Source: Inmirania thermothiophila (GTDB taxonomy: Bacteria; Pseudomonadota; Gammaproteobacteria; DSM-100275). Taken from it: a stretch of 64,000 nt of DNA. The notes under the pieces are model-generated. The model had not been told where the DNA came from. It worked only from the letters and a program-made list of their open reading frames with translations, and made no database searches. Location: the NCBI RefSeq assembly GCF_003751635.1, contig NZ_RJVI01000001.1, positions 908,726-972,725 on the forward strand, read 5' to 3'. Positions within the stretch are counted from its first letter, which is position 1; the number at the start of each line of letters is the position of its first letter. Made by a program: the position numbers and the translations under genes. Positions 1 through 64,000 of this stretch are shown in pieces.

Positions 1-2
1 AC

Positions 3-1811
3 AAGGACTTCGTCACCGCCAACATCGACAGCAGCAACTACGGCTTCTTCGACGTCGCCGACGAGGCCACCGCCAAGGCCGTGGTGCGCTGGGTGCGCGG
101 CGGCGAGCCCACGGGCATGCGAAACCGCGACGTCGACTACGACGGCGACGGCACCGTCGAGCGGATCCGCCTCGGCGACATCGTCAACTCGACGCCGACG
201 GTGGTGGCGGCGCCCGCGGAGAACTTCGACCTCCTCTACGGCGACAGCAGCTACGCCACCTTCCGCATGCTCTACGCCCACCGGCGCCACGTGGTCTACG
301 TCGGCGCCAACGACGGCATGCTGCACGCCTTCAACGCCGGCTTCTACGACGAGAAGACCAAGAGCTTCAAGCTCCAGCCCTCCGGGTGCACGAGCTGCCC
401 GGCGGCCCACCCCCTGGGGACGGAGCTCTGGGCCTACGTGCCGGGCAACCTGCTGCCGCACCTCAAGTGGCTCACCGACCCCGACTACACCCACGTCTAC
501 TACGTGGACGCCACCCCCTACGCCTTCGACGCCAAGATCTTCGCCGACGACGCCACCCATCCCGGCGGCTGGGGCACGGTGCTGGTGGTGGGGATGCGGC
601 TCGGCGGCGGGCCCATGACCATCGACACCGACGGCGACGGGACCTACGAGTCCACGTTCAGCTCCGCCTACGCCATCTTCGACGTCACCGATCCGGAGCA
701 GGAACCGGAGCTGCTCGCCGAGGTGCGGCTGCCCGACCAGAGCTTCACCACCAGCCGGCCGAGCGCGGCGGCCTTCGTCGATTCCACCACCAACGGCTGG
801 TACCTGCTGCTGGGGTCGGGCCCCGACGACCTCACCACGGCCTCGGCCTCGGGCAAGGCCAAGATCTACGTCCTCGACCTCAAGGATCTCGCCGCCGGGG
901 TGGTCCGGACCATCGACACCGGCGTGCCGGGCACCTTCGTCGGGGACTTCGCCACCGTGGACTGGGATCTGGACCAGCTCGACGACACCGTCGTGGTGGG
1001 GCTGATCGGCGACGCCGACGCCGACACCGGCGGGCTCTACCGCATCGAGCTCGGCGAGACGGACGATCCCGCGTCGTGGACGCACGGGCTGCTGATCGAC
1101 ACCGCAGCGCCCGTCTCCACCGCCGCGGTGCCGGCCATCGACCTTGACCTCAACCGCTGGATCCTTTTCGGCACCGGGCGGCTCCTGGTGGAGGCGGACA
1201 AGAGCAGCACCGCGACCCAGGCCCTCTACGGCCTGCGCCTGCCGGCGAGTGCGGCCACTTCGGTGACGACGTCCGAGCTGCTCGACGTCACGGGCGTGGA
1301 CGTCTTCACCGACGGCAGCACCGATCACGCCACCTACACCACCTTCTCGGACCTCTACGACGCCATCAACGGCAGCTCGGCGAGCTTCAAGGGCTGGAAG
1401 CGCGAGCTCGAAGCGTCGACCGGCGGCGAGCCCTCGGAGCGCGTCGTCTCCGACCCGCGTCTCTTCGGCAAGGTGTTCTTCGCCAGCGCCTACACGCCCA
1501 ACAACAACCTGTGCGAGGCCGAGGGGACGAGCCGGCTCTACGGGCTCTACTTCCTCACCGGCACGGCGCGGCCGGAGCTCGAGGTCTTCGGCACCGCCGC
1601 CACCGGCACCGGGAAGCTGGAGGTGCTCGAGCGCATCGACCTCGGCTGGGGCGTGGCCTCGTCGCCGGCGCTGCACGTGGGCTCCGGCAAGTCCGGCGGC
1701 GAGATCACGGTCTACACGCAGACCTCCACCGGCACCATCCAGGTGGAGGATGCGGAGGTCTCGAGCAGCGTGCGCAGCGGCGAGATCAACTGGCGCGAGT
1801 ACAGGGAGTGA
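3..1811 (+). CDS. pilY1: PilY1 family type IV pilus tip/biogenesis protein, C-terminal part
   Basis: The window opens inside this gene; about 602 residues of the C-terminal half are visible and the start lies off the left edge. The segment DIVNSTPTVVAAP, then YVGANDGMLHAFNA, is the typical opening of the PilY1 C-terminal beta-propeller. Asp-rich loops (DYDGDGTVE early on, DWDLDQLDD about 320 codons in) resemble the calcium-binding loop needed for pilus extension and retraction in PilY1 proteins. The family sits at the pilus tip and helps assemble minor pilins. The stop is 5 bp before pilE, matching the conserved pilY1-pilE order. The family call is firm; calcium binding is inferred from motif likeness. 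Confidence 0.92.
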   Translation, partial: KDFVTANIDSSNYGFFDVADEATAKAVVRWVRGGEPTGMRNRDVDYDGDGTVERIRLGDIVNSTPTVVAAPAENFDLLYGDSSYATFRMLYAHRRHVVYVGANDGMLHAFNAGFYDEKTKSFKLQPSGCTSCPAAHPLGTELWAYVPGNLLPHLKWLTDPDYTHVYYVDATPYAFDAKIFADDATHPGGWGTVLVVGMRLGGGPMTIDTDGDGTYESTFSSAYAIFDVTDPEQEPELLAEVRLPDQSFTTSRPSAAAFVDSTTNGWYLLLGSGPDDLTTASASGKAKIYVLDLKDLAAGVVRTIDTGVPGTFVGDFATVDWDLDQLDDTVVVGLIGDADADTGGLYRIELGETDDPASWTHGLLIDTAAPVSTAAVPAIDLDLNRWILFGTGRLLVEADKSSTATQALYGLRLPASAATSVTTSELLDVTGVDVFTDGSTDHATYTTFSDLYDAINGSSASFKGWKRELEASTGGEPSERVVSDPRLFGKVFFASAYTPNNNLCEAEGTSRLYGLYFLTGTARPELEVFGTAATGTGKLEVLERIDLGWGVASSPALHVGSGKSGGEITVYTQTSTGTIQVEDAEVSSSVRSGEINWREYRE

Positions 1812-1816
1812 CGGCC

Positions 1817-2290
1817 ATGGCACGTCGGGCGCGCGGCTTCACGCTGGTGGAGCTCCTGATCGTGGTGGTGATCGTGGCGATCCTCGCCACGGTGGCCATC
1901 CCCGCCTACCAGAGCCAGGCGACGCGCTCGCGGCGCGCCACGGCCAAGGCGGCGCTGATGGAATTCGCCACCGTGATGGAGCGCTACTACGCGAAGAACG
2001 GCACCTACTGCGGCGCGGGCACCAGCGCCGACGCCGACTGCGGCGCGGGCGGCACCGACATCGGGGCGCCCACCATCTTCGCCACCGAGGCGCCCACCGA
2101 CGGGACCGCGTACTACGACCTCACCATCGCCGACGTCTCGCCGACCACGTACGTGCTGCGGGCGACGCCGAAGGCGGGCGGCCCCCAGGCCGGCGACGGC
2201 TACCTGGAGCTCACCAACACCGGGGTGCGGCGCTGGGACCGCAACGGCGACGGCGACACCGCCGACGCCGACGAGGACAGCTGGGACTGA
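1817..2290 (+). CDS. pilE: Type IV minor pilin, PilE-like
   Basis: Product of 157 aa. A short basic leader MARRARG is followed by FTLVELLIVVVIVAILATVA, the prepilin peptidase site (cleavage after Gly7, mature Phe1 and Glu5) and hydrophobic N-terminal helix of type IV pilins. The body has YYAKNGTYC and a second Cys about 13 residues later that could form a disulphide; the C-terminus is Asp-rich. The start is fixed by AGGGAG, which lies inside the last codons of pilY1. Directly downstream of pilY1, this is most likely the PilE-type minor pilin of the fimU-pilVWXY1E cluster rather than the major pilin. Confidence 0.9.
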   Translation: MARRARGFTLVELLIVVVIVAILATVAIPAYQSQATRSRRATAKAALMEFATVMERYYAKNGTYCGAGTSADADCGAGGTDIGAPTIFATEAPTDGTAYYDLTIADVSPTTYVLRATPKAGGPQAGDGYLELTNTGVRRWDRNGDGDTADADEDSWD

Positions 2291-2293
2291 GAC

Positions 2294-3232
2294 TCACGCC
2301 CGCAGCGCCTCCGGCAGCGGGAAGCGCGCCGACTCCTCGACCCCGTCGAGGTCGCGCACGCGGCCGCCGGTCCAGCCACGCAGCCGCGCCACGATCCCCT
2401 CCACCAGCACCTCCGGGGCGGAGGCGCCGGCGGTGACGCCGATGCGCCGCACGCCCGCGAGCCATTCCCGGCGCAGGTCGTCGGCGCCGTCCACGAGGTG
2501 GGCGGCGGTGCCTGCGCGCTCGGCGATCTCGCGCAGGCGGTTGGAGTTGGAGCTGTTGGGCGAGCCCACCACGAGCACCAGGTCGCAGCGGGCGGCGAGG
2601 CGCTTGACCGCGTCCTGGCGGTTCTGGGTCGCGTAGCAGATGTCGTCCTTGCGCGGGCCGCGGATGCGCGGGAAGCGCCGGCGCAGCACCTCGACTACGC
2701 GGCGGGTGTCGTCCACCGAGAGGGTCGTCTGGGTGACGTAGGCGAGCTCGTCGGGGTTCGCCACCGCCAGCCGCTCGGCCTCGGCCTCGTTCTGGACCAG
2801 GTGGATGGCGCCGCGCCCGCCCTCCGGGCGGTACTGCCCGAGGGTGCCCTCCACCTCGGGGTGGCCGGCATGCCCGATGAGCACCACCTCGCGCCCGGCG
2901 CGGGCGTGGCGGGCGACCTCCAGGTGCACCTTGGTCACCAGCGGGCAGGTGGCGTCGAAGACGCGCAGCCCGCGCGCCTCGGCCTCCTCGTGCACCGCGC
3001 GCGGCACGCCGTGGGCGCTGAAGATCACCACCGCCCCCGCCGGGACGGCGTCGATCTCCTCGACGAAGACCGCGCCCTTGGCGCGCAGGCCCTCCACCAC
3101 GAAGCGGTTGTGCACCACCTCGTGGCGGACGTAGACGGGGGGGCCGAAGACCTCGAGGGCCCGCTCCACGATGGCGATGGCCCGGTCGACGCCGGCACAG
3201 AAGCCGCGCGGACGGGCCAGCAGGATCTCCAT
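2294..3232 (-). CDS. ispH: 4-hydroxy-3-methylbut-2-enyl diphosphate reductase
   Basis: Product of 312 aa, the usual length. IspH catalyses the last step of the MEP isoprenoid pathway, reducing HMBPP to IPP and DMAPP with a [4Fe-4S] cluster. The three cluster cysteines are visible at C12 (RGFCAGV), C96 (DATCPLVTK) and C199 (DICYATQ). The substrate-binding H41, H74, H124 and E126 are also in place. The start is supported by GGAGAG upstream. It converges on pilE, and the pilE-ispH neighbourhood is conserved in gammaproteobacteria. It lies 56 bp downstream of the adenosyltransferase gene on the same strand but has a candidate promoter of its own. Confidence 0.97.
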
Positions 3233-3259
3233 GGTGCGCTCTCCGGTCGGGGCGGATCG

Positions 3260-3268
3260 ATTCTAGCA
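3260..3268 (-). promoter_or_regulatory. Candidate extended -10 promoter for ispH
   Basis: On the minus strand the gap between the adenosyltransferase and ispH reads TGCTAGAAT, an extended -10 element (TGn-TAGAAT) about 27 bp before the ispH start codon. No good -35 is visible, which is normal for extended -10 promoters. This would let ispH be transcribed independently of the B12 riboswitch upstream. Confidence 0.45.
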
Positions 3269-3288
3269 GAGGCGCCCGAGCGCGTCGC

Positions 3289-3843
3289 TCAGGTACCCTT
3301 GGGCCGCCACAGGACCTCGCCGACGCCGTCCTCGCGGGAGATCACGCGCGCGGCCACGAAGAGCAGGTCGGACAGGCGGTTGAGGTAGCGCAGCAGCACC
3401 CCGGGCACCGCCTCGCCCTCGCTGGCGGCCAGCGTCACGAGGCGGCGCTCGGCGCGGCGGCAGACCGCGCGGGCGAGATGGCAGTGGGCGGCCGCGGGCG
3501 AGCCCCCGGGCAGGATGAACTCCTTCAGCGGCGGCAGCTCCGCGTTGAGGCGGTCGAGGGCCTCCTCCAGGGCGGCGACGTCGCCGTCGTCCAGGGGCTC
3601 GTGCCCGGGCATGGCGAGGGCCCCGCCCAGATCGAAGAGCCGGTGCTGGACCCGGGTCAGGACCTCGCGCAGGGCCTGCGGCAGCGGATGGGCGAGGAGC
3701 ACGCCGAGCTGGCTGTTGAGCTCGTCCACCGCGCCCATGGCCTCGACCCGCGGCGCATCCTTGGGCACGCGGCGCCGGCCCGCGAGCCCCGTCTCGCCGG
3801 TGTCTCCGGTGCGGGTGTAGATCTTCGAGAGGCGGTGTCCCAT
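3289..3843 (-). CDS. Cob(I)alamin adenosyltransferase, PduO type
   Basis: Product of 184 aa from the chosen start, matching the PduO/MMAB family. The enzyme transfers adenosyl from ATP to cob(I)alamin to make coenzyme B12. The N-terminal ATP-binding segment KIYTRTGDTGETGL (residues 7-20), ELNSQLG near residue 43 and the C-terminal RYLNRLSDLLFV block are family hallmarks. An ATG 45 bp further upstream is in frame, but the chosen ATG has GAGGA at good spacing and matches the usual MGHRLSKIYT start. The gene follows tonB on the same strand, 51 bp downstream, so it is probably in the same B12-riboswitch-controlled unit. Confidence 0.93.
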   Translation of the reverse strand: MGHRLSKIYTRTGDTGETGLAGRRRVPKDAPRVEAMGAVDELNSQLGVLLAHPLPQALREVLTRVQHRLFDLGGALAMPGHEPLDDGDVAALEEALDRLNAELPPLKEFILPGGSPAAAHCHLARAVCRRAERRLVTLAASEGEAVPGVLLRYLNRLSDLLFVAARVISREDGVGEVLWRPKGT

Positions 3844-3894
3844 GGGCGGATCCTCGTTCGGGGCCGGATGCCCGCGGCATTCTGGCACAGCCCC

Positions 3895-4734
3895 TCAGCC
3901 GGTCACCAGGCGGAAGATCACGGGCAGGCGCAGCGTGCCGCCGGCCGCGGCGACGCGCCGCCCGCGAAGCGCGGCAAGGGCCCGCAGGGCCTCGCGGTCG
4001 AGGATGCCGTGGCCCGAGGTGCGCGCGATCCGGACCGTGGCGAGCCGTCCCGCCGGATCGAGGCGGACCTCGAGCTCCACCGTGCCCTGCCAGCCGCGCC
4101 GGCGCGCGAGCGCCGGATAGCGCAGCCGCGGCCGCAGGAGGGCGAGGAGCGCCTCGCGGGCGGTCGCCGCCCCCGCGGGGGGCGAGGCCGGTGCCGCCCG
4201 CGCCCCGGCGGCCGGTGCCGCGGTCGGCGGCGGCGCAGGCCGCGGGGCGGCCGGAGCGCGCTCCGTCGGCGCCTCGGCGGGCAGGGTCGGTGGCGCCGGG
4301 GCAGGCCGTGGGGGTGCCACCGCCGGTCGCGCGGCAACCGGGGTGGCGGTGGGCGGGGCCGGCGGCGCCGGTGCCGGCTGCGGCGCTGCGGGCGACGCCG
4401 CCAGTCGCGCGGCAGCCGGGGTGGTGGCGGGCGGGGCCGGTGGTGCCGGTGCAGGCCGTGCCCGTGCCGGCGCGGCCGACGGCGGCGGGGGGGCGGACCG
4501 TGCCGGGCGGTGCGGGGGCGGCGGGGGCTGCGCCGCCGTGCGTGCCTGGGCCTTCGCCGCGGGCGGGCGCAGGGCGATGCGCAGCGGCTCGGCCCCGGCC
4601 GGGCGCGGCGCGGAGGCCCCGGGTGCCAGCAGCAGGCCGGCGCCGTGGATGAGCAGCGAGAGGAGGACGAAGGCGGCGAGGCCGCGTCGTGGGTCCCCTG
4701 CGTGTGGGCTGGGGTGGATGACGGTGGCGGCCAC
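3895..4734 (-). CDS. tonB: TonB family energy transducer
   Basis: Product of 279 aa. A short cytoplasmic tail is followed by one membrane segment (about residues 19-37, AAFVLLSLLIHGAGLLL). A long Pro/Ala-rich periplasmic spacer (about 45-185) comes next, then a TonB C-terminal domain: LRYPALARRRGWQGTVELEV with DREALRAL and a beta-strand end. TonB couples the proton motive force to outer-membrane receptors such as those for B12 or siderophores. I chose the GTG at 4734 because GGGAGGAA lies 4-5 bases ahead; an ATG at 4764 would add 10 residues but has no ribosome site. A cobalamin riboswitch precedes the gene, so it probably serves B12 uptake. No exbB, exbD or btuB is in the window. Confidence 0.9.
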   Translation of the reverse strand: MAATVIHPSPHAGDPRRGLAAFVLLSLLIHGAGLLLAPGASAPRPAGAEPLRIALRPPAAKAQARTAAQPPPPPHRPARSAPPPPSAAPARARPAPAPPAPPATTPAAARLAASPAAPQPAPAPPAPPTATPVAARPAVAPPRPAPAPPTLPAEAPTERAPAAPRPAPPPTAAPAAGARAAPASPPAGAATAREALLALLRPRLRYPALARRRGWQGTVELEVRLDPAGRLATVRIARTSGHGILDREALRALAALRGRRVAAAGGTLRLPVIFRLVTG

Positions 4735-4804
4735 GACTTCCTCCCGGGGGCGGAGGCGCGGCATCGGGGCCGCCCACGCCGCCGCCCGCAGCGCGGTGCC
4801 TTCG

Positions 4805-4970
4805 ACCCCGGGCCGGTCTCCGGGCTTGCGGGTGGGATCGCTCCCGGGGTCCGCGCCTTCCCAGGCCCGAGGCCCAGTGGCGTCGGTGCGGACCCTTCAC
4901 CCGCCTACCGTTGCGGGGGCAGCGCCGGACTTGTCCCGCGCGGGACGCACCGGCTTCCCGTTTCACGCCG
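4805..4970 (-). promoter_or_regulatory. Cobalamin (B12) riboswitch upstream of tonB
   Basis: Read on the minus strand, the gap holds the conserved blocks of the cobalamin riboswitch in the right order. These are GTGAAACGGGAAGCCGGTG (4966 down to 4948), CCCCCGCAACGGT (4919-4907), GCCACTGGG (4881-4873) and the B12 box AAGCCCGGAGACCGGCC (4827-4811). The box ends about 77 bp before the tonB GTG start. Such elements bind adenosylcobalamin and lower expression of uptake genes when B12 is plentiful. The element points at tonB and the adenosyltransferase. The btuC/btuD-type genes lie upstream of it and are not directly controlled by it. Exact P1 ends are uncertain. Confidence 0.93.
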
Positions 4971-4994
4971 CGTCGCGGCGCACCCGAGGCCGCG

Positions 4995-5013
4995 GCCGGG
5001 GCAGGGCCCCGGC
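4995..5013 (-). terminator. Hairpin after the ABC transporter genes
   Basis: A perfect 8-bp stem (GCCGGGGC with GCCCCGGC) and 3-nt loop lies 26 bp past the stop codon of the ATPase gene and just before the riboswitch. There is no T tract, so intrinsic termination is uncertain. It may separate the transporter operon from the riboswitch unit. Confidence 0.35.
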
Positions 5014-5038
5014 GCGTGGCGGGATGATGGGCGCAGCC

Positions 5039-5830
5039 TCAGACCCTGTCAATGGGCCAGCGCGGCCACCAGACGGGCCCGTCGGGGCCGTCGGCGCGGT
5101 GCAGGGGATGGCCGTAGAGGCGGGCGAGGCACGCCGTCTCCAGGACCTCCCCCACCGGCCCCGCCGTCCAGGCGCCGTCGCCGTGGAGGAGGAGGGCATG
5201 GGTGCAGGCGCGCCAGGCGAGCGCCGGATCGTGCAGCACCATCACCAGCGCCCGCCCGGCGCCCTCGCGGGCCCAGCACACGGTCTCGGCGAGCAGCGCC
5301 ACCTGCTGGTGCAGGTCCAGGTGGCCGGTGGGCTCGTCCATGAGGGCCACCGCCGGGTCCTGGGCGAGCAGCGTCGCCAAGGCCACGCGCCGGCGCTCGC
5401 CGCCGGAGAGGGTGCGCACGTTCCGGCCCTCGAGGCCGGCGAGCCCCACGCGCGCAAGGGCGGCGCGGGCGGCGTCGAGGTCCGCGCCAGTCTCGCCGCG
5501 CCACGGGTCCATGTGGGGGTGGCGGCCGAGGAGCACCGTCTCGAGGACGGTGGCGGGAAAGGGGTCGGCATCGTCCTGCGGCAGCAGGCCGAGGCGGCGG
5601 GCGATCTCGCGGCGGGGCAGGGCGGCGAGGGGGCGGTCCGCGAGGCGCACCTCCCCGGCCGCGGCCGGGTGGAGGCCGGCCAGGGTGAGGAGCAGCGTCG
5701 TCTTGCCCGCGCCGTTGCGGCCGAGCACCGCCCAGCGCTCGCCCGGGCGCAGGTCCAGGTCGAGGCCGCGGCAGGCGGTGCACGCGCCCACGCGCACGGT
5801 CAGCCCCCGGGCCTGCAGGAGCGCGCTCAC
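5039..5830 (-). CDS. ABC transporter ATP-binding protein, BtuD/FecE type (probable corrinoid uptake)
   Basis: Product of 263 aa. Walker A GRNGAGKTT is at residues 38-46, the Q-loop at Q85 (LLPQDD), signature LSGGERRR at 141-148, Walker B VALMDEPTGHLD at 161-172 and the H-loop in VLHDPALAW. This is the ATPase class that partners FecCD/BtuC permeases for vitamin B12, haem or siderophores. The GTG start overlaps the permease stop codon (GTGA), implying translational coupling. The adjacent B12 riboswitch, tonB and adenosyltransferase make a corrinoid the most likely substrate. A siderophore is not excluded, because no binding protein is adjacent. Confidence 0.88.
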   Translation of the reverse strand: MSALLQARGLTVRVGACTACRGLDLDLRPGERWAVLGRNGAGKTTLLLTLAGLHPAAAGEVRLADRPLAALPRREIARRLGLLPQDDADPFPATVLETVLLGRHPHMDPWRGETGADLDAARAALARVGLAGLEGRNVRTLSGGERRRVALATLLAQDPAVALMDEPTGHLDLHQQVALLAETVCWAREGAGRALVMVLHDPALAWRACTHALLLHGDGAWTAGPVGEVLETACLARLYGHPLHRADGPDGPVWWPRWPIDRV

Positions 5831-6798
5831 GGCCCGGCCCGCCCCCGCCGCAGCAGAACGAGGAACACCGGCACCCCCACCAGCGCCGTCACCACCCCCA
5901 CGGGGAGCTGCCGCGGCGCCGCCACGGTACGGGCGAGGGTGTCGGAGAGGGTCAGCAGCGCCGCACCGGCGAGGGCGCAGCCCGGCAGCAGGACGCGGTG
6001 GCGGCGCGCCCCCGCGAGGCGCAGCGCATGCGGGACGACGAGGCCGACGAAGCCCACCGTGCCCGCCACCGTGACCGCGGCGGCGGTGGCGACGGAGGCG
6101 GCCACGTAGACGGCGGCGCGCAGCATGGGGACCTCGACGCCGAGGGCGGCGGCGGCGCGTTCGCCGCGGGCGAGCAGGTCGAGCTCCCGCGCCCGCAGCA
6201 CGGCCACCGCCGCCAGCACCGCGAGCACCACCCAGGCCCACGCCGGGGTCCGCGCGGCCGAGAGGTCGCCGAGGAGCCAGAAGACCATCCCGCGCAGGCG
6301 GGTGTCGCCGCCGAGGGAGAGCAGGAGGGCGTTGAGGGCGCCCCAGCCGGAGGCCACCACGACCCCGATCAGGAGCAGCCGTTCCGGGCGCAGGAGCCCG
6401 CCCTCGCGCGCCAGGAGGAAGACCAGCAGGGTGGAGGCCAGGGCCCCGCCGAGGGCGGCGGGGGCCACCGCCGCCGCGGTCCCCACGAGGAGGGCGGCGA
6501 GCGCCCCGGCGGCGGCGCCGCCGGAGACGCCGAGGACGTAGGGGTCGGCGAGGGGGTTGCGCAGCAGCACCTGGAGCAGCGCCCCGGCGAGGGCGAGGAG
6601 CGCCCCGGCGAGCGCCGCCGCCAGCGCCCGCGGCAGGCGCAGCTCCAGCACCACCGTGCGCGCGGGCTCGGCGCCCCCGCCGGCGAGGGCGGCGAGGGCG
6701 TCGGCGGGGCGCACCGGGGCGGTGCCCGCGAGCAGCGCGGCGGCGAGCGCCCCGAGGCAGAGGAGGGCGAGGATGGCGAGCAGCACGCCCCCGCGCAT
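5827..6798 (-). CDS. FecCD/BtuC family ABC transporter permease
   Basis: Product of 323 aa, a typical length, very hydrophobic with about ten predicted membrane segments. Family blocks are LRLPRALAAALAGALLALAG (residues 53-72), the LLQVLLRNPLADPYVLGVSGGA stretch, and VGFVGLVVPHALRL near residue 260. It forms the membrane channel for a TonB-linked metal chelate or B12 importer. It starts 6 bp after the HAD gene stop and overlaps the ATPase start by 4 bp, so the three genes form one operon. No substrate-binding protein gene (btuF or fecB type) is adjacent, which is unusual. Confidence 0.9.
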   Translation of the reverse strand: MRGGVLLAILALLCLGALAAALLAGTAPVRPADALAALAGGGAEPARTVVLELRLPRALAAALAGALLALAGALLQVLLRNPLADPYVLGVSGGAAAGALAALLVGTAAAVAPAALGGALASTLLVFLLAREGGLLRPERLLLIGVVVASGWGALNALLLSLGGDTRLRGMVFWLLGDLSAARTPAWAWVVLAVLAAVAVLRARELDLLARGERAAAALGVEVPMLRAAVYVAASVATAAAVTVAGTVGFVGLVVPHALRLAGARRHRVLLPGCALAGAALLTLSDTLARTVAAPRQLPVGVVTALVGVPVFLVLLRRGRAGP

Positions 6799-6804
6799 GG
6801 TGCC

Positions 6805-7500
6805 CTAGGCGGAGGCGGCGAGGGGGTCGGGTCGCGGCTCGGCGCCGGCGCGCAGGGTGATCACGGGCCAGCCGCGCCGGCGCGCCTCGGCGCGCAGGAC
6901 GGGGTCGGGGTCCACCGCCACCGGGTGCGCCACCCGCCCGAGCAGCGGCAGGTCGTTGTGGGAGTCGGTGTAGAACCAGCTCCCGGCGAGGTCGAGACCG
7001 CGCCCCTCGAGCCAGCGGCGCAGCCGCTCCACCTTGCCCTCGCGGAAGCACGGCACTCCGGCGACGCGCCCGGTGAAGCGCCCGTCGCGCTCCTCCGGCT
7101 CGGTGGCGAGGAGGTCGTCGACGCCCAGGAGGGCGGCGATGGGCTCGGTGACGAAGCGGTTGGTGGCGGTGATGATGACGGGGTGGTCGCCGCGGGCGCG
7201 GTGGCGCTCGACGAGCCGCCGCCCCGCCTCGAGCACGATGGGCCGGATGCGCTCCTCGACGAAGCGGGCGCGCAGGGCCTCGAGCCGGCCGCGGTCGTGC
7301 TCGGCGAGCGGACGCAGGGCGAAGCCGAGGAAGGCGAAGATGTCCAAGGTGCCGTTGCGGTAGGCCTCGTAGTAGCGCAGGTTCTCGCGCTCGTAGGCCT
7401 CGGCGTCCACCAGCCCCGCCTCGCCGAGGAAGCGGCCCCAGAGGTAGTCGCTGTCGCCCGCGAGCAGGGTGTTGTCGAGGTCGAACAGGGCCAGGCCCAC
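6805..7500 (-). CDS. HAD superfamily (IB type) phosphatase, SerB-like
   Basis: Product of 231 aa. HAD motifs: nucleophile FDLDNTLL at residues 6-13 (D7 and D9), motif II Thr in ITATNRF, motif III Lys in REGKVERL, and motif IV YTDSHNDLPLL. This is the IB subfamily of phosphoserine-phosphatase-like enzymes; the true substrate is unknown. The GTG start is preferred because AGGA sits 7-8 bases upstream, and the in-frame ATG at 7530 overlaps the likely -10 element. It is the first gene of an operon with the BtuC/BtuD-type transporter. Similar HAD genes often lie next to rppH, as here. Confidence 0.88.
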   Translation of the reverse strand: MGLALFDLDNTLLAGDSDYLWGRFLGEAGLVDAEAYERENLRYYEAYRNGTLDIFAFLGFALRPLAEHDRGRLEALRARFVEERIRPIVLEAGRRLVERHRARGDHPVIITATNRFVTEPIAALLGVDDLLATEPEERDGRFTGRVAGVPCFREGKVERLRRWLEGRGLDLAGSWFYTDSHNDLPLLGRVAHPVAVDPDPVLRAEARRRGWPVITLRAGAEPRPDPLAASA

Positions 7501-7528
7501 GGTGTGTCCTCCGCGCGTAAGCCGCCGC

Positions 7529-7537
7529 ATTCTAGCA
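7529..7537 (-). promoter_or_regulatory. Candidate extended -10 promoter for the HAD/ABC operon
   Basis: The minus strand reads TGCTAGAAT followed by GCGGCGGC, an extended -10 with a GC-rich discriminator. Transcription would start near 7522, about 22 bp before the GTG start codon of the HAD gene. This rules against the upstream in-frame ATG at 7530, which overlaps the element. Confidence 0.45.
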
Positions 7538-7555
7538 GCCGCGGCGGCCGCCGGT

Positions 7556-7585
7556 TTGCCCGTGCGGCATCCCGTGTGGAACAAT
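7556..7585 (+). promoter_or_regulatory. Candidate sigma-70 promoter for rppH-ptsP
   Basis: TTGCCC at 7556-7561 and AACAAT at 7580-7585 are separated by 18 bp. They lie in the divergent gap between the HAD gene and rppH, about 35 bp before the rppH start. Match quality is moderate. Confidence 0.35.
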
Positions 7586-7620
7586 GAGGCCACCTGCCAG
7601 CGCCCGAAAGGGTCGTGCAA

Positions 7621-8160
7621 GTGATTGACGAGCAAGGCTTTCGCCTCAACGTCGGGATGATCCTGGTCAACGCCGAGCGGCGCCTGCTGTGGGCGCGCCG
7701 GATCGGGCGGGACGCCTGGCAGTTCCCCCAGGGGGGCATCGCCCCCGGCGAGACGCCCGAGGAGGCCATGTACCGCGAGCTGGGGGAGGAGCTCGGGCTC
7801 GGGCCCGCGCACGTGGAGATCCTCGCCTGCAGCCGCGACTGGCTGCGCTACCGGCTGCCGGTGCGCTTCCGGCGCCGCAACAGCCACCCGCCCTGCGTGG
7901 GGCAGAAGCAGCGCTGGTTTCTGCTGCGCTTTCGCGGCCACGACGAGGACGTGCGCCTCAACCTCTCGCCCAAGCCGGAGTTCGACCGCTGGCGCTGGGT
8001 CGGCTACTGGGAGCCGGTGCGCGAGGTGATCTTCTTCAAGCGCGAGGTCTACCGCCTCGCGCTGCGGGAGTTCGCCCCGCTGCTCTTCCCGGAGGGCGCC
8101 GTCCCGGCCGAACCGCGTCGGCGGCGCGGCGCCGGCGCACGCCGGCGCCGGCGGCGCTGA
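7621..8160 (+). CDS. rppH: RNA pyrophosphohydrolase (Nudix)
   Basis: Product of 179 aa. RppH removes pyrophosphate from the 5' end of triphosphorylated mRNA and triggers RNase E decay. The Nudix box runs from G38 to L60 (GX5E..REUXEEXGU pattern, with REL and EEL). [12 protein letters not shown] matches the E. coli MIDDDGYRPNVG start, so I chose the second of two GTG codons; AAAGGG is about 9 bases ahead. Using GTG 7615 would add two residues. The C-terminal tail is unusually Arg-rich (about twelve Arg in the last 22 residues), which may aid RNA binding. ptsP follows after 6 bp, the conserved order. Confidence 0.95.
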
Positions 8161-8166
8161 GGGCCC

Positions 8167-10437
8167 ATGCTCGGCGACCTGCGCCGCATCGTCCAGGAGG
8201 CCACCACCGCCCGCGATCTCGACGAGGTCCTCGGGGTGATCCTGCGGGGGGTCAGGGAGAACCTCCAGGTGGACGTCTGCTCCGTCTACCTCTGCGACTT
8301 CGACCGCAAGGAGCACGTGCTGGTGGCCACCGAGGGGCTCAACCCCGAGGCGGTGGGCCGGGTGCGGCTCGCCTTCGGCGAGGGCCTGGTGGGGCTCGTG
8401 GCCTCGCGTGCCGAGCCGGTCAACGTCGAGGACGCGCCCGCGCGGCCGGAGTTCCGCTACGTGCCGGGCAGCGGCGAGGAGCCCTTCCACGCCTTCCTCG
8501 GCGTGCCCGTCATCCACCACCGCCGGGTCCTCGGCGTGCTGGTGGTGCAGCATCGGGAGCGGCGCCGCTTCGACGACGACGAGGTCGCCTTCCTCGTGAC
8601 CCTGGCGGCGCAGGTGGCGATGGCCCTCCACCACGCGGAGCTCACGGGGGAGCTGCGGGGGCGTCGCCTGGGCCGGCCCTGGAGCGGCGGCAGCCTCGTG
8701 GTGGAGGGCCTGCCGGGGGCGCCCGGGATCGGCATGGGCACCGCGGTGGAGGTCTACTCGGCGGCGCAGCTCATGACCGTGCCGGACGGCACCGCGGCCG
8801 ACGCCGAGGCGGAGGAGGCGGCGCTGCGCCGCGCCTTCGCCAGCGTGCGCTCACGCATCACCGGGATGCGCGAGCGGCTGGGTGAGACCCTGCCCGCGGA
8901 CGCGGCCGCCCTCTTCGACGCCTACTGCATGATGCTGGGCGAGGGGGGGCTCGAGGACGACGCGGTGGCGCGGGTGCGGGCGGGGGCGGCCGCGGCGGCG
9001 GCGCTGCGCGACACCGTGCGCGAGCACGCCCGCGTCTTCGAGGCCATGGAGGACGAGTACCTGCGCGAGCGGGCGGCGGACATCCGCGACCTCGGCGCGC
9101 GGGTGATGGACGACCTGCTCGCGCGCGAGCGGGCCGGGCGCGTCTGGCCGGAGCGCACGGTGCTGGTGGCGCGCGAGCTCGGCGCCTCGCACCTCGCCGA
9201 GGTCCCGCGCGAGCGGCTGGCGGCGGTGGTCTCGGCGACGGGTTCCGGCTCGTCGCACGTGGCGATCCTCGCGCGCGCCCTCGGCATCCCCTGCGTCATG
9301 GGCGCCGAGGGTCTGCCCCTGGGCGGACTCGAGGGCGAGGAGGTGATCGTCGACGGCTACCGCGGGCGGGTCTATGTCCGCCCGAGCGAGAGTGTGCGCA
9401 CGGAGTTCCGCCGCCTCATCCGCCAGGAGGCGCGGCTCGGCAGCGAGCTCGAGGCGCTACGCAACCTGCCCGCCGTGACCCGGGACGGGGTCAGGGTGCC
9501 GCTCATGGTCAACACCGGGCTCCTCGCCGACATCGGTCCGTCGCTGCGCTCCGGGGCCGAGGGGGTGGGGCTCTACCGCACGGAGTTCCCCTTCCTCGTG
9601 CGCGACCGCTTCCCGGGCGAGGAGGAGCAGTACCGCATCTACCGGCAGGTGCTGGAGGCCTTCGCCCCGCGCCCGGTGGTGGCGCGCACCCTCGACATCG
9701 GCGGCGACAAGATCCTCCCCTACTTCGCCATCCAGGAGGCGAACCCCTTTCTCGGCTGGCGCGGGATCCGCGTCGCCCTGGACCACCCGGAGATCTTCCT
9801 CACCCAGTTGCGGGCCCTGCTGCGCGCCGACGAGGGGCTCGGCAACCTGCGCATCCTGCTGCCCATGATCACCGACGTGTCCGAGCTCGACCAGGCGGCG
9901 CGCCTGCTCGACCAGGCGGTGGCCGAGCTGCGCGAGGAGGGTCATGCGGTGGAGCGGCCCCCGGTGGGGGCGATGATCGAGGTCCCTTCCGCGGTCTATC
10001 TCATGCCCGCCATCGCCCGACGCGTCGCCTTCGTCTCGGTGGGGACCAACGACCTCACCCAGTACCTGCTTGCGGTGGACCGCAACAACGCCCGCGTCGC
10101 CGGGATGTACGACGGGCTCCACCCCGCGGTGGTGGCGGCGCTGCACGACCTCGTGCGGGCGGCGCGGCGGGCGGGCTGCCCGGTGAGCGTGTGTGGGGAG
10201 CTCGCGGGCGATCCCGCGGCGGCGCTCCTGCTCCTGGGCATGGGGGTGGACAGCCTCTCCATGAGTGCGGCCAGCCTGCCGAGGGTCAAGTGGGTGATCC
10301 GCAGCTTCGCCCGCGCCGAGGCGGAGGCGCTGCTGGAGGAGGCGATGGCCATGGAGAGTGCCTCCGCCGTGCGCGAGCGCCTCAACGAAGCGCTGGAGGA
10401 GCGCGGCCTCGGCGGCCTCGTCCGTCCCGGCGCCTGA
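8167..10437 (+). CDS. ptsP: Phosphoenolpyruvate-protein phosphotransferase of the nitrogen PTS (EI-Ntr)
   Basis: Product of 756 aa. The N-terminal GAF domain (about 1-150) senses small molecules. It is followed by the EI N-terminal domain, the phospho-His swivel domain (GSGSSHVAILAR, active H364) and the PEP-binding TIM barrel. The barrel has GTNDLTQYLLAVDRNN and the general-acid Cys at about 676 in SVCGELAGDP. EI-Ntr passes phosphate from PEP to NPr and EIIA-Ntr to tune potassium, nitrogen and envelope responses. No ptsO or ptsN is in the window. The downstream flank is a dense palindromic repeat region that may end transcription. Confidence 0.96.
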   Translation: MLGDLRRIVQEATTARDLDEVLGVILRGVRENLQVDVCSVYLCDFDRKEHVLVATEGLNPEAVGRVRLAFGEGLVGLVASRAEPVNVEDAPARPEFRYVPGSGEEPFHAFLGVPVIHHRRVLGVLVVQHRERRRFDDDEVAFLVTLAAQVAMALHHAELTGELRGRRLGRPWSGGSLVVEGLPGAPGIGMGTAVEVYSAAQLMTVPDGTAADAEAEEAALRRAFASVRSRITGMRERLGETLPADAAALFDAYCMMLGEGGLEDDAVARVRAGAAAAAALRDTVREHARVFEAMEDEYLRERAADIRDLGARVMDDLLARERAGRVWPERTVLVARELGASHLAEVPRERLAAVVSATGSGSSHVAILARALGIPCVMGAEGLPLGGLEGEEVIVDGYRGRVYVRPSESVRTEFRRLIRQEARLGSELEALRNLPAVTRDGVRVPLMVNTGLLADIGPSLRSGAEGVGLYRTEFPFLVRDRFPGEEEQYRIYRQVLEAFAPRPVVARTLDIGGDKILPYFAIQEANPFLGWRGIRVALDHPEIFLTQLRALLRADEGLGNLRILLPMITDVSELDQAARLLDQAVAELREEGHAVERPPVGAMIEVPSAVYLMPAIARRVAFVSVGTNDLTQYLLAVDRNNARVAGMYDGLHPAVVAALHDLVRAARRAGCPVSVCGELAGDPAAALLLLGMGVDSLSMSAASLPRVKWVIRSFARAEAEALLEEAMAMESASAVRERLNEALEERGLGGLVRPGA

Positions 10438-10478
10438 GGCGGGCCCCTTTCCGGCCTCCCCCGCTGTCCCCCTCCCGA

Positions 10479-10501
10479 CCTCCCCCGCTTCGCGGGGGAG
10501 G
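10479..10501. repeat. GC-rich palindrome, copy 1
   Basis: CCTCCCCCGC, loop TTC, GCGGGGGAGG: a perfect 10-bp stem with a 3-nt loop. The same palindrome recurs at 10589-10611 and, with loop TT, at 37639-37660. All three lie downstream of genes in convergent gaps. Confidence 0.85.
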
Positions 10502-10588
10502 GGGAGCGCACTGGGCGCGGCGGGGAGGCGGCCGGGCATCTCCGGCTTCGGGGGCTCGGCGCTGCTGCGGACGGTGGGCGTCTTGGGA

Positions 10589-10611
10589 CCTCCCCCGCTT
10601 CGCGGGGGAGG
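10589..10611. repeat. GC-rich palindrome, copy 2
   Basis: Second identical copy of the 23-bp palindrome at 10479-10501, in the same ptsP/fumA convergent gap. Confidence 0.85.
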
Positions 10612-10659
10612 GGGCGTGGAGACGGCATGCGGCCTCACCCCGCGCGACGGGCGGCGCCG

Positions 10660-10968
10660 GCTTCCCTGACCCCCTCCCCACGCAGTGGGGAGGGCCGGGG
10701 AGGGGCCACCCGATTCCAGGCCCCGCTTCCCTAACTCCCTCCCCACGCAGTGGGGAGGGCCGGGGAGGGGCCGCCCGATTCCAGGCCCCGCTTCCCTAAC
10801 TCCCTCCCCACGCAGTGGGGAGGGCCGGGGAGGGGCTGCCCGATTCCAGGGCCCGCTTCCCCAACTCCCTCCCCACGCAGTGGGGAGGGCCGGGGAGGGG
10901 CCACCCGATTCCAGGCCCCGCTTCCCCAACTCCCTCCCCACGCAGTGGGGAGGGTCGGGGAGGGGCTA
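10660..10968. repeat. Array of five 65-bp units with internal palindromes
   Basis: The core CCCTCCCCA-CGCAG-TGGGGAGGG (9-bp stem, 5-nt loop) recurs with its CGCAG centre at 10681, 10746, 10811, 10876 and 10941, an exact 65-bp period. The linker between cores (about 42 bp, including CCCGATTCCAGG) is nearly identical in each unit, with only scattered single-base changes. The gap lies between the 3' ends of ptsP and fumA, and the last unit ends about 9 bp from the fumA stop. The non-gene stretch 10438-10976 is filled by this array and the two palindromes before it. A likely role is bidirectional termination or mRNA 3'-end protection. Confidence 0.92.
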
Positions 10969-10976
10969 AGGAGGGG

Positions 10977-12500
10977 CTACCCGGAGGTCACCGGGATGCC
11001 GCCGATGCGCGCCCGCCACTCGCGCGGGCCGCGCTCGTGGATGGATTCGCCGCGGCTGTCCACGGCCACCGTGACCGGCATGTCCACCACCTCGAACTCG
11101 CGGATCGCCTCCATGCCGAGGTCCTCGAAGGCGACCACGCGGGCCTTGCGGACGGCCTTGGAGACCAGGTAGGCGGCGCCGCCGACGGCGATGAGATAGA
11201 CCGCTCCGTGGCGGCGGATGGCCTCGATGGCCTCGGGGCCCCGCTCGGCCTTGCCGATCATGCCCAGCAGCCCGGTGTGGGCGAGCATGAGCTCGGTGAA
11301 CTTGTCCATGCGGGTGGCGGTGGTGGGGCCGGCCGGGCCCACCACCTCGTCGCCCACCGGGTCCACGGGGCCGACGTAGTAGATGAAGCGGCCGCGGAAG
11401 TCGACCCCCTCGGGCAGGGGCTCGCCGCGGGCGATGAGGTCGGCGAGGCGCTTGTGGGCGGCGTCGCGCCCCGTGAGCAGCCGCCCAGTGAGGAGCAGGC
11501 GGTCGCCGGGCCGCCACGAGGCCACCTCCTCGGGGGTCACCTTGCCGAGGTCCACGCGCCGCGCCTCGGGGCCGGGCTTCCAGTCGATGCGCGGCCATGC
11601 GTCGAGGGGCGGCGGGGTGAGCTCGGCCGGGCCCGAGCCGTCGAGGACGAAGTGGGCGTGGCGGGTGGCGGCGCAGTTGGGGATCATGGCCACCGGCAGC
11701 GAGGCGGCGTGGGTGGGGTAGTCGAGGATCTTGACGTCCAGCACCGTGGTCAGGCCGCCGAGGCCCTGGGCGCCGATGCCGAGGGCGTTGACCTTGTCGT
11801 AGAGCTCGAGGCGCAGCTCCTCGGCGCGGTTCGACGGCCCCCGCTCGCGCAGGCGGTGGATGTCGATGGGGGCCATCAGCGCCTCCTTGGCGAGCAGCAT
11901 CGCCTTCTCGGGCGTGCCGCCGATGCCGATGCCCAGCAGCCCCGGCGGGCACCAGCCGGCGCCCATGGCGGGTACGGTGCGCAGGACCCAGTCGACGAGG
12001 TCGTCGCTGGGGTTGAGCATGGTGAACTTGGCCTTATTCTCGGAGCCGCCGCCCTTGGCGGCGACGATCACGTCCACCTTGTCCCCCGGCACCACCTGCA
12101 TGTGGATCACCGCGGGGGTGTTGTCGCGGGTGTTGGTCCGCCGGCCCGCCGGGTCGGCGACGATGGAGGCCCGCAGCGGGTTGTCGGGGTCGGTGTAGGC
12201 GCGGCGCACGCCCTCGTTGACCATCTCCTCGACGCTGCGCCGTGCCGCCCAGCGCACCTCCATCCCGATCTTGAGGAAGACCACGGCGATGCCGGTGTCC
12301 TGGCAGATGGGGCGGTGCCCCTCGGCGCACATGCGGGAGTTGAGCAGGATCTGCGCCATGGCGTCGCGGGCCGCCGGCGACTGCTCGCGCTCGTAGGCCT
12401 CGGCCAGCGCCTGGACGTAGTCCAGCGGGTGGTAGTAGGAGATGAACTGGAAGGCGTCGGCGATGCTCTGGACGAAGTCCTCTTCGCGGATCACGGCCAT
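10977..12500 (-). CDS. fumA: Class I (iron-sulphur) fumarate hydratase
   Basis: Product of 507 aa, the single-chain class I fumarase. It interconverts fumarate and malate with an oxygen-sensitive [4Fe-4S] cluster. Candidate cluster cysteines are in RMCAEGHRPICQDTG (C58, C66), with others in GAGWCPPGLLG and IPNCAATRHAHF. The C-terminal beta domain shows GPVDPVGDEVVGPAGPTTATRMDKFTE and IAVGGAAYLVSKAV. It is the last gene of the sucA-sucB-lpd cluster on the same strand. A 12-bp-stem hairpin lies between lpd and fumA, so expression may be partly separate. Its 3' end abuts the 65-bp repeat array. Confidence 0.95.
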   Translation of the reverse strand: MAVIREEDFVQSIADAFQFISYYHPLDYVQALAEAYEREQSPAARDAMAQILLNSRMCAEGHRPICQDTGIAVVFLKIGMEVRWAARRSVEEMVNEGVRRAYTDPDNPLRASIVADPAGRRTNTRDNTPAVIHMQVVPGDKVDVIVAAKGGGSENKAKFTMLNPSDDLVDWVLRTVPAMGAGWCPPGLLGIGIGGTPEKAMLLAKEALMAPIDIHRLRERGPSNRAEELRLELYDKVNALGIGAQGLGGLTTVLDVKILDYPTHAASLPVAMIPNCAATRHAHFVLDGSGPAELTPPPLDAWPRIDWKPGPEARRVDLGKVTPEEVASWRPGDRLLLTGRLLTGRDAAHKRLADLIARGEPLPEGVDFRGRFIYYVGPVDPVGDEVVGPAGPTTATRMDKFTELMLAHTGLLGMIGKAERGPEAIEAIRRHGAVYLIAVGGAAYLVSKAVRKARVVAFEDLGMEAIREFEVVDMPVTVAVDSRGESIHERGPREWRARIGGIPVTSG

Positions 12501-12524
12501 GGCGGTCCCCTCTCGCGTGTTCGC

Positions 12525-12553
12525 GCCGCCGGGGCGCGCCGCGCCCCGGCGGC
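12525..12553 (-). terminator. Strong hairpin between lpd and fumA
   Basis: GCCGCCGGGGCG pairs perfectly with CGCCCCGGCGGC across a 5-nt loop, a 12-bp all-GC stem. There is no T run. It lies between co-directional lpd and fumA and could attenuate read-through or stabilise the upstream mRNA. Confidence 0.4.
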
Positions 12554-12564
12554 CGGGCTCGGGC

Positions 12565-14058
<1,494 letters not shown>

Positions 14059-15318
14059 TCAGATCTCCAGCAGCATCCGCGCCGGATCCTCGATGCAGTC
14101 CTTGATGGTGACCAGGAACTGCACCGCCTCGCGGCCGTCGATGATGCGGTGATCATAGGACAGCGCCAGGTACATCATCGGCCGGATGACGATCTCGCCG
14201 TTCTCCACCACCGGCCGCTCCTGGATCTTGTGCATGCCCAGGATGGCGCTCTGCGGCGGGTTGAGGATCGGCGTCGAGTTGAGCGAGCCGAAGATGCCGC
14301 CGTTGGAGATGGAGAAGGTCCCGCCCGTGAGCTCCTCGATGGAGAGCCGGCCGTCCCGGGCCTTGACCGCGAAGTCGGCGATGGTCTTCTCGATCTCGGC
14401 GAAGCTGAGCTGGTCGGCGTCGCGGATGATGGGCACCACCAGCCCGCGCGGGCTCGACACCGCCACCCCGATGTCGTAGTAGCCGTGGTAGACGATGTCG
14501 GCGCCGTCGATGGAGGCGTTGACCTCGGGGAAGCGCTTGAGCGCCTCCACCGCCGCCTTGACGAAGAAGGACATGAAGCCGAGGCGGATGCCGTGCTCCT
14601 TCTCGAAGCGGTCGCGGTAGCGGGCCCGCAGGTCCATGACCGGCTTCATGTTCACCTCGTTGAAGGTGGTGAGGATGGCGGCGGTGTTCTGCGCCTCCTT
14701 GAGCCGCTGCGCGATGCGCTGGCGAAGCCGCGTCATGGGGACGCGCCGCTCGGGCCGCTGCCCGGGGCCGCCCACCGCCGGGGCCTCCACCTCCGGGCGG
14801 GTCTCGGCGGGTGCCGCCTGCATCACCGAGGAGGCCGCCGCCTGCGGGGCGGCGGGGGCGGCGGCCTTCGCCGCCTCGATGTGGCGCAGGACGTCCTCCT
14901 TGAGGATGCGCCCGCCCTTGCCGCTGCCCTGGATCTGCGACGGGTCGAGCCCGTGCTCCTCCACCAGGCGGCGCACCGCGGGGCTCAGGGGCGGGGCGGC
15001 GCCGGCCGGTGCCTCCTGGGCGGCGGGCGCCGCCGCCTGCGCCGCGGCCTCCGCGGACGCCGCCGGGGCGGCGGCTGCGCCGTCGGTCTCCACCACCGCC
15101 AGCAGCTCGCCCGCCAGCACCGTCTCGCCCTCGCCGCGCACGATCTCGGCGAGGACGCCGTCCTGCGGCGCCGGCACGTCCAGGACGACCTTGTCCGTCT
15201 CGATGTCCACCAGGTTCTCGTCGCGCCGGACCGGATCGCCCGGCTTCTTGTGCCAGGCGAGGACGGTGGCGTCGGCCACGGACTCCGGCAGAACGGGGAC
15301 CTTCACTTCCACGCGCAT
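14059..15318 (-). CDS. sucB: Dihydrolipoyllysine-residue succinyltransferase (E2 of 2-oxoglutarate dehydrogenase)
   Basis: Product of 419 aa, the normal size. One N-terminal lipoyl domain has the lipoylated Lys43 in [11 protein letters not shown]. An Ala/Pro-rich linker is followed by an E1/E3-binding domain ([20 protein letters not shown], about 113-132) and the trimer-forming catalytic domain ending with [13 protein letters not shown] (catalytic His at about 390). It transfers succinyl from lipoamide to CoA. It lies between sucA and lpd on the same strand. The 143-bp gap to sucA is GC-rich and shows no clear promoter. Confidence 0.97.
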
Positions 15319-15461
15319 CGTTGGGGCTTCCTCTCTCTAGCTAGTGGTTGCCGCGCACCGCGCGGGGGCGGCGCGGCGCGCGGCTGGGACGACGTCGAGG
15401 CGGCCGGCGGCCTGCGCCTCCCGCCGCCGAGCAGGACCCGCGCACTCCGCGTGCGCCTCCA

Positions 15462-18284
15462 TCACGAGCCGCCGCCGAGGGTGAGGGCCTGGTCGATGAG
15501 CGCCCTCTGCTGCTCCACGTGCAGGTTGTAGTAGCCCGGTGCGGGCGAGGCCGACACCGGGCGGCCGGCGTAGAGGAGCTCCTGGCGCTCGCTCTTGCAC
15601 GCCTGCAGGTGATGGCGGATCTGGTACCAGGCGCCCTGGTTGCGCGGCTCCTCCTGGCACCACACCACCTCGGCGGCGTTGCGGTAGCGGCGCAGCTCGG
15701 CCTTGAGCGCCCGGCGCGGGAAGGGATACAGCTGCTCGACGCGGAGGATGGCGATGTCCTCGATCCCGCGCTCGCGCCGCTCCTGCAGCAGCTCGTAGTA
15801 GACCTTGCCGGCGCAGAGGACCACGCGCCGCACCTGCGTCGCCTTGAGCTCGTCCACCTCGCCGATGACGAGCTGGAAGCGCCCGTCCGTGAGGTCCTCG
15901 AGGGTGGAGGTGGCGAGCTTGTGGCGCAGCAGGCTCTTGGGGGTCATGACCACCAGCGGCTTGCGGCAGTCGCGGCGCATCTGCCGGCGCAGCATGTGGA
16001 AGGCCTGGGCCGGGGTGGAGGGCACGCAGACCTGCATGTTGTAGTTGCCGCAGAGCTGGAGGAAGCGCTCGAGGCGGGCCGAGGAGTGCTCCGGGCCCTG
16101 CCCCTCCTGGCCGTGGGGCAGGAACAGCACGAGGTGGCACAGCCGTCCCCACTTGACCTCGCCGGAGCTGATGAACTGGTCGATGACCACCTGGGCGCCG
16201 TTGGCGAAGTCGCCGAACTGCGCCTCCCAGATCACCAGCGACTCGGGGCTCGCGGTGGCGTAGCCGTACTCGAAGCCCAGCACCGCCTCCTCCGAGAGCA
16301 GCGAGTCGATGACCAGGAAGTGCGGCTGGCCCGGGAAGAGGTTGCGCAGCGGGACGTAGGTGGAACCGTCGCGCTGGTTGTGCAGCACCGCGTGGCGGTG
16401 GAAGAACGTCCCGCGGCCGCTGTCCTGGCCGGAGATGCGCACCGGGTGGCCGTCGCGCAGCAGCGTCGCGTAGGCGAGCGTCTCGGCGAAGCCCCAGTCG
16501 AGGGGCTGGGCGCCGGCGGCCATCTTGCGCCGCTCGCTGAGGATGCGCGCCACCCGCGGGTGCAGCTCGAAGTCCTCGGGGACGTGGGTGAGCCGGTCCA
16601 TGAGCGGGCGCAGCACCTCCAGCGGCACCCCGGTGTCGGCCTCGTCGGTGTACTCGGCGCCGACGTGGCGCGACCAGTCCACGGCGTAGGGGTTGCGCAC
16701 GCCGGAGACGATGTTGCGCGCCACCACACGGCCCTCGTCCAGGCACTTGCGGTAGTCGGCGGCGATGCGCTCCGGATCCTCCGGGGCGATCACGCCGTCC
16801 TCGATCAGCCGCCGGCTGTAGATCTCGCGCACCGTGGGGTGCTGGCGGATCTTCTTGTACATCATGGGCTGGGTGGCGGCCGGCTCGTCGGCCTCGTTGT
16901 GGCCGTGGCGGCGGTAGCAGACCAGGTCCACCACCACGTCGCGGTGGAAGGTCATGCGGTAGTCGACCGCGAGCTCGATGGCGAAGACCACCGCCTCGGG
17001 GTCGTCGCCGTTCACGTGCAGGATCGGCGCCTCCACCATCTTGGCCACGTCGGTGCAGTAGAGGCTGGAGCGGGCGTCGAGGGGGTGGCTGGTGGTGAAG
17101 CCGATCTGGTTGTTGACGATGACGTGGATGGTGCCGCCGGTGGTGAAGCCGCGGGTGTTGGACATGTTGAGGGTCTCCATGACCACACCCTGGCCGGCGA
17201 AGGCGGCGTCGCCGTGGATCGCCACCGGCAGCACCTGGCTGCCGTCGTGGTCGCCGCGGCGCTGCTGGCGGGCGCGCACCGAGCCCTCGATCACGGGGCT
17301 GATGATCTCGAGGTGCGAGGGGTTGAAGCCGAGCGCCAGATGGACCGGCCCGCCGGGGGTCTCCACGTCCGAGGAGAAGCCCTGGTGGTACTTGACGTCA
17401 CCGGCGAGCAGGCGCGAATCGACCTTGCCCTCGAACTCCTCGAACAGCTCCTTCGGCGACTTGCCGAGGATGTTGACCAGCACGTTGAGGCGGCCGCGGT
17501 GGGCCATGCCGATGACGATCTCCTTGACGCCGTGGCCGCCGGCGCGCTGGATGAGCTGGTCGAGGAGCGGGATCAGCGACTCGCCCCCCTCCAGCGAGAA
17601 GCGCTTCTGGCCCACGTACTTGGCGTGCAGGTAGCGCTCGAGCCCCTCGGCGGCGGTGATGCGCTCGAGGATGCGCCGGCGCAGGCCGGGCTCGTAGCGG
17701 GGGCGGGCACGGACGCTCTCGAGGCGCTGCTGGATCCAGCGCTTCTGCTCCGTGCTGTTGAGGTACATGTACTCGGAGCTGAGGTTGCCGCAGTAGGTCT
17801 CGCGCAGGATGCGCAGGATCTCGCGCAGCGGCAGCCGGTCCGGCGCGTAGAGGGTGCCGGTGTCGAACTCGGTGTCGAGGTCGGCCTCGGTCAGGCCGTG
17901 GTAGGCGAGCGCGAGGTCGGGCACCGGCTTGCGCTCGCGCAGCGCCAGCGGGTCCACGGTGCAGTCCTGGTGGCCGCGGATGCGGTAGGCGTCGATGAGC
18001 CGCAGCACCGCCGCCTGCCTCTGCACGATGCTGACCTCGGGGGCGCAGGAGGTCCCGCGGAGGCGTGCGGCGCGGCGCGTGTCGAAGCGGCGGAAGGCCT
18101 CGCGCACCGGCGTGTGCGGGGCGTCGCGGGCCACTCCCTCCTGGATGCGGTCGAAGAACCGGCGCCACTCCTCCGGCACCGACTGCGGGTCCTGGAGGTA
18201 GCGCTCGTAAAGGTCCTCGATGAAGGGGGCGTTGCTGCCGTAGAGGTGGGAGCTTTCCTGGAAGGCCTTGAGGAGGGCGCTCAT
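15462..18284 (-). CDS. sucA: 2-oxoglutarate dehydrogenase E1 component
   Basis: Product of 940 aa, as expected. E1o is a thiamine-diphosphate enzyme that decarboxylates 2-oxoglutarate and reductively succinylates the lipoyl group of SucB. The N-terminal E2-binding segment SSHLYGSNAPFIEDLYERYL (11-30) is typical. Family blocks are IGMAHRGRLNVLVNILGKSP, the TPP/Mg site HGDAAFAGQGVVMETLNMSN, and the C-terminal EEPRNQGAWYQIRHHLQ. It is the first gene of sucA-sucB-lpd-fumA and has a clear promoter region about 40 bp upstream. No sdh or gltA genes are adjacent, unlike many relatives. Confidence 0.97.
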   Translation of the reverse strand: MSALLKAFQESSHLYGSNAPFIEDLYERYLQDPQSVPEEWRRFFDRIQEGVARDAPHTPVREAFRRFDTRRAARLRGTSCAPEVSIVQRQAAVLRLIDAYRIRGHQDCTVDPLALRERKPVPDLALAYHGLTEADLDTEFDTGTLYAPDRLPLREILRILRETYCGNLSSEYMYLNSTEQKRWIQQRLESVRARPRYEPGLRRRILERITAAEGLERYLHAKYVGQKRFSLEGGESLIPLLDQLIQRAGGHGVKEIVIGMAHRGRLNVLVNILGKSPKELFEEFEGKVDSRLLAGDVKYHQGFSSDVETPGGPVHLALGFNPSHLEIISPVIEGSVRARQQRRGDHDGSQVLPVAIHGDAAFAGQGVVMETLNMSNTRGFTTGGTIHVIVNNQIGFTTSHPLDARSSLYCTDVAKMVEAPILHVNGDDPEAVVFAIELAVDYRMTFHRDVVVDLVCYRRHGHNEADEPAATQPMMYKKIRQHPTVREIYSRRLIEDGVIAPEDPERIAADYRKCLDEGRVVARNIVSGVRNPYAVDWSRHVGAEYTDEADTGVPLEVLRPLMDRLTHVPEDFELHPRVARILSERRKMAAGAQPLDWGFAETLAYATLLRDGHPVRISGQDSGRGTFFHRHAVLHNQRDGSTYVPLRNLFPGQPHFLVIDSLLSEEAVLGFEYGYATASPESLVIWEAQFGDFANGAQVVIDQFISSGEVKWGRLCHLVLFLPHGQEGQGPEHSSARLERFLQLCGNYNMQVCVPSTPAQAFHMLRRQMRRDCRKPLVVMTPKSLLRHKLATSTLEDLTDGRFQLVIGEVDELKATQVRRVVLCAGKVYYELLQERRERGIEDIAILRVEQLYPFPRRALKAELRRYRNAAEVVWCQEEPRNQGAWYQIRHHLQACKSERQELLYAGRPVSASPAPGYYNLHVEQQRALIDQALTLGGGS

Positions 18285-18323
18285 CGGCTGTCTGTCCCTT
18301 TGACGAGGTGGCCATTAGGCATT

Positions 18324-18339
18324 GTTATGACATTATAAC
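18324..18339 (-). promoter_or_regulatory. sucA promoter -10 with overlapping palindrome
   Basis: Minus strand: TATAAT at 18337-18332, a perfect -10, in an AT-rich island of an otherwise GC-rich region. The best -35 is weak (TTCCGG, 18 bp upstream). The -10 lies inside the inverted repeat GTTAT-N6-ATAAC (18324-18339), which is placed like an operator. The predicted start is near 18325, giving a 41-nt leader. The regulator is unknown. Confidence 0.6.
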
Positions 18340-18449
18340 GAACGAGGCGCAGCGTCCGGAAGCGTCCTCTCGTCGCGCCTGCGGCCCGGCGCCGCCGCGG
18401 TCGCCGTCCGCTGCAATTGTAGGCCCTCGGGGCCCTTTGTGCCGCGGGC

Positions 18450-19091
18450 CTATCCCGACTTGACCACGATGTCCTGGAGCACGTCGGCGGCGTGCTCGAG
18501 GCGGTCGGCGGCGTTGGAGAGGTGGCGGTAGAGCTCGCGGCGCTTGAACATGCCGATGTAGTCGTCGCCGCGGAAGAGCTCGGCGAGCGCCCGGCGGTAG
18601 ACCTCCTCCACCCGACGTTCCGCCTTGCGCGCGCGGTGGGCGAGCAGGCTCGCCTGCCGCGGCGACTCGGGCAGGCGGCGGAAGCCCTCGGCGAGGTGGG
18701 CCACACCCTCGTGCAGCAGCCGCGCCATCGCCTGCATGTGGGCGTCGGGGGCGACCTCCAGCGCCTCCATCTCGGCTACCGTGGTCTTGCAGTAGTTGAC
18801 CACCTGGTCGAGCTGAACCACGGCGCGGTGGATGTCCTCGCGGTCGATGGGGGTGATGAAGGCCTCGGCGAGGGTCTCCAGGTTGCGGACCTTGACGCGG
18901 TCGGCCGCGTGCTCGGCCTCGCGCACGCGGCGGCCCTTCTCGGGATCGCCGTCGGCCATGTAGTCCACGAAGAGCTCCAGCGCCCGCAGCGTGACCTCGC
19001 ACTGCTCCACGAGCAGGGCGAAGAAGTCCGGCGCCTCCGGCAGCAGGCGCCCGAGCAGTCGTCGCAGCAGCCCCTCGCGGTCCGCGCTCAC
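18450..19091 (-). CDS. DUF47/TIGR00153 family PhoU-like protein, partner of Pit
   Basis: Product of 213 aa. It is all-helical, with the DUF47 pattern FFALLVEQCEVTLRALELFVDYM, REAEHAADRVKVRNLETLAEAF and TPIDREDIHRAVVQLDQVVNYC. The C-terminal segment is RLEHAADVLQDIVVKSG. These PhoU-like proteins are nearly always encoded with Pit transporters and are thought to control them. The GTG start overlaps the pit stop codon (GTGA), so the two are translationally coupled. The gap after it (18285-18449) holds the sucA promoter and a possible hairpin (TAGGCCC...GGGCCTA). Confidence 0.92.
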   Translation of the reverse strand: MSADREGLLRRLLGRLLPEAPDFFALLVEQCEVTLRALELFVDYMADGDPEKGRRVREAEHAADRVKVRNLETLAEAFITPIDREDIHRAVVQLDQVVNYCKTTVAEMEALEVAPDAHMQAMARLLHEGVAHLAEGFRRLPESPRQASLLAHRARKAERRVEEVYRRALAELFRGDDYIGMFKRRELYRHLSNAADRLEHAADVLQDIVVKSG

Positions 19092-20110
19092 GCGATCCGC
19101 CCCGCCACCAGCGCCCCCCCGGCGCCCAGCGCCGCCGCCGCGGGCAGGGTCAGCGCCCAGTTGAGGAGGATGCGCCCGGCCACCGCCCAGCGCACGCGCC
19201 GCGGGCGCTCCGAGGCCCCGACGCCGAGGATCGCCGAGGCCACGACGTGGGTGGTGGAGACCGGGAGGCCGCCCGCGGAGCCGGCGAGGATGACCCCGGC
19301 GGAGGCGAGCTGGGCGTCGAGGGCGTGCAGCGGGCGCAGCCGGTAGATACCCCAGCCGAGGGTGCGCACGATGCGCCAGCCCCCGGAGAGGATCCCGAGG
19401 GTGAGGGCGGCGCTGCAGGCGAGCACGATCCACGGCGTGACCTCGACCCGGGGCGCGGCGCCGGCGGCCGCCAGCGCGAGGGCCAGCACCCCCATGCTCT
19501 TCTGGGCGTCGTTGGCGCCGTGGCCGAAGGCGAGGGCGGCGGAGGTGAGGATCTGCAGGGTGCGGACCCGCTCCGCGGTCCGCCGCCGCGCCCCCGCGAG
19601 GAGCCGCCGCCCGGTCCGGTGGAGGGCGAAGCCTGCGGTGGCGGCGAGCCACGGCGCGGCGAGCAGCCCGGCGAAGACCTTGACGACTCCCGCGAGCTCG
19701 CCGGCGCGCAGCGCCGCGAGCCCCCAGATCACCCGCTGCGGCCCCAGCGCCACGATCACCGCCCCGGCGAGCCCCCCCACGAGGGCGTGGGCCGAGGAGG
19801 AGGGCAGCCCCCAGCGCCAGGTGACGAGGTTCCAGGCCGAGGCCGCGGCGACACCCGCCAGGACCACCTGGAGGGCGACGGGCCGGGGCACGCCGGCGAG
19901 ATCCACGAAGCCGCCCACGGTGTCGGCCACGGCGGTGCCGGCCAGCAGCGGGCCTGCGAGCTCGAAGGCGGCGACGAGGGCGAGGGCGCGGCCGGGCGGG
20001 AGCGCCCGCGAGGCGACCACGGCGGAGAGGATGTTGGAGGCGTCGTGGAAGCCGTTGGTGTAGGCGTAGGCGAGCACCAGGGCGACGGCGACGACGAGGA
20101 GCGGCTCCAT
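19088..20110 (-). CDS. pit: Low-affinity inorganic phosphate transporter, PiT family
   Basis: Product of 340 aa with about ten hydrophobic segments. The duplicated PiT signatures are clear: AYTNGFHDASNILSAVVASR near residue 20 and AFGHGANDAQKSMGVLALAL near residue 200. It imports phosphate, often as a neutral metal-phosphate complex, with protons. A candidate -10 (TACAAT, 20122-20117 minus) lies only 6 bp before the ATG, so a leaderless or very short-leader transcript is possible. It forms an operon with the DUF47 protein downstream. Confidence 0.95.
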   Translation of the reverse strand: MEPLLVVAVALVLAYAYTNGFHDASNILSAVVASRALPPGRALALVAAFELAGPLLAGTAVADTVGGFVDLAGVPRPVALQVVLAGVAAASAWNLVTWRWGLPSSSAHALVGGLAGAVIVALGPQRVIWGLAALRAGELAGVVKVFAGLLAAPWLAATAGFALHRTGRRLLAGARRRTAERVRTLQILTSAALAFGHGANDAQKSMGVLALALAAAGAAPRVEVTPWIVLACSAALTLGILSGGWRIVRTLGWGIYRLRPLHALDAQLASAGVILAGSAGGLPVSTTHVVASAILGVGASERPRRVRWAVAGRILLNWALTLPAAAALGAGGALVAGRIA

Positions 20111-20214
20111 GCCGCCATTGTAGGGCCTGGGGCGCTGGTATACTCGCCGCGGCCGGGGAGGCCGCGCCGCGTGGCGCGGGGGCGGAGCGGGGCGGGAGGA
20201 GGAGACGAGATCGG

Positions 20215-21417
20215 ATGCCCGGGGCCACCCTGCGCGCGCTCGCCCATCGCGACTTCCGCCTCTTCTTCGCCGGGCAGGCGGTCTCGCTGGTGGGCACGTG
20301 GATGCAGCACGTGGCCCAGGCCTGGCTGGTCTACCGCCTCACGGGGTCGAGCCTGGCCCTGGGGACGGTGGCCTTCCTCGCCAACGTCCCCGTGCTCGTC
20401 CTCGGTCTTGCCGGCGGCGTCCTCGCCGACCGCTACCCCCGCCGGCGCCTGCTTCTGATCGCCCACGGCGTGGCCGCGGCGCAGGCGGCGCTGCTCGCGG
20501 GGCTGACCCTCGGCGGCCGGGTCGAGGTCTGGCACGTGGCCGCGCTGGCGCTCGCCCTGGGCGTCGTCCACGCCCTGGAGATGCCGACGCGGCAGTCGTT
20601 CCTGGCCGATCTCGTGCCGCGCGACGACCTGTCCAACGCCATCGCCCTGAACTCGGCCCTTTTCAGTGCCGCGCGCTTCCTCGGGCCGGCGGCGGCGGGG
20701 GTGCTGGTGGCGCGGATGGGCGAGGGGGCGGTCTTTCTGCTCAACGCTCTGAGCTACGCCGCGGTGCTCGTCGCCCTGGCGGCGATCCGGGTGCCCGGCG
20801 GGGGCGGCACCGGAAGGGGCAGGCCGGCCCTGGTCGAGGGGCTGCGCTTCGCCTGGCGCGCCGGCCCGATCCGCGCGGCGCTGCTGCTGGTGGCCTCGGT
20901 GAGCCTCTTCGGCGTCCCCTACGCGGTGCTGATGCCGGTCTTCGCCGACCAGGTCCTGGGCGGCGGCCCGCAGACCCTGGGGCTGCTGCTGGGGGCGGCC
21001 GGGGGCGGTTCGCTGCTCGGCGCCCTGCGCATGGCACGCCGCCGGGGCACGTCCGGCTTCGGGCGGCTCGTGGGGCGGGCGGCGCTCGCCGCGGGGGTGG
21101 CGCTGATGGTGCTGTCGCAGGTGCGCAGCACCGCCGTCGCCCTCGCCGTCCTGCCCCTGCTGGGCCTCGGCTTCACCACCGTCGTCGCCGGCAGCAACAC
21201 CTTCATCCAGCTCCACGTCCCGGACGCGCTGCGCGGCCGCGTGATGGCGCTCTTCTCGGTGACCTTCATCGGCATGACGCCGGTGGGGCATCTGATTGCC
21301 GGCGCGGTGGCGGAGGCGGCGGGCGTGCCCGCCACCATCGCCCTCTACGGCGCCGCCTGCGTGCTGGCCGCCGCAGGCTTCGGCCTGATGCTCGCGCGCG
21401 GCGGCGGGGCCGCCTGA
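20215..21417 (+). CDS. MFS transporter, EntS/DHA3-like
   Basis: Product of 400 aa with 10-12 hydrophobic segments. FAGQAVSLVGTWMQHVAQAWLV at the N-terminus, GVLADRYPRRRLLL (the MFS A-motif) and LEMPTRQSFLADLVPRDDL followed by NAIALNSALFSAARFLGPA are typical of the DHA3/MFS_3 branch. That branch includes EntS and drug or siderophore exporters. The substrate cannot be told from sequence. The start has a purine-rich GGGAGGAGGAGA about 9 bases ahead, and a possible -10 TATACT lies at 20139-20144. It stands alone between divergent pit and convergent DUF5666 genes. Confidence 0.9.
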   Translation: MPGATLRALAHRDFRLFFAGQAVSLVGTWMQHVAQAWLVYRLTGSSLALGTVAFLANVPVLVLGLAGGVLADRYPRRRLLLIAHGVAAAQAALLAGLTLGGRVEVWHVAALALALGVVHALEMPTRQSFLADLVPRDDLSNAIALNSALFSAARFLGPAAAGVLVARMGEGAVFLLNALSYAAVLVALAAIRVPGGGGTGRGRPALVEGLRFAWRAGPIRAALLLVASVSLFGVPYAVLMPVFADQVLGGGPQTLGLLLGAAGGGSLLGALRMARRRGTSGFGRLVGRAALAAGVALMVLSQVRSTAVALAVLPLLGLGFTTVVAGSNTFIQLHVPDALRGRVMALFSVTFIGMTPVGHLIAGAVAEAAGVPATIALYGAACVLAAAGFGLMLARGGGAA

Positions 21418-21437
21418 GGGCGCCTCCGCGCGCGGGC

Positions 21438-22907
21438 TCAGTCCTCGAGCTCGATCTCATCGGCGGCGATTGCCGCCCCGTCCCAGCAGCCCTTGACCTT
21501 GACGAGATCGCCGTCGGCCGCCCGGGCAAGGAGGTCCGGCGGCTCGAAGGCGGTGGCGGCGTCGAAGACCACCTTCACCCCCTCCACGGTGAAGTCGCCG
21601 GCGGCGGTTCCCGCCGGGGGCAGCCCCTGGGCCACGCCCTGCAGCTCCACCTCCTCGCCGGCTATGCCGCAGGGCGGCGCCGTGTCCGACTTCTTCTCGA
21701 TCTCCGTGGCGACGAGGGTGCCGTCCTCCAGGCGGCGGGCGGAGAGCTTGACGTAGTCCCCGTCCGCCGGGCCGCCCTCGAGCTCGGTGAGGTCGTCGGC
21801 CTCCACCGTGAGGGCGCCGCCGAAGAAGGTCACCGGCCCGGCCGCGGGGTCGCCCGCCAGGGTGGCCTCGATCCGGATCCGGGTCTCCTTGAACTCCACC
21901 TTGTCCGCGGTGACGGTGGTGCCGTCGGCGCCCACCACGCCCTCCACCTCGACGCGGGCGTTGGGGACGAGGTCGGCGGCGGTGCCGTGCTCGAAGGCGG
22001 TGCCGGTGGCGACGACGACGCGGTTGCCGGTGTGCAGGGTGAAGGCGTCGGGCAGGCCGTCGGCGTCGCTGTCCTCGGTGGCGGTGACGAAGCCCTCGAT
22101 CTCGGCGTCGTCGTCGGGGTCGGCCGTGACCGGGTCCTCCAGGGCCACCGCGGTCGCGGTGACGGCGGTGTAGGGCGGTCCGGCCCCGTCCACCGTGCCC
22201 TTCACCTCCACCGTGTCGCCCACCGCGATCACGGGGGCGGCGGGGGGCAGGTGGACCGTGAGGCCGCCGAGGGTGATGGTGCCGGACCCGGTCGCCGTGA
22301 CCCGCCCGGTGACCTCCACGTCCTCCGCCGGGTCGAAGTGGTCGTCGAGGATGCGCACGTAGGTGGCGAGCACGGGGCCGCTGGCGCTGAGCAGGCCGCT
22401 GATCTCCACCCGCTGGCCCGGCGCGAGATCGGCCGCGGAGGCGGTGTGGAAGGGGTCGCCCGGACCGTTGTCCCGGTAGACGAAGACGTTGGCGTCGAGG
22501 ACGACGGTCTGTCCCAGCACGGTGATCACGCCGTTGCCCGGCGCCCCCTCCAGCGGGCCCTCGATCAGGCGGTCGAAGCGGACCTCGAGCGCCTTGCCGG
22601 AGGTCGCGGTCTCGATGTCGCCGTCGACGGTGACCACCATGCCCTCCTTGAGGCGGGCCTTGACCACGGCGTCGCCCTTGCCCACCGACTGGCCCTCCAC
22701 GAAGACCTCGGCCTCCGGGGTCTGGAAGGTCACGCCGTTCACCTTCACGCTGCCGATGAGCAGGATCGGCCCGAAGGAGATGCCGGTGCCCCCGATGCCG
22801 CCGCCGCCGAGGAGGAGGGCGGCGCCGCCCCCGCCTCCGCAGGAGGTGAGGACGCCCAGGGCCGCGGCGGCCGTGATCATGCGTGCGATGCGGTGCAGCC
22901 TGCTCAT
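21438..22907 (-). CDS. DUF5666 repeat lipoprotein, translationally coupled to DUF6502
   Basis: Product of 489 aa. The N-terminus is a lipoprotein signal peptide with lipobox LTSC just before a run of Gly. The rest is four or five loosely repeated beta-rich modules. Examples are KEGMVVTVDGDIE, APGQRVEISGLLSASG, VGDTVEVKGTVDG, PNARVEVEGVVGADGTTVTA and GDLVKVKGCWDGAAIAADE, the pattern of DUF5666, a predicted OB-like fold. It is probably anchored in the outer membrane facing the periplasm. The ATG overlaps the DUF6502 stop (ATGA), so the two are co-expressed. Function is unknown. A related lipoprotein is encoded just upstream at 23.9-25.3 kb. Confidence 0.88.
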   Translation of the reverse strand: MSRLHRIARMITAAAALGVLTSCGGGGGAALLLGGGGIGGTGISFGPILLIGSVKVNGVTFQTPEAEVFVEGQSVGKGDAVVKARLKEGMVVTVDGDIETATSGKALEVRFDRLIEGPLEGAPGNGVITVLGQTVVLDANVFVYRDNGPGDPFHTASAADLAPGQRVEISGLLSASGPVLATYVRILDDHFDPAEDVEVTGRVTATGSGTITLGGLTVHLPPAAPVIAVGDTVEVKGTVDGAGPPYTAVTATAVALEDPVTADPDDDAEIEGFVTATEDSDADGLPDAFTLHTGNRVVVATGTAFEHGTAADLVPNARVEVEGVVGADGTTVTADKVEFKETRIRIEATLAGDPAAGPVTFFGGALTVEADDLTELEGGPADGDYVKLSARRLEDGTLVATEIEKKSDTAPPCGIAGEEVELQGVAQGLPPAGTAAGDFTVEGVKVVFDAATAFEPPDLLARAADGDLVKVKGCWDGAAIAADEIELED

Positions 22908-23761
22908 CTCGGGTCGTCCTCCGTCTCCCTGTCCGCCACCGGGCTCGTGGCGTAGTCCTCCTCGAAGTAGTAGATGCCCACGCCGGCGACCTTGCGCCCC
23001 GTGCCCTCGGCGTGGGGGTTGACGTCGCGGTCGTGGGCGGCGAGCCACTGGTCCAGCTCCTCGAGCACCCCCTGCCCGCGCTCCTCCACCAGCGCGCGCA
23101 GCTTCGGCAGCACCTCCGCGGGCAGGTTGTCGTAGAGGACCTTGCGCTGGAAGCGCGTCGCCGGCGGCTCGTGCCGCAGGTTGTGGTCGATGGTGGCGAT
23201 GAGGAGGGCGACGTCGGTGCCCAGGATGCCGAGCTTGTCCACCTCGCCGGTGCGCGGCACGTAGGCCTTGGTGAGGAGGCGCACGGCGCCGTCGGCGGTG
23301 CGCTCCACGGCGCCGACGCGGACGAGCTCGTCGAGGATGGCGCGGGGCGGGATGTCGCCGCTGTAGCGGCGCACCAGCGCGCTGAAGCTCGCGCCCTCGC
23401 CGTCGAAGGGCAGCACCGCCGGGCGGCCGGTCTCGTCGGCGAAGCGGTGGTCGCGCACCCAGCCGGCGATGACGCGGGCGGCGCGGTTGTAGCGCTTCTC
23501 GGTCTCGTCGCTGCGCGGTCCCGGCAGCCGCTGGATGCGCAGCACCTCCTTGCGCGTCAGGCCCGTGATCACGGAGATGCGCGAGTTGGTCTGCTTGCGT
23601 CCGGGGATGCCGAACTCCTTCGCCGCCACGTCCACGAAGACCCACTTGGCGAGCTCGGCGAACTCCTTGAAGGAGACGCCGTTGCGCAGCAGGATCCTGA
23701 CCAGCGGCCTGAGCAGCCGCAGGACGGCGTCGGAGATGGCCTCGCGGACGTCGTTGCTCAT
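22904..23761 (-). CDS. DUF6502 family protein, putative DNA-binding regulator
   Basis: Product of 285 aa with no signal peptide. The N-terminal part (about 1-80) is helical, and TNSRISVITGLTRKEVLRIQ (58-77) resembles a helix-turn-helix. The remainder has no motif I recognise. The family is uncharacterised as far as I know. It is coupled by ATGA overlap to a DUF5666 lipoprotein. An 18-bp palindrome lies immediately before the start codon, and a near copy sits in the promoter of the second DUF5666 gene. I infer an autoregulating transcription factor for this lipoprotein locus; direct evidence is lacking. Confidence 0.82.
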   Translation of the reverse strand: MSNDVREAISDAVLRLLRPLVRILLRNGVSFKEFAELAKWVFVDVAAKEFGIPGRKQTNSRISVITGLTRKEVLRIQRLPGPRSDETEKRYNRAARVIAGWVRDHRFADETGRPAVLPFDGEGASFSALVRRYSGDIPPRAILDELVRVGAVERTADGAVRLLTKAYVPRTGEVDKLGILGTDVALLIATIDHNLRHEPPATRFQRKVLYDNLPAEVLPKLRALVEERGQGVLEELDQWLAAHDRDVNPHAEGTGRKVAGVGIYYFEEDYATSPVADRETEDDPR

Positions 23762-23763
23762 GA

Positions 23764-23796
23764 TTGGGACCTTAGTCCCAAATTAACAAAAGTCAA
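23764..23796 (-). promoter_or_regulatory. Promoter/operator of the DUF6502-DUF5666 operon
   Basis: Palindrome TTGGGACCTTAGTCCCAA (7-bp arms, 4-bp centre) at 23764-23781 ends 2 bp from the ATG. On the minus strand TTGACT (23796-23791) lies 16 bp before TAAGGT (23774-23769), the same geometry as the second site at 25.4 kb. An alternative pair is TTGCCA (23811-23806), 18 bp, GTTAAT (23787-23782). The palindrome also covers the only possible ribosome site (TAAGG), so the transcript may be leaderless. Confidence 0.6.
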
Positions 23797-23833
23797 CATG
23801 TTTTGTGGCAATCATCGGATCGGCTGGCAGGCC

Positions 23834-23864
23834 GCGGCCCGCCCCCGCGCCGGGGGCGGGCCGC
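23834..23864 (-). terminator. Strong hairpin after the second DUF5666 gene
   Basis: A perfect 14-bp GC stem (arms 23834-23847 and 23851-23864) with a 3-nt loop lies 15 bp beyond the stop codon of the upstream lipoprotein gene. It has no T tract. It separates that gene from the DUF6502 promoter. Confidence 0.5.
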
Positions 23865-23879
23865 GCCGGGGTCGCCCGG

Positions 23880-25343
23880 TCAGTCGTCGAACTCCACCTT
23901 GCGGGCGGTGAGCACGCCGCCGTCGTAGCTGCCCTTCACCTTCACCGACTGGAGGCCGGTGCCGTTCGTCAGGCGGGCGAAGAACCCGGCGCGGGTCAGC
24001 ACCACGTCGTCCTCGGCCTCGAACGTCGCGTTGGTGGTGTCCACCTGGACCCCGAGGAGCTCGAAGACGGGATCGGCGATGCCCTGCGCGAGGCTCGCGG
24101 GGGCGCGGAGCTCCCAGTCGTCGGGATCGAACCCGTCCTCGGGCTCCGCCCGCACAGCGCTGACGGCCGAGCCGGTCCAGCGGCCGCGCACCTCGTAGGC
24201 CTGCCCGTCGGTCAGGGTGTCCCCGGTGACGGCGATGCCCATGATGGCCCCGCCCTGGGCCACGCCCGTCAGGCGCACGCCGCCCTTGAACTTCACCTTG
24301 TGCGCGACGAGGACGCCGCCCGCCGAGAGCTGGCCCTCCACCTCCACCCTGACGCCGTCGGCGAGGTCGGCGGCGGTGCCGTCGACGAACCGCACGTTGC
24401 CGCTCGCGTCCACCGGCTGGCCCGCGACCTCGAAGTCGGAGGGGCCGGCGAAGTCGGTCACGAAGCCCTCGATCTCCACCTCGTCGGCGTCCACGTCCCC
24501 CAGCCCCTCCATGGCGGGCTCCACCTTGGTGGCGTGGAGGACGCCCGAGCCGTCGATGCAGTCGGTGACGTCGCCGATGCCGTCGTCGGCGCGGGCCTCG
24601 GGGTCGCACTTGACCTCGACGAAGGTCCCCGACCACGGGTGGGGCGGCATGCCGTCGTCCACCACGGCCTCGCGGTAGTCCACGGTCTGGGTGCCCACCT
24701 GGAACGTGGCGCCGTCGTCGGGATCGGCGGTGACGGTCGCCCTGAGCTCGAGCTTGCGCTTGCCCTGGGCCGTGGCGAACGCCGCGAGGTCCGGCGCTTT
24801 GCACTCGACGTAGGTGGCCTCCACCTCGCCGGCGGCGTTGCGGTGGCCGCTCACCTCCACGACGTTGCCGTCGGCGAGCGCGGCGAGCCCGCTGCCGGTG
24901 CCGGTGCAGCGGCCGGTGTCGTGGAAGACGGTCCCGTCCGGCGAGGTGTGCACGGTCTGGCCGAGGACGGCGAAGGTCCCGGCCGCGGGGTCCAGTCCGC
25001 TCACGGGGCCCTTGAGCTCGTCGTCGAAGACGACCCGGGTGGCGACCGCGTTGCCGCTGTCGTCCATGGTGCCCTCCACGGTGACCACCATGCCCACCCG
25101 CAGCGCCTCGTGCCCGCTCGGGTTGTCGTCCACCTCAATGGCGGCGCCGCTGTCGTCCCAGTGCACGCCGTTGACCCAGATGCTGCCGAGCTGGGTGATC
25201 ACGCCCTGGCTCGCCACCGTGGTCGGGGTGCCGCCGTCGGCGCTGCCGCCGCCTCCGCCGCAGGCGGCGAGCAGGGCCGCCGAGGCGGCGACGGCGGTCC
25301 AGGTCCCGGCCCGCCGGATGTGCCGCTGCATGTGCTTCTTCAT
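23880..25343 (-). CDS. DUF5666 repeat lipoprotein, second copy
   Basis: Product of 487 aa. Signal peptide MKKHMQRHIRRAGTWTAVAA is followed by lipobox LAAC and a Gly run, so it is probably an outer-membrane lipoprotein. Repeated modules include RVGMVVTVEGTMDDSGNAVA, VEVSGHRNAAGEVEATYVE, VRVEVEGQLSAGGVLVAHKV and a final SVKVKGSYDGGVLTARKVEF. Size, lipobox and end sequence resemble the lipoprotein at 21.4-22.9 kb, so they look like diverged paralogues. I chose the ATG with GAGGAGG upstream; the longer frame would run through the promoter/operator. Extra Cys residues (about four in the middle) may form disulphides. Confidence 0.86.
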   Translation of the reverse strand: MKKHMQRHIRRAGTWTAVAASAALLAACGGGGGSADGGTPTTVASQGVITQLGSIWVNGVHWDDSGAAIEVDDNPSGHEALRVGMVVTVEGTMDDSGNAVATRVVFDDELKGPVSGLDPAAGTFAVLGQTVHTSPDGTVFHDTGRCTGTGSGLAALADGNVVEVSGHRNAAGEVEATYVECKAPDLAAFATAQGKRKLELRATVTADPDDGATFQVGTQTVDYREAVVDDGMPPHPWSGTFVEVKCDPEARADDGIGDVTDCIDGSGVLHATKVEPAMEGLGDVDADEVEIEGFVTDFAGPSDFEVAGQPVDASGNVRFVDGTAADLADGVRVEVEGQLSAGGVLVAHKVKFKGGVRLTGVAQGGAIMGIAVTGDTLTDGQAYEVRGRWTGSAVSAVRAEPEDGFDPDDWELRAPASLAQGIADPVFELLGVQVDTTNATFEAEDDVVLTRAGFFARLTNGTGLQSVKVKGSYDGGVLTARKVEFDD

Positions 25344-25392
25344 GGTCCCGTCCTCCTCGTCACGGGTAGGGCGCCGCCCTGTGGCGCCTTTG

Positions 25393-25426
25393 TTTGGGAA
25401 TATAGTCCCAAAACCATCCTTGTCAA
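25393..25426 (-). promoter_or_regulatory. Promoter/operator of the second DUF5666 gene
   Basis: Minus strand: perfect -35 TTGACA (25426-25421), 16-bp spacer, -10 TATATT (25404-25399), about 48 bp of leader before the ATG. The palindrome TTTGGGA-N6-TCCCAAA (25393-25412) covers the -10. Its 18-bp core TTGGGAATATAGTCCCAA matches the site before DUF6502 at 15 of 18 positions. A repressor bound here would block RNA polymerase. Confidence 0.75.
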
Positions 25427-25535
25427 GACCGGCCATGCCGGACCGCCCCGGGGGCGTTCCGGGGCCGTCCCGGCGCCGGGGCGGAAGCGGGAAACGCGGC
25501 TCCCCGCCCGTGCCGGCGGGGCCGGGGCGGCAGGG

Positions 25536-26744
25536 TCAGGCGTCGGGATCGAGGAGGAGCCGGCGCAGGAAGGCGGCGGCCTCGGCGCCGATGCCGGGGC
25601 TTTGGGTCTCGCGGGGCCCGGCGACGTTGAGGCTGCCCACGCCGTGGGCGGTGAGCCAGCGGCGCACGGCGGCGGGGTCCGGCACCGCCGCGAGGTCGAT
25701 GCAGAGGCAGGGGCGGCCGTGCCGCTCGGCGAGCTCGCGCGTCAGGCGCGTGCCGCCGGCGAGTGGGCCGCGGTGCAGGATCAGGGTGGCGTCGCTGTCG
25801 CGCACGTTCCACGCCGTGCGCTGGGCGTAGTCCGCCGACGGCGTCTCGCGCAGCGGGTAGCGCGCGGGGATGGGGCCGTCCTCGGCGCGGCGCCCGGCGG
25901 GGCACCAGCCGCCCGCCGGCAGGCCCAGCGCCAGGGCCACATCCAGGGCGGCGCGGTCGACACCGCTCTGCCCGCCCGAGACGATGCGCCGAAGCAGAGG
26001 CGCCCCCGGGGGGACGCGCTCGATGCCGGTCTCGACGGCGCCGTCGGGGCCGAGCCGGAGCCAGCGGTAGCCGGGCAGGCCGGGCTCGGGCCGCGGGTCG
26101 CGGGTGCGGGGGCGGAACTGCACGCTCACCGCCGGGGTGGCGAGGATGCGGATGCCTGCGAGCCGGGCCTCGAAGGGCTGATGGACGTGGCCGCACACCA
26201 GGGCGCGGGCGCGCCCGTCGAGGGCGAGCCGTCCGAGGAGATTGCGCCCGCCGGCGAGCCCCATGGCGTCGATCCACGGGCTGCCCACGGGCAGGGGCTG
26301 GTGGTGGGTGGCGACGAGGAGGTGGACGCGGGCCGGCCAGCCGGCGAGGAGCCGCTCCAGCCGGCGCGCCTCGCGCCGGTGCCAGCGGCCGCCGTCGCGG
26401 CCGGCGACGCGGCCGTCCAGGGGGAGCACGCGCCAGCGCCCGCCCGCCCACGGCGCGCCGGCGCCGGCGCCGAACACCCGGGCGAGCCGCCCCGGGTGGT
26501 CGTGGTTGCCGGGGAGCGCGCGCAGCGGGGCGCCGAGCCGGTCCAGCTCGCGGCGCAGCAGGCGATAGCCCGCCTCGGTCTCGTCGTGCACGAGGTCGCC
26601 GGTGGCCAGCACGAGGGCGGGCTCGGGGTGCCAGGCGCAGGCGTGGGTCACCACCGCACGCAGGCGGGCGCGGGGGTCGACGCCCTTGAGGCGCGCGGCG
26701 GGATCGGCGAAGAGATGGGTGTCGGTGAGCTGCAGGATCTTCAC
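25536..26744 (-). CDS. CpdA-like metallophosphoesterase fused to a putative molybdenum-carrier domain
   Basis: Product of 402 aa, longer than the roughly 270 aa of CpdA. Residues 1-245 form a calcineurin-like phosphodiesterase. Its metal motifs are D8-T-H10, GD50LVHD, GN80HD, ATHH (147-148) and GH186VH188QPFE, the layout of 3',5'-cAMP phosphodiesterase CpdA. Residues 251-402 begin RRIVSGGQSGVDRAALDVAL, then GGWCPAGRRAEDGPIPARYP, with TLILHRG later. This is the pattern of the putative molybdenum carrier family (Rossmann fold of the SLOG/lysine-decarboxylase-like type). The fusion is continuous with no stop or frameshift. The first domain predicts cyclic nucleotide hydrolysis; the role of the second is unknown. 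Confidence 0.87.
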   Translation of the reverse strand: MKILQLTDTHLFADPAARLKGVDPRARLRAVVTHACAWHPEPALVLATGDLVHDETEAGYRLLRRELDRLGAPLRALPGNHDHPGRLARVFGAGAGAPWAGGRWRVLPLDGRVAGRDGGRWHRREARRLERLLAGWPARVHLLVATHHQPLPVGSPWIDAMGLAGGRNLLGRLALDGRARALVCGHVHQPFEARLAGIRILATPAVSVQFRPRTRDPRPEPGLPGYRWLRLGPDGAVETGIERVPPGAPLLRRIVSGGQSGVDRAALDVALALGLPAGGWCPAGRRAEDGPIPARYPLRETPSADYAQRTAWNVRDSDATLILHRGPLAGGTRLTRELAERHGRPCLCIDLAAVPDPAAVRRWLTAHGVGSLNVAGPRETQSPGIGAEAAAFLRRLLLDPDA

Positions 26745-26799
26745 GGGGCGCTATGGTAGGGGCAGATGCAGGCGGGCGCGAGGCGCCCGGGGAGGGAGC

Positions 26800-27462
26800 A
26801 TGAGCCGCGAGAGCATCGGCATGGGCGAGGCGGTCACCGCCTACCTGCGCCGGTACGGCGTGCGCGAGCCGCCGCTCCTGGCGCGGCTGCGCGAGGAGAC
26901 TGCGGCCATGCCCGAGGCGCGGATGCAGATCGCGCCGGAGCAGGGGGCGCTGCTCGCCCTGCTTGCGCGCCTGCTGGGGGCGCGGCGGACGATCGAGGTC
27001 GGCGTCTTCACCGGCTACAGCAGCCTCTGGGTGGCGCTTGCGTTGCCCGCCGACGGGTGCCTGGTGGCCTGCGACGTGAGCGAGCGCTACACCGCCGTGG
27101 CGCGCCGCTACTGGGCCGAGGCGGGGGTCGCGGAGCGGGTGGACCTGCGCCTCGGCCCCGCGCTGCAGACCCTGGAGGCGATGCTCGCCGCGGGGAAGGC
27201 GGGCCGCTACGATCTCGCCTTCATCGACGCCGACAAGCCGGGGTATCCCGCCTACTACGAGCGCTGCCTCGCACTGCTGCGCCCCGGCGGCCTGGTGGCG
27301 GTGGACAACGTCCTCTGGGGGGGCGGCGTCGCCGACCCCGCCCAGGACGACGCCGACACGGTGGCGCTTCGCGCCTTCAACGCCCACGTCGCCGCCGACG
27401 AGCGGGTCGACGCGGTGATGGTCCCGGTGGGCGACGGGATGACCCTCGCCCGCAAGCGGTGA
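26800..27462 (+). CDS. SAM-dependent O-methyltransferase, caffeoyl-CoA type
   Basis: Product of 220 aa, normal for the O-methyltransferase family 3. SAM motif I is RRTIEVGVFTGYSSLWVALA near residue 66. The metal and catalytic Asp/Asn are in DLAFIDADKPGYPAYY and VAVDNVLWGGGVADP. The ATG follows GGAGGGAGC, a good ribosome site. Members methylate small catechol-like molecules; the bacterial substrate is not known. It is divergent from the phosphodiesterase fusion gene and about 96 bp before the HD-GYP gene. Confidence 0.9.
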   Translation: MSRESIGMGEAVTAYLRRYGVREPPLLARLREETAAMPEARMQIAPEQGALLALLARLLGARRTIEVGVFTGYSSLWVALALPADGCLVACDVSERYTAVARRYWAEAGVAERVDLRLGPALQTLEAMLAAGKAGRYDLAFIDADKPGYPAYYERCLALLRPGGLVAVDNVLWGGGVADPAQDDADTVALRAFNAHVAADERVDAVMVPVGDGMTLARKR

Positions 27463-27558
27463 GCCGCGGGCGGCCCTTGTCGCAGGTTGTAGATCGATAG
27501 ATACTCACCCAAACGATCGATTTCCTGCGGCTTTCGGGACGCGCAGGGAGGGGGGCGC

Positions 27559-28791
27559 ATGAAGCACTGGAAGGTGCCCGTGGGCGAGCTCGCGCCGGGC
27601 ATGTTCGTGTGCGAGCTCGACCGGCCCTGGCTGGACACGCCGTTTCTGTTCCAGGGGTTCCTCATCGAGAGCGAGGCGCAGATCGAGGAGCTCGCCCGCT
27701 ACTGCCGCCACGTCTACGTCGATCCCCTGCGCAGCGACCGCGAGCGGATCCTGAAGGGGCCGGCGGCGACGCGCTGGCGGGCCCGTCTCGGGAGCTCAGG
27801 CGGCGACGACCTGCCGCGGCCGACGCGCCGCTACGAGGAACGCACCACGGTGGAGGAGGAGCTGCCGGCGGCGCGGACCTCGTGGAGCCGGGCCGAGGAG
27901 GCGGTGGATGCGGTCTTCGACGAGGTGGCGGCGGGGCGCGAGGTCAACGTGCGCCTCGCCCGCGAGGCGGTGCGGGGGCTCGCCGAGAGCGTGCTGCGCA
28001 ACCCCGATGCGCTGATCTGGATGACCCGGCTGCGCAGGGCCGACCGCTACACCTGGGGGCACGCCGTCAGCGTCTCCATCTACCTCATGGCCTTCGCCCG
28101 CCATCTCGGGCTGCCGCGGGCCGAGATCGAGCTCGTCGGGCTCGGCGGCCTGCTCATGGACGTGGGCAAGGTGCGGCTGCCGCGGGAGCTGCTGGACAAG
28201 TCCGGCCGGCTGAGCGAGGAAGAGCACCGGCTCGTGCGCGAGCACGTGCTGTACAGCGTCGAGGCGCTGCGGGCGAGCCCGCGCACCCCGCCGGCGGTGG
28301 TGGAGATCGCCTACACCCACCACGAGCGCAGCGACGGCAGCGGCTACCCGCGCGGCATCGAGGAGCCGGACATCCCGCTCCACGGGCGCATGGCGGCCAT
28401 CGCCGACACCTTCGACGCCATGACCAGCGTCCGCCCCTACGCCCCCGCGGTCTCCGCCTACGACGCCCTCCAGGACCTCTACGAGTGGCGCGGGACGCTG
28501 TTCCACGCCGGCCTCGTCGAGCAGTTCATCCAGGCGGTGGGGATCTATCCGCCCGGGACCCTGGTGGAGCTGTCGGGCGGCGAGGTGGGGGTGGTGCTGG
28601 CGCAGCGGCGCACGCGCCAGCTCCGCCCGCGGGTCCTGGTGCTCCTCGGGCCGGACAAGGCGCGCCTCGAGGCGCCCACGGTGCTCGACCTGCTGCAGGA
28701 CCCGGTGGATGCGCGGGGCGAGCCCCAGCGCATCCGCCGCGCCCTCGAGCCCGGCGCGTACGGCCTCGATCCCGGGGAGTACTTCCTGTGA
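27559..28791 (+). CDS. HD-GYP domain protein (c-di-GMP phosphodiesterase type) with DUF3391 N-terminus
   Basis: Product of 410 aa. The N-terminal DUF3391 region (about 1-120, KVPVGELAPGMFVCELDRPW) precedes an HD-GYP domain (about 125-330). The GYP loop HHERSDGSGYPRG (254-266) is intact, as are H168 and H229. The HD motif itself reads GLLMDVGK, with Met200 in place of the metal-ligand His and Asp201 kept. Activity may therefore be altered or lost. A possible promoter TTGTCG-17 bp-GATACT lies at 27478-27506, beside a pair of ATCGAT sequences. The stop overlaps the EAL gene start (GTGA), pairing two c-di-GMP domain proteins. Confidence 0.9.
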   Translation: MKHWKVPVGELAPGMFVCELDRPWLDTPFLFQGFLIESEAQIEELARYCRHVYVDPLRSDRERILKGPAATRWRARLGSSGGDDLPRPTRRYEERTTVEEELPAARTSWSRAEEAVDAVFDEVAAGREVNVRLAREAVRGLAESVLRNPDALIWMTRLRRADRYTWGHAVSVSIYLMAFARHLGLPRAEIELVGLGGLLMDVGKVRLPRELLDKSGRLSEEEHRLVREHVLYSVEALRASPRTPPAVVEIAYTHHERSDGSGYPRGIEEPDIPLHGRMAAIADTFDAMTSVRPYAPAVSAYDALQDLYEWRGTLFHAGLVEQFIQAVGIYPPGTLVELSGGEVGVVLAQRRTRQLRPRVLVLLGPDKARLEAPTVLDLLQDPVDARGEPQRIRRALEPGAYGLDPGEYFL

Positions 28792-30455
28792 GCACGGGGG
28801 AGGGGCTCGCGGCCCGGCTCGAGGCGCTGCGCCAGGCCCTCGGGCTCGACGCCGCGGCGTGGGCGGCGGCGGCGGCGGAGGCGGCCCGCGCCGTGGCTGC
28901 CGGCGGCGCCGCGGCACAGCGTCTCGCGGCGCGGGTGGGCGGGGCCGAGGCGGCGGCGCTGCTCGCGGCCTATAAGGCGGGGCTTGCCGCCGTCGACGAC
29001 GGCGGCTACCTGGCCGCGCGCGAGACGCTGGCCCGGCGGCTGCTCGCCCTCGGGCTTGACGATGCCGCGGTGCTGCTGCCGGCGGCGGCCTCGCCAGAGG
29101 CGGCGCAGGCGGTGCTCCTGGCGGACCTGCTGCTCCTGCACGAGGCCTGCACCGAGTGCGCCCGGCGCGAGCACAGCGGGATGCTGGAGGCGGTGCCGGC
29201 GCTGCACCCGGGCGGCTGGCTCGACCGCCTCCTCGGCGAGCGCATCGCGCGCGCGCGGGAGAGCGGCGCGGCGTGCGGACTCGCCCTCGTCGAGGTGCGC
29301 AACCTCACCGAGGTGGCGGTGGCCCTCGGCGAGGCGGCGGCGGCCGAGCTCGTGCGCGGGGTGGCGGCGCGCCTGCGCGAGGCGGTGCGGGAGGGCGACG
29401 TGGTCTTCCACACCGAGGGCCGGCGGCTGGGGGTGTTCCTCGACCGGGTCGCCGCCGAGGCCCTGCTGGAGCTCGCCGCCGGCAAGATGCTGCGTGCCCT
29501 GGAGGAGCCGCTGGAGGTGGCGGGCCGGCGCATGCGGGCCCGCGTCGCCCTCGGCCTCTCGCGCCTGCCGGGCGATGCCGCCGCGCTTGCCGAGGCGCAG
29601 CGCCACGCGGGCCTGGCGCTCGCGGCGGCGGTCACCTCGGGGCGCGAGGTGGTGTTCTTCGATCCGGCGCTGGCGGAGGCCAACCGCCGCCGCCTCGAGC
29701 TCGCCGAGCGGCTGCGCGAGGCGCGCGAGCGCGACGAGCTCCAGCTCCACTACCAGCCCAAGGTGCGGCTCGCCGACGGCGCCGTGGTCGGGGTCGAGGC
29801 GCTGCTGCGCTGGCATCCGCAGGGGCGCGATCCGGTGCCGCCGGACGTCTTCGTGCCCCTGGCGGAGGAGATGGGGATGGTCCACGAGCTGACCCGCTGG
29901 GTGCTCATGCGCGGCGTGCGCGAGGCCGCCGCCTGGCACCGCGACGGCCTCGCCCTCGACCTCGCGGTCAACCTCTCGGTGCAGGATCTCGCCCGCCCGG
30001 ATCTGGTGGACGAGGTGGTGGGGGCGCTCACCGCCTGGGACTGCGATCCCGCCCGGCTCACGGTGGAGGTCACCGAGACCGCGATGATGCACGAGCGCGA
30101 GCGGGCCGAGGACGCCCTCGGGCGGCTGCGCGCCCTGGGGGTGAAGGTGGCCGTGGACGACTTCGGCACCGGCTACTCGTCGCTGCAGTACCTGCGCCGC
30201 CTCCCCGTCACCGAGCTCAAGATCGACCGCAGCTTCGTCGCCGCCATGGCCGCCGACGCGGGGGACCGCGCCATCGTCGAGGCGGTGCTCGGCCTGGCCC
30301 ACGGCCTCGGCCTCGGGGTGGTGGCCGAGGGGGTGGAGGACGAGGCGACCCGCGAGGCGCTGCACCGCCTCGGCTGCGACACCGCCCAGGGCTGGCTCTT
30401 CTCCCGCCCCCTGCCGGAGGCGGCGCTTCGCCGCTTCGTCGCCGGCGCCGCCTGA
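28788..30455 (+). CDS. EAL domain c-di-GMP phosphodiesterase with degenerate GGDEF
   Basis: Product of 555 aa. An Ala-rich helical N-terminus (1-130) is followed by a degenerate GGDEF domain (about 140-300) in which the signature is EGRRL, so no cyclase activity is expected. The EAL domain (about 310-550) has QPKVRL, VE337ALLRW, NLSVQDL, EVTETAMM, DDFGTGYSSLQYL, ELKIDRSF and AEGVEDEA, the full set of catalytic residues. It should hydrolyse c-di-GMP to pGpG. The GTG start overlaps the HD-GYP stop. There is no membrane segment, so the protein is probably cytosolic. Confidence 0.9.
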   Translation: MSTGEGLAARLEALRQALGLDAAAWAAAAAEAARAVAAGGAAAQRLAARVGGAEAAALLAAYKAGLAAVDDGGYLAARETLARRLLALGLDDAAVLLPAAASPEAAQAVLLADLLLLHEACTECARREHSGMLEAVPALHPGGWLDRLLGERIARARESGAACGLALVEVRNLTEVAVALGEAAAAELVRGVAARLREAVREGDVVFHTEGRRLGVFLDRVAAEALLELAAGKMLRALEEPLEVAGRRMRARVALGLSRLPGDAAALAEAQRHAGLALAAAVTSGREVVFFDPALAEANRRRLELAERLREARERDELQLHYQPKVRLADGAVVGVEALLRWHPQGRDPVPPDVFVPLAEEMGMVHELTRWVLMRGVREAAAWHRDGLALDLAVNLSVQDLARPDLVDEVVGALTAWDCDPARLTVEVTETAMMHERERAEDALGRLRALGVKVAVDDFGTGYSSLQYLRRLPVTELKIDRSFVAAMAADAGDRAIVEAVLGLAHGLGLGVVAEGVEDEATREALHRLGCDTAQGWLFSRPLPEAALRRFVAGAA

Positions 30456-30462
30456 GGCGGGG

Positions 30463-32424
30463 TCAGATCACGCGCTCGTTGCCGCCGTCGATGGGGATCT
30501 GCGCCCCCGTGGTGCGGGCGAAGGCGGGCCCGCACAGGGCGCAGACCAGCTCCGCGACGTCGCGGCTCGAGACCTCGGCGCCGAGGACGTTGCGCCGCTT
30601 GTACGCCTCCACCGTCATGCCGTAGCTCGCCGCCCGCGAGGCCAGCACCTCCTCGGTCCAGAGCCCGGTGTCGAAGACGGCGTCGGGGTGGACGACGTTC
30701 ACCCGCACCCCGTCGCGCCCCCACTCCAGCGCGGCGACACGGGCGAGCTGGGTCAGCGCCGCCTTGGAGGCGGAGTAGGCGGCGGCTCCCGGTCCCGGCG
30801 CGGGCACGTTGCGCGAGCCCACCACCACCACCCGCCCGCCGCGCGGCGAGGCCCGAAGCAGCGGGGCGGCGAGGCGCATCAGGCGCAGGTTGGCGTCGAG
30901 GTTGACGGCGAAGGTGCGCCGCCAGGTCTCGTCGTCCAGGCGCTCGATGGGGAGGGAGGCGGGGAAGAGGCCGGCGTTGAGGATCAGGAGGTCGAGGCCG
31001 CCGAGACGCGCCACCATGCGGTCGAGGGCGGCCTCCACCGCGGCGTCGTCGGTGACGTCGGCGCACAGGCCGAGGGCGCAGGCGGTCTCCACCGCGGGAT
31101 CGCGGTCGAGCCCCGCCACCGCGGCCCCGCGCTCGGCGAGCAGCGCGGCGCAGGCGCGGCCGATGCCGGAGGCCGCGCCCGTGACCAGCGCGATCTCGCC
31201 GGCGAAGGGGGGCGCGGCGCCGCCTCGGCGCAGCTTGGCCTGCTCGAGCTCCCAGTACTCCACGTCGAAGAGGTCCGCCTCCGCGAGGGCGCGATAGCCC
31301 CCGAGGGCCTCCGCGCGGCGGATCGCGGCCATGGTGTGGCGGTAGAGATCGGCGGCGGCGTCGGCCTCGGCGAGGCTGCGTCCCGCGCTCGCCAGGCCCA
31401 GCTCGGGGTCGAGGATCACCCGCGGGGCGGGGTCCAGCATCGTGAGGGGCTCGCGGCTGCGCGGGGCGTTGCGCTCGAAGTAGGCGCGGTAGGCGGCGGT
31501 GTAGGCGGCCACGTCGCGCCCGATCATGGGCCACGGCTTGGTGCGGATGACGTGGTCGGGGGTGAGGGGGCCCTGCTGGCTGATGCGGCCGACCTCGGGA
31601 TCCCGGGCGAAGGCGAGGGCCTCGGCGTCGCGGTGCAGGGTCAGGATCATGGGCCGGCCGGCGGCCTCGGAGACGGCGCGGCGCAGGGCGGCGACGGCGG
31701 TGCGGTCCAGGGGCGGGGCGGGCGGCTGCGCCGGTGCGGGCAGCGACCAGGCGCGCCGGGTGCGCAGCCAGCGCTCGGCCCGGTCCACGAGGGCGATCAT
31801 GCGCTCGTAGCTCTCGCGCGCGGTGGCGCCGAAGGAGAAGACGCCGTGGTGGAGGAGGACCATGCCCTCGGTGGCCTCGGTGGCCTCGGCGGCGAAGCGC
31901 TCGGCGGCGAGCCGCGCCAGGGGGAAGCCCGGCATGACGTAGGGCACGATCACCGCCACCTCCTGGTAGATCTCCCGGATCCAGGCCTCGCCTTCGGGGC
32001 CGTGGCAGATGGCGAGCACCGCGTCGGCGTGGGTGTGGTCCACGTAGCGGTGCGGGATCAGGGCGTGGAGGATGGCCTCCACCGAGGGCGCGGGCGCCGA
32101 CGGGCGCAGCTTCTGCGTCGCCAGGGCCTCCACCATGGCGGTGTCGCTGAGCGCGGGCAGGGTGGCGAGCCTGCGCACCGGGGCGAGGCGCAGCGGGGTG
32201 AACCCGGTCTCGTCGATGTCGGCGAGGTCGGCGCCGCTGCCCTTGACGTAGAGGACCTCCACCGGCTCGCCGAAGAGGTCCGTCTCCTCCACCTTGACCG
32301 AGGTGTTGCCGCCGCCGTGCAGGACCAGCGCGGGGTCGCGCCCGAGCAGGCGCGAGGTGTAGACGCGCAGCCCCAGCGGGCCGCGGAAGCGCGCGGCGTC
32401 GGCATCGTCCCAGAGGCTCTCCAT
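30463..32424 (-). CDS. Bifunctional class II aldolase / short-chain dehydrogenase
   Basis: Product of 653 aa. Residues 1-390 are a class II (fuculose/rhamnulose-type) aldolase domain: HGGGNTSVK, YVKGSGADL, and the zinc-binding VDHTHADAVLAICHG. Residues 395-653 are a short-chain dehydrogenase with VTGAASGIGRACAALL, LILNAG and the catalytic YSASK. This fusion type is known and is usually annotated as a rhamnose/fucose or rhamnulose-phosphate aldolase plus dehydrogenase. The substrate here is not clear. It lies 16 bp after argA on the same strand with GGGGAGG before its ATG, so it may be co-transcribed with argE-argA. There is no sugar transporter or kinase nearby. Confidence 0.9.
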   Translation of the reverse strand: MESLWDDADAARFRGPLGLRVYTSRLLGRDPALVLHGGGNTSVKVEETDLFGEPVEVLYVKGSGADLADIDETGFTPLRLAPVRRLATLPALSDTAMVEALATQKLRPSAPAPSVEAILHALIPHRYVDHTHADAVLAICHGPEGEAWIREIYQEVAVIVPYVMPGFPLARLAAERFAAEATEATEGMVLLHHGVFSFGATARESYERMIALVDRAERWLRTRRAWSLPAPAQPPAPPLDRTAVAALRRAVSEAAGRPMILTLHRDAEALAFARDPEVGRISQQGPLTPDHVIRTKPWPMIGRDVAAYTAAYRAYFERNAPRSREPLTMLDPAPRVILDPELGLASAGRSLAEADAAADLYRHTMAAIRRAEALGGYRALAEADLFDVEYWELEQAKLRRGGAAPPFAGEIALVTGAASGIGRACAALLAERGAAVAGLDRDPAVETACALGLCADVTDDAAVEAALDRMVARLGGLDLLILNAGLFPASLPIERLDDETWRRTFAVNLDANLRLMRLAAPLLRASPRGGRVVVVGSRNVPAPGPGAAAYSASKAALTQLARVAALEWGRDGVRVNVVHPDAVFDTGLWTEEVLASRAASYGMTVEAYKRRNVLGAEVSSRDVAELVCALCGPAFARTTGAQIPIDGGNERVI

Positions 32425-32440
32425 GTGCGCCGCCTCCCCT

Positions 32441-33742
32441 TCAGAGGGTCTTGACGTAGACGCGCGAGTTGCGCTGCCAGTTGTAGAGGGCCTGCCGCGC
32501 CACCGGCAGCTCGGCGAGGCGTGCCGGGCGGAAGCCGCGCTCGATGAACCAGTGCGAGGCCCGCGTGGTGAGCACGAAGAGGCGGTCGAGCCCCTGGCGG
32601 CGCGCCTGCCGTTCGATGCGGTGCAGCAGCGCGGCGCCGCGCCCGCCGCTGCGGTAGTCCGGGTGGACGGCGAGGCAGGCGAGCTCGCCGGCACGCTCCG
32701 TGGGCCAGGCGTAGAGGGCGGCGCAGCCGATCACGGCGCCGTCGCGCTCGAGCACGGTGAAGCGGTCGATCTCGGTCTCGAGGCGCTCGCGCGAGCGGCG
32801 CACCAGCACCCCCTCGGCCTCCAGCGGCGCGATCAGGGCCAGCAGCCCCGGCACGTCCTCGAGCCGCGCCGGGCGCAGCTCCTCGTAGGTCTCGTCGGTG
32901 ACCATGGTGCCGACCCCGTCGCGGGTGAAGAGCTCGAGGAGGACGGCCCCGTCGAGTCCGGCGTCGAGGAGGTGGGCGCGGCGGACGCCGCCGCGGCAGG
33001 CCCGGGCGGCCGCCGCGAGGCGCCGGGCGAGGGCCGGCGGTGTGGTCGTGGCGCGGGCGAGCTCGGCCGCCTCCGCCGGCGTGAGGACGTCCACGCGGTC
33101 CCCATCGGGGGTGGCGGCGACGCCCTCGCCGAGGAGCATCAGCTTGTCGGCGCCGAGGCCTGCGGCCACCGTGCCGGCAAGCTGCGTCGCATCCAGCAGG
33201 AAGGGCTCGCCCGAGAGCGACGCCCCCACCGGCGGGACGAGGACGACGGCGCCGCCGTCGAGCTGGCGGCGCAGGGCGGCGGTGTCCACCTGCCGCACCT
33301 CGCCGGCGTGGCCGTGGTCGATGCCGGAGCGCACGCCCACCGGGCGCGCGCGCACGAAGTTGCCGCAGACCACCCGCGGCGGCGGCGCCGCCCCCGCGGC
33401 GCCGCCGAGGCTCAGCGCCGCCTGCACCGCGAGGGCGAGCCCGCCCACCGCCTCGCACACCCCGCGCAGCGCCTGCGCGTCCACCACGGGGTGGCCGTCG
33501 CCCTCGGGCAGGCCGAGCCCGGCGAGCCGCGCCGCCGCCTCCGGCACCACGACGAGACGGACGCCGAGGCCGGCGAGGAGGGCGAGGTCGGCGGCGAGGC
33601 CGGTGCCGGGCTCGGCCAGCGACTCGCCGTCGGCGAGCACCACCACGGTGCGGTCGCGGAAGGCGCGCAGGTAGGGGGAGGCGTCGCGGAACCACTCCAC
33701 GTAGGCGGCGCGCTCCTGGGGCGAGGGCGGGGTGCGGTTCAT
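32441..33742 (-). CDS. argA: N-acetylglutamate synthase, ArgA type
   Basis: Product of 433 aa, the classical length. An amino-acid-kinase-like N-terminal domain (about 1-285), which binds the feedback inhibitor arginine in the family, is joined to a GNAT domain. The GNAT acetyl-CoA motif is LAVHPDYRSGGRGAALLHRI. It makes N-acetylglutamate, the first step of arginine synthesis. The ATG overlaps the argE stop (ATGA), so the two are coupled. The C-terminus NWQRNSRVYVKTL is typical of ArgA. Confidence 0.95.
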   Translation of the reverse strand: MNRTPPSPQERAAYVEWFRDASPYLRAFRDRTVVVLADGESLAEPGTGLAADLALLAGLGVRLVVVPEAAARLAGLGLPEGDGHPVVDAQALRGVCEAVGGLALAVQAALSLGGAAGAAPPPRVVCGNFVRARPVGVRSGIDHGHAGEVRQVDTAALRRQLDGGAVVLVPPVGASLSGEPFLLDATQLAGTVAAGLGADKLMLLGEGVAATPDGDRVDVLTPAEAAELARATTTPPALARRLAAAARACRGGVRRAHLLDAGLDGAVLLELFTRDGVGTMVTDETYEELRPARLEDVPGLLALIAPLEAEGVLVRRSRERLETEIDRFTVLERDGAVIGCAALYAWPTERAGELACLAVHPDYRSGGRGAALLHRIERQARRQGLDRLFVLTTRASHWFIERGFRPARLAELPVARQALYNWQRNSRVYVKTL

Positions 33743-34887
33743 GTGCAGTGCCGTGCGATGAGCCGTTGCAGCAGCGCGACGGCGGGGCCGATCTGGGCCA
33801 GCTCCAGGTACTCGTCCGGCTGGTGGGCCTGGTCGATCTCGCCGGGGCCGAGGACCAGGGTCTCCATGCCGAGGGCGGCGTAGAACGGGGCCTCGGTGGC
33901 GAAGCCCACGGTGCAGGCGCGCCGGCCCGTGAGCGCCTCGGCCTCGCGCACCAGGGCCGAGGCGGGATCGACGCGGTGGGCGGGGGCGCCCTCGATCAGC
34001 GGCCGCATGCGCAGGCTCAGGCCGCTGCCGGCGAGCGCCGCCTCGGCCCGGCGGCGGATGGTCTCGCGCAGGGTCTCCACCGCCATCCCGGGCAGCAGCC
34101 TGAGGTCGAAGTGCAGCTCGCAGCGCGGGCAGATGCGGTTGGGGCTGTCGCCCCCCTCGATGCGGCCGAGGTTGAGGGTGGGGTGGGCGACGCGGAAGGC
34201 GGGGTCGCGGTGCGCCTCGGCGAGCTCGGCCCGCAGGGCGAGGAGCGCGCCGATGACGGCGTGCATGCCCTCGATGGCGTTGGCGCCGAGGGCCGGGTCG
34301 CTGGAGTGGCCCGAGCGGCCCACCACCTCCACCGCCTCCATGAGGATCCCCTTGTGGGCGTAGACGGGGCGCAGGCCGGTCGGCTCGCCCACGACGGCGC
34401 AGCGCGCCCGCGGCCGGCCGAGGCGCAGCAGCGCCCGCGCCCCCGCCATGGTGCTCTCCTCGTCGGCGGTGGCGACCACGGTGACGGGGGCGCGCAGGCG
34501 CTCGAGCCCGATCCCCTCGAGGGCGCCCACCACGAGGGCGAAGAAGGCCTTCATGTCGCTGGTGCCGAGGCCGTAGGCGCGCCCGTCGCGCAGCTCGAGG
34601 CGGAAGGGGTCGGAGGACCAGCGCCCCTCGTCCCACGGCACGGTGTCGGTGTGGCCGGCGAGGACGAGTCCGCCCTCGCCCGCGCCGGCGGTGGCGACCA
34701 GGTTCAGCTTGTCCGGGTGGTGCGGCAGGGGCATGAGCTCCACCGCCATGCCCAGCTCGTCCAGCCACTGCGCGAGGAGCGCGACCACGCCGCGGTTGCC
34801 CTGGTCGTGGGCGGGGTCGGTGCTGCTCACCGAGGGGATGGCGACGAGGCGGCGGATGCGCTCGATGACGGCGGCGTGCTCGGACAT
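33739..34887 (-). CDS. argE: Acetylornithine deacetylase
   Basis: Product of 382 aa, M20 metallopeptidase family. Metal-site motifs are LAGHTDTVPWDEG (about 77-89), GTSDMKAFFALV, the DEES acid pair (ATADEESTMAG) and GEPTGLRPVYAHKG. It removes acetyl from N-acetylornithine to give ornithine. It begins the argE-argA pair. The start lies 21 bp downstream of a possible -10 (CACAAT on the minus strand). The gap 34888-35000 shows nothing else I can name. Confidence 0.94.
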   Translation of the reverse strand: MSEHAAVIERIRRLVAIPSVSSTDPAHDQGNRGVVALLAQWLDELGMAVELMPLPHHPDKLNLVATAGAGEGGLVLAGHTDTVPWDEGRWSSDPFRLELRDGRAYGLGTSDMKAFFALVVGALEGIGLERLRAPVTVVATADEESTMAGARALLRLGRPRARCAVVGEPTGLRPVYAHKGILMEAVEVVGRSGHSSDPALGANAIEGMHAVIGALLALRAELAEAHRDPAFRVAHPTLNLGRIEGGDSPNRICPRCELHFDLRLLPGMAVETLRETIRRRAEAALAGSGLSLRMRPLIEGAPAHRVDPASALVREAEALTGRRACTVGFATEAPFYAALGMETLVLGPGEIDQAHQPDEYLELAQIGPAVALLQRLIARHCT

Positions 34888-34993
34888 GCGCGGATTGTGC
34901 CGGGGGGCGTCGGGGGCCGCAAGGCGGGGGGCTTGCCCGCCGCGGCCGGCGGGACGTAGGGTGTGGGCGAGGTCCGCGAGGCGGGGAACGGCG

Positions 34994-35275
34994 ATGAGGC
35001 CGAGGATCGAGATCCGCTACTGCACCCAGTGCCGCTGGCTGCTGCGGGCGGCTTGGATGGCGCAGGAGCTGCTCAGCACCTTTCCCGAGGAGATCGGCGA
35101 GGTGGCCCTGGTGCCGGGCACCGGGGGCGTGTTCGAGATCCGTGTCGGCGACGCCCTGGTGTGGTCGCGCGTGCGCGAGGGCGGCTTTCCCGAGATCACC
35201 GAGCTCAAGCGGCGCGTGCGCGATCTCGTGGCACCCGGGCGCGACCTCGGCCACACCGAGCGGCGGGGGGCGTAG
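34994..35275 (+). CDS. SelW/Rdx family thioredoxin-like protein (cysteine form)
   Basis: Product of 93 aa. The N-terminal beta strand RIEIRYC is followed by CTQC (C10, C13), the CXXC of the Rdx/SelW/SelT fold. In selenoprotein W the second position is often selenocysteine; here both are Cys codons. [19 protein letters not shown] and [13 protein letters not shown] complete the fold. The family is linked to redox balance but poorly defined in bacteria. The gene is followed after 3 bp by a tRNA-binding protein gene. Confidence 0.88.
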
Positions 35276-35278
35276 GCG

Positions 35279-35617
35279 GTGGAGACCATCACCTGGGAAG
35301 ACTTCCGGCGGGTGGAGCTGCGGGCGGGCACGGTGGTGCGCGCCGAGCCCTTCCCCGAGGCGCGCAGGCCCGCCTACCGGCTCTGGATCGACTTCGGCCC
35401 CGAGATCGGCGTGCTCAAGTCCAGCGCGCAGATCACCGACCTCTACACCCCCGAGGCGCTGCTTGGGCGGCAGGTGGTGGCGGTGGTCAACCTGCCGCCC
35501 AAGCAGATCGGGCCCATGCGCTCCCAATGCCTGGTCACCGGCCTCTACCGCGAGGACGGGACCGTGGTCCTGGTCCAGCCCGAGCGCCCGGTGCCCAACG
35601 GCGCGCGGCTGGGCTAG
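35279..35617 (+). CDS. tRNA-binding domain protein, CsaA-like
   Basis: Product of 112 aa consisting of one OB-fold tRNA-binding domain. [40 protein letters not shown] and [18 protein letters not shown] are clear family blocks. CsaA-type proteins bind tRNA or act as secretion-related chaperones; a role in tRNA handling is inferred. The GTG start lies 3 bp after the Rdx stop, so the genes form an operon. Confidence 0.9.
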
Positions 35618-35700
35618 CGCCGCCGGGCGCTGGACCGGCGGCGGTGCGCCGCCGTAACCTTCCCCCTCTTCCCGTTCCCGGCCCGAGGAGGAGCGCCGAG

Positions 35701-37557
35701 ATGCCCGAGTACCGTTCCCGCACCACCACCCACGGCCGCAACATGGCCGGCGCCCGCGCCCTGTGGCGGGCCACCGGCGTGCGCGAGGAGGACTTCGGCA
35801 AGCCCATCGTCGCCATCGCCAACTCCTACACCCAGTTCGTCCCCGGGCACGTGCACCTGAAGGAGGTGGGCGAGATCGTGGCCGGGGCGGTGCGGGCCGC
35901 GGGCGGCATCCCGCGCGAGTTCCACACCATCGCCATCGACGACGGCATCGCCATGGGCCACGGCGGCATGCTCTACAGCCTGCCCTCGCGCGACCTCATC
36001 GCCGACTCGGTGGAGTACATGGTCAACGCCCACTGCGCCGACGCCCTCGTCTGCATCTCCAACTGCGACAAGATCACCCCGGGGATGCTGATGGCGGCGC
36101 TGCGCCTCAACATCCCCGCCATCTTCGTCTCCGGCGGACCGATGGAGGCGGGCAAGGTGCGCTGGCGCGGCGAGGAGCTGCACGTCGACCTCATCGACGC
36201 CATGATCGCCGCCGGCAACCCGGACGTCTCCGACGAGGAGGTGGCGGCGATGGAGCGCTCGGCCTGCCCCACCTGCGGTTCCTGCTCGGGGATGTTCACG
36301 GCCAACTCCATGAACTGCCTGACCGAGGCCCTGGGGCTGGCGCTGCCCGGCAACGGCACCTTGGTGGCGACCCACGCCGACCGGCGCGCGCTCTTCGAGG
36401 AGGCCGGGCGGCGGATCATGGAGCTGGTGCGGCGCTGGTACGAGGCGGAGGATCCGCGGGCCCTGCCGCGGGGGATCGCCACCCGCGAGGCCTTCGAGAA
36501 CGCCATGGCCCTCGACATCGCCATGGGCGGGTCCACCAACACCGTGCTGCACCTGCTCGCGGCGGCGCGGGAGGCGGGGGTGGACTTCACCATGGCCGAC
36601 ATCGACCGCCTCTCGCGCCGCGTGCCCAACCTCTGCAAGGTCGCCCCCAGCACGCAGCAGTACCACGTCGAGGACGTCCACCGCGCCGGCGGCATCATGG
36701 CCATCCTCGGCGAGCTCGAGCGCGGCGGGCTCGTGCACACCGGGGCGGCGACGGTGCACAGCGCAAGCCTCGCCGAGGCCCTGGCGCGCTGGGACGTGCG
36801 CCGCACCGAGGACGAGGCCGTGCACCGCTTCTACCGCGCCGCCCCCGGCGGCATCCCCACCACCGACCCCTTCAGCCAGGCGCGGCGCTACCCGGCGCTC
36901 GATCTCGACCGCGCCGGCGGCTGCATCCGCGACCTCGACCACGCCTACAGCGCCGACGGCGGGCTCGCCGTACTCTACGGCAACCTCGCCGAGGACGGCT
37001 GCATCGTCAAGACCGCGGGCGTGGACGAGAGCATCCTCGTCTTCCGCGGCCCGGCCCGCGTCTTCGAGAGCCAGGAGGAGGCGGTGGAGGGCATCCTCGG
37101 CGACCGCGTCCAGGCCGGCGAGGTGGTGATCGTGCGCTACGAGGGGCCCAAGGGCGGTCCGGGGATGCAGGAGATGCTCTATCCCACCAGCTTCATCAAG
37201 TCCAAGGGCCTCGGCAAGGCCTGCGCCCTGGTCACCGACGGGCGCTTCTCGGGCGGCACCTCGGGCCTGTCCATCGGCCACGTCTCGCCGGAGGCCGCCG
37301 AGGGCGGGCTCATCGCCCTCGTGGAGGACGGCGACCCCATCGAGATCGACATCCCCAACCGGCGTATCCACCTCGACGTCCCCGAGGAGGAGCTGGCGCG
37401 CCGGCGCGCGGCCGAGGAGGCGCGGGGGGCGCGGGCCTGGACCCCGCGCCGCCGCGAGCGCGAGGTCAGCGCCGCGCTGCGCGCCTACGCGGCGATGGCG
37501 ACCTCCGCCGCCCACGGCGCCGTGCGCGACCTGTCGCGGCTGCGCCGGGGCGGCTGA
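35701..37557 (+). CDS. ilvD: Dihydroxy-acid dehydratase
   Basis: Product of 618 aa, the expected size. IlvD dehydrates 2,3-dihydroxy acids to 2-oxo acids for valine, leucine and isoleucine. Iron-sulphur cysteines lie in [12 protein letters not shown] and [15 protein letters not shown]. The conserved [20 protein letters not shown] is near the C-terminus. The ATG has GAGGAGGAG upstream. The 83-bp gap to the tRNA-binding gene may contain a promoter, but none is clear. Palindromic repeats follow its stop. Confidence 0.97.
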
Positions 37558-37579
37558 GGGCCGCGCCCCTCCGCGGCCC

Positions 37580-37660
37580 TCCCCCCGCCTTCGGCGCGGG
37601 GAGGGAGGCAGGGAGGGGGAAGCGGGGAGGGGCAGACTCCTCCCCCGCTTGCGGGGGAGG
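37580..37660. repeat. Palindromic repeats between ilvD and the SH3 protein gene
   Basis: Two hairpins lie in the 116-bp convergent gap. One pairs CCTCCCCCCGCC with GCGCGGGGAGG around TTCG (about 37580-37606). The other is CCTCCCCCGC-TT-GCGGGGGAGG (37639-37660), the same palindrome as at 10479 and 10589. As there, they sit between 3' ends of converging genes. Confidence 0.75.
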
Positions 37661-37673
37661 GTGGGAGGGGGCC

Positions 37674-38342
37674 TCAGAGGCTGTCCCACCCCGAGCGTCG
37701 GCGCCCGCGCATGCGGGCGAGGAGCAGCCCGGTGAGCAGGCCGACGAGGAGGACGCCGGCGCCGGCCACGAACCAGTCGCGGGCGCTCTGGTCGCGCAGC
37801 GCGTCGTTCTCGGCGCGCAGCGTCTGCAGCTCGCCCTCGAGCTTGCGCGCATAGGTCTGCAGCTCGTTGCGTTCGCGCTCGATGCGCAGGGCGTCGCCCG
37901 CGGTGCGCTGGATGCGGTCGAGGCGGAGCTCGAGCTCGCGCGCCTTCTGCACCGCCTGGTCGCGCTCGGCGCCGAGGGCCTGGCCCTGGGCCTCGAGCTC
38001 GGCGATGCGCTCGCGCAGGCTTGCGGTCTCGGCCTCGAGCTCGGCGACGCGCTTGCGGGCCTCGGCGAGCTGCGCCCGCGCCGCCGGCGCGTCCATGAGG
38101 TAGCGGGTGATGATCCAGCCTTCGGTGCCGTCGGCAAGGCGCACCCGCGAGTAGCCGCTCTCGGGGTCGGCCTCCAGCAGCTCCACCGCCGTGCCGCTCG
38201 GCACCAGCTTGAGGATGCGGTTCTGGAGGCTGGGTCCGCTGCGCACCGTGATCTCCACCCGGTCGGTGACGTAGCGGGTCTCGGCGCGCAGCGCCGGCGC
38301 GGCGAGGACGAGGGCGGCGAGGGTCAGTGCGGCGCGGATCAC
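37674..38342 (-). CDS. SH3 domain protein with C-terminal membrane anchor (TIGR04211/YgiM type)
   Basis: Product of 222 aa. A signal peptide (1-20, VIRAALTLAALVLAAPALRA) precedes a bacterial SH3b domain (YVTDRVEITVRSGPSLQNRI through GWIITRYL, about 23-88). A coiled coil (about 92-185) and one C-terminal membrane helix (WFVAGAGVLLVGLLTGLLLA) with a basic tail follow. This is the TIGR04211 architecture, a periplasmic protein tethered to the inner membrane, probably binding peptidoglycan. The GTG start is chosen because GGGAGGAAA is 4 bases ahead and a -10 (TACAAT) lies about 30 bp upstream. Confidence 0.9.
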   Translation of the reverse strand: MIRAALTLAALVLAAPALRAETRYVTDRVEITVRSGPSLQNRILKLVPSGTAVELLEADPESGYSRVRLADGTEGWIITRYLMDAPAARAQLAEARKRVAELEAETASLRERIAELEAQGQALGAERDQAVQKARELELRLDRIQRTAGDALRIERERNELQTYARKLEGELQTLRAENDALRDQSARDWFVAGAGVLLVGLLTGLLLARMRGRRRSGWDSL

Positions 38343-38409
38343 GGCTTTCCTCCCTGGCGCGGGTGGGCGCCGATTGTAGCCCGGGCGCGGCGCGCTGCCG
38401 TGCGCGGGA

Positions 38410-39096
38410 TCACGAAGCCGCGAGGCGCGCCGCGAGGGCCCCGCCGCGCTCGAGGATGTGCTCGCGGAAGAGGGTCTCGAACTCCGGCACCACGGATTCG
38501 CGCACCTCGGGGGCCGCGAGCAGCACCTCGCTCCAGCGCGCAAGCCGCGGCAGCGCCTCGGGCCCGTAGACGGGCACGAGCGGGCGCAGCAGCTCGAGGC
38601 GCATCAGCAGCGGCGCCCAGGCCGCGTCCACCAGCGAGAAGGCCTCGCCGTTGAAGAACGGCCCCTCGCCGAGGACCCCTTCCATGCGCTCGAGCTTGCC
38701 GCGCAGCGTGGCGCAGGCCTTCTCGAGGGCGGTCTCGTCGGCGGCGGTGACGATGCGGTAGAGATCGCCGAGGCACTCCGATCCGAACTCGATCCAGGCG
38801 CGGTTGACGGCGCGCCGCAGGGGGTCGGCGGGGTGCAGCGGCGGCGGGTGGGTCTCGTCGATGTACTCGTTGATGACCGCCGACTCGAAGATCACCGCGT
38901 CGCCGACGCGCAGCAGCGGCACCTTGCCGAGGGGCGAGATCTCGCGGAACCACGGCGGCGGGTCGGCGAGGTCGATGTAGGTGATGCGGAAGCGGGCCTT
39001 CTTGTGCAGCAGGGTGATCACCGAGCGCTGCACGAAGGGGCAGAGCTTGAAGCTGACGAGCTCGAGCCCGCCGTCCTGGGTCTCCTTCCCGTTCAT
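38410..39096 (-). CDS. Glutathione S-transferase family protein
   Basis: Product of 228 aa. The thioredoxin-like N-terminal domain carries CPF (C19) in SFKLCPFVQRSV, with PLLRVGDAVIFESAVINEYI for glutathione binding. The helical C-terminal domain follows. The Cys-type active site suggests an omega-like or thiol-transferase function. The start overlaps the stop of the ABC ATPase gene (ATGA). As last gene of argD-argF-ABC-GST it is co-expressed with arginine genes; the reason is not clear. Confidence 0.9.
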   Translation of the reverse strand: MNGKETQDGGLELVSFKLCPFVQRSVITLLHKKARFRITYIDLADPPPWFREISPLGKVPLLRVGDAVIFESAVINEYIDETHPPPLHPADPLRRAVNRAWIEFGSECLGDLYRIVTAADETALEKACATLRGKLERMEGVLGEGPFFNGEAFSLVDAAWAPLLMRLELLRPLVPVYGPEALPRLARWSEVLLAAPEVRESVVPEFETLFREHILERGGALAARLAAS

Positions 39097-40163
39097 GCCG
39101 CGGCCTCCTCCTCGCGTGGGAATGCCACCAGGTGGTCCGCCGCCACGCGGACGCGGACGCGCTCGCCGATGCCGTGGTCGAGGTGGCTCGGGAAGAGCGA
39201 GAGCACCCGCGCCCCGGTGGGCAGCTCCAGGGTGTAGAGGGTCTCGGCGCCCCGGAAGGCCTTGTTGCGCACGATCGCGGCGAGGGGGCCGTCGGGGTCC
39301 GGGACGACGTCGTCCGGACGCACCAGCACGTCCACCGCGGTGCCCGGGGGCCAGGGATAGGCGCGGTCGCCGCGCAGGACCCCGGCCTCGGTCTCCAGGG
39401 TCTCGGGGTCGACGAGGCGGCCGGCGACGAACACCCCCTCGCCGATGAAGTCGGCGACGAAGCGGTCGGCGGGGTCGTGGTAGAGGTTGTAGGGGGTGTC
39501 CCACTGCAGGATGCGCCCCGCGTGCATGACGCCGACCCGCTCGCAGATGGCGAAGGCCTCGCCCTGGTCGTGGGTGACGAGGATCGCGGTGATGCCCTCG
39601 CGCACGAGGATCTCGCGCACCTCCAGGGCGAGGCGCTGGCGAAGCTCCACGTCGAGGCTGGAGAAGGGTTCGTCGAGCAGCAGCAGCCTCGGGCCCGGGG
39701 CGAGGGCGCGGGCGAGGGCGACCCGCTGCTGCTGGCCGCCCGAGAGCTCGTGGGGGTAGCGGCCGGCGAGCCCCTCCAGGCCCACCAGGGCGAGCATGCG
39801 CTCCACCGTGCGCCGGCGCTCGGCCGCGGGGCGCCCGCGCAGGCCGAAGGCGACGTTGTCGCCGATGCTCAGGTGCGGGAACAGGGTGTGTTCCTGGAAG
39901 ACCATGCCGATGCCGCGCCGCTCGGGCGGCACCGCCGCCCCCGGCCCCGACAGCACCCGGCCCTCGAGCAGGATCTCGCCGGCGACGAGGGGCTGGAGGC
40001 CGGCGATGGCCCGCAGCACCGTGGTCTTGCCGCAGCCGCTGGGGCCGACGAGGCCGGCGATGACGCCCCGCGGCAGGTGCAGGGACAGGTCGTGCACCAC
40101 CGCGTTGCGGCCGTAGGCGCAGCGGATGCCGCGCACCTCCAGCAGCGGCGGCGTCTGGGTCAC
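39093..40163 (-). CDS. ABC transporter ATP-binding protein, FbpC/PotA-like
   Basis: Product of 356 aa. Walker [10 protein letters not shown] (about 40-48), [15 protein letters not shown], signature [18 protein letters not shown], Walker [13 protein letters not shown] and a C-terminal TOBE-like domain (about 240-350). Such ATPases drive import of ferric iron, polyamines, sulphate or similar. No permease or binding protein gene is adjacent. The GTG start overlaps the argF stop (GTGA) and its own stop overlaps the GST start. Iron or an organic cation is possible; the substrate is unassigned. Confidence 0.88.
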
Positions 40164-41074
40164 GGCCCCCGCACCCCCCAGAGCAGCTCCAGCAGCGCGC
40201 GCTGGGCGTGGAGGCGGTTCTCGGCCTCGTCCCAGACCACGCTCCAGGGGCCGTCGATGACCTCCGCCGCCACCTCCTCGCCGCGGTGGGCGGGCAGGCA
40301 GTGCATGAAGAGGGCCTCGGGGCCGGCGGCCTCCATGACGCGGCGGTCCACCTGGTAGGGGGCGAAGGCGGCGAGGCGCGCCGCGCGCTCCTCCTCCTGG
40401 CCCATGCTGGCCCAGACGTCGGTGACCACCAGGTCGGCGCCGGCGGCGGCCTCCAGCGGATCGCGCGTGAGCGTGACCCGCTCGGCGGCCGCGGCGACCA
40501 CCGCCGGGTCGGGCTCGTAGCCCGCCGGCACCGCGATGCGCAGATGGAAGCCGAACAGCCGCGCGGCGTTGATCCAGGAATGGCAGACGTTGTTGCCGTC
40601 GCCGATCCAGGCCACGGTGCGGCCGCGGATGGGGCCGCGGTGCTCGCAGAAGGTCTGCACGTCGGCGAGGAGCTGGCACGGGTGGAAGCGGTCGGTGAGG
40701 GCGTTGATCACCGGCACCGTGGCGTGGGCCGCGAAGCGCTGCAGCTTCTCGTGCTCGAAGGTGCGCACGACGATGGCGTCCACCATGCGCGAGAGCACGC
40801 GCGCGGTGTCCTCGAGCGGCTCGCCGCGCCCGAGCTGGGTGTCGCGCGGCGACAGGAACATGGCGGCGCCGCCCCACTGCGCCACCGCCGCCTCGAAGGA
40901 GACGCGGGTGCGGGTGGAGGATTTCTCGAACAGCAGCGCCAGCACGCGGCCGCGGAAGGCCTCGCCGCGCTCCCCCGCGTGGTGGCGGCGGCGAAGCTCC
41001 ATCGCGCGCGCCACCAGCGCCTCGGCCTCCTCCGGTGCGAGGTCGAGCAGGCTCAGGAAGTGCCGCACCGCCAT
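40160..41074 (-). CDS. argF: Ornithine carbamoyltransferase
   Basis: Product of 304 aa, the normal length. The carbamoyl-phosphate site is [13 protein letters not shown] (49-61), the ornithine-side motifs are [12 protein letters not shown] and the C-terminal [11 protein letters not shown]. It converts ornithine and carbamoyl phosphate to citrulline in arginine synthesis. The start is 3 bp after argD. Its stop overlaps the ABC ATPase start. Confidence 0.97.
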
Positions 41075-41077
41075 GGC

Positions 41078-42259
<1,182 letters not shown>

Positions 42260-42285
42260 GGGGCTGGGTCCCCGTCCGTGAAAGC

Positions 42286-42315
42286 AAAAAAGGCAGTCTC
42301 GCGGGCGAGACCGCC
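42286..42315 (-). terminator. Intrinsic terminator just upstream of argD
   Basis: Minus strand: GGCGGTCTCG, loop CCCG, CGAGACTGCC (10-bp stem with one G-U pair), followed at once by TTTTTT. This is the best intrinsic terminator in the window. It lies 36 bp after the rquA stop and 26 bp before the argD start. It either ends rquA transcripts or acts as an attenuator in an argD leader. A second inverted repeat (CCCGGG arms, 42325-42346) sits just upstream. Confidence 0.85.
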
Positions 42316-42351
42316 GTCCTCGCTCCCGGGACCGCGCGGGCCCGGGAAGGC

Positions 42352-43065
42352 CTAATCTAGCGCCGCCCCGGCGCCCCCGCAAGGGAGGCGGCGGGCGATC
42401 ACGAGCTGGTAGAGGCCGCCGAAGAAGGTGCGCTGCGACCACCGGCAGGCCGGCGCGGACGGGGCGAAGGCCTCGACCGGCTGCTGCCAGAGGTCGGCGG
42501 CGAAGGGCTCGAGGGTGGCGAAGACGGCGGCCATCACCGGCCGCAGCGGGTGGAGCGGGTGGGGTCGGTGGTAGTCGACGAAGACCGCCCGCCCTCCGGG
42601 ACGAAGCGCCCGCAGCAGCCGCGCCACCACCTCGGTGCGGGCCTGCGCCGGCAGCTCGTGGAGGAGGAAGAAGGCGAGGGCGCCGTCGTAGCCCTCGGCC
42701 TCGAGGCGGGTGAGGTCGCCCCGGCAGACCCGGGCCCAGCGGATGCCGCGCAGCTTGCCGCGGGCGTTGCGGACCTGGACCGCGGCGGCGTCGAGCACGT
42801 CGAGTCGTCCCTCGGGGCCGACCCGGCGCGCGATCCGCAGGCTCAGGTCGCCGTAGACGCAGGCCGCCTGGAGCACCCGCTGGCCGGGTCCGAAGCAGGC
42901 CGCGGCGGCGCGGGCGAGGCGCCGGTACTGGCCCCAGAGAATGGCGTTGACCACCCAGGGGCGGTCGAACCTGCGCACCGCGCCGGGGGTGAGGTAGGCC
43001 CAGCGGTAGTGGCGCGCGAGGTAGTCGGGGACGGTGGCGGATGCCTGCGCGGTCGATTCGCTCAC
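42352..43065 (-). CDS. rquA: Rhodoquinone biosynthesis methyltransferase-like protein RquA
   Basis: Product of 237 aa. The sequence follows the RquA pattern as I remember it: VPDYLARHYRWAYLTPGAV, then ILWGQYRRL, VLQAACVYGDLSLRIARRV, FFLLHELPAQ, VFVDYHRPHPLHPLRPVM and FFGGLYQLVIARR. RquA resembles class I SAM methyltransferases but uses SAM as an amino donor to convert ubiquinone to rhodoquinone. Rhodoquinone is the low-potential quinone for fumarate reduction. ACVYGD replaces the usual Gly-rich SAM motif, as expected. The GTG start has a TAGAAT -10 (43099-43094, minus) about 28 bp upstream. No fumarate reductase is in the window. Confidence 0.85.
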   Translation of the reverse strand: MSESTAQASATVPDYLARHYRWAYLTPGAVRRFDRPWVVNAILWGQYRRLARAAAACFGPGQRVLQAACVYGDLSLRIARRVGPEGRLDVLDAAAVQVRNARGKLRGIRWARVCRGDLTRLEAEGYDGALAFFLLHELPAQARTEVVARLLRALRPGGRAVFVDYHRPHPLHPLRPVMAAVFATLEPFAADLWQQPVEAFAPSAPACRWSQRTFFGGLYQLVIARRLPCGGAGAALD

Positions 43066-43157
43066 GGGGTGTTCCCGGGGTCAGGGGCGGTGCATTCTAA
43101 GCCGCCGGGGCGATCCCCGCGAGCCGGCGGGGGCGGGGACCCGCCCCCGCGCGCCGC

Positions 43158-43739
43158 TCAGCCGAGGTTGCGATTGGCAAACTCCCAGTTGACCAGGTTC
43201 CAGAAGGCCTCGACGTACTTCGGCCGCGCGTTGCGATAGTCGATGTAGTAGGCGTGCTCCCAGACGTCGCAGGTCAGGATGGGGGTCTTGCCCTCGGTCA
43301 TGGGGTTGCCGGCGTTGGCGGTCTGCACGATCTCGAGGCCGCCGTCGGCGTTGCGCACCAGCCAGGCCCAGCCGGAGCCGAACAGCGTCACCGCCGCCTG
43401 CGTGAACTGCTCCTTGAAGGCGTCGAAGGAGCCGAAGGCGCGGTCGATGGCCTCGGCGACGGCGCCGGTCGGGGCCCCGCCGCCGTTGGGGCTGAGGCTG
43501 TGCCAGTAGAAGGTGTGGTTCCAGACCTGCGCGGCGTTGTTGAAGATCCCGCCCGGGGGCGCCTTGCGCACGATGTCCTCGAGGCTCATGTCGGCGTACT
43601 CGGTGCCGGCGATGAGCTTGTTGAGGTTGGCCACGTAGGTGGCGTGGTGCTTGCCGTAGTGGTACTCGAGGGTCTCGCGCGAGATGTGGGGCGCGAGCGC
43701 GTCCATGGCGTAGGGCAGCTCCGGAAGCTTGTGCTCCAT
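43158..43739 (-). CDS. sodB: Superoxide dismutase, iron type
   Basis: Product of 193 aa. Metal ligands are H27 ([11 protein letters not shown]), H75 (QVWNHTFYW), D158 and H162 ([11 protein letters not shown]). Gln71 in NNAAQVWNH and the ending WEFANRNL favour the iron form, probably cytosolic. It converts superoxide to oxygen and peroxide. The ATG follows GGGAGGA. A longer in-frame extension upstream lacks a ribosome site. Downstream 43066-43157 is GC-rich and holds the rquA promoter. Confidence 0.96.
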
Positions 43740-43942
43740 GGTGAGATCCTCCCTTCTTTTGTGGGCGATGGTTTCCGTGGCGCGCCGCCTGGCAGCAGTG
43801 TAGCCGCCCGGGAGGCGCGGTGTGGGAAGGATGCTACGCGGGTGCGCCGCGGCGGGCATTGAGCCAGGTCAGTTTCCCGAGTGCCGCGCGAGGGAAAGGG
43901 GCTGGGCTACAATGGCCGCCCGTCGGCCTGGGGAGGGCGGAG

Positions 43943-45727
43943 ATGTGCGGGATCTGCGGTGAGCTGCGCCTGGACGGGGCCCGGCCCGACCTTGCGGCGC
44001 TCGGCCGCATGCTCGGCGAGCTGCGCCGGCGCGGCCCCGACCACGAGGGGGCCTACGAGGACGGACCGCTGGCGCTCGGACACCGGCGTCTGGCGATCAT
44101 CGACCTGTCCGAGCGCGCCCACCAGCCGATGGTGGACCCTGAGCTCGGCCTCGCCCTGGTCTTCAACGGCACCATCTACAACTACCCGGAGTTGCGCCGG
44201 GAGCTGACGCGGCTCGGCTACCGCTTCTTCTCCCACGGCGACACCGAGGTCATCCTGAAGGCCTACCACGCCTGGGGCGAGCGCTGCGTCGAGCGGCTCC
44301 ACGGGATGTTCGCCTTCGGCCTCTGGGACCTGCATGCGCGCCGCCTCTTCCTCGCCCGCGACCGCCTCGGCATCAAGCCCCTCTACTACGCCCGCACCGG
44401 GCGGTGGCTGCGCTTCGCCTCCAACGCCCAGGCGCTCATCGCCGCCGGGGGGCTGGACACCGAGATCGACCCGGTGGGCCTGCACCACCAGCTCACCCTG
44501 CACGGGGTGGTGCCGGCCCCGCGCACGATCCTGCGCGGGCTGCGCAAGCTCCCCCCGGCCACCACCCTCACCGTGGAGGCCGACGGCGCCGGCCGCGAGC
44601 GGGTCTACTGGCGGCTCGAGGCGACGCGGGAGGGCGCACCGCGCAGCGAGGCCGAGTGGGAGGAGGCGGTCCATGGGGCGCTGCTGGAGGCGGTGCGGCG
44701 GCGGCGCGCCATCGCCGACGTCCCCGTCGGCGTGCTCCTCTCGGGCGGGCTCGACTCGAGCCTGCTGGTGGCGCTGCTCGCCGAGGCCGGCGGCGGCGAG
44801 ATCCTCACCTTCTCGGTGGGCTTCGAGGACCAGCCCGAGGAGCGCGGAAGCGAGTTCGAGTACTCGGACCCGGTGGCCGAGCGCTACGGCACGCGCCACC
44901 ACCGCTTCCTGGTCCCCAACGAGCAGGTGCTCGAGCGCCTGCCCGAGGCCGTCGACTGCATGGCCGAGCCCATGTTCGGGCAGGACGCGGTGGCCTTCTA
45001 CCTGCTCGCCGAGCGGGTCTCGCGCGAGGTCAAGGTGGTGCAGAGCGGGCAGGGCGCGGACGAGGTCTTCGGCGGCTACTTCTGGTACCCGCGCATGGCG
45101 GCGGAGACCGAGGGGCCGGCCGTGGAGCGCTTCCGCCGCCACTACTTCGACCGCGACCACGCCGAGTACCTGGAGACGGTGGATCCGCGCTTCCACGGCC
45201 CCGACCACACCGCGGAGCTGGTCGCGGCGCGGCTCGCCGAGCCCGGCGCCGAGACCTTCATCGACGCGGTGCTGCGCCTCGACGTCACCACCCTGGTGGT
45301 GGACGACCCGGTCAAGCGCGTCGACAACATGACCATGGCCTGGGGGCTGGAGGCGCGGGTGCCCTTCCTCGACCACCACGTGGTGGAGCTCGCCGCGCGC
45401 ATGCCCCCCGAGCTCAAGCTCGCCTCGGGCGGCAAACACATCCTCAAGCGCATCGCCCGCGGCCGGCTCCCGGACAAGGTCATCGACCGGCCCAAGGGCT
45501 ACTTCCCGGTGCCGGCCCTGAAGTACGTGCGCGGGCCCTTCCTCGCCTTCATGCGCGAGGTCCTCGACTCGCCGCGGGCGCGCGAGCGGGGTCTGTTCCG
45601 GCGCCCCTACGTGGAGCGGCTCTTGGCCGAGCCCGAGCGTCACCTGACGCGCATCCAGGGCAGCAAGCTCTTTCATTTGGCGATGCTGGAGCTGTGGCTG
45701 CAGCGCAACGTCGACGGCCTGCGCTGA
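43943..45727 (+). CDS. Asparagine-synthetase-type glutamine amidotransferase, likely NAGGN (AsnO) type
   Basis: Product of 594 aa. N-terminal class II glutaminase: catalytic Cys2 (MCGICGELR), RRGPDHEG, FNGTIYNYPELR. C-terminal ATP-pyrophosphatase synthetase: LLSGGLDSSLLVALL. The stretches DDPVKRVDNMTMAWGLEARV, DRPKGYFPVPALKYV and GSKLFHLAMLELWLQ resemble the amidotransferase of N-acetylglutaminylglutamine amide synthesis, an osmoprotectant. The ngg partner usually next to it is absent. Plain asparagine synthetase is the alternative. The start has GGGAGG upstream and a TACAAT -10 at 43908-43913. Confidence 0.85.
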   Translation: MCGICGELRLDGARPDLAALGRMLGELRRRGPDHEGAYEDGPLALGHRRLAIIDLSERAHQPMVDPELGLALVFNGTIYNYPELRRELTRLGYRFFSHGDTEVILKAYHAWGERCVERLHGMFAFGLWDLHARRLFLARDRLGIKPLYYARTGRWLRFASNAQALIAAGGLDTEIDPVGLHHQLTLHGVVPAPRTILRGLRKLPPATTLTVEADGAGRERVYWRLEATREGAPRSEAEWEEAVHGALLEAVRRRRAIADVPVGVLLSGGLDSSLLVALLAEAGGGEILTFSVGFEDQPEERGSEFEYSDPVAERYGTRHHRFLVPNEQVLERLPEAVDCMAEPMFGQDAVAFYLLAERVSREVKVVQSGQGADEVFGGYFWYPRMAAETEGPAVERFRRHYFDRDHAEYLETVDPRFHGPDHTAELVAARLAEPGAETFIDAVLRLDVTTLVVDDPVKRVDNMTMAWGLEARVPFLDHHVVELAARMPPELKLASGGKHILKRIARGRLPDKVIDRPKGYFPVPALKYVRGPFLAFMREVLDSPRARERGLFRRPYVERLLAEPERHLTRIQGSKLFHLAMLELWLQRNVDGLR

Positions 45728-45738
45728 GCGGCGGGGCA

Positions 45739-45761
45739 CCCGCAAGGGGGGCGGGGTTTTT
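45739..45761 (+). terminator. Probable intrinsic terminator of the amidotransferase gene
   Basis: CCCGC, 7-nt loop, GCGGG, then GTTTTT, starting 12 bp after the stop codon. The stem is short but GC-rich and the T run is clear. Confidence 0.55.
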
Positions 45762-45838
45762 CCGAGTGCGCCGCCTGGTTTAGACTGGGTCCATGACGGC
45801 CCCAAGGGGGCATCCCTTTCCCTACGGAGGTGAGCGCG

Positions 45839-46180
45839 ATGGACGTGATGGACCGGATCCGCGAGATCGTCGAGGGCAACCCGGTGGTGCTGTTCATGAA
45901 GGGGACGCCGCAGTTCCCCATGTGCGGCTTCTCGAGCCGCGCCGCGGCGGCGCTCGCCCAGTGCGGCGTCAAGTTCGCCTACGTCAACGTCCTCGACGAT
46001 CCGGAGATCTTCGAGAACCTGCCCCGCTACGCCAACTGGCCCACCTTCCCGCAGCTCTACATCAACGGCGAGCTGGTGGGCGGCTGCGACATCACCCTCG
46101 AGCTCTACGAGCGCGGCGAGCTGCAGCGGATGGTGCGCGAGGCGGTGGAGAAGGCCGGCGGCGAGGCCTCAGCCTCCTGA
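45839..46180 (+). CDS. grxD: Monothiol glutaredoxin, GrxD family
   Basis: Product of 113 aa. The CGFS active site (C29) is in KGTPQFPMCGFSSRAA, with WPTFPQLYINGELVGGCDI for glutathione binding. These proteins carry [2Fe-2S] clusters and pass them on in iron-sulphur assembly. The ATG is chosen with GGAGG 8 bases ahead; a GTG at 45830 overlaps that ribosome site. The last 12 bp overlap the 3' end of rnt on the other strand. grxD near rnt is seen in other gammaproteobacteria. Confidence 0.95.
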   Translation: MDVMDRIREIVEGNPVVLFMKGTPQFPMCGFSSRAAAALAQCGVKFAYVNVLDDPEIFENLPRYANWPTFPQLYINGELVGGCDITLELYERGELQRMVREAVEKAGGEASAS

Positions 46181-46804
46181 GGCCAGGCGCTCCAGGGCCT
46201 GCCAGCGGTTGACGATGTGGCAGAACAGGTCGGCGGTGCGCTCGGCGTCGTAGATCGCCGAGTGCGCCTCGCTGCTCTGCCATTCCATCCCCGCCGCCTC
46301 CACCGCCTTCGCGAGCACGGTCTGCCCCAGGGCGACGCCCGCCAGGGTTGCGGTGTCGAAGGTGGCGAAGGGGTGGAAGGGGTCGCGCTTGATCCCGCAG
46401 CGGCGCACCGCGGCCTTGAGGAAGGCGAGGTCGAAGGCGGGGTTGTGCCCCACGAGGACGGCGCGGTTGCAGCCGGTCTCGCGCAGGGCGCGGCGGATGG
46501 GGCGGAAGATCTCCTGCAGCGCCTCCTTCTCCGGGCGGGCGTCGCGGAAGGGATGCCAGGGATCGATGCCCGTGATCTCCAGCGCCTTGGGGTCGAGCCG
46601 CGCCCCCTCGAAGGGGAGCACGTGGCGGGCGTGGGTGGCGCCGCGCCGCAGCCGCCCGGCCTCGTCCATCTCGATGAGCACCGCCGCCACCTCCAGCAGG
46701 GCGTCGGTGTCGGGGTTGAGGCCGCCGGTCTCCACGTCCACCACCACCGGCAGGTAGCCGCGGAAGCGCTCGGCGATGGGCGCCCTGGGGCGGGGCTCGC
46801 TCAT
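46169..46804 (-). CDS. rnt: Ribonuclease T
   Basis: Product of 211 aa, DEDDh exonuclease. VVDVETGGLNPDTDALLEVA (D23, E25) is motif I, GHNPAFDLAFLKAA is motif II and HSAIYDAERTADLF is motif III. RNase T trims the 3' ends of tRNA and other stable RNA. The ATG overlaps the pyrC stop (ATGA), so pyrC-rnt are coupled. The 3' end overlaps grxD by 12 bp in the convergent direction. Confidence 0.95.
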   Translation of the reverse strand: MSEPRPRAPIAERFRGYLPVVVDVETGGLNPDTDALLEVAAVLIEMDEAGRLRRGATHARHVLPFEGARLDPKALEITGIDPWHPFRDARPEKEALQEIFRPIRRALRETGCNRAVLVGHNPAFDLAFLKAAVRRCGIKRDPFHPFATFDTATLAGVALGQTVLAKAVEAAGMEWQSSEAHSAIYDAERTADLFCHIVNRWQALERLASGG

Positions 46805-47844
46805 GCCGCGAGCCTCCAGGCGACGGTGCCGCCGGCGCGCAGCGGCACGAGGCCGCCGTCCGGGAAGGGATAGCGCTGCGGCACCGGCCACGGATCCCGC
46901 ACCAGGGTGATGGTGTCGGGATGGGGCGCAAGGCCGTGGAAGGCGGCGCCGTGGCGGGCGGCGAAGGCCTCCAGGCGGTGGAGGGCGCCGGCGGCCTCGA
47001 AGACCTCGGCGAGCAGCTCCACGGCGGCATGGGCGGTGTAGACGCCGGCGCAGCCGCAGGCGCTCTCCTTGGCGCTTCGCGGGTGCGGCGCGCTGTCGGT
47101 GCCGAGGAAGAAGCGGGGATCGCCGCCCACCGCCGCCTCCAGCAGCGCGAGCCGGTCGGCCTCGCGCTTGGGCACCGGCAGGCAGTAGTGGTGGGGCCGG
47201 ATGCCGCCCACCAGCAGATCGTTGCGGTTGAGCAGCAGGTGGTGGACGGTGATGGTGGCGGCGACCCCGGGGCGTGCCGCGCGCACGAAGGCGACCCCGT
47301 GCCGGGTGGTGACGTGCTCGAGGACCACGCGCAGCCGCGGGTGGCGCTCCACCAGCGGCCCCAGGACGCGGTCGATGAAGACGGCCTCGCGGTCGAAGAC
47401 GTCCACCTCCGGGTCCACCACCTCGCCGTGCACGAGCAGGGGCAGGTCGTGCGCGGCCATGGCCTCGAGCACCGGGTCGAGCCGCAGCGGATCGGTCACG
47501 CCCGCCTCGGCGTGGGTGGTGGCGCCGGCGGGGTAGAGCTTGACCGCGCGCACCAGGCCCGAGGCGGCGGCGCAGGCGATCTCCTCCGGGGGCGTGGTGT
47601 CGGTGAGGTAGAGGGTCATCAGCGGCTCGAAGGCGGCGCCGGGCGGGCGCGCGGCGAGGATGCGCCGGCGGTAGGCCTCGGCCGCCGCCACCGTGGTCAC
47701 CGGCGGGCGCAGGTTCGGCATGACGATGGCGCGGCCGAAGCGGGCCGCGGCGTGGGGCACGGTGGTGGCCAGCGCCTCGCCGTCGCGCAGGTGCAGGTGC
47801 CAGTCGTCGGGGCGGATGAGGGTGATGCGGTCCATGGCTCGCAT
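46801..47844 (-). CDS. pyrC: Dihydroorotase
   Basis: Product of 347 aa (344 if the inner ATG at 47835 is used; neither has a strong ribosome site). PyrC closes carbamoyl aspartate to dihydroorotate in pyrimidine synthesis. The zinc site is DDWHLHLRDG at the N-terminus, with the carbamylated Lys in VKLYPAGATTHAEAGV, LVHGEV, LEHVTTRHGV and GTDSAPHPR. These match the short E. coli-type PyrC. A TACAAT -10 lies at 47871-47866 on the minus strand, about 22 bp upstream. Confidence 0.95.
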   Translation of the reverse strand: MRAMDRITLIRPDDWHLHLRDGEALATTVPHAAARFGRAIVMPNLRPPVTTVAAAEAYRRRILAARPPGAAFEPLMTLYLTDTTPPEEIACAAASGLVRAVKLYPAGATTHAEAGVTDPLRLDPVLEAMAAHDLPLLVHGEVVDPEVDVFDREAVFIDRVLGPLVERHPRLRVVLEHVTTRHGVAFVRAARPGVAATITVHHLLLNRNDLLVGGIRPHHYCLPVPKREADRLALLEAAVGGDPRFFLGTDSAPHPRSAKESACGCAGVYTAHAAVELLAEVFEAAGALHRLEAFAARHGAAFHGLAPHPDTITLVRDPWPVPQRYPFPDGGLVPLRAGGTVAWRLAA

Positions 47845-47897
47845 GGGGGTTCGGGCCGGCGCCGCATTGTAGCGGTCCGGCCGCGGCACCGCCTCCC

Positions 47898-49328
47898 TCA
47901 GGTCGGCACCGCCCAGCGCTTGGGAAAGAGGCTCTCGAGGGTGCCGTCCGGGCGCAGCAGCGCGGTGCCGAGGCCGAAGCCGCGGTGGCGGACGAGGACG
48001 AAGCCGCCGTCGCAGGCCGCGGTGCGGGCCGCGGGCAGCGTCACCGCGGCGCGGGCGAGGTAGGCGGCGAGCTCCGCGGCCTCGAGGTCGACGACGTTGC
48101 GGGTGGCCTGGGCCGCGAGGAGGAGCGCCGCCGCGGTGGTGGCCTTGGGCGGGCGGGCCCTGAGGTTGACCAGCGGCAGCCCCGTGGCCTCGGGGGCGGG
48201 GCGCGGCGGCGGGACGTGGTCGGCGGCGGCGACGTGGACGCCGCGGCCGCTGCGGCCGGTGATGCGCCAGCCCGCGGCGGCGGCCTCGGGGACGCCGTGG
48301 CGCGCGAGCAGGGCCCGCACCAGGGGCTCGTCGAGGGCGTCCGGGGCGGCGGTCGCGGCCTCGGCGGGGGCGGGCCCGTCGGTGCGCTCCAGCACCGCGA
48401 CGAAGAAGCCGCCGGTGTCGTTGTGGTGGGGCCAGAGACGGGCGGCGCCGGCGAGGGCGGGGTCGAGGTCGCGCCCCGCCCAGCGGGTGACGCCGGGGGC
48501 GAGGCGCAGGCCGTGGACGCGCGCGGGCACGATGCGCAGGCGCCCCTCGGCCTCGCGCAGCACCGCGTCCACCACCTCCTCGTTCTCCTCGGGGGCGAAG
48601 GTGCAGGTGGAGTAGACGATGCGCCCGCCGGGGCGGGTGAGCTGCACGGCACGGCGCAGCAGCGCCCGCTGGCGCCGGGCGTAGCGGCGCGAGAGCGCCT
48701 CGCCCACCTCGCCCTCCAGCGCGGCGTGCTTGCGCAGGGTGCCCTCGCCGCTGCAGGGGGCGTCCACGAGGACGCGGTGGAAGGGGCCGGCCTCGCCGGG
48801 GTAGCCGGTGCCGTCGTGGACCGTGAGGCTGACGTTGAGCAGCCCCAGGCGCTCGACGCTCGCCCGCAGGGGCCGCAGGCGGCCGAAGTGGACGTCGTTG
48901 GCGACCACCGTGCCGCGGTTGCCGAGGGCGAGCGCGATCTGCGCCGTCTTGCCGCCGGGGGCGGCGCAGAGGTCGAGGATCCGCTCGCCCGGCTGCGGAT
49001 CGAGCAGGCGCACCGGCAGCAGCGAGGCCTCCTCCTGGGCGTGGGCGAGGCCCGCGAGGTACCACCAGCGGGCCCCGACCCCGTCCGCCGCGGCGAGGCG
49101 GAAGGCGCCGGGGTGCCAGGCGAGCGGATGCGCCTCCACCCCCTCGGCCGCCAGCAGCCGGGCCAGCCCCGCGGCGTCGATGCGCAGGGGATTGGCCCAG
49201 ACGCAGCGCGGCAAGGGCCGCTCCAGGGCCTCCACGAAGGCGGCCCAGTCGTCGATCAGTTCGCGATAGCGGGCCAGCGCCGCGAAGGCCGCGCGCCGCC
49301 GCCCGGCGCTGTCGCCGCGTCCCCTCAT
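47898..49328 (-). CDS. rRNA cytosine-C5 methyltransferase, RsmF-like (NOL1/NOP2/Sun)
   Basis: Product of 476 aa. SAM motif I is ILDLCAAPGGKTAQIALAL (near 117), motif IV VDAPCSGEGTLRK and motif VI IVYSTCTFAPEENEEVVDAV; the two motif cysteines are the catalytic pair of m5C enzymes. The C-terminal 100 residues end GFGLGTALLRPDGTLESLFP, a PUA-like domain as in RsmF/YebU. A 16S rRNA target is inferred from this architecture; a tRNA target is possible. Its frame closes 53 bp before the pyrC start on the same strand. Confidence 0.9.
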   Translation of the reverse strand: MRGRGDSAGRRRAAFAALARYRELIDDWAAFVEALERPLPRCVWANPLRIDAAGLARLLAAEGVEAHPLAWHPGAFRLAAADGVGARWWYLAGLAHAQEEASLLPVRLLDPQPGERILDLCAAPGGKTAQIALALGNRGTVVANDVHFGRLRPLRASVERLGLLNVSLTVHDGTGYPGEAGPFHRVLVDAPCSGEGTLRKHAALEGEVGEALSRRYARRQRALLRRAVQLTRPGGRIVYSTCTFAPEENEEVVDAVLREAEGRLRIVPARVHGLRLAPGVTRWAGRDLDPALAGAARLWPHHNDTGGFFVAVLERTDGPAPAEAATAAPDALDEPLVRALLARHGVPEAAAAGWRITGRSGRGVHVAAADHVPPPRPAPEATGLPLVNLRARPPKATTAAALLLAAQATRNVVDLEAAELAAYLARAAVTLPAARTAACDGGFVLVRHRGFGLGTALLRPDGTLESLFPKRWAVPT

Positions 49329-49380
49329 GACGGTCTCCGGTGCTGCGGGGGGCGCATTGCACCAGCCCCCGCGCCGCGGT

Positions 49381-50856
49381 TCAAGGCGCCGCCGCGAGGC
49401 GCCCGCGCGCCGGGCCGAGGAGAAGCTCGAGGGCGAAGCGCACGCCCGCGCCGGTCACCTCCGTGGGCACCGGCCCCAGCCCGCCGCGGCTGCGTGCGGC
49501 GGCGAGATCCACGTGCACCCAGGGGATGTCGCGGGGCACGAAGCGGGCGAGGAAGCGGGCGCCGAGGATGTGGTCGGCCTCGCCCTCGAGGGTGCACTGG
49601 CGCACGTCGGCGACCTCGCTCTCCAGGGCCTCGTCGTAGTCCTCGCTCATGGGGAAGGGCCAGACGCGGTCGGCGGCGGCCTCGCCCGCCTCCACCAGCG
49701 CGGGATAGGCCTGCGGGCGGTTGGAGAAGACGCCGTTGTAGCGGGTGCCGAGGGCGTGGATGCAGGCCCCGGTGAGGGTGGCGAAGTCGAGGATGAGCTG
49801 CGGGCGGGCGCGCCCGGCGAGGACGAGGGTGTCGGCGAGCACCATGCGGCCCTCGGCGTCGCTGTGCACCACCTCGATGGTGGTGCCGTCGAGGGCGCGC
49901 ACCACCTCGCCCGGCCGGTAGGCCCCGGGGCCGATCTCGTTGCGGCCGAGGGCGAGCCAGCAGTCCACCGCGAGCGGGGCGCCGAGGCGGGTCAGCGCGA
50001 GCAGCGTGCCGAGGGCGACGGCGGCGCCGGCCATGTCCTCGTGCATGTGCTGCATGGCGCGGGCGGGCTTGAGGTTGACGCCCCCGGTGTCGAAGCAGAT
50101 GCCCTTGCCCACGAGGGCGACGCGGCCCTGCACGGCCCCTGCGCCGCGGTGATGCAGGTGCAGGATGCCGGCCTCGGGGTCGAGGCGGGTGACGGCGCAG
50201 AAGGCCCCGGCGCCGCGCCGCTGCAGGGCCGTGCGCGTCAGCAGCCGCGCGCGCCAGCCGTGGCGGCGGGCGAGGGCGCGGGCCTCGCGCACGAGGTCCG
50301 CCGCGGTGAGCGCGTTGGCCGGGCGGGCGGTGAGCGCGCGGGCGAGGTCGGTCCCCTCGGCCTCGGCGGCGAGCCGCGCCGGGTCGAGGCCCGGCGCCTC
50401 GCCGTGGATCTCGACCCGGGTCAGGGGCGGGCGCGGCGGCTCCCGGCGCTGGGCGGGCAGGGGCGCGGTGGCGAGGGCGGCGCGGGCGAGGGCGGTGGCG
50501 GTGGTCGGGGGCAGGCCGCGCCCGGGAGCGACCCAGACGAGGAGCGCGCCCGGGCGGCGGGGGGTGAGGGTGGCGACGGCGCGCCGGGCCCAGGCGTGCA
50601 CGGACCAGGCCCCGCCGTCCGGAGGGGCGGCGAGGGCGACGGGGGTGCCGCGCGCGTCGGGCAGGGTCGTGACCAGGGGCTCGCGCGGCCAGTCGGGCCA
50701 CGCCGCGAGCCGTTGCGCGAGGACCTCGCCGTGGGGCAGCGCGGCGAGCGCCTCGGCGGCGCCCTCGCGGGGCAGCGCCAGCAGCACGGCGCCGGCGCGG
50801 GCGATGGCGCGGGGATCGGGGGCGCCGCGGCCGCGGCGCAGGGCGACGGTGCTCAT
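49381..50856 (-). CDS. Leucyl aminopeptidase family (M17) protein
   Basis: Product of 491 aa. The C-terminal M17 catalytic domain has VGKGICFDTGGVNLKPARAM and VVHSDAEGRMVLADTLVLAG. The usual signature is NTDAEGRL; here Asn-Thr is replaced by His-Ser, while the Asp and Glu metal ligands remain. The N-terminal domain (1-165) is Ala/Arg-rich and variable. It is probably a cytosolic dizinc exopeptidase. The ATG follows GAAGAGG. It is divergent from aceE. Confidence 0.88.
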   Translation of the reverse strand: MSTVALRRGRGAPDPRAIARAGAVLLALPREGAAEALAALPHGEVLAQRLAAWPDWPREPLVTTLPDARGTPVALAAPPDGGAWSVHAWARRAVATLTPRRPGALLVWVAPGRGLPPTTATALARAALATAPLPAQRREPPRPPLTRVEIHGEAPGLDPARLAAEAEGTDLARALTARPANALTAADLVREARALARRHGWRARLLTRTALQRRGAGAFCAVTRLDPEAGILHLHHRGAGAVQGRVALVGKGICFDTGGVNLKPARAMQHMHEDMAGAAVALGTLLALTRLGAPLAVDCWLALGRNEIGPGAYRPGEVVRALDGTTIEVVHSDAEGRMVLADTLVLAGRARPQLILDFATLTGACIHALGTRYNGVFSNRPQAYPALVEAGEAAADRVWPFPMSEDYDEALESEVADVRQCTLEGEADHILGARFLARFVPRDIPWVHVDLAAARSRGGLGPVPTEVTGAGVRFALELLLGPARGRLAAAP

Positions 50857-50886
50857 GGGTGCCTCTTCCGCATGGTGCAATGCAGC

Positions 50887-50916
50887 TTGCCGGGCCTCGC
50901 TATACTACGCTGTAAT
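50887..50916 (+). promoter_or_regulatory. Candidate aceE promoter
   Basis: TTGCCG (50887-50892), 18 bp, TGTAAT (50911-50916), with an extra TATACT at 50901-50906. These AT-rich hexamers lie in the 131-bp divergent gap, about 72 bp before the aceE ATG. Which -10 is used cannot be told from sequence. Confidence 0.5.
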
Positions 50917-50987
50917 GGCGTGCCCGCGCATCACGCCCGCAGAAAAAAGCATTCCGGTTCAACACGTTGCATCGCGAGAGGTGATCC

Positions 50988-53675
50988 ATGGCGGCGATCC
51001 CCGAGGCCCAGCTTCGCAACGACCCCGATCCCCAGGAGACGCAGGAGTGGCTCGACGCCCTGGAGGCGGTGCTCGAGCGCGAGGGGCCGGAGCGGGCCCA
51101 TCAGCTGCTGGAGATGCTGGTGGATCTCGCCCGCCGCAGCGGCGCGGACCTGCCCTTCTCGGCCACCACCGCCTACCTCAACACCATCCCGCCCTCGCGT
51201 GAGGAGCGGATCCCGGGGGATGCGGGGCTCGAGCGGCGCATCCGCTCGATCATCCGTTGGAACGCCATGGCCATGGTGGTGCGCGCCAACCGCCGCTTCC
51301 CGGAGCTCGGCGGCCACATCGCCAGCTTCGCCTCGGCCGCGACCCTCTACGACGTGGGCTTCAACTACTTCTTCCGCGCGCCCAGCGAGGGGCACGGGGG
51401 GGATCTGGTCTTCATCCAGGGCCACTCGGCCCCGGGGATCTACGCCCGCGCCTTCCTGGAGGGGCGGATCAGCGAGGAGCAGCTCGACCGCTTCCGCCGC
51501 GAGGTGGACGGCAACGGGCTCTCCTCCTACCCGCACCCGTGGCTGATGCCCGAGTTCTGGCAGTTCCCCACGGTGTCCATGGGCCTGAGCCCGATCATGG
51601 CCATCTACCAGGCCCGCTTCATGAAGTACATGGCCGACCGCGGCCTCATGGACATGGGCGACCGCAAGGTCTGGTGCTTCTGCGGCGACGGCGAGATGGA
51701 CGAGCCGGAGGCCCTGGGGGCGATCTCGCTCGCCGGGCGGGAGCGGCTCGACAACCTCATCTTCGTCGTCAACTGCAACCTCCAGCGCCTCGACGGTCCG
51801 GTGCGGGGCAACGGCAAGATCATCCAGGAGCTGGAGGGCGTCTTCCGCGGCGCGGGCTGGAACGTGATCAAGGTGATCTGGGGCTCGTACTGGGACCCGC
51901 TCCTGGCGCGCGACACCAAGGGGCTGCTGCGCAGGCGCATGGAGGAGTGCGTCGACGGCGAGTACCAGCTCTTCAAGGCCCGCGACGGCGCCTTCGTGCG
52001 CGAGCACTTCTTCGGCAAGTACCCCGAGCTCAAGGAGATGGTGGCCAACCTCACGGACGAGGACATCTGGCGCCTCAACCGCGGCGGCCACGACCCGCAC
52101 AAGGTCTATGCCGCCTACGCCGCGGCGGTCAAGCACCGCGGCCAGCCCACCGTGATCCTGGCCAAGACCGTCAAGGGCTACGGCATGGGGCCGGCGGGCG
52201 AGGCCCTCAACATCACCCACCAGCAGAAGAAGCTCAGCGACGAGGCGGTGCGCCATTTCCGCGACCGCTTCGGGGTGCCGATCCCGGACGAGAAGCTGCC
52301 CGAGGTGCCCTACTACCGCCCGCCGGAGGACAGTCCCGAGATCCGCTACCTCAAGGCCCGGCGCGAGGCCCTCGGCGGCTACCTGCCGCAGCGCCGGCGC
52401 GAGGCGCCGCCGCTCCGGATCCCGCCCCTGGAGGCCTTCCGGAACATGCTGGAGGGCACCGGCGAGCGCGAGATCTCCACCACCATGGCCTTCGTGCGCA
52501 TCCTCGCCACGCTGTGCCGGGACAAGCAGATCGGCCCCCACGTGGTGCCCATCGTCCCCGACGAGGCGCGCACCTTCGGCATGGAGGGGCTGTTCCGCCA
52601 GCTCGGCATCTACTCCTCCGTGGGCCAGCTCTACCGCCCCGTGGACGCCGAGCAGGTGAGCTACTACCGCGAGGACAAGAAGGGCCAGATCCTCGAGGAG
52701 GGCATCACCGAGGCCGGCGCCATCTCCTCGTGGATGGCCGCCGGCACCGCCTACAGCACCCACGGGATCTCCATGATCCCGTTCTACATCTTCTACTCCA
52801 TGTTCGGCTTCCAGCGCGTCGGCGACCTCGCGTGGGCGGCGGCCGACATGCAGGCGCGCGGCTTCCTCATGGGCGGCACCTCGGGGCGCACCACGCTCGC
52901 CGGCGAGGGGCTGCAGCACCAGGACGGCCACGGCCACGTGCTGGCCTCGGTGATCCCCAACTGCAAGGCCTACGACCCCACCTTCGCCTACGAGCTGGCG
53001 GTGATCATCCACGACGGCCTGCGCCGCATGTACGTGGACCAGGAGCGGGTCTACTACTACATCACCGTGATGAACGAGAACTACGCCCACCCGCCGATGC
53101 CGGAGGGGGTCGAGGAGGGCATCGTCCGCGGCATGTACCTGCTGCGCGAGGCCCGGGGCAGCCGCGGGCGCCGCAAGCCGCCGCGGGTGCAGCTCATGGG
53201 CAGCGGCGCCATCCTGCGCGAGGTGATCGCCGCCGGCGAGCTGCTCGAGCAGGACTTCGGCGTCGCCGCCGACATCTGGAGCGTGACCAGCTTCACCGAG
53301 CTGCGCCGCGACGGCATGGCCGCCGAGCGCTGGAACATGCTCCATCCCGAGCAGCGGCCGCGCAAGAGCTACGTCGAGCGCATGCTCGAGGGGCGCGAGG
53401 GGCCGGCGGTGGCGGCCACCGACTACATCCGCACCTTCGCCGACCAGATCCGCCCGTGGGTGCCCATGCGCTACGTCGTCCTCGGCACCGACGGCTTCGG
53501 GCGCAGCGACACCCGCGCGGCGCTGCGCCGCTTCTTCGAGGTCGACCGCTACCACGTCGCCGTCGCCGCCCTCTGGGCCCTCGCCCGCGAGGGCACGATC
53601 CCCGCCTCCACGGTGCGCGAGGCCATCGAGAAGTACGGCGTCGATCCCGAGGCGCCGAACCCGTGGGAAGTGTGA
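50988..53675 (+). CDS. aceE: Pyruvate dehydrogenase E1 component, homodimeric
   Basis: Product of 895 aa, typical of the single-chain AceE. DPQETQEWLDALEAVLEREG opens the E2-binding N-terminus. The TPP site includes GDGEMDEPEALGAISLAGRE and NLIFVVNCNLQRLDGPVRGN. FYIFYSMFGFQRVGDLAWAA and TSGRTTLAGEGLQHQDGH are classical AceE blocks. It decarboxylates pyruvate and acetylates the lipoyl domain of AceF. It is first in aceE-aceF-lpd and probably also leads the NAD-GDH gene. Confidence 0.97.
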   Translation: MAAIPEAQLRNDPDPQETQEWLDALEAVLEREGPERAHQLLEMLVDLARRSGADLPFSATTAYLNTIPPSREERIPGDAGLERRIRSIIRWNAMAMVVRANRRFPELGGHIASFASAATLYDVGFNYFFRAPSEGHGGDLVFIQGHSAPGIYARAFLEGRISEEQLDRFRREVDGNGLSSYPHPWLMPEFWQFPTVSMGLSPIMAIYQARFMKYMADRGLMDMGDRKVWCFCGDGEMDEPEALGAISLAGRERLDNLIFVVNCNLQRLDGPVRGNGKIIQELEGVFRGAGWNVIKVIWGSYWDPLLARDTKGLLRRRMEECVDGEYQLFKARDGAFVREHFFGKYPELKEMVANLTDEDIWRLNRGGHDPHKVYAAYAAAVKHRGQPTVILAKTVKGYGMGPAGEALNITHQQKKLSDEAVRHFRDRFGVPIPDEKLPEVPYYRPPEDSPEIRYLKARREALGGYLPQRRREAPPLRIPPLEAFRNMLEGTGEREISTTMAFVRILATLCRDKQIGPHVVPIVPDEARTFGMEGLFRQLGIYSSVGQLYRPVDAEQVSYYREDKKGQILEEGITEAGAISSWMAAGTAYSTHGISMIPFYIFYSMFGFQRVGDLAWAAADMQARGFLMGGTSGRTTLAGEGLQHQDGHGHVLASVIPNCKAYDPTFAYELAVIIHDGLRRMYVDQERVYYYITVMNENYAHPPMPEGVEEGIVRGMYLLREARGSRGRRKPPRVQLMGSGAILREVIAAGELLEQDFGVAADIWSVTSFTELRRDGMAAERWNMLHPEQRPRKSYVERMLEGREGPAVAATDYIRTFADQIRPWVPMRYVVLGTDGFGRSDTRAALRRFFEVDRYHVAVAALWALAREGTIPASTVREAIEKYGVDPEAPNPWEV

Positions 53676-53688
53676 GGGGGGCGCCGAG

Positions 53689-55038
53689 GTGAGCAGGACG
53701 GTGGAGGTGAAGGTCCCGGACATCGGGGATTTCCGGGACGTGGAGGTGATCGAGGTCCTGGTCTCCCCGGGGGACCGGGTCTCGCCGGAGGACTCGCTGA
53801 TCACGCTGGAGAGCGACAAGGCGACGATGGAGGTGCCGTCGCCGCATGCGGGGGTGGTGCGGGCGCTGCGGGTGCGGGTGGGGGACCGGGTCTCGGAGGG
53901 CTCGCCCATCTGCGTGATGGAGGTGGAGGAGGGGGAGCCGGCGGCGGCGGAGCCGCCGGGCCCGGCCGAGGCCCCGGTGCAGTCTGGCGCGGCCGAGGCC
54001 CCGGCGGCCGCGGCGCAGGCCGCCCCGGGCGAGACGGGCGCGGCGGCGCCCACGGCGGTCGCCGAGGCGGCGCCTGGCGCGCCGGGCCCCTTCCGTCCGC
54101 CGCCGGTGGAGCCGGTGCCGGTGGAGCGGCCCGGCGGCAAGCCCCACGCGAGCCCCGCGGTGCGCCGCTTCGCGCGCGAGCTGGGGGTGGATCTCGCGCG
54201 GGTGCGGGGGAGCGGCCCCAAGGGGCGCATCCTCAAGGAGGACGTCCAGGCCTACGTCAAGGAGCAGCTCACCGCGCCGCAGGTGGCGCCGCACGCGGCC
54301 TTCGCCCTGCCGGAGATGCCGCAGATCGACTTCGCGAAGTTCGGCCAGGTGGAGCGGGTCGAGCGCTCGCGCATCCGCCGCCTCTCGGCCCAGAACCTGC
54401 ACCGGGCCTGGCTGCACGTGCCGCATGTCACCCAGCACGACGAGGCGGACATCACCGAGCTCGAGGCCTTCCGCCGGTCGCTGCGCGGGGAGGCCGAGGC
54501 GCGCGGCGTGCGCCTGACCCTGCTCGCCTTCCTCATGAAGGCGGTGGCGGCGGCGCTGCGCGAGCATCCGCACTTCAACGCCTCGCTGGATCCCGACGGC
54601 GAGCACCTGATCCTCAAGCGCTACTACCACATCGGCGTCGCCGTGGACACGCCGGAGGGGCTGGTGGTGCCGGTGATCCGCGACGTCGACGCCAAGGGGG
54701 TGTGGGCGCTCGCCGAGGAGCTCGCCGAGGTGAGCGCGCGCGCCCGCGAGCGCAGGCTGCGCCCGGAGGAGATGCAGGGGGCGAGCTTCAGCATCTCGAG
54801 CCTCGGCGGCATCGGCGGCACCGCCTTCACCCCCATCGTCAACGCCCCCGAGGTGGCGATCCTCGGGGTCTCGCGGGCGCAGATGCGGCCGGTGTGGAAC
54901 GGCAGCGAGTTCGTGCCGCGGCTGATGCTGCCGCTGTCGCTGTCCTACGACCACCGGGTCATCGACGGCGCCGACGCGGCGCGCTTCACGACGCATCTGG
55001 CGCGCACCCTGGGCGACGTGCGCCGGCTGCTGCTCTGA
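53689..55038 (+). CDS. aceF: Dihydrolipoyllysine-residue acetyltransferase (E2 of pyruvate dehydrogenase)
   Basis: Product of 449 aa. A single lipoyl domain (1-78, lipoyl Lys in [11 protein letters not shown]) is followed by an Ala/Pro linker, an E1/E3-binding domain ([20 protein letters not shown]) and the catalytic domain with [16 protein letters not shown]. coli AceF has three lipoyl domains; this has one. The first 312 bp are nearly identical to the start of the next gene. The GTG start is 13 bp after the aceE stop and has GAGG just ahead. Confidence 0.96.
53693..54004 (+). repeat. Lipoyl-domain segment in aceF, repeated in lpd
   Basis: By direct comparison this 312-bp segment differs from 55084-55395 at only three positions. 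It codes for the lipoyl domain and the start of the Ala/Pro linker. Identity stops abruptly on the right and just inside the start codon on the left. Confidence 0.95.
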
Positions 55039-55079
55039 CGGCGGCGCGAGCGCCACCGGTTCTTCGAGGAGACGGGCAC

Positions 55080-56861
<1,782 letters not shown>

Positions 56862-56864
56862 GCG

Positions 56865-59800
56865 GTGCTGGCGCAGCGGGAGGCGGAGAAGCGCGAGCGC
56901 ATCGAGGCGCTCGCGGCCCGCGCCCGCACCGAGCTCGAGGGCGGCGAGGGCGAGACCGCCGCCCGCTTCATCGAGCTCTACTACCGCTGGGTCGATCCCC
57001 GCGACGTGGTCGCCCGTGCCCCCCAGGACCTCTACGGGGCGGCGCTCGCCCACTGGCACCTGGCGCGCCGGCGTCGCCCCGGCGAGACCCGCATCCGCAT
57101 CTACAACCCCGACTTCGAGGAGCACGGCTGGGAGTCGACCCACACCGTGGTGGAGGCGGTGCTGGAGGACATGCCCTTCATCGTCGACTCCCTGCGCATG
57201 GAGCTGGCCCGCCACGGATTCGCCGTGCACGTGGTGATCCATCCGGTGCTGCGGGTGCGGCGCGACGGCGAGGGGGTCCTCGAGGCGGTCCTCGGCGAGG
57301 GCGGCGACGGCGAGGGGCAGGCCGAGGCGGTGACCCACATCGAGGTGGACCGCTGCGTCGACCCCGACGTCCTCATGGCCCTCGAGCGCGACCTGCTGCG
57401 GGTGCTCGGCGACGTGCGCGCGGCGGTGGAGGACTGGGGGGCGATGCGGGCGCGGCTGCGCGAGACCGCCGACGGGATCGATCCCGCCCGCCTGCCCCTG
57501 GACCCGGCACAGGTGGAGGAGGACCGGGCCTTCCTGCGCTGGCTCGCCGAGGACCACTTCGTCTTCCTGGGCAGCCGCGACTACGTGCTCGAGTCCACCG
57601 CCCACGGCGACACCCTGCGCGTGGTGCCGGGCTCCGGGCTCGGGATCCTGCGCGAGGACCCGGCGGAGGGGATCTCCACCAGCTTCTCGCTCCTGCCGCC
57701 TGCGGTGCAGCGCCTGGCGCGGGTGCCCCAGCTGCTGATCCTCACCAAGGGCAACGCGCGCGCCACCGTGCACCGCCCGACCCACATCGACTACGTGGGC
57801 ATCAAGCGCTTCGACGAGGCGGGCCGGGTGGTGGGCGAGCGGCGCTTCCTCGGCCTCTACACCTCGGCCGCCTACCACGCCAGCCCCTGGCAGGTGCCGC
57901 TGCTTCGGCGCAAGGTGCAGGCGGTGCTGGAGCGCGCGGGCCTCGATCCGCGCAGCCACGACGGCAAGGCCCTGCGCCACATCCTCGAGACCTACCCCCG
58001 CGACGAGCTCATCCAGGCCCCGGTGGAGCAGCTCTACGACATCGCCCTCGGCATTCTCCACCTCCAGGAGCGCCAGCAGGTGCGGCTGTTCGTCCGCCCC
58101 GACCCCTACCAGCGCTTCGTCTCCTGCCTCGTCTACGTGCCGCGGGACGCCTACCACACCGGGGTGCGGCGGCAGATGGTGGAGATCCTGCGCCGGGCCT
58201 GGGACGGCACCGACGTCGAGTTCACGGTGGAGATCTCGGAGTCGGCCCTGGCGCGGGTGCACTTCGTGGTCCGCACCGCCCCGGGCGGGATCCCGGAGGT
58301 GGACCCGGAGGCGGTGGAGCGGCGCCTCGCGGAGGCGGCGCGCACCTGGGAGGAGCGGCTGCGGGAGGCGCTCGTCGAGCGCTTCGGCGAGGGCCGCGGC
58401 GTGCGCCTGTTCCGGCGCTGGGGCGGGGCGTTCCCGGCCGGCTACCGCGAGCACTACGACGGGCGCGTCGCCGCCCACGACATCGAGCACATGGAGGCCC
58501 TCGGGCCGCGCCGGCGGCTGGGGATGCACCTCTACCGCCCGCTGGATGCGCCGAGCGGGGCGCTGCGCTTCAAGCTCTACAGCCTCGGCGGACCGGTGCC
58601 CCTGGCCCAGGCGCTGCCGGTGCTGGAGCACATGGGCGTGCGGGTGGTCTTCGAGCATCCCTACAAGCTCCAGCCGGAAGGGCGCGAGGTCACCTGGATC
58701 CACAACTTCGGGCTCCACCACGACGACGACGAGGCGCTGATGGCGGAGGACCTGCGCGAGCGCTTCCAGGAGGCGTTCGCGCGGGTCTGGGCCGGCGAGG
58801 CCGACGACGACGCCTTCAACCGCCTCGTGCTGGCGGCGCGGCTGGACTGGCGGGAGGTGGCGCTGCTGCGGGGCATCGCCCGCTACCTGCGCCAGCTGGG
58901 CCTGCACTTCAGCCACAGCTACATGGCCTCGGCCCTGGCCGACAACCCGGGCATCGCGCGGCGGCTGGTGCAGCTCTTCCACGTCCGCCTCGATCCCGCC
59001 CGCGAGGGCGAGCGCGAGGCGCGCGCCGAGCGGTGGGCGGCGCAGATCCGCCAGGCCATCGACCAGGTGGCGAGCCTCGACCAGGACCGCATCCTGCGCG
59101 AGTTCCTGCACGTGGTCCTGGCGGTGCTGCGCACCAACTACTACCGCCTCGCCGCCGAGGGGCGCACCGGCGACGCCCTGGCGCTCAAGATCGACACCTC
59201 CCGCCTCGAGACCGCCCCCGAGCCCCGTCCCGCCTTCGAGATCTTCGTCTACGCCACCCGGGTGGAGGGCGTGCACCTGCGCGGCGGGCGCGTCGCCCGC
59301 GGCGGCATCCGCTGGTCCGACCGCCTCGAGGACTACCGCACCGAGATCCTCGGCCTCATGAAGGCGCAGCAGGTCAAGAACGCGGTCATCGTCCCGGTGG
59401 GGGCCAAGGGCGGCTTCGTGGTCAAGCGGATGCCCGCGGAGGGCGGGCGCGAGGCCCGCGCCGCCGAGGTGGAGGCCTGCTACACGGGCTTCATCCGCGC
59501 GCTGCTGGATGTGACCGACAACATCGTCGACGGCGAGGTGGTGGCCCCGCCCCACGTGGTGCGCCACGACGGCGACGATCCCTACCTGGTGGTGGCCGCG
59601 GACAAGGGCACGGCCACCTTCTCGGATCTCGCCAACCGCGTCGCCGCCGAGTACGGCTTCTGGCTGGGCGACGCCTTCGCCTCCGGCGGCTCCGTCGGCT
59701 ACGACCACAAGAAGCTGGGGATCACCGCGCGCGGCGCCTGGGAGGGGGTCAAGCGGCACTTCCGCGAGCTCGGCCTCGACATCCAGAGCCAGGACTTCAC

Positions 59801-61718
59801 GGTGGTCGGCATCGGCGACATGGGCGGCGACGTCTTCGGCAACGGCATGCTGCTGTCGCGCCACATCCGCCTCGTCGCCGCCTTCAATCACCAGCACATC
59901 TTCCTCGACCCCGATCCGGACCCCGAGGCGAGCTTCCGCGAGCGCGAGCGGCTCTTCCGCACCCCGCACGCCACCTGGGCCGACTACGACCCCGCCTGCC
60001 TGTCGGAGGGCGGCGGCGTCTTCGCGCGCAGCCAGAAATGGATCCCGCTCAGCGAGCCGGTGCGCCGCCGCCTCGGCGTGGAGGCCGAGCGGATGACGCC
60101 CAACGAGCTCATCCGCGCCATCCTGTGCGCTCCCGTGGATCTCCTCTGGAACGGCGGCATCGGCACCTTCGTGCGCGCGAGCTGGGAGCGCGACGCCGAC
60201 GTCGGCGACCGCGCCAACGACGCCGTGCGCGTGAGCGCCGCGCAGCTGCGCTGCCGCGTCGTGGGCGAGGGCGGCAACCTCGGCCTGACCCAGGCGGCGC
60301 GCGTGGAGTTCGCCCTCCGCGGCGGGCGCATCAACACCGACTTCGTGGACAACTCCGGCGGGGTCGACTGCTCCGACCACGAGGTCAACATCAAGATCCT
60401 GCTCGACCGCGCCGTGGCCGCCGGCGAGCTCACGCTCAAGCGGCGCAACGCGCTGCTCATGGAGGTGGTCGAGGACGTCGTCGCCCGCGTCCTCTCCCAC
60501 AACTACCGCCGCACCCAGGCCTTGAGCCTGGCCGAGGCGCGCGCCGCGGCGCTGCTGCCCGAGCACGCGCGCTTCATCCGCGCCCTCGAGCGCGAGGGGC
60601 TGCTGGACCGGGCCCTCGAGGGGCTGCCCGGCGACGAGGCCCTCGGCGAGCGGCGCGCCGAGGGGCGGGGGCTGACGCGGCCGGAGCTGGCGGTGCTCCA
60701 CGCCTACGCCAAGATCGCGGTCAAGCGGGCGCTCCTTGCCGAGGGGGTGGCCGAGGACCCGTACCTGCGGCGGGAGCTCGCCGACTACTTCCCCGAGCCG
60801 CTGCGCGGGCCCTTCGCCGCCTTCATGGAGCAGCACCCCCTGCGGCGCGAGATCATCGTCACCCACGTGGTCAACGGCATGGTCAACCGCGTCGGCAGCA
60901 CCTTCGTGCACCGCCTGCACGAGGAGACCGGGGCCGGCGCCGCCGACGTCGCCCGCGCCTACACCGTGGTCCGGGAGGTCTTCGCCCTGCGGCCGCTGTG
61001 GCAGGAGGTGGAGGCGCTGGACAACCGGGTCGCGGCGGCGGTGCAGCTGGAGATGCTGGCGGCGACCGAGGATCTCGCCGAGCGCGCCGCGCTGTGGCTG
61101 CTGCGCAACCGGCCGCAGCCCATGTCCATCGAGGAGACCGTGGCACGCTATCTCGACGGCGTGGCCGCGCTGGGCGCGGCGCTGCCCAGGGCGCTGGTGC
61201 CCGAGGACCGCCGCCGCCACCGCGAGGCGGTGCGCCGGCTCACGCGCGCGCGCGTGCCGGCGGCGCTCGCCGCGCGCGTCGCGGCGCTCGCCCACATGGA
61301 CGCCGCCCTCGACCTCGTCGAGGTCTGCCTCGCCAGCGGCCACGCCATGGCCTTCGCCGCCGAGGCCCACTTCGCCCTCGGCGAGCGCCTCGGGCTGCGC
61401 TGGCTGCGCGACCAGCTCGAGGGGCTGGGCGTGGAGGGGCACTGGCAGCGGATGGCGGTGGCGACCCTGCGCGAGGACCTGCACCGCCAGCAGAGCGCGC
61501 TGGTGACCGGGATGCTCGCCGGCTGCCGCGAGCGCTGCCGCAGCGCGCGTCTGGTGGAGGCCTGGCTCGCCCACAACGAGGCGGCGCTCGCGCGCTGGCG
61601 CAGCCTCCTCGGCGACCTGCGGGCCGCGGGCGCGCTGGAGCTCGCCATGTTCTCGGTGGCGCTGCGGGAACTGCGCGACCTGGTGGAGCGCTGCCGGCCT
61701 CTGGAACGTCTGCCCTGA
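56865..61718 (+). CDS. NAD-specific glutamate dehydrogenase, large (180 kDa) class
   Basis: Product of 1617 aa, matching the GDH-180 family. Long N-terminal ACT-like regions (about 1-700) precede the catalytic core. The core has GGIRWSDRLEDYRTEILGLM, KNAVIVPVGAKGGFVVKRMP (catalytic Lys region), VGIGDMGGDVFGNGMLLSRH (Rossmann part) and NTDFVDNSGGVDCSDHEVNI. It oxidises glutamate to 2-oxoglutarate, feeding the TCA cycle; relatives are allosteric. The GTG start is 3 bp after the lpd stop with GGAGG 6 bases ahead, so it probably belongs to the aceEF-lpd operon. Confidence 0.95.
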   Translation: MLAQREAEKRERIEALAARARTELEGGEGETAARFIELYYRWVDPRDVVARAPQDLYGAALAHWHLARRRRPGETRIRIYNPDFEEHGWESTHTVVEAVLEDMPFIVDSLRMELARHGFAVHVVIHPVLRVRRDGEGVLEAVLGEGGDGEGQAEAVTHIEVDRCVDPDVLMALERDLLRVLGDVRAAVEDWGAMRARLRETADGIDPARLPLDPAQVEEDRAFLRWLAEDHFVFLGSRDYVLESTAHGDTLRVVPGSGLGILREDPAEGISTSFSLLPPAVQRLARVPQLLILTKGNARATVHRPTHIDYVGIKRFDEAGRVVGERRFLGLYTSAAYHASPWQVPLLRRKVQAVLERAGLDPRSHDGKALRHILETYPRDELIQAPVEQLYDIALGILHLQERQQVRLFVRPDPYQRFVSCLVYVPRDAYHTGVRRQMVEILRRAWDGTDVEFTVEISESALARVHFVVRTAPGGIPEVDPEAVERRLAEAARTWEERLREALVERFGEGRGVRLFRRWGGAFPAGYREHYDGRVAAHDIEHMEALGPRRRLGMHLYRPLDAPSGALRFKLYSLGGPVPLAQALPVLEHMGVRVVFEHPYKLQPEGREVTWIHNFGLHHDDDEALMAEDLRERFQEAFARVWAGEADDDAFNRLVLAARLDWREVALLRGIARYLRQLGLHFSHSYMASALADNPGIARRLVQLFHVRLDPAREGEREARAERWAAQIRQAIDQVASLDQDRILREFLHVVLAVLRTNYYRLAAEGRTGDALALKIDTSRLETAPEPRPAFEIFVYATRVEGVHLRGGRVARGGIRWSDRLEDYRTEILGLMKAQQVKNAVIVPVGAKGGFVVKRMPAEGGREARAAEVEACYTGFIRALLDVTDNIVDGEVVAPPHVVRHDGDDPYLVVAADKGTATFSDLANRVAAEYGFWLGDAFASGGSVGYDHKKLGITARGAWEGVKRHFRELGLDIQSQDFTVVGIGDMGGDVFGNGMLLSRHIRLVAAFNHQHIFLDPDPDPEASFRERERLFRTPHATWADYDPACLSEGGGVFARSQKWIPLSEPVRRRLGVEAERMTPNELIRAILCAPVDLLWNGGIGTFVRASWERDADVGDRANDAVRVSAAQLRCRVVGEGGNLGLTQAARVEFALRGGRINTDFVDNSGGVDCSDHEVNIKILLDRAVAAGELTLKRRNALLMEVVEDVVARVLSHNYRRTQALSLAEARAAALLPEHARFIRALEREGLLDRALEGLPGDEALGERRAEGRGLTRPELAVLHAYAKIAVKRALLAEGVAEDPYLRRELADYFPEPLRGPFAAFMEQHPLRREIIVTHVVNGMVNRVGSTFVHRLHEETGAGAADVARAYTVVREVFALRPLWQEVEALDNRVAAAVQLEMLAATEDLAERAALWLLRNRPQPMSIEETVARYLDGVAALGAALPRALVPEDRRRHREAVRRLTRARVPAALAARVAALAHMDAALDLVEVCLASGHAMAFAAEAHFALGERLGLRWLRDQLEGLGVEGHWQRMAVATLREDLHRQQSALVTGMLAGCRERCRSARLVEAWLAHNEAALARWRSLLGDLRAAGALELAMFSVALRELRDLVERCRPLERLP

Positions 61719-61782
61719 GGCCGCGTGCCGGCGGCCGCGGTTGCCGCTATCCTTGGCGCCCCGCGATCGGGGGGAGACGCAG

Positions 61783-62562
61783 ATGGCGGTGGACCTTGCC
61801 TACCAGGAGCTCGGCGATCCCGGCGCGCCGGCGCTCGTCATCCTCCATGGCCTCTTCGGTTCGGGGCGCAACTGGCGCTCGGTCGGGCAGCGCCTCGCGC
61901 GCGGCCGCCGCGTCGTGCTTGCCGATGCGCGCAACCACGGCGCCTCGCCGCGCGCGCCGGGGATGGACTACCGCGCACAGGCCGCGGACGTGGAGCGCCT
62001 CATGGACCGGCTCGGGATCGGGCGCGCGGCGCTCCTCGGCCACAGCATGGGCGGCAAGACCGCCATGACCCTGGCCCTGACCCGGCCCGAGCGGGTCGAG
62101 CGCCTGGTGGTGGCCGACATCGCCCCCGTGCGCTACGGCCACAGCTTCGAGGACCTGCTGGCGGCCATGGAGTCGCTGGACCTGGGCCATCTGGGAAGCC
62201 GGCGCGAGGCCGACGCGGGGCTTGCCGCGCACATCGGGGACGCCGCCCTGCGGGCCTTCCTGCTCACCAACCTCGACGGGCGCCCCGGGCAGTGGCGCTG
62301 GCGCGTGGATCTGCCCGCCATCCACGCCGCGCTGCCGCAGCTGCTGGACTTTCCCGCGGTGATGCCGGGGCGGCCCTATCCGGGGCCGGCCCTCTTCGTC
62401 GCCGGCGGCGCCTCCCACTACGTGCGGCCCGAGCACGAGGCGCGCATCCGCGCCCTCTTCCCGCAGGCGCGCATCGCGCGCATCGAGGGGGCGGGCCACT
62501 GGCTCCACGCCGAGCGCCCCGAGGCCTTCCTCGCCCTCGTGGAGCCCTTCCTCGCGGCCTGA
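61783..62562 (+). CDS. Alpha/beta hydrolase, YbfF-like esterase
   Basis: Product of 259 aa. LVILHGLFGSGRNWRSVGQR, then LADARNHGASPRAPGMDY, the nucleophile elbow LLGHSMGGKTAM and the catalytic His in GAGHWLHAERPE. The order matches YbfF-type acyl esterases. The natural ester substrate is unknown. The ATG has GGGGAGA upstream; an upstream in-frame start at 61741 would add 14 residues without a ribosome site. It lies 64 bp after the NAD-GDH stop and may be the operon's last gene. Confidence 0.88.
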   Translation: MAVDLAYQELGDPGAPALVILHGLFGSGRNWRSVGQRLARGRRVVLADARNHGASPRAPGMDYRAQAADVERLMDRLGIGRAALLGHSMGGKTAMTLALTRPERVERLVVADIAPVRYGHSFEDLLAAMESLDLGHLGSRREADAGLAAHIGDAALRAFLLTNLDGRPGQWRWRVDLPAIHAALPQLLDFPAVMPGRPYPGPALFVAGGASHYVRPEHEARIRALFPQARIARIEGAGHWLHAERPEAFLALVEPFLAA

Positions 62563-62608
62563 GGCGGCGGCTCAAGGCGCCGCCGCGCGCGCCGATAAGG
62601 GGGGCGTG

Positions 62609-63430
62609 ATGCGAGCGATCCTCCTGGCAGTCCTGATCCTCGCCGCGGCGCCTGCACGGGCCCTGCAGAGCGTCTACGAGGCGCCCCTGGACGAGGCGGT
62701 CTGGCGCGGCGGCGGCACCCCGGCGCGCTGCGAGCTGGTCCACCAGGTGCCGGGGTGGGGGCGGGTGCGCTTCGTCCACGAGGCGGGCGGGGGCCTGCGC
62801 TTGCGGCTGGAACCTGCCGCCGCCGCACCCGTGCGCGTGGCGCTCGCGGCGGTGCCGCCGGAGTGGCGACCGGGGATGATGATCGAGGATCTCGCCGAGA
62901 CCGCCCTCGCCGGGCGGCCGGCGGCGGCGGAGGTTGCGGGCGAGGCGGCCGGCCGTCTCCTCGCCCGCCTGGAGGCGGGGATCTACGGGCTTGCGAGCTA
63001 CGCCCGCGGCGGCGACGAGGTGATGGTCTTCCTCTCCGCGGTCCGCTTCGCCGACGGGCTCGAGGCCTTCCGCGCCTGCGAGGCGCGGCTGCTGCCCTGG
63101 TCCTTCGCCGAGGTGGCGCGGCGCGAGGTGCGCTTCGACAGCGGCAGCGCCGCGCCGCCGCCGGCGGCGCGGGCGGCGCTCGCGCCGCTTGCGCGCTGGG
63201 CGGCGGCCGACCCGGAGGTGCGGGTGCGGGTGGAGGCCTCGGCGGACCCGCGCGGGGATGCCCGTGCCAACCTCGCGCTGTCGCGCCGCCGCGCCGAGGC
63301 GGTGCGCACGCTGCTGGTCGCCCTCGGGGTGCCTGCGGCGCGCATCGAGCTCGTCCCCCGCGGCGAGGTGGCGGCGCCGCGCCCGCGCTGGGCGGCGGTG
63401 CGCCGGGCCGAGGTGCGGCTGCTGCGGTGA
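62609..63430 (+). CDS. MotY-like protein with OmpA-type peptidoglycan-binding domain
   Basis: Product of 273 aa. A signal peptide (1-19) is followed by an N-terminal domain with [16 protein letters not shown], then [20 protein letters not shown], resembling the MotY N-terminal domain. The OmpA-like part shows [36 protein letters not shown] and [16 protein letters not shown]. MotY forms the T ring of sodium-type flagellar motors. No flagellar gene is nearby, so a general cell-envelope role is also possible. A GTG three bases earlier could be the start. Confidence 0.72.
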
Positions 63431-63445
63431 GGCCTGCCGCCGCCG

Positions 63446-63451
63446 TATAAT
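63446..63451 (+). promoter_or_regulatory. argG -10 element
   Basis: A perfect TATAAT, 55 bp before the argG ATG and 15 bp after the MotY-like stop codon, in otherwise GC-rich DNA. The -35 region (63423-63428) matches poorly. Confidence 0.6.
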
Positions 63452-63506
63452 CCCCGCCTTCGCGCCCGCCGGCGCGCCTTCCCCATCGGACCGCGGAGCT
63501 GATCCC

Positions 63507-64000
63507 ATGAGCAAGATCCGGAAAGTGGTGCTCGCCTACTCGGGCGGCCTCGACACCTCGGTCATCCTCAAGTGGCTGCAGGACACCTACGGCTGCGAGG
63601 TGGTCACCTTCACCGCCGACATCGGCCAGGGCGAGGAGGTGGAGCCGGCCCGCGCCAAGGCCGAGGCCCTCGGCGTGCGCGAGATCTACATCGAGGACCT
63701 GCGCGAGCCGTTCGTGCGCGACTACGTCTTCCCCATGTTCCGGGCCAACGCCGTCTATGAGGGCGAGTACCTGCTCGGCACCTCCATCGCGCGGCCGCTG
63801 ATCGCCAAGCGCCTGGTGGAGATCGCCGAGGAGACCGGCGCCGACGCCATCGCCCACGGCGCCACGGGCAAGGGCAACGACCAGGTCCGCTTCGAGCTCA
63901 CCGCCTACGCCCTCAAGCCCGACATCCGCATCATCGCGCCGTGGCGCGAGTGGGACCTCACCTCGCGCGAGAAGCTGCTCGCCTACGCCGAGGCTCACGG
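63507..64000 (+). CDS. argG: Argininosuccinate synthase, N-terminal part
   Basis: The gene runs off the right edge; 164 residues are visible. [20 protein letters not shown] is the ATP-pyrophosphatase loop. [48 protein letters not shown] and APWREWDL are all conserved. It joins citrulline and aspartate in arginine synthesis, downstream of ArgF. The start has GCGGAG about 10 bases ahead. It is preceded by its own -10, so it is likely transcribed alone or first. Confidence 0.97.

Follow-up and report, generated by a model that had tools for sequence, protein, structure and literature searches.

A predicted DUF6502 autorepressor and its candidate palindromic operator at DUF5666 lipoprotein genes

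The lambda cI gene (PRM) and the genes of restriction-modification controller (C) proteins are leaderless and autoregulated, with an operator that overlaps their own promoter. The DUF6502 genes considered here resemble them in a predicted leaderless transcript and in an operator over their own promoter. However, the protein is unrelated, its targets are exported lipoproteins, and it is predicted to act as a repressor only. The IclR-family repressors BlcR (3mq0) and PcaR (8ejv) are locally similar in their winged helix-turn-helix (HTH), with a Foldseek probability of 0.87 over 41-82 columns, although DUF6502 has an extra N-terminal HTH and no sequence match to the family. Membership of IclR was rejected: Pfam gave no IclR match, and neither Foldseek nor a sequence search of the PDB returned a significant one. 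The Pfam entry for DUF6502 (PF20112) carries no function, to which the present analysis adds a candidate operator, the geometry of its promoter and a set of predicted targets. DUF5666 (PF18914) is also an entry of unknown function. No paper on DUF6502 was found in the library searched, and the literature found there on DUF5666 names the domain in gene or feature lists only. The kind of circuit is familiar, while the regulator family, its operator and its target set appear to be undescribed.

The locus lies in a window of 64,000 nucleotides, the whole stretch of Inmirania thermothiophila DNA that was analysed. Three genes follow one another on the minus strand in the order P0003, P0001, P0002 (Table 1). 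An earlier note on this DNA, made from the sequence alone, had read them as a DUF6502 gene and two DUF5666 lipoprotein genes, and the Pfam matches bear this out. P0001 is a full-length member of DUF6502 (317.6 bits against a cut-off of 27, model positions 3-264 of 268), and P0002 and P0003 are multi-repeat members of DUF5666, both above the gathering score (149.3 bits with 6 domains and 121 bits with 4 domains, respectively), with lipoprotein signal peptides seen in the sequence. The ATGA junction said to couple P0001 to P0002 is present at 22907-22904. Ahead of P0003 is a leader of some 50 nt that carries a purine-rich ribosome site, GAGGA. The locus has no match among defence families. A GC-rich inverted repeat without a T run is seen at 23830-23880, in the gap that separates P0003 from the promoter of DUF6502; it was not called in the terminator scan, which found no terminator between the two transcription units.

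Table 1. Genes, promoters and candidate operators of the locus, in window coordinates.
Feature	Position	Strand	Basis or remark
P0002: DUF5666 repeat lipoprotein, 489 aa	21438..22907	-	PF18914, E=3.7e-44
P0001: DUF6502 protein, 285 aa, predicted autorepressor	22904..23761	-	PF20112, E=5.6e-95
Operator 1 (candidate): TTGGGACCTTAGTCCCAA	23764..23781		spans the -10 of the DUF6502-DUF5666 operon; 2 nt separate it from the ATG
Promoter 1: TTGACT 23796-23791, 16 bp, TAAGGT 23774-23769	23769..23796	-	sequence
P0003: DUF5666 repeat lipoprotein, 487 aa	23880..25343	-	PF18914, E=2.5e-35; sequence
Operator 2 (candidate): TTGGGAATATAGTCCCAA	25394..25411		covers the P0003 -10 box
Promoter 2: TTGACA 25426-25421, 16 bp, TATATT 25404-25399	25399..25426	-	consensus scan, 11/12

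Each transcription unit is preceded by an 18-bp palindrome. The first lies where the earlier note had placed it, and the second also exists, but one base away from the position given there (25395-25412). The identity of 15 of 18 bases between TTGGGACCTTAGTCCCAA and TTGGGAATATAGTCCCAA is as had been claimed, and so is the layout at both promoters, with TTGAC(A/T), a 16-bp spacer and a -10 hexamer lying inside the palindrome. Promoter 2 is the sole sigma-70-like match of the consensus scan in 2 kb (0.0 expected), while the -10 of promoter 1 is weak. The palindrome pattern occurs four times over both strands of the window, that is in two places, against 0.20 expected, and exact TTGGGA-N6-TCCCAA is found only in these two places in the whole 2.6-Mb genome.

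Aligned over 135 members, DUF6502 retains a HTH signature at residues 56-80, in which R70 never varies and S60, R61, T66, G67, L68, K71 and E72 are nearly invariant. The HTH-like segment had been singled out for structure prediction, and an AlphaFold2 model of P0001 made with this alignment (pLDDT 89, pTM 0.73) predicts a HTH fold there, with helices at 59-66 and 70-78 (pLDDT 96-98). A second winged-helix-like unit is predicted at residues 126-162. Foldseek against the PDB returned no significant whole-protein match to DUF6502; the best was HetR (3qod), which was dropped as a homologue with an E of about 0.03 and a TM of 0.3. Sequence searches of the PDB gave insignificant matches only for DUF6502, and nothing with the DUF5666 profile. 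Fold comparison with the PDB does not settle which of the two predicted HTH elements would read the operator.

Conservation of the palindrome was examined in 152 non-redundant DUF6502 loci (1.61 Mb), picked by protein similarity and not by palindrome; many are assembled-metagenome contigs, some of them truncated. In the window's class, 28 of 94 genomes and 99 of 370 genomes carry DUF6502, and its 80 named contigs come from Gammaproteobacteria, Nitrospirota, Desulfobacterota-type deltaproteobacteria, Planctomycetota, Myxococcales and others. With up to one mismatch, the palindrome occurs 144 times in the 152 loci, whereas 59 palindromes with permuted half-sites occur 3.1 times on average and 17 times at most. 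Of the 144 sites, 122 are at DUF6502 or DUF5666 starts (97 and 26, respectively, with one common to both), against 12.6 expected from the share of sequence in those windows. The core GGGA-N6-TCCC stands upstream of 96/153 DUF6502 genes, compared with 0.96 in dinucleotide shuffles. At least one such site (up to one mismatch) is present at a DUF6502 or DUF5666 gene in 103/152 loci; about a third of DUF6502 loci have no recognisable site at this threshold, partly as diverged clades and truncated contigs. Bacteria from at least five phyla have the candidate operator word ahead of their DUF6502 and DUF5666 genes.

The position of operator 1 relative to the DUF6502 gene recurs in relatives, as does the spacing to the -35. 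A TTGACA-like hexamer (at least 4/6) lies exactly 10 bp before the palindrome at 40/97 DUF6502 sites, and 9 bp before it at 15 more; at DUF5666 sites the 10-bp distance is seen in 15/26 cases, and all other spacings account for 7 or fewer sites each. The centre of the palindrome, TATAAT or TATATT, forms the -10, usually with 17-bp spacing, and the logo is the same at DUF6502 and DUF5666 sites. The site therefore overlaps the core promoter elements in many relatives as it does in the window. Such regularity bears on the idea that the palindromes arose by chance, or are RNA or terminator hairpins outside regulation. Some exact matches in other genomes are indeed hairpins beside genes. However, the rarity of the word genome-wide, its enrichment over permuted palindromes and shuffles, and the fixed -35 spacing argue against this idea, the locus has no match to RNA families (Rfam), and with the comparative data already contradicting it, it can be practically dismissed.

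In 46/97 DUF6502 sites the ATG begins 1-5 nt after the palindrome, most commonly 2 nt, as in the window. Because the -10 is inside the site, the DUF6502 mRNA is expected to start at or next to the ATG, with no room for a ribosome site, so that the message is probably leaderless; at promoter 1 the expected start is at the ATG or one base from it. Leaders of DUF5666 genes in relatives are about 20-200 nt. A protein bound at these sites could also be an activator, or a repressor that a ligand turns into an activator. The start codon is more distant at about half of the DUF6502 sites, and tandem operators exist (11/14 close pairs are spaced 22-26 bp), as would suit activation. But a site over the -10 with a near-consensus -35, as found in the window and in many relatives, is in a position typical of repressors, and activation by DUF6502 is considered improbable.

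Repression by DUF6502, the preferred reading, would reach beyond the two promoters of the window. Exact sites elsewhere in DUF6502-carrying genomes are often ahead of genes for exported proteins, among them more DUF5666 lipoproteins, a beta-propeller lipoprotein and a carboxypeptidase-regulatory-domain protein. Near DUF6502 loci, sites with one mismatch are found ahead of DUF4382 lipoproteins, and in some loci without DUF5666 a large Calx-beta/fn3 lipoprotein is directly behind DUF6502. The predicted regulon thus extends to further genes in trans. On another contig of the window's genome, a two-mismatch variant, GTGGGATAAATTTCCCAC (G000:C2:922818-922835; L003:1501-1518), stands 18 nt before the ATG of P0004, a P-loop protein with weak DUF1611/MobB likeness. 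P-loop proteins of this kind are behind the operator in four other DUF6502-carrying genomes; the gene has no such site in nine DUF6502-carrying genomes, nor in 7/7 genomes examined that have a close relative of the P-loop gene and lack DUF6502. P0004 is a probable third target in the window's genome, to be taken as a lead rather than a result. A further palindrome, TTGGGACTAGACTCCCAA, is kept in either orientation in three related genomes (L247, L248 and L251; G164, G259 and G021), in two of which it is ahead of a gene for a small glycine-zipper protein. It has a GC-richer centre, and may be a target or a hairpin.

In 97 cases the gene right behind DUF6502, on its strand, is a DUF5666 gene, 48 of them with the 4-base ATGA overlap, and the pair forms a conserved, coupled operon. 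Of 370 genomes of the class, 67 have DUF5666, and 64 of these have DUF6502 (p=4e-42). The exact palindrome is found in 34/64 genomes that have both families, 3/35 that have DUF6502 alone, 0/3 that have DUF5666 alone and 25/268 that have neither, or in 37/99 DUF6502-carrying genomes against 25/271 that lack DUF6502 (p=2e-9); these co-occurrence statistics are confounded by phylogeny and represent few independent events. The reversed pattern, used as a control, has no association with DUF6502 (p=0.72).

The 25 genomes that have exact matches without DUF6502 could indicate that the palindrome belongs to an unlinked regulator, with DUF6502 merely one of its targets, and binding by DUF6502 is itself predicted from sequence. 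However, the matches in these genomes are of a different nature. Their centres are GC-mixed, with 5/24 AT-rich, compared with 40/51 AT-rich. Of 13 examined, not one has a DUF5666 gene nearby, and closer inspection showed, among others, a tRNA-type hairpin and a site inside a gene. Together with the seven P-loop orthologues that lack the site and the conserved HTH in DUF6502 itself, this makes an unlinked owner of the palindrome very unlikely, and leaves DUF6502 as the preferred reader of the word.

Operators differ among DUF6502 clades. A diverged clade with Tyr at residue 59 has ACGGGA/ATGGGA half-sites around the same N6 core, with TTGACA. Loci L141, L146, L138, L137 and L148, a DUF6502 clade without DUF5666, have ACGGGA/ATGGGA-N6-TCCCGT-type operators right before the ATG, with TTGACA in several. 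Upstream of DUF6502 in L139 and L228, the differing palindromes ATTTGTGACTAAAATCACAAAT and TTTGGTCTTATTATACCAAA are found near the start, and these are possible further operator classes. Mutual information between operator flanks and protein columns is dominated by clade structure, and the link between Y59 and ACGGGA is therefore suggestive only. The pattern suggests a coordinated change of operator and recognition segment, from a small number of independent events.

The sites themselves, with their conservation, position and genome-wide rarity, the co-occurrence and the operon structure are read directly, and a mechanism can be proposed from them. DUF6502 would be a DNA-binding one-component repressor. 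Since the GGGA and TCCC cores are 10 bp apart, a DUF6502 dimer is envisaged to fit one recognition helix into each of two successive major grooves of TTGGGA-N6-TCCCAA. The bound protein would cover the -10 of otherwise strong sigma-70 promoters, blocking its own operon, in which DUF5666 is translationally coupled, and the neighbouring DUF5666 lipoprotein gene; the position of the site and the strength of the promoters suggest that it represses. With a leaderless DUF6502 mRNA and long lipoprotein leaders with ribosome sites, the repressor would probably be kept low and the lipoproteins would rise sharply on derepression, caused by a ligand or signal presumably sensed by the C-terminal half.

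It is very likely that DUF6502 is a HTH autorepressor that, through the palindrome over the -10, shuts off both the operon it belongs to and the DUF5666 lipoprotein gene next to it. This was the reading of the earlier note, and it gains comparative support from the palindrome, which recurs in several phyla at genes of both families, and from the predicted HTH. A wider proposal is evenly balanced: that DUF6502 is a new one-component repressor family, built with two HTH elements and unmatched as a whole protein in the PDB, spread over at least five phyla, drifting in specificity with its recognition segment, and switching on a mobile lipoprotein regulon (DUF5666, DUF4382, beta-propeller, Calx-beta) upon a signal.

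Two domains of unknown function would thereby be joined in a regulatory circuit that can be tested and whose DNA word is defined. Given such a word, sequence alone may suffice to predict targets in many uncultured bacteria that cycle sulfur, metals and nitrogen. The circuit also offers a handle on the role of the widespread DUF5666 lipoproteins, as whatever lifts DUF6502 repression would tell their purpose.

Follow-up and report, generated by a model that had tools for sequence, protein, structure and literature searches.

Introduction

The nearest described system to the gene analysed here is RquA of Rhodospirillum rubrum and its relatives. In the R. rubrum enzyme, which has the UniProt accession Q2RPC3, the pair Asp118 and Asp143 is needed for rhodoquinone (RQ) synthesis, and the double mutant makes no RQ8 (passages of PMC9814641). 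RquA is already known from many proteobacterial orders in published work, to which the present gene adds a further member. The orders for which RQ has been inferred number 24, and one genome-predicted RquA from outside the Pseudomonadota led to no RQ in E. coli (both in passages of PMC13386864). To find yet another RquA is therefore a small surprise. Here we describe an rquA gene in a window of 64,000 nucleotides from the genome of Inmirania thermothiophila. The gene has in common with the R. rubrum system a degenerate SAM motif I, the spacing of two aspartates and a host that is predicted to produce ubiquinone (UQ), and it differs from other RquA loci in its gene neighbours.

Results

The rquA open reading frame (ORF) is found on the minus strand of the window (42352-43065), starts with GTG and comprises 237 codons, encoding a protein of 237 amino acids. 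In an NCBIfam profile search the best match of this protein is NF038261 (rhodoquin_RquA, rhodoquinone biosynthesis protein) with 281.9 bits (E 3.4e-84, cut-off 175), a score that excludes a chance match. The alignment is full-length, covering model positions 1-218, and the runner-up models trail far behind (CpaM 36.7 bits, UbiE 27.6 bits). Pfam recognises the general methyltransferase fold alone (Methyltransf_25, 43.7 bits; Ubie_methyltran, 22.4 bits), and a search for a solved RquA structure returned none, the hits being distant methyltransferases (E 4e-8 to 6e-8). An earlier note on this DNA had claimed that the ORF fits the RquA pattern, including the residues ACVYGD, and both the profile score and the motif LQAACVYGD bear this out. 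Judged by its sequence, the ORF is a true RquA.

Diagnostic residues were compared between 86 RquA-type rows, consisting of the Inmirania protein, 80 named public bacterial loci and five loci from the same class, and 27 other methyltransferases, which include E. coli UbiE and UbiG and the host's own UbiE. The degenerate SAM motif I of the Inmirania protein (LQAACVYGD, L65-D73; 42847-42873, minus strand) contains Gln66 and Tyr71, the marks of RquA, whereas the UbiE of the host reads LDLAGGTGD. Gln66 and Tyr71 are kept in 86 of 86 RquA-type rows and neither occurs in any of the 27 comparison proteins, which have Asp (26) or Ile (1) at position 66 and Thr (25), Gly (1) or Ser (1) at position 71. 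Asp92 (42790-42792, minus strand), the counterpart of R. rubrum Asp118, is invariant (86/86), and Asp117 (42715-42717, minus strand), the counterpart of R. rubrum Asp143, is Asp in 83 rows and Asn in three type-2 rows (see below). The two are 25 residues apart, as in R. rubrum, the match being drawn from this spacing and from alignment columns, with the R. rubrum sequence itself outside the alignment. Moreover, His136, Glu137, Glu186 and Pro187 are invariant across the 86 rows. The 80 named loci, the best 80 of 398 confirmed, were found via two peptide patterns, one containing HE[LQ]P and the other YL near the N-terminus, and the invariance of His136, Glu137, Pro139, Leu16 and Tyr20 is therefore partly by construction. 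The conservation of Gln66, Tyr71, Glu186, Pro187 and Tyr219 is free of this bias.

The Pfam matches to a class I SAM-dependent fold family would also suit an ordinary methyltransferase of the UbiE/UbiG/COQ5 group. However, the score with the UbiE model is far below the cut-off of 378 bits, motif I is altered, and the host already has a UbiE of its own (404.6 bits against the same cut-off). In addition, a 52-row tree obtained by a careful search places 29 type-1 RquA rows, with the Inmirania protein among them, on one side of a 100/100 branch, and separates the UbiE rows with 100/100. This tree took in 18 of the 80 named loci and 19 of the 25 type-2 matches, its RquA rows being free of biochemically verified members. 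Thus score, motif and tree set the protein apart from UbiE, the demethylubiquinol methyltransferase, and as far as sequence reaches an identity of this type is rejected; we give it next to no credence.

The Inmirania protein sits on a long terminal branch (0.63) in a six-row clade (100/98), whose other members come from two MAGs (Rhodobacter and Paracoccaceae) and from three genomes in a single family of the host's class. Its closest named relatives are those of the Rhodobacter sp. MAG (L031, 53% identity) and the Paracoccaceae MAG (L032, 50%). This mixed alpha- and gammaproteobacterial company fits a lateral movement of rquA, as published for the gene (passages of PMC5953543 and PMC11707229). 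A recent plasmid-borne transfer, on the other hand, was rejected: searching a plasmid collection with rquA gave no match, and both the G+C content of the gene (0.76, against 0.746 for the window) and its codon pattern agree with the window and so leave no mark of fresh arrival. As a separate observation, the rquA on a contig filed as Synechococcaceae cyanobacterium (L055) sits beside Competibacteraceae sequences, probably because of a binning error.

Of the 369 genomes of the class that were scanned, 36 gave a match at E <=1e-30. Their scores are bimodal: 11 genomes, Inmirania included, reach at least 224 bits (type 1), and 25 lie at 143-184 bits, straddling the cut-off of 175 (type 2), which makes the type-2 relatives commoner in the class than true RquA. 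The second catalytic Asp position, read in 19 of the 25 type-2 sequences, is Asn in 15 and Asp in four. Of the 19 type-2 rows in the tree, 17 group together (92/87) and two fall elsewhere, so that the monophyly of type 2 is not shown. UbiU was detected in 16 of 20 type-1 genomes (the 11 of the class scan and nine reached via named loci) and in 8 of 25 type-2 genomes (Fisher p 0.0023, uncorrected for kinship or incomplete genomes), and MenD in 1 of 20 and 0 of 25, respectively. The neighbours of type-2 genes include 2-oxoacid:ferredoxin oxidoreductase subunits at 4 of 16 loci and a heavy-metal P-type ATPase at 4 of 16. The type-2 loci (L004, L005, L006 and L173-L188) come from the same class as the host. 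For such proteins the RquA name is assigned by a model near its cut-off and has to be treated with care: type 2 may be a deep branch within RquA, possibly equivalent to either of two groups in the passages of PMC5953543, or a different enzyme. The literature passages that were searched, with supplements outside their scope, contain no account of the split between the two types.

In the window, rquA is flanked by argD and by sodB, which lies on the same strand 92 bases upstream. The sodB ORF (43158-43859, minus strand), in the earlier note an Fe superoxide dismutase, indeed has an Fe-type model as its best match (PRK10543 FeSOD, 327.6 bits over residues 41-232), but the score is slightly below the cut-off of 348; its true start is probably internal to the ORF. 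Just past the rquA stop is an intrinsic-terminator-like hairpin followed by a T run (42292-42315, minus strand; 10-pair stem, TTTTTTGCTT tail), for which the argument is the position and not the count (one found, against a mean of 1.0 in shuffles). FNR-type sites with <=2 mismatches are absent near rquA, the five matches in the window being elsewhere (mean of 1.15 in shuffles), and FNR control of the gene was rejected because it has no site nearby. A conserved sodB-argD-argF-asnB neighbourhood was rejected as well, since in the flanks examined these genes are near rquA at 0 of 80 other loci (best 80 of 398). Complex II genes are common beside rquA elsewhere: among the same best 80 of 398 named loci, at least 34 have an SdhA-like and at least 41 an SdhB-like gene, both lower bounds as many flanks ended at contig ends. 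Neighbour distances come from 83 of 96 loci (the 80 named and 16 others), those in which a simple gene caller recognised rquA; at the other 13 it did not. In Inmirania the common linkage is absent, with rquA on contig C1 and sdh on contig C2. Two further observations concern other features: two Rhodobacteraceae MAGs (L031:10754-11896 and L032:11431-12585) have a similar FAD-dependent flavoprotein shortly downstream of rquA, and the window contains a cobalamin riboswitch (4805-4989, minus strand; 83 bits, gathering threshold 31.5).

The solitary rquA, distant from complex II and quinone genes, and the long terminal branch of its product could also mean that the protein is an RquA by descent that has lost RQ production or yields mere traces. 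This is improbable, since the RquA-type marker residues that were checked are retained, the ORF is uninterrupted and the protein scores far over the cut-off of the model. By analogy with its characterised relatives, we infer that the protein has RquA enzyme activity.

The host genome (2.61 Mb, five contigs) is 99.85% complete, and its closest relatives in the genome collection compared share its class only, with no order-mates among them. It encodes UbiT (134.0 bits, cut-off 46.9), UbiV (408.5, cut-off 275) and UbiU (568.5, cut-off 440) of O2-independent UQ synthesis in adjacent genes. Besides the UbiE mentioned above, there are UbiA (330.7 bits, cut-off 275.45), UbiB, which is over its cut-off, and two UbiH-family hydroxylases over the subfamily cut-off. 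On this gene content the host is predicted to produce UQ with and without O2. MenD and a further, MenA/MqnP-like prenyltransferase were sought in the host genome and not found. UbiA is the sole PF01040 protein found in the genome, which means that no MenA or MqnP is seen, and since no menaquinone pathway was found, RQ would be the sole low-potential quinone. Together, RquA and the pathway for its substrate make RQ biosynthesis by the host a well-supported prediction, and we infer that RQ is present in the cells. At L139:1289-3836, ubiE and ubiB are adjacent with 43 bases between them; ubiJ, which intervenes in E. coli, is missing there, and UbiT is encoded elsewhere.

Of complex I, NuoD, NuoF, NuoL and NuoM are over their cut-offs, and the oxygen reductases are of the cbb3 type and the aa3 type, the latter with a subunit I just under its cut-off (667.0 against 670.75 bits). 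This aa3-type subunit I is present (G000 C2:897970-899313), yet the one PF01040 protein found is UbiA (C1:420914-421654), so that the heme O synthase CtaB is not seen.

SdhCDAB is the one complex II of the genome. SdhA scores 914.6 bits with the sdhA_forward model (cut-off 727.35) and 547.6 with the fumarate reductase model (cut-off 932.7), SdhC is over its cut-off and SdhD was read by eye. Searching the whole genome for the FAD_binding_2 family yielded SdhA as the one complex II flavoprotein, its neighbour NadB, and no frd operon, and no FrdA was above the cut-off genome-wide. In the earlier note RQ-based fumarate reduction had been predicted: RquA stands and RQ biosynthesis is well supported, and the fumarate step is possible but weakened by the lack of an frd operon and by the single SdhA. 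The note had further named a class I fumarase and oxidative dehydrogenase complexes, and both are there. The fumarase (10977-12500, minus strand), in which the alpha and beta parts are fused, exceeds the cut-offs of the two class I Fe-S domain models, TIGR00722 and TIGR00723 (222.6 against 100.65 and 156.2 against 145.15 bits), and the E1 and E2 components of the 2-oxoglutarate and pyruvate dehydrogenases are over cut-off. What fell was the argument that this fumarase predicts fumarate respiration: it directly adjoins lpd-sucB-sucA and thus belongs to the ordinary equipment of the oxidative (TCA) cycle and says little about fumarate respiration. A single complex II flavoprotein (>560 bits) is found in 14 of the 20 type-1 RquA genomes and two in the other 6, as counted by eye with split fragments taken as one gene. 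The lack of a second one is thus usual among RquA genomes, and SDH working in reverse is still the preferred guess.

Other reductases might be served by RQ instead. The genome encodes nine distinct proteins of the molybdopterin oxidoreductase family, NuoG included (ten matches, two within one frame). One of the nine (L145) is a Psr-like molybdoenzyme accompanied by an Fe-S subunit of the Ttr/Psr type and by an NrfD anchor. In all, the genome has two NrfD-containing molybdoenzyme loci, and it also encodes formate-dehydrogenase-like enzymes. The periplasmic nitrate reductase is represented by NapA (1584.4 bits, cut-off 904), NapG (377.7, cut-off 269), NapH (424.6, cut-off 234) and NapC/NirT (311.3, cut-off 310.6), and APS reductase by AprA (949.7, cut-off 641.75), which suggests sulfur metabolism in the host. 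With no menaquinone genes found, RQ might be a general low-potential quinone that mainly replaces menaquinone in feeding the NrfD-anchored, Psr-like sulfur-compound reductase and the Nap system (NapGH, NapC), and not fumarate reduction. Two points speak against this. The catalytic subunit at L145 is under every specific cut-off (PhsA, 377.9 against 694 bits) and so points to no particular substrate or direction, and NapC and NapGH can also use ubiquinol. We consider this reading unlikely. Elsewhere (L147:5790-10563), an alpha/beta pair of the type II DMSO reductase family is far under the specific cut-offs (337.8 against 984.75 and 278.9 against 480.7 bits).

Discussion

In the reading that we prefer, RquA would replace a methoxy group on the UQ ring by an amino group, with SAM as the amino donor and Mn2+, to give RQ. 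The potential of RQ is about -63 mV, compared with about +100 mV for UQ. When oxygen is short, electrons from NADH would enter RQ via complex I, and the rhodoquinol would be re-oxidised by a low-potential acceptor system, most likely fumarate, through the sole complex II, SdhCDAB, working in reverse. The absence of a dedicated fumarate reductase and the location of rquA and sdh on separate contigs argue against the link to fumarate. Fumarate reduction in this host is nevertheless plausible from its genes, and SDH would presumably be reversed, and used in this way, under low oxygen. We assign a probability of about 0.75 to the combination of a working RquA and RQ loaded by complex I at low oxygen, with reversed SdhCDAB and fumarate as the most likely outlet. 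The host can probably go on respiring via RQ at low oxygen.

Candidatus Thiosymbion oneisti is likewise a gammaproteobacterial sulfur metaboliser with rquA and without menaquinone (passages of PMC8269255). Polysulfide/thiosulfate reductase genes are reported for it in the same passages, comparable to the Psr-like genes of Inmirania. In contrast to the Inmirania genome, which has SDH only, it possesses frdABCD (again in those passages), and in L075, a genome from a related Thiosymbion, there are two complex II flavoproteins instead of one. Should the replacement of menaquinone be true after all, RQ would have taken the place of menaquinone in the sulfur or nitrate respiration of this lineage.

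Inmirania adds a well-supported predicted RQ producer with a compact respiratory set, consisting of complex I, one SDH and no menaquinone genes found. It is thereby well suited to the question of whether a single SDH of the standard kind can be a succinate oxidase and, with RQ, a fumarate reductase.
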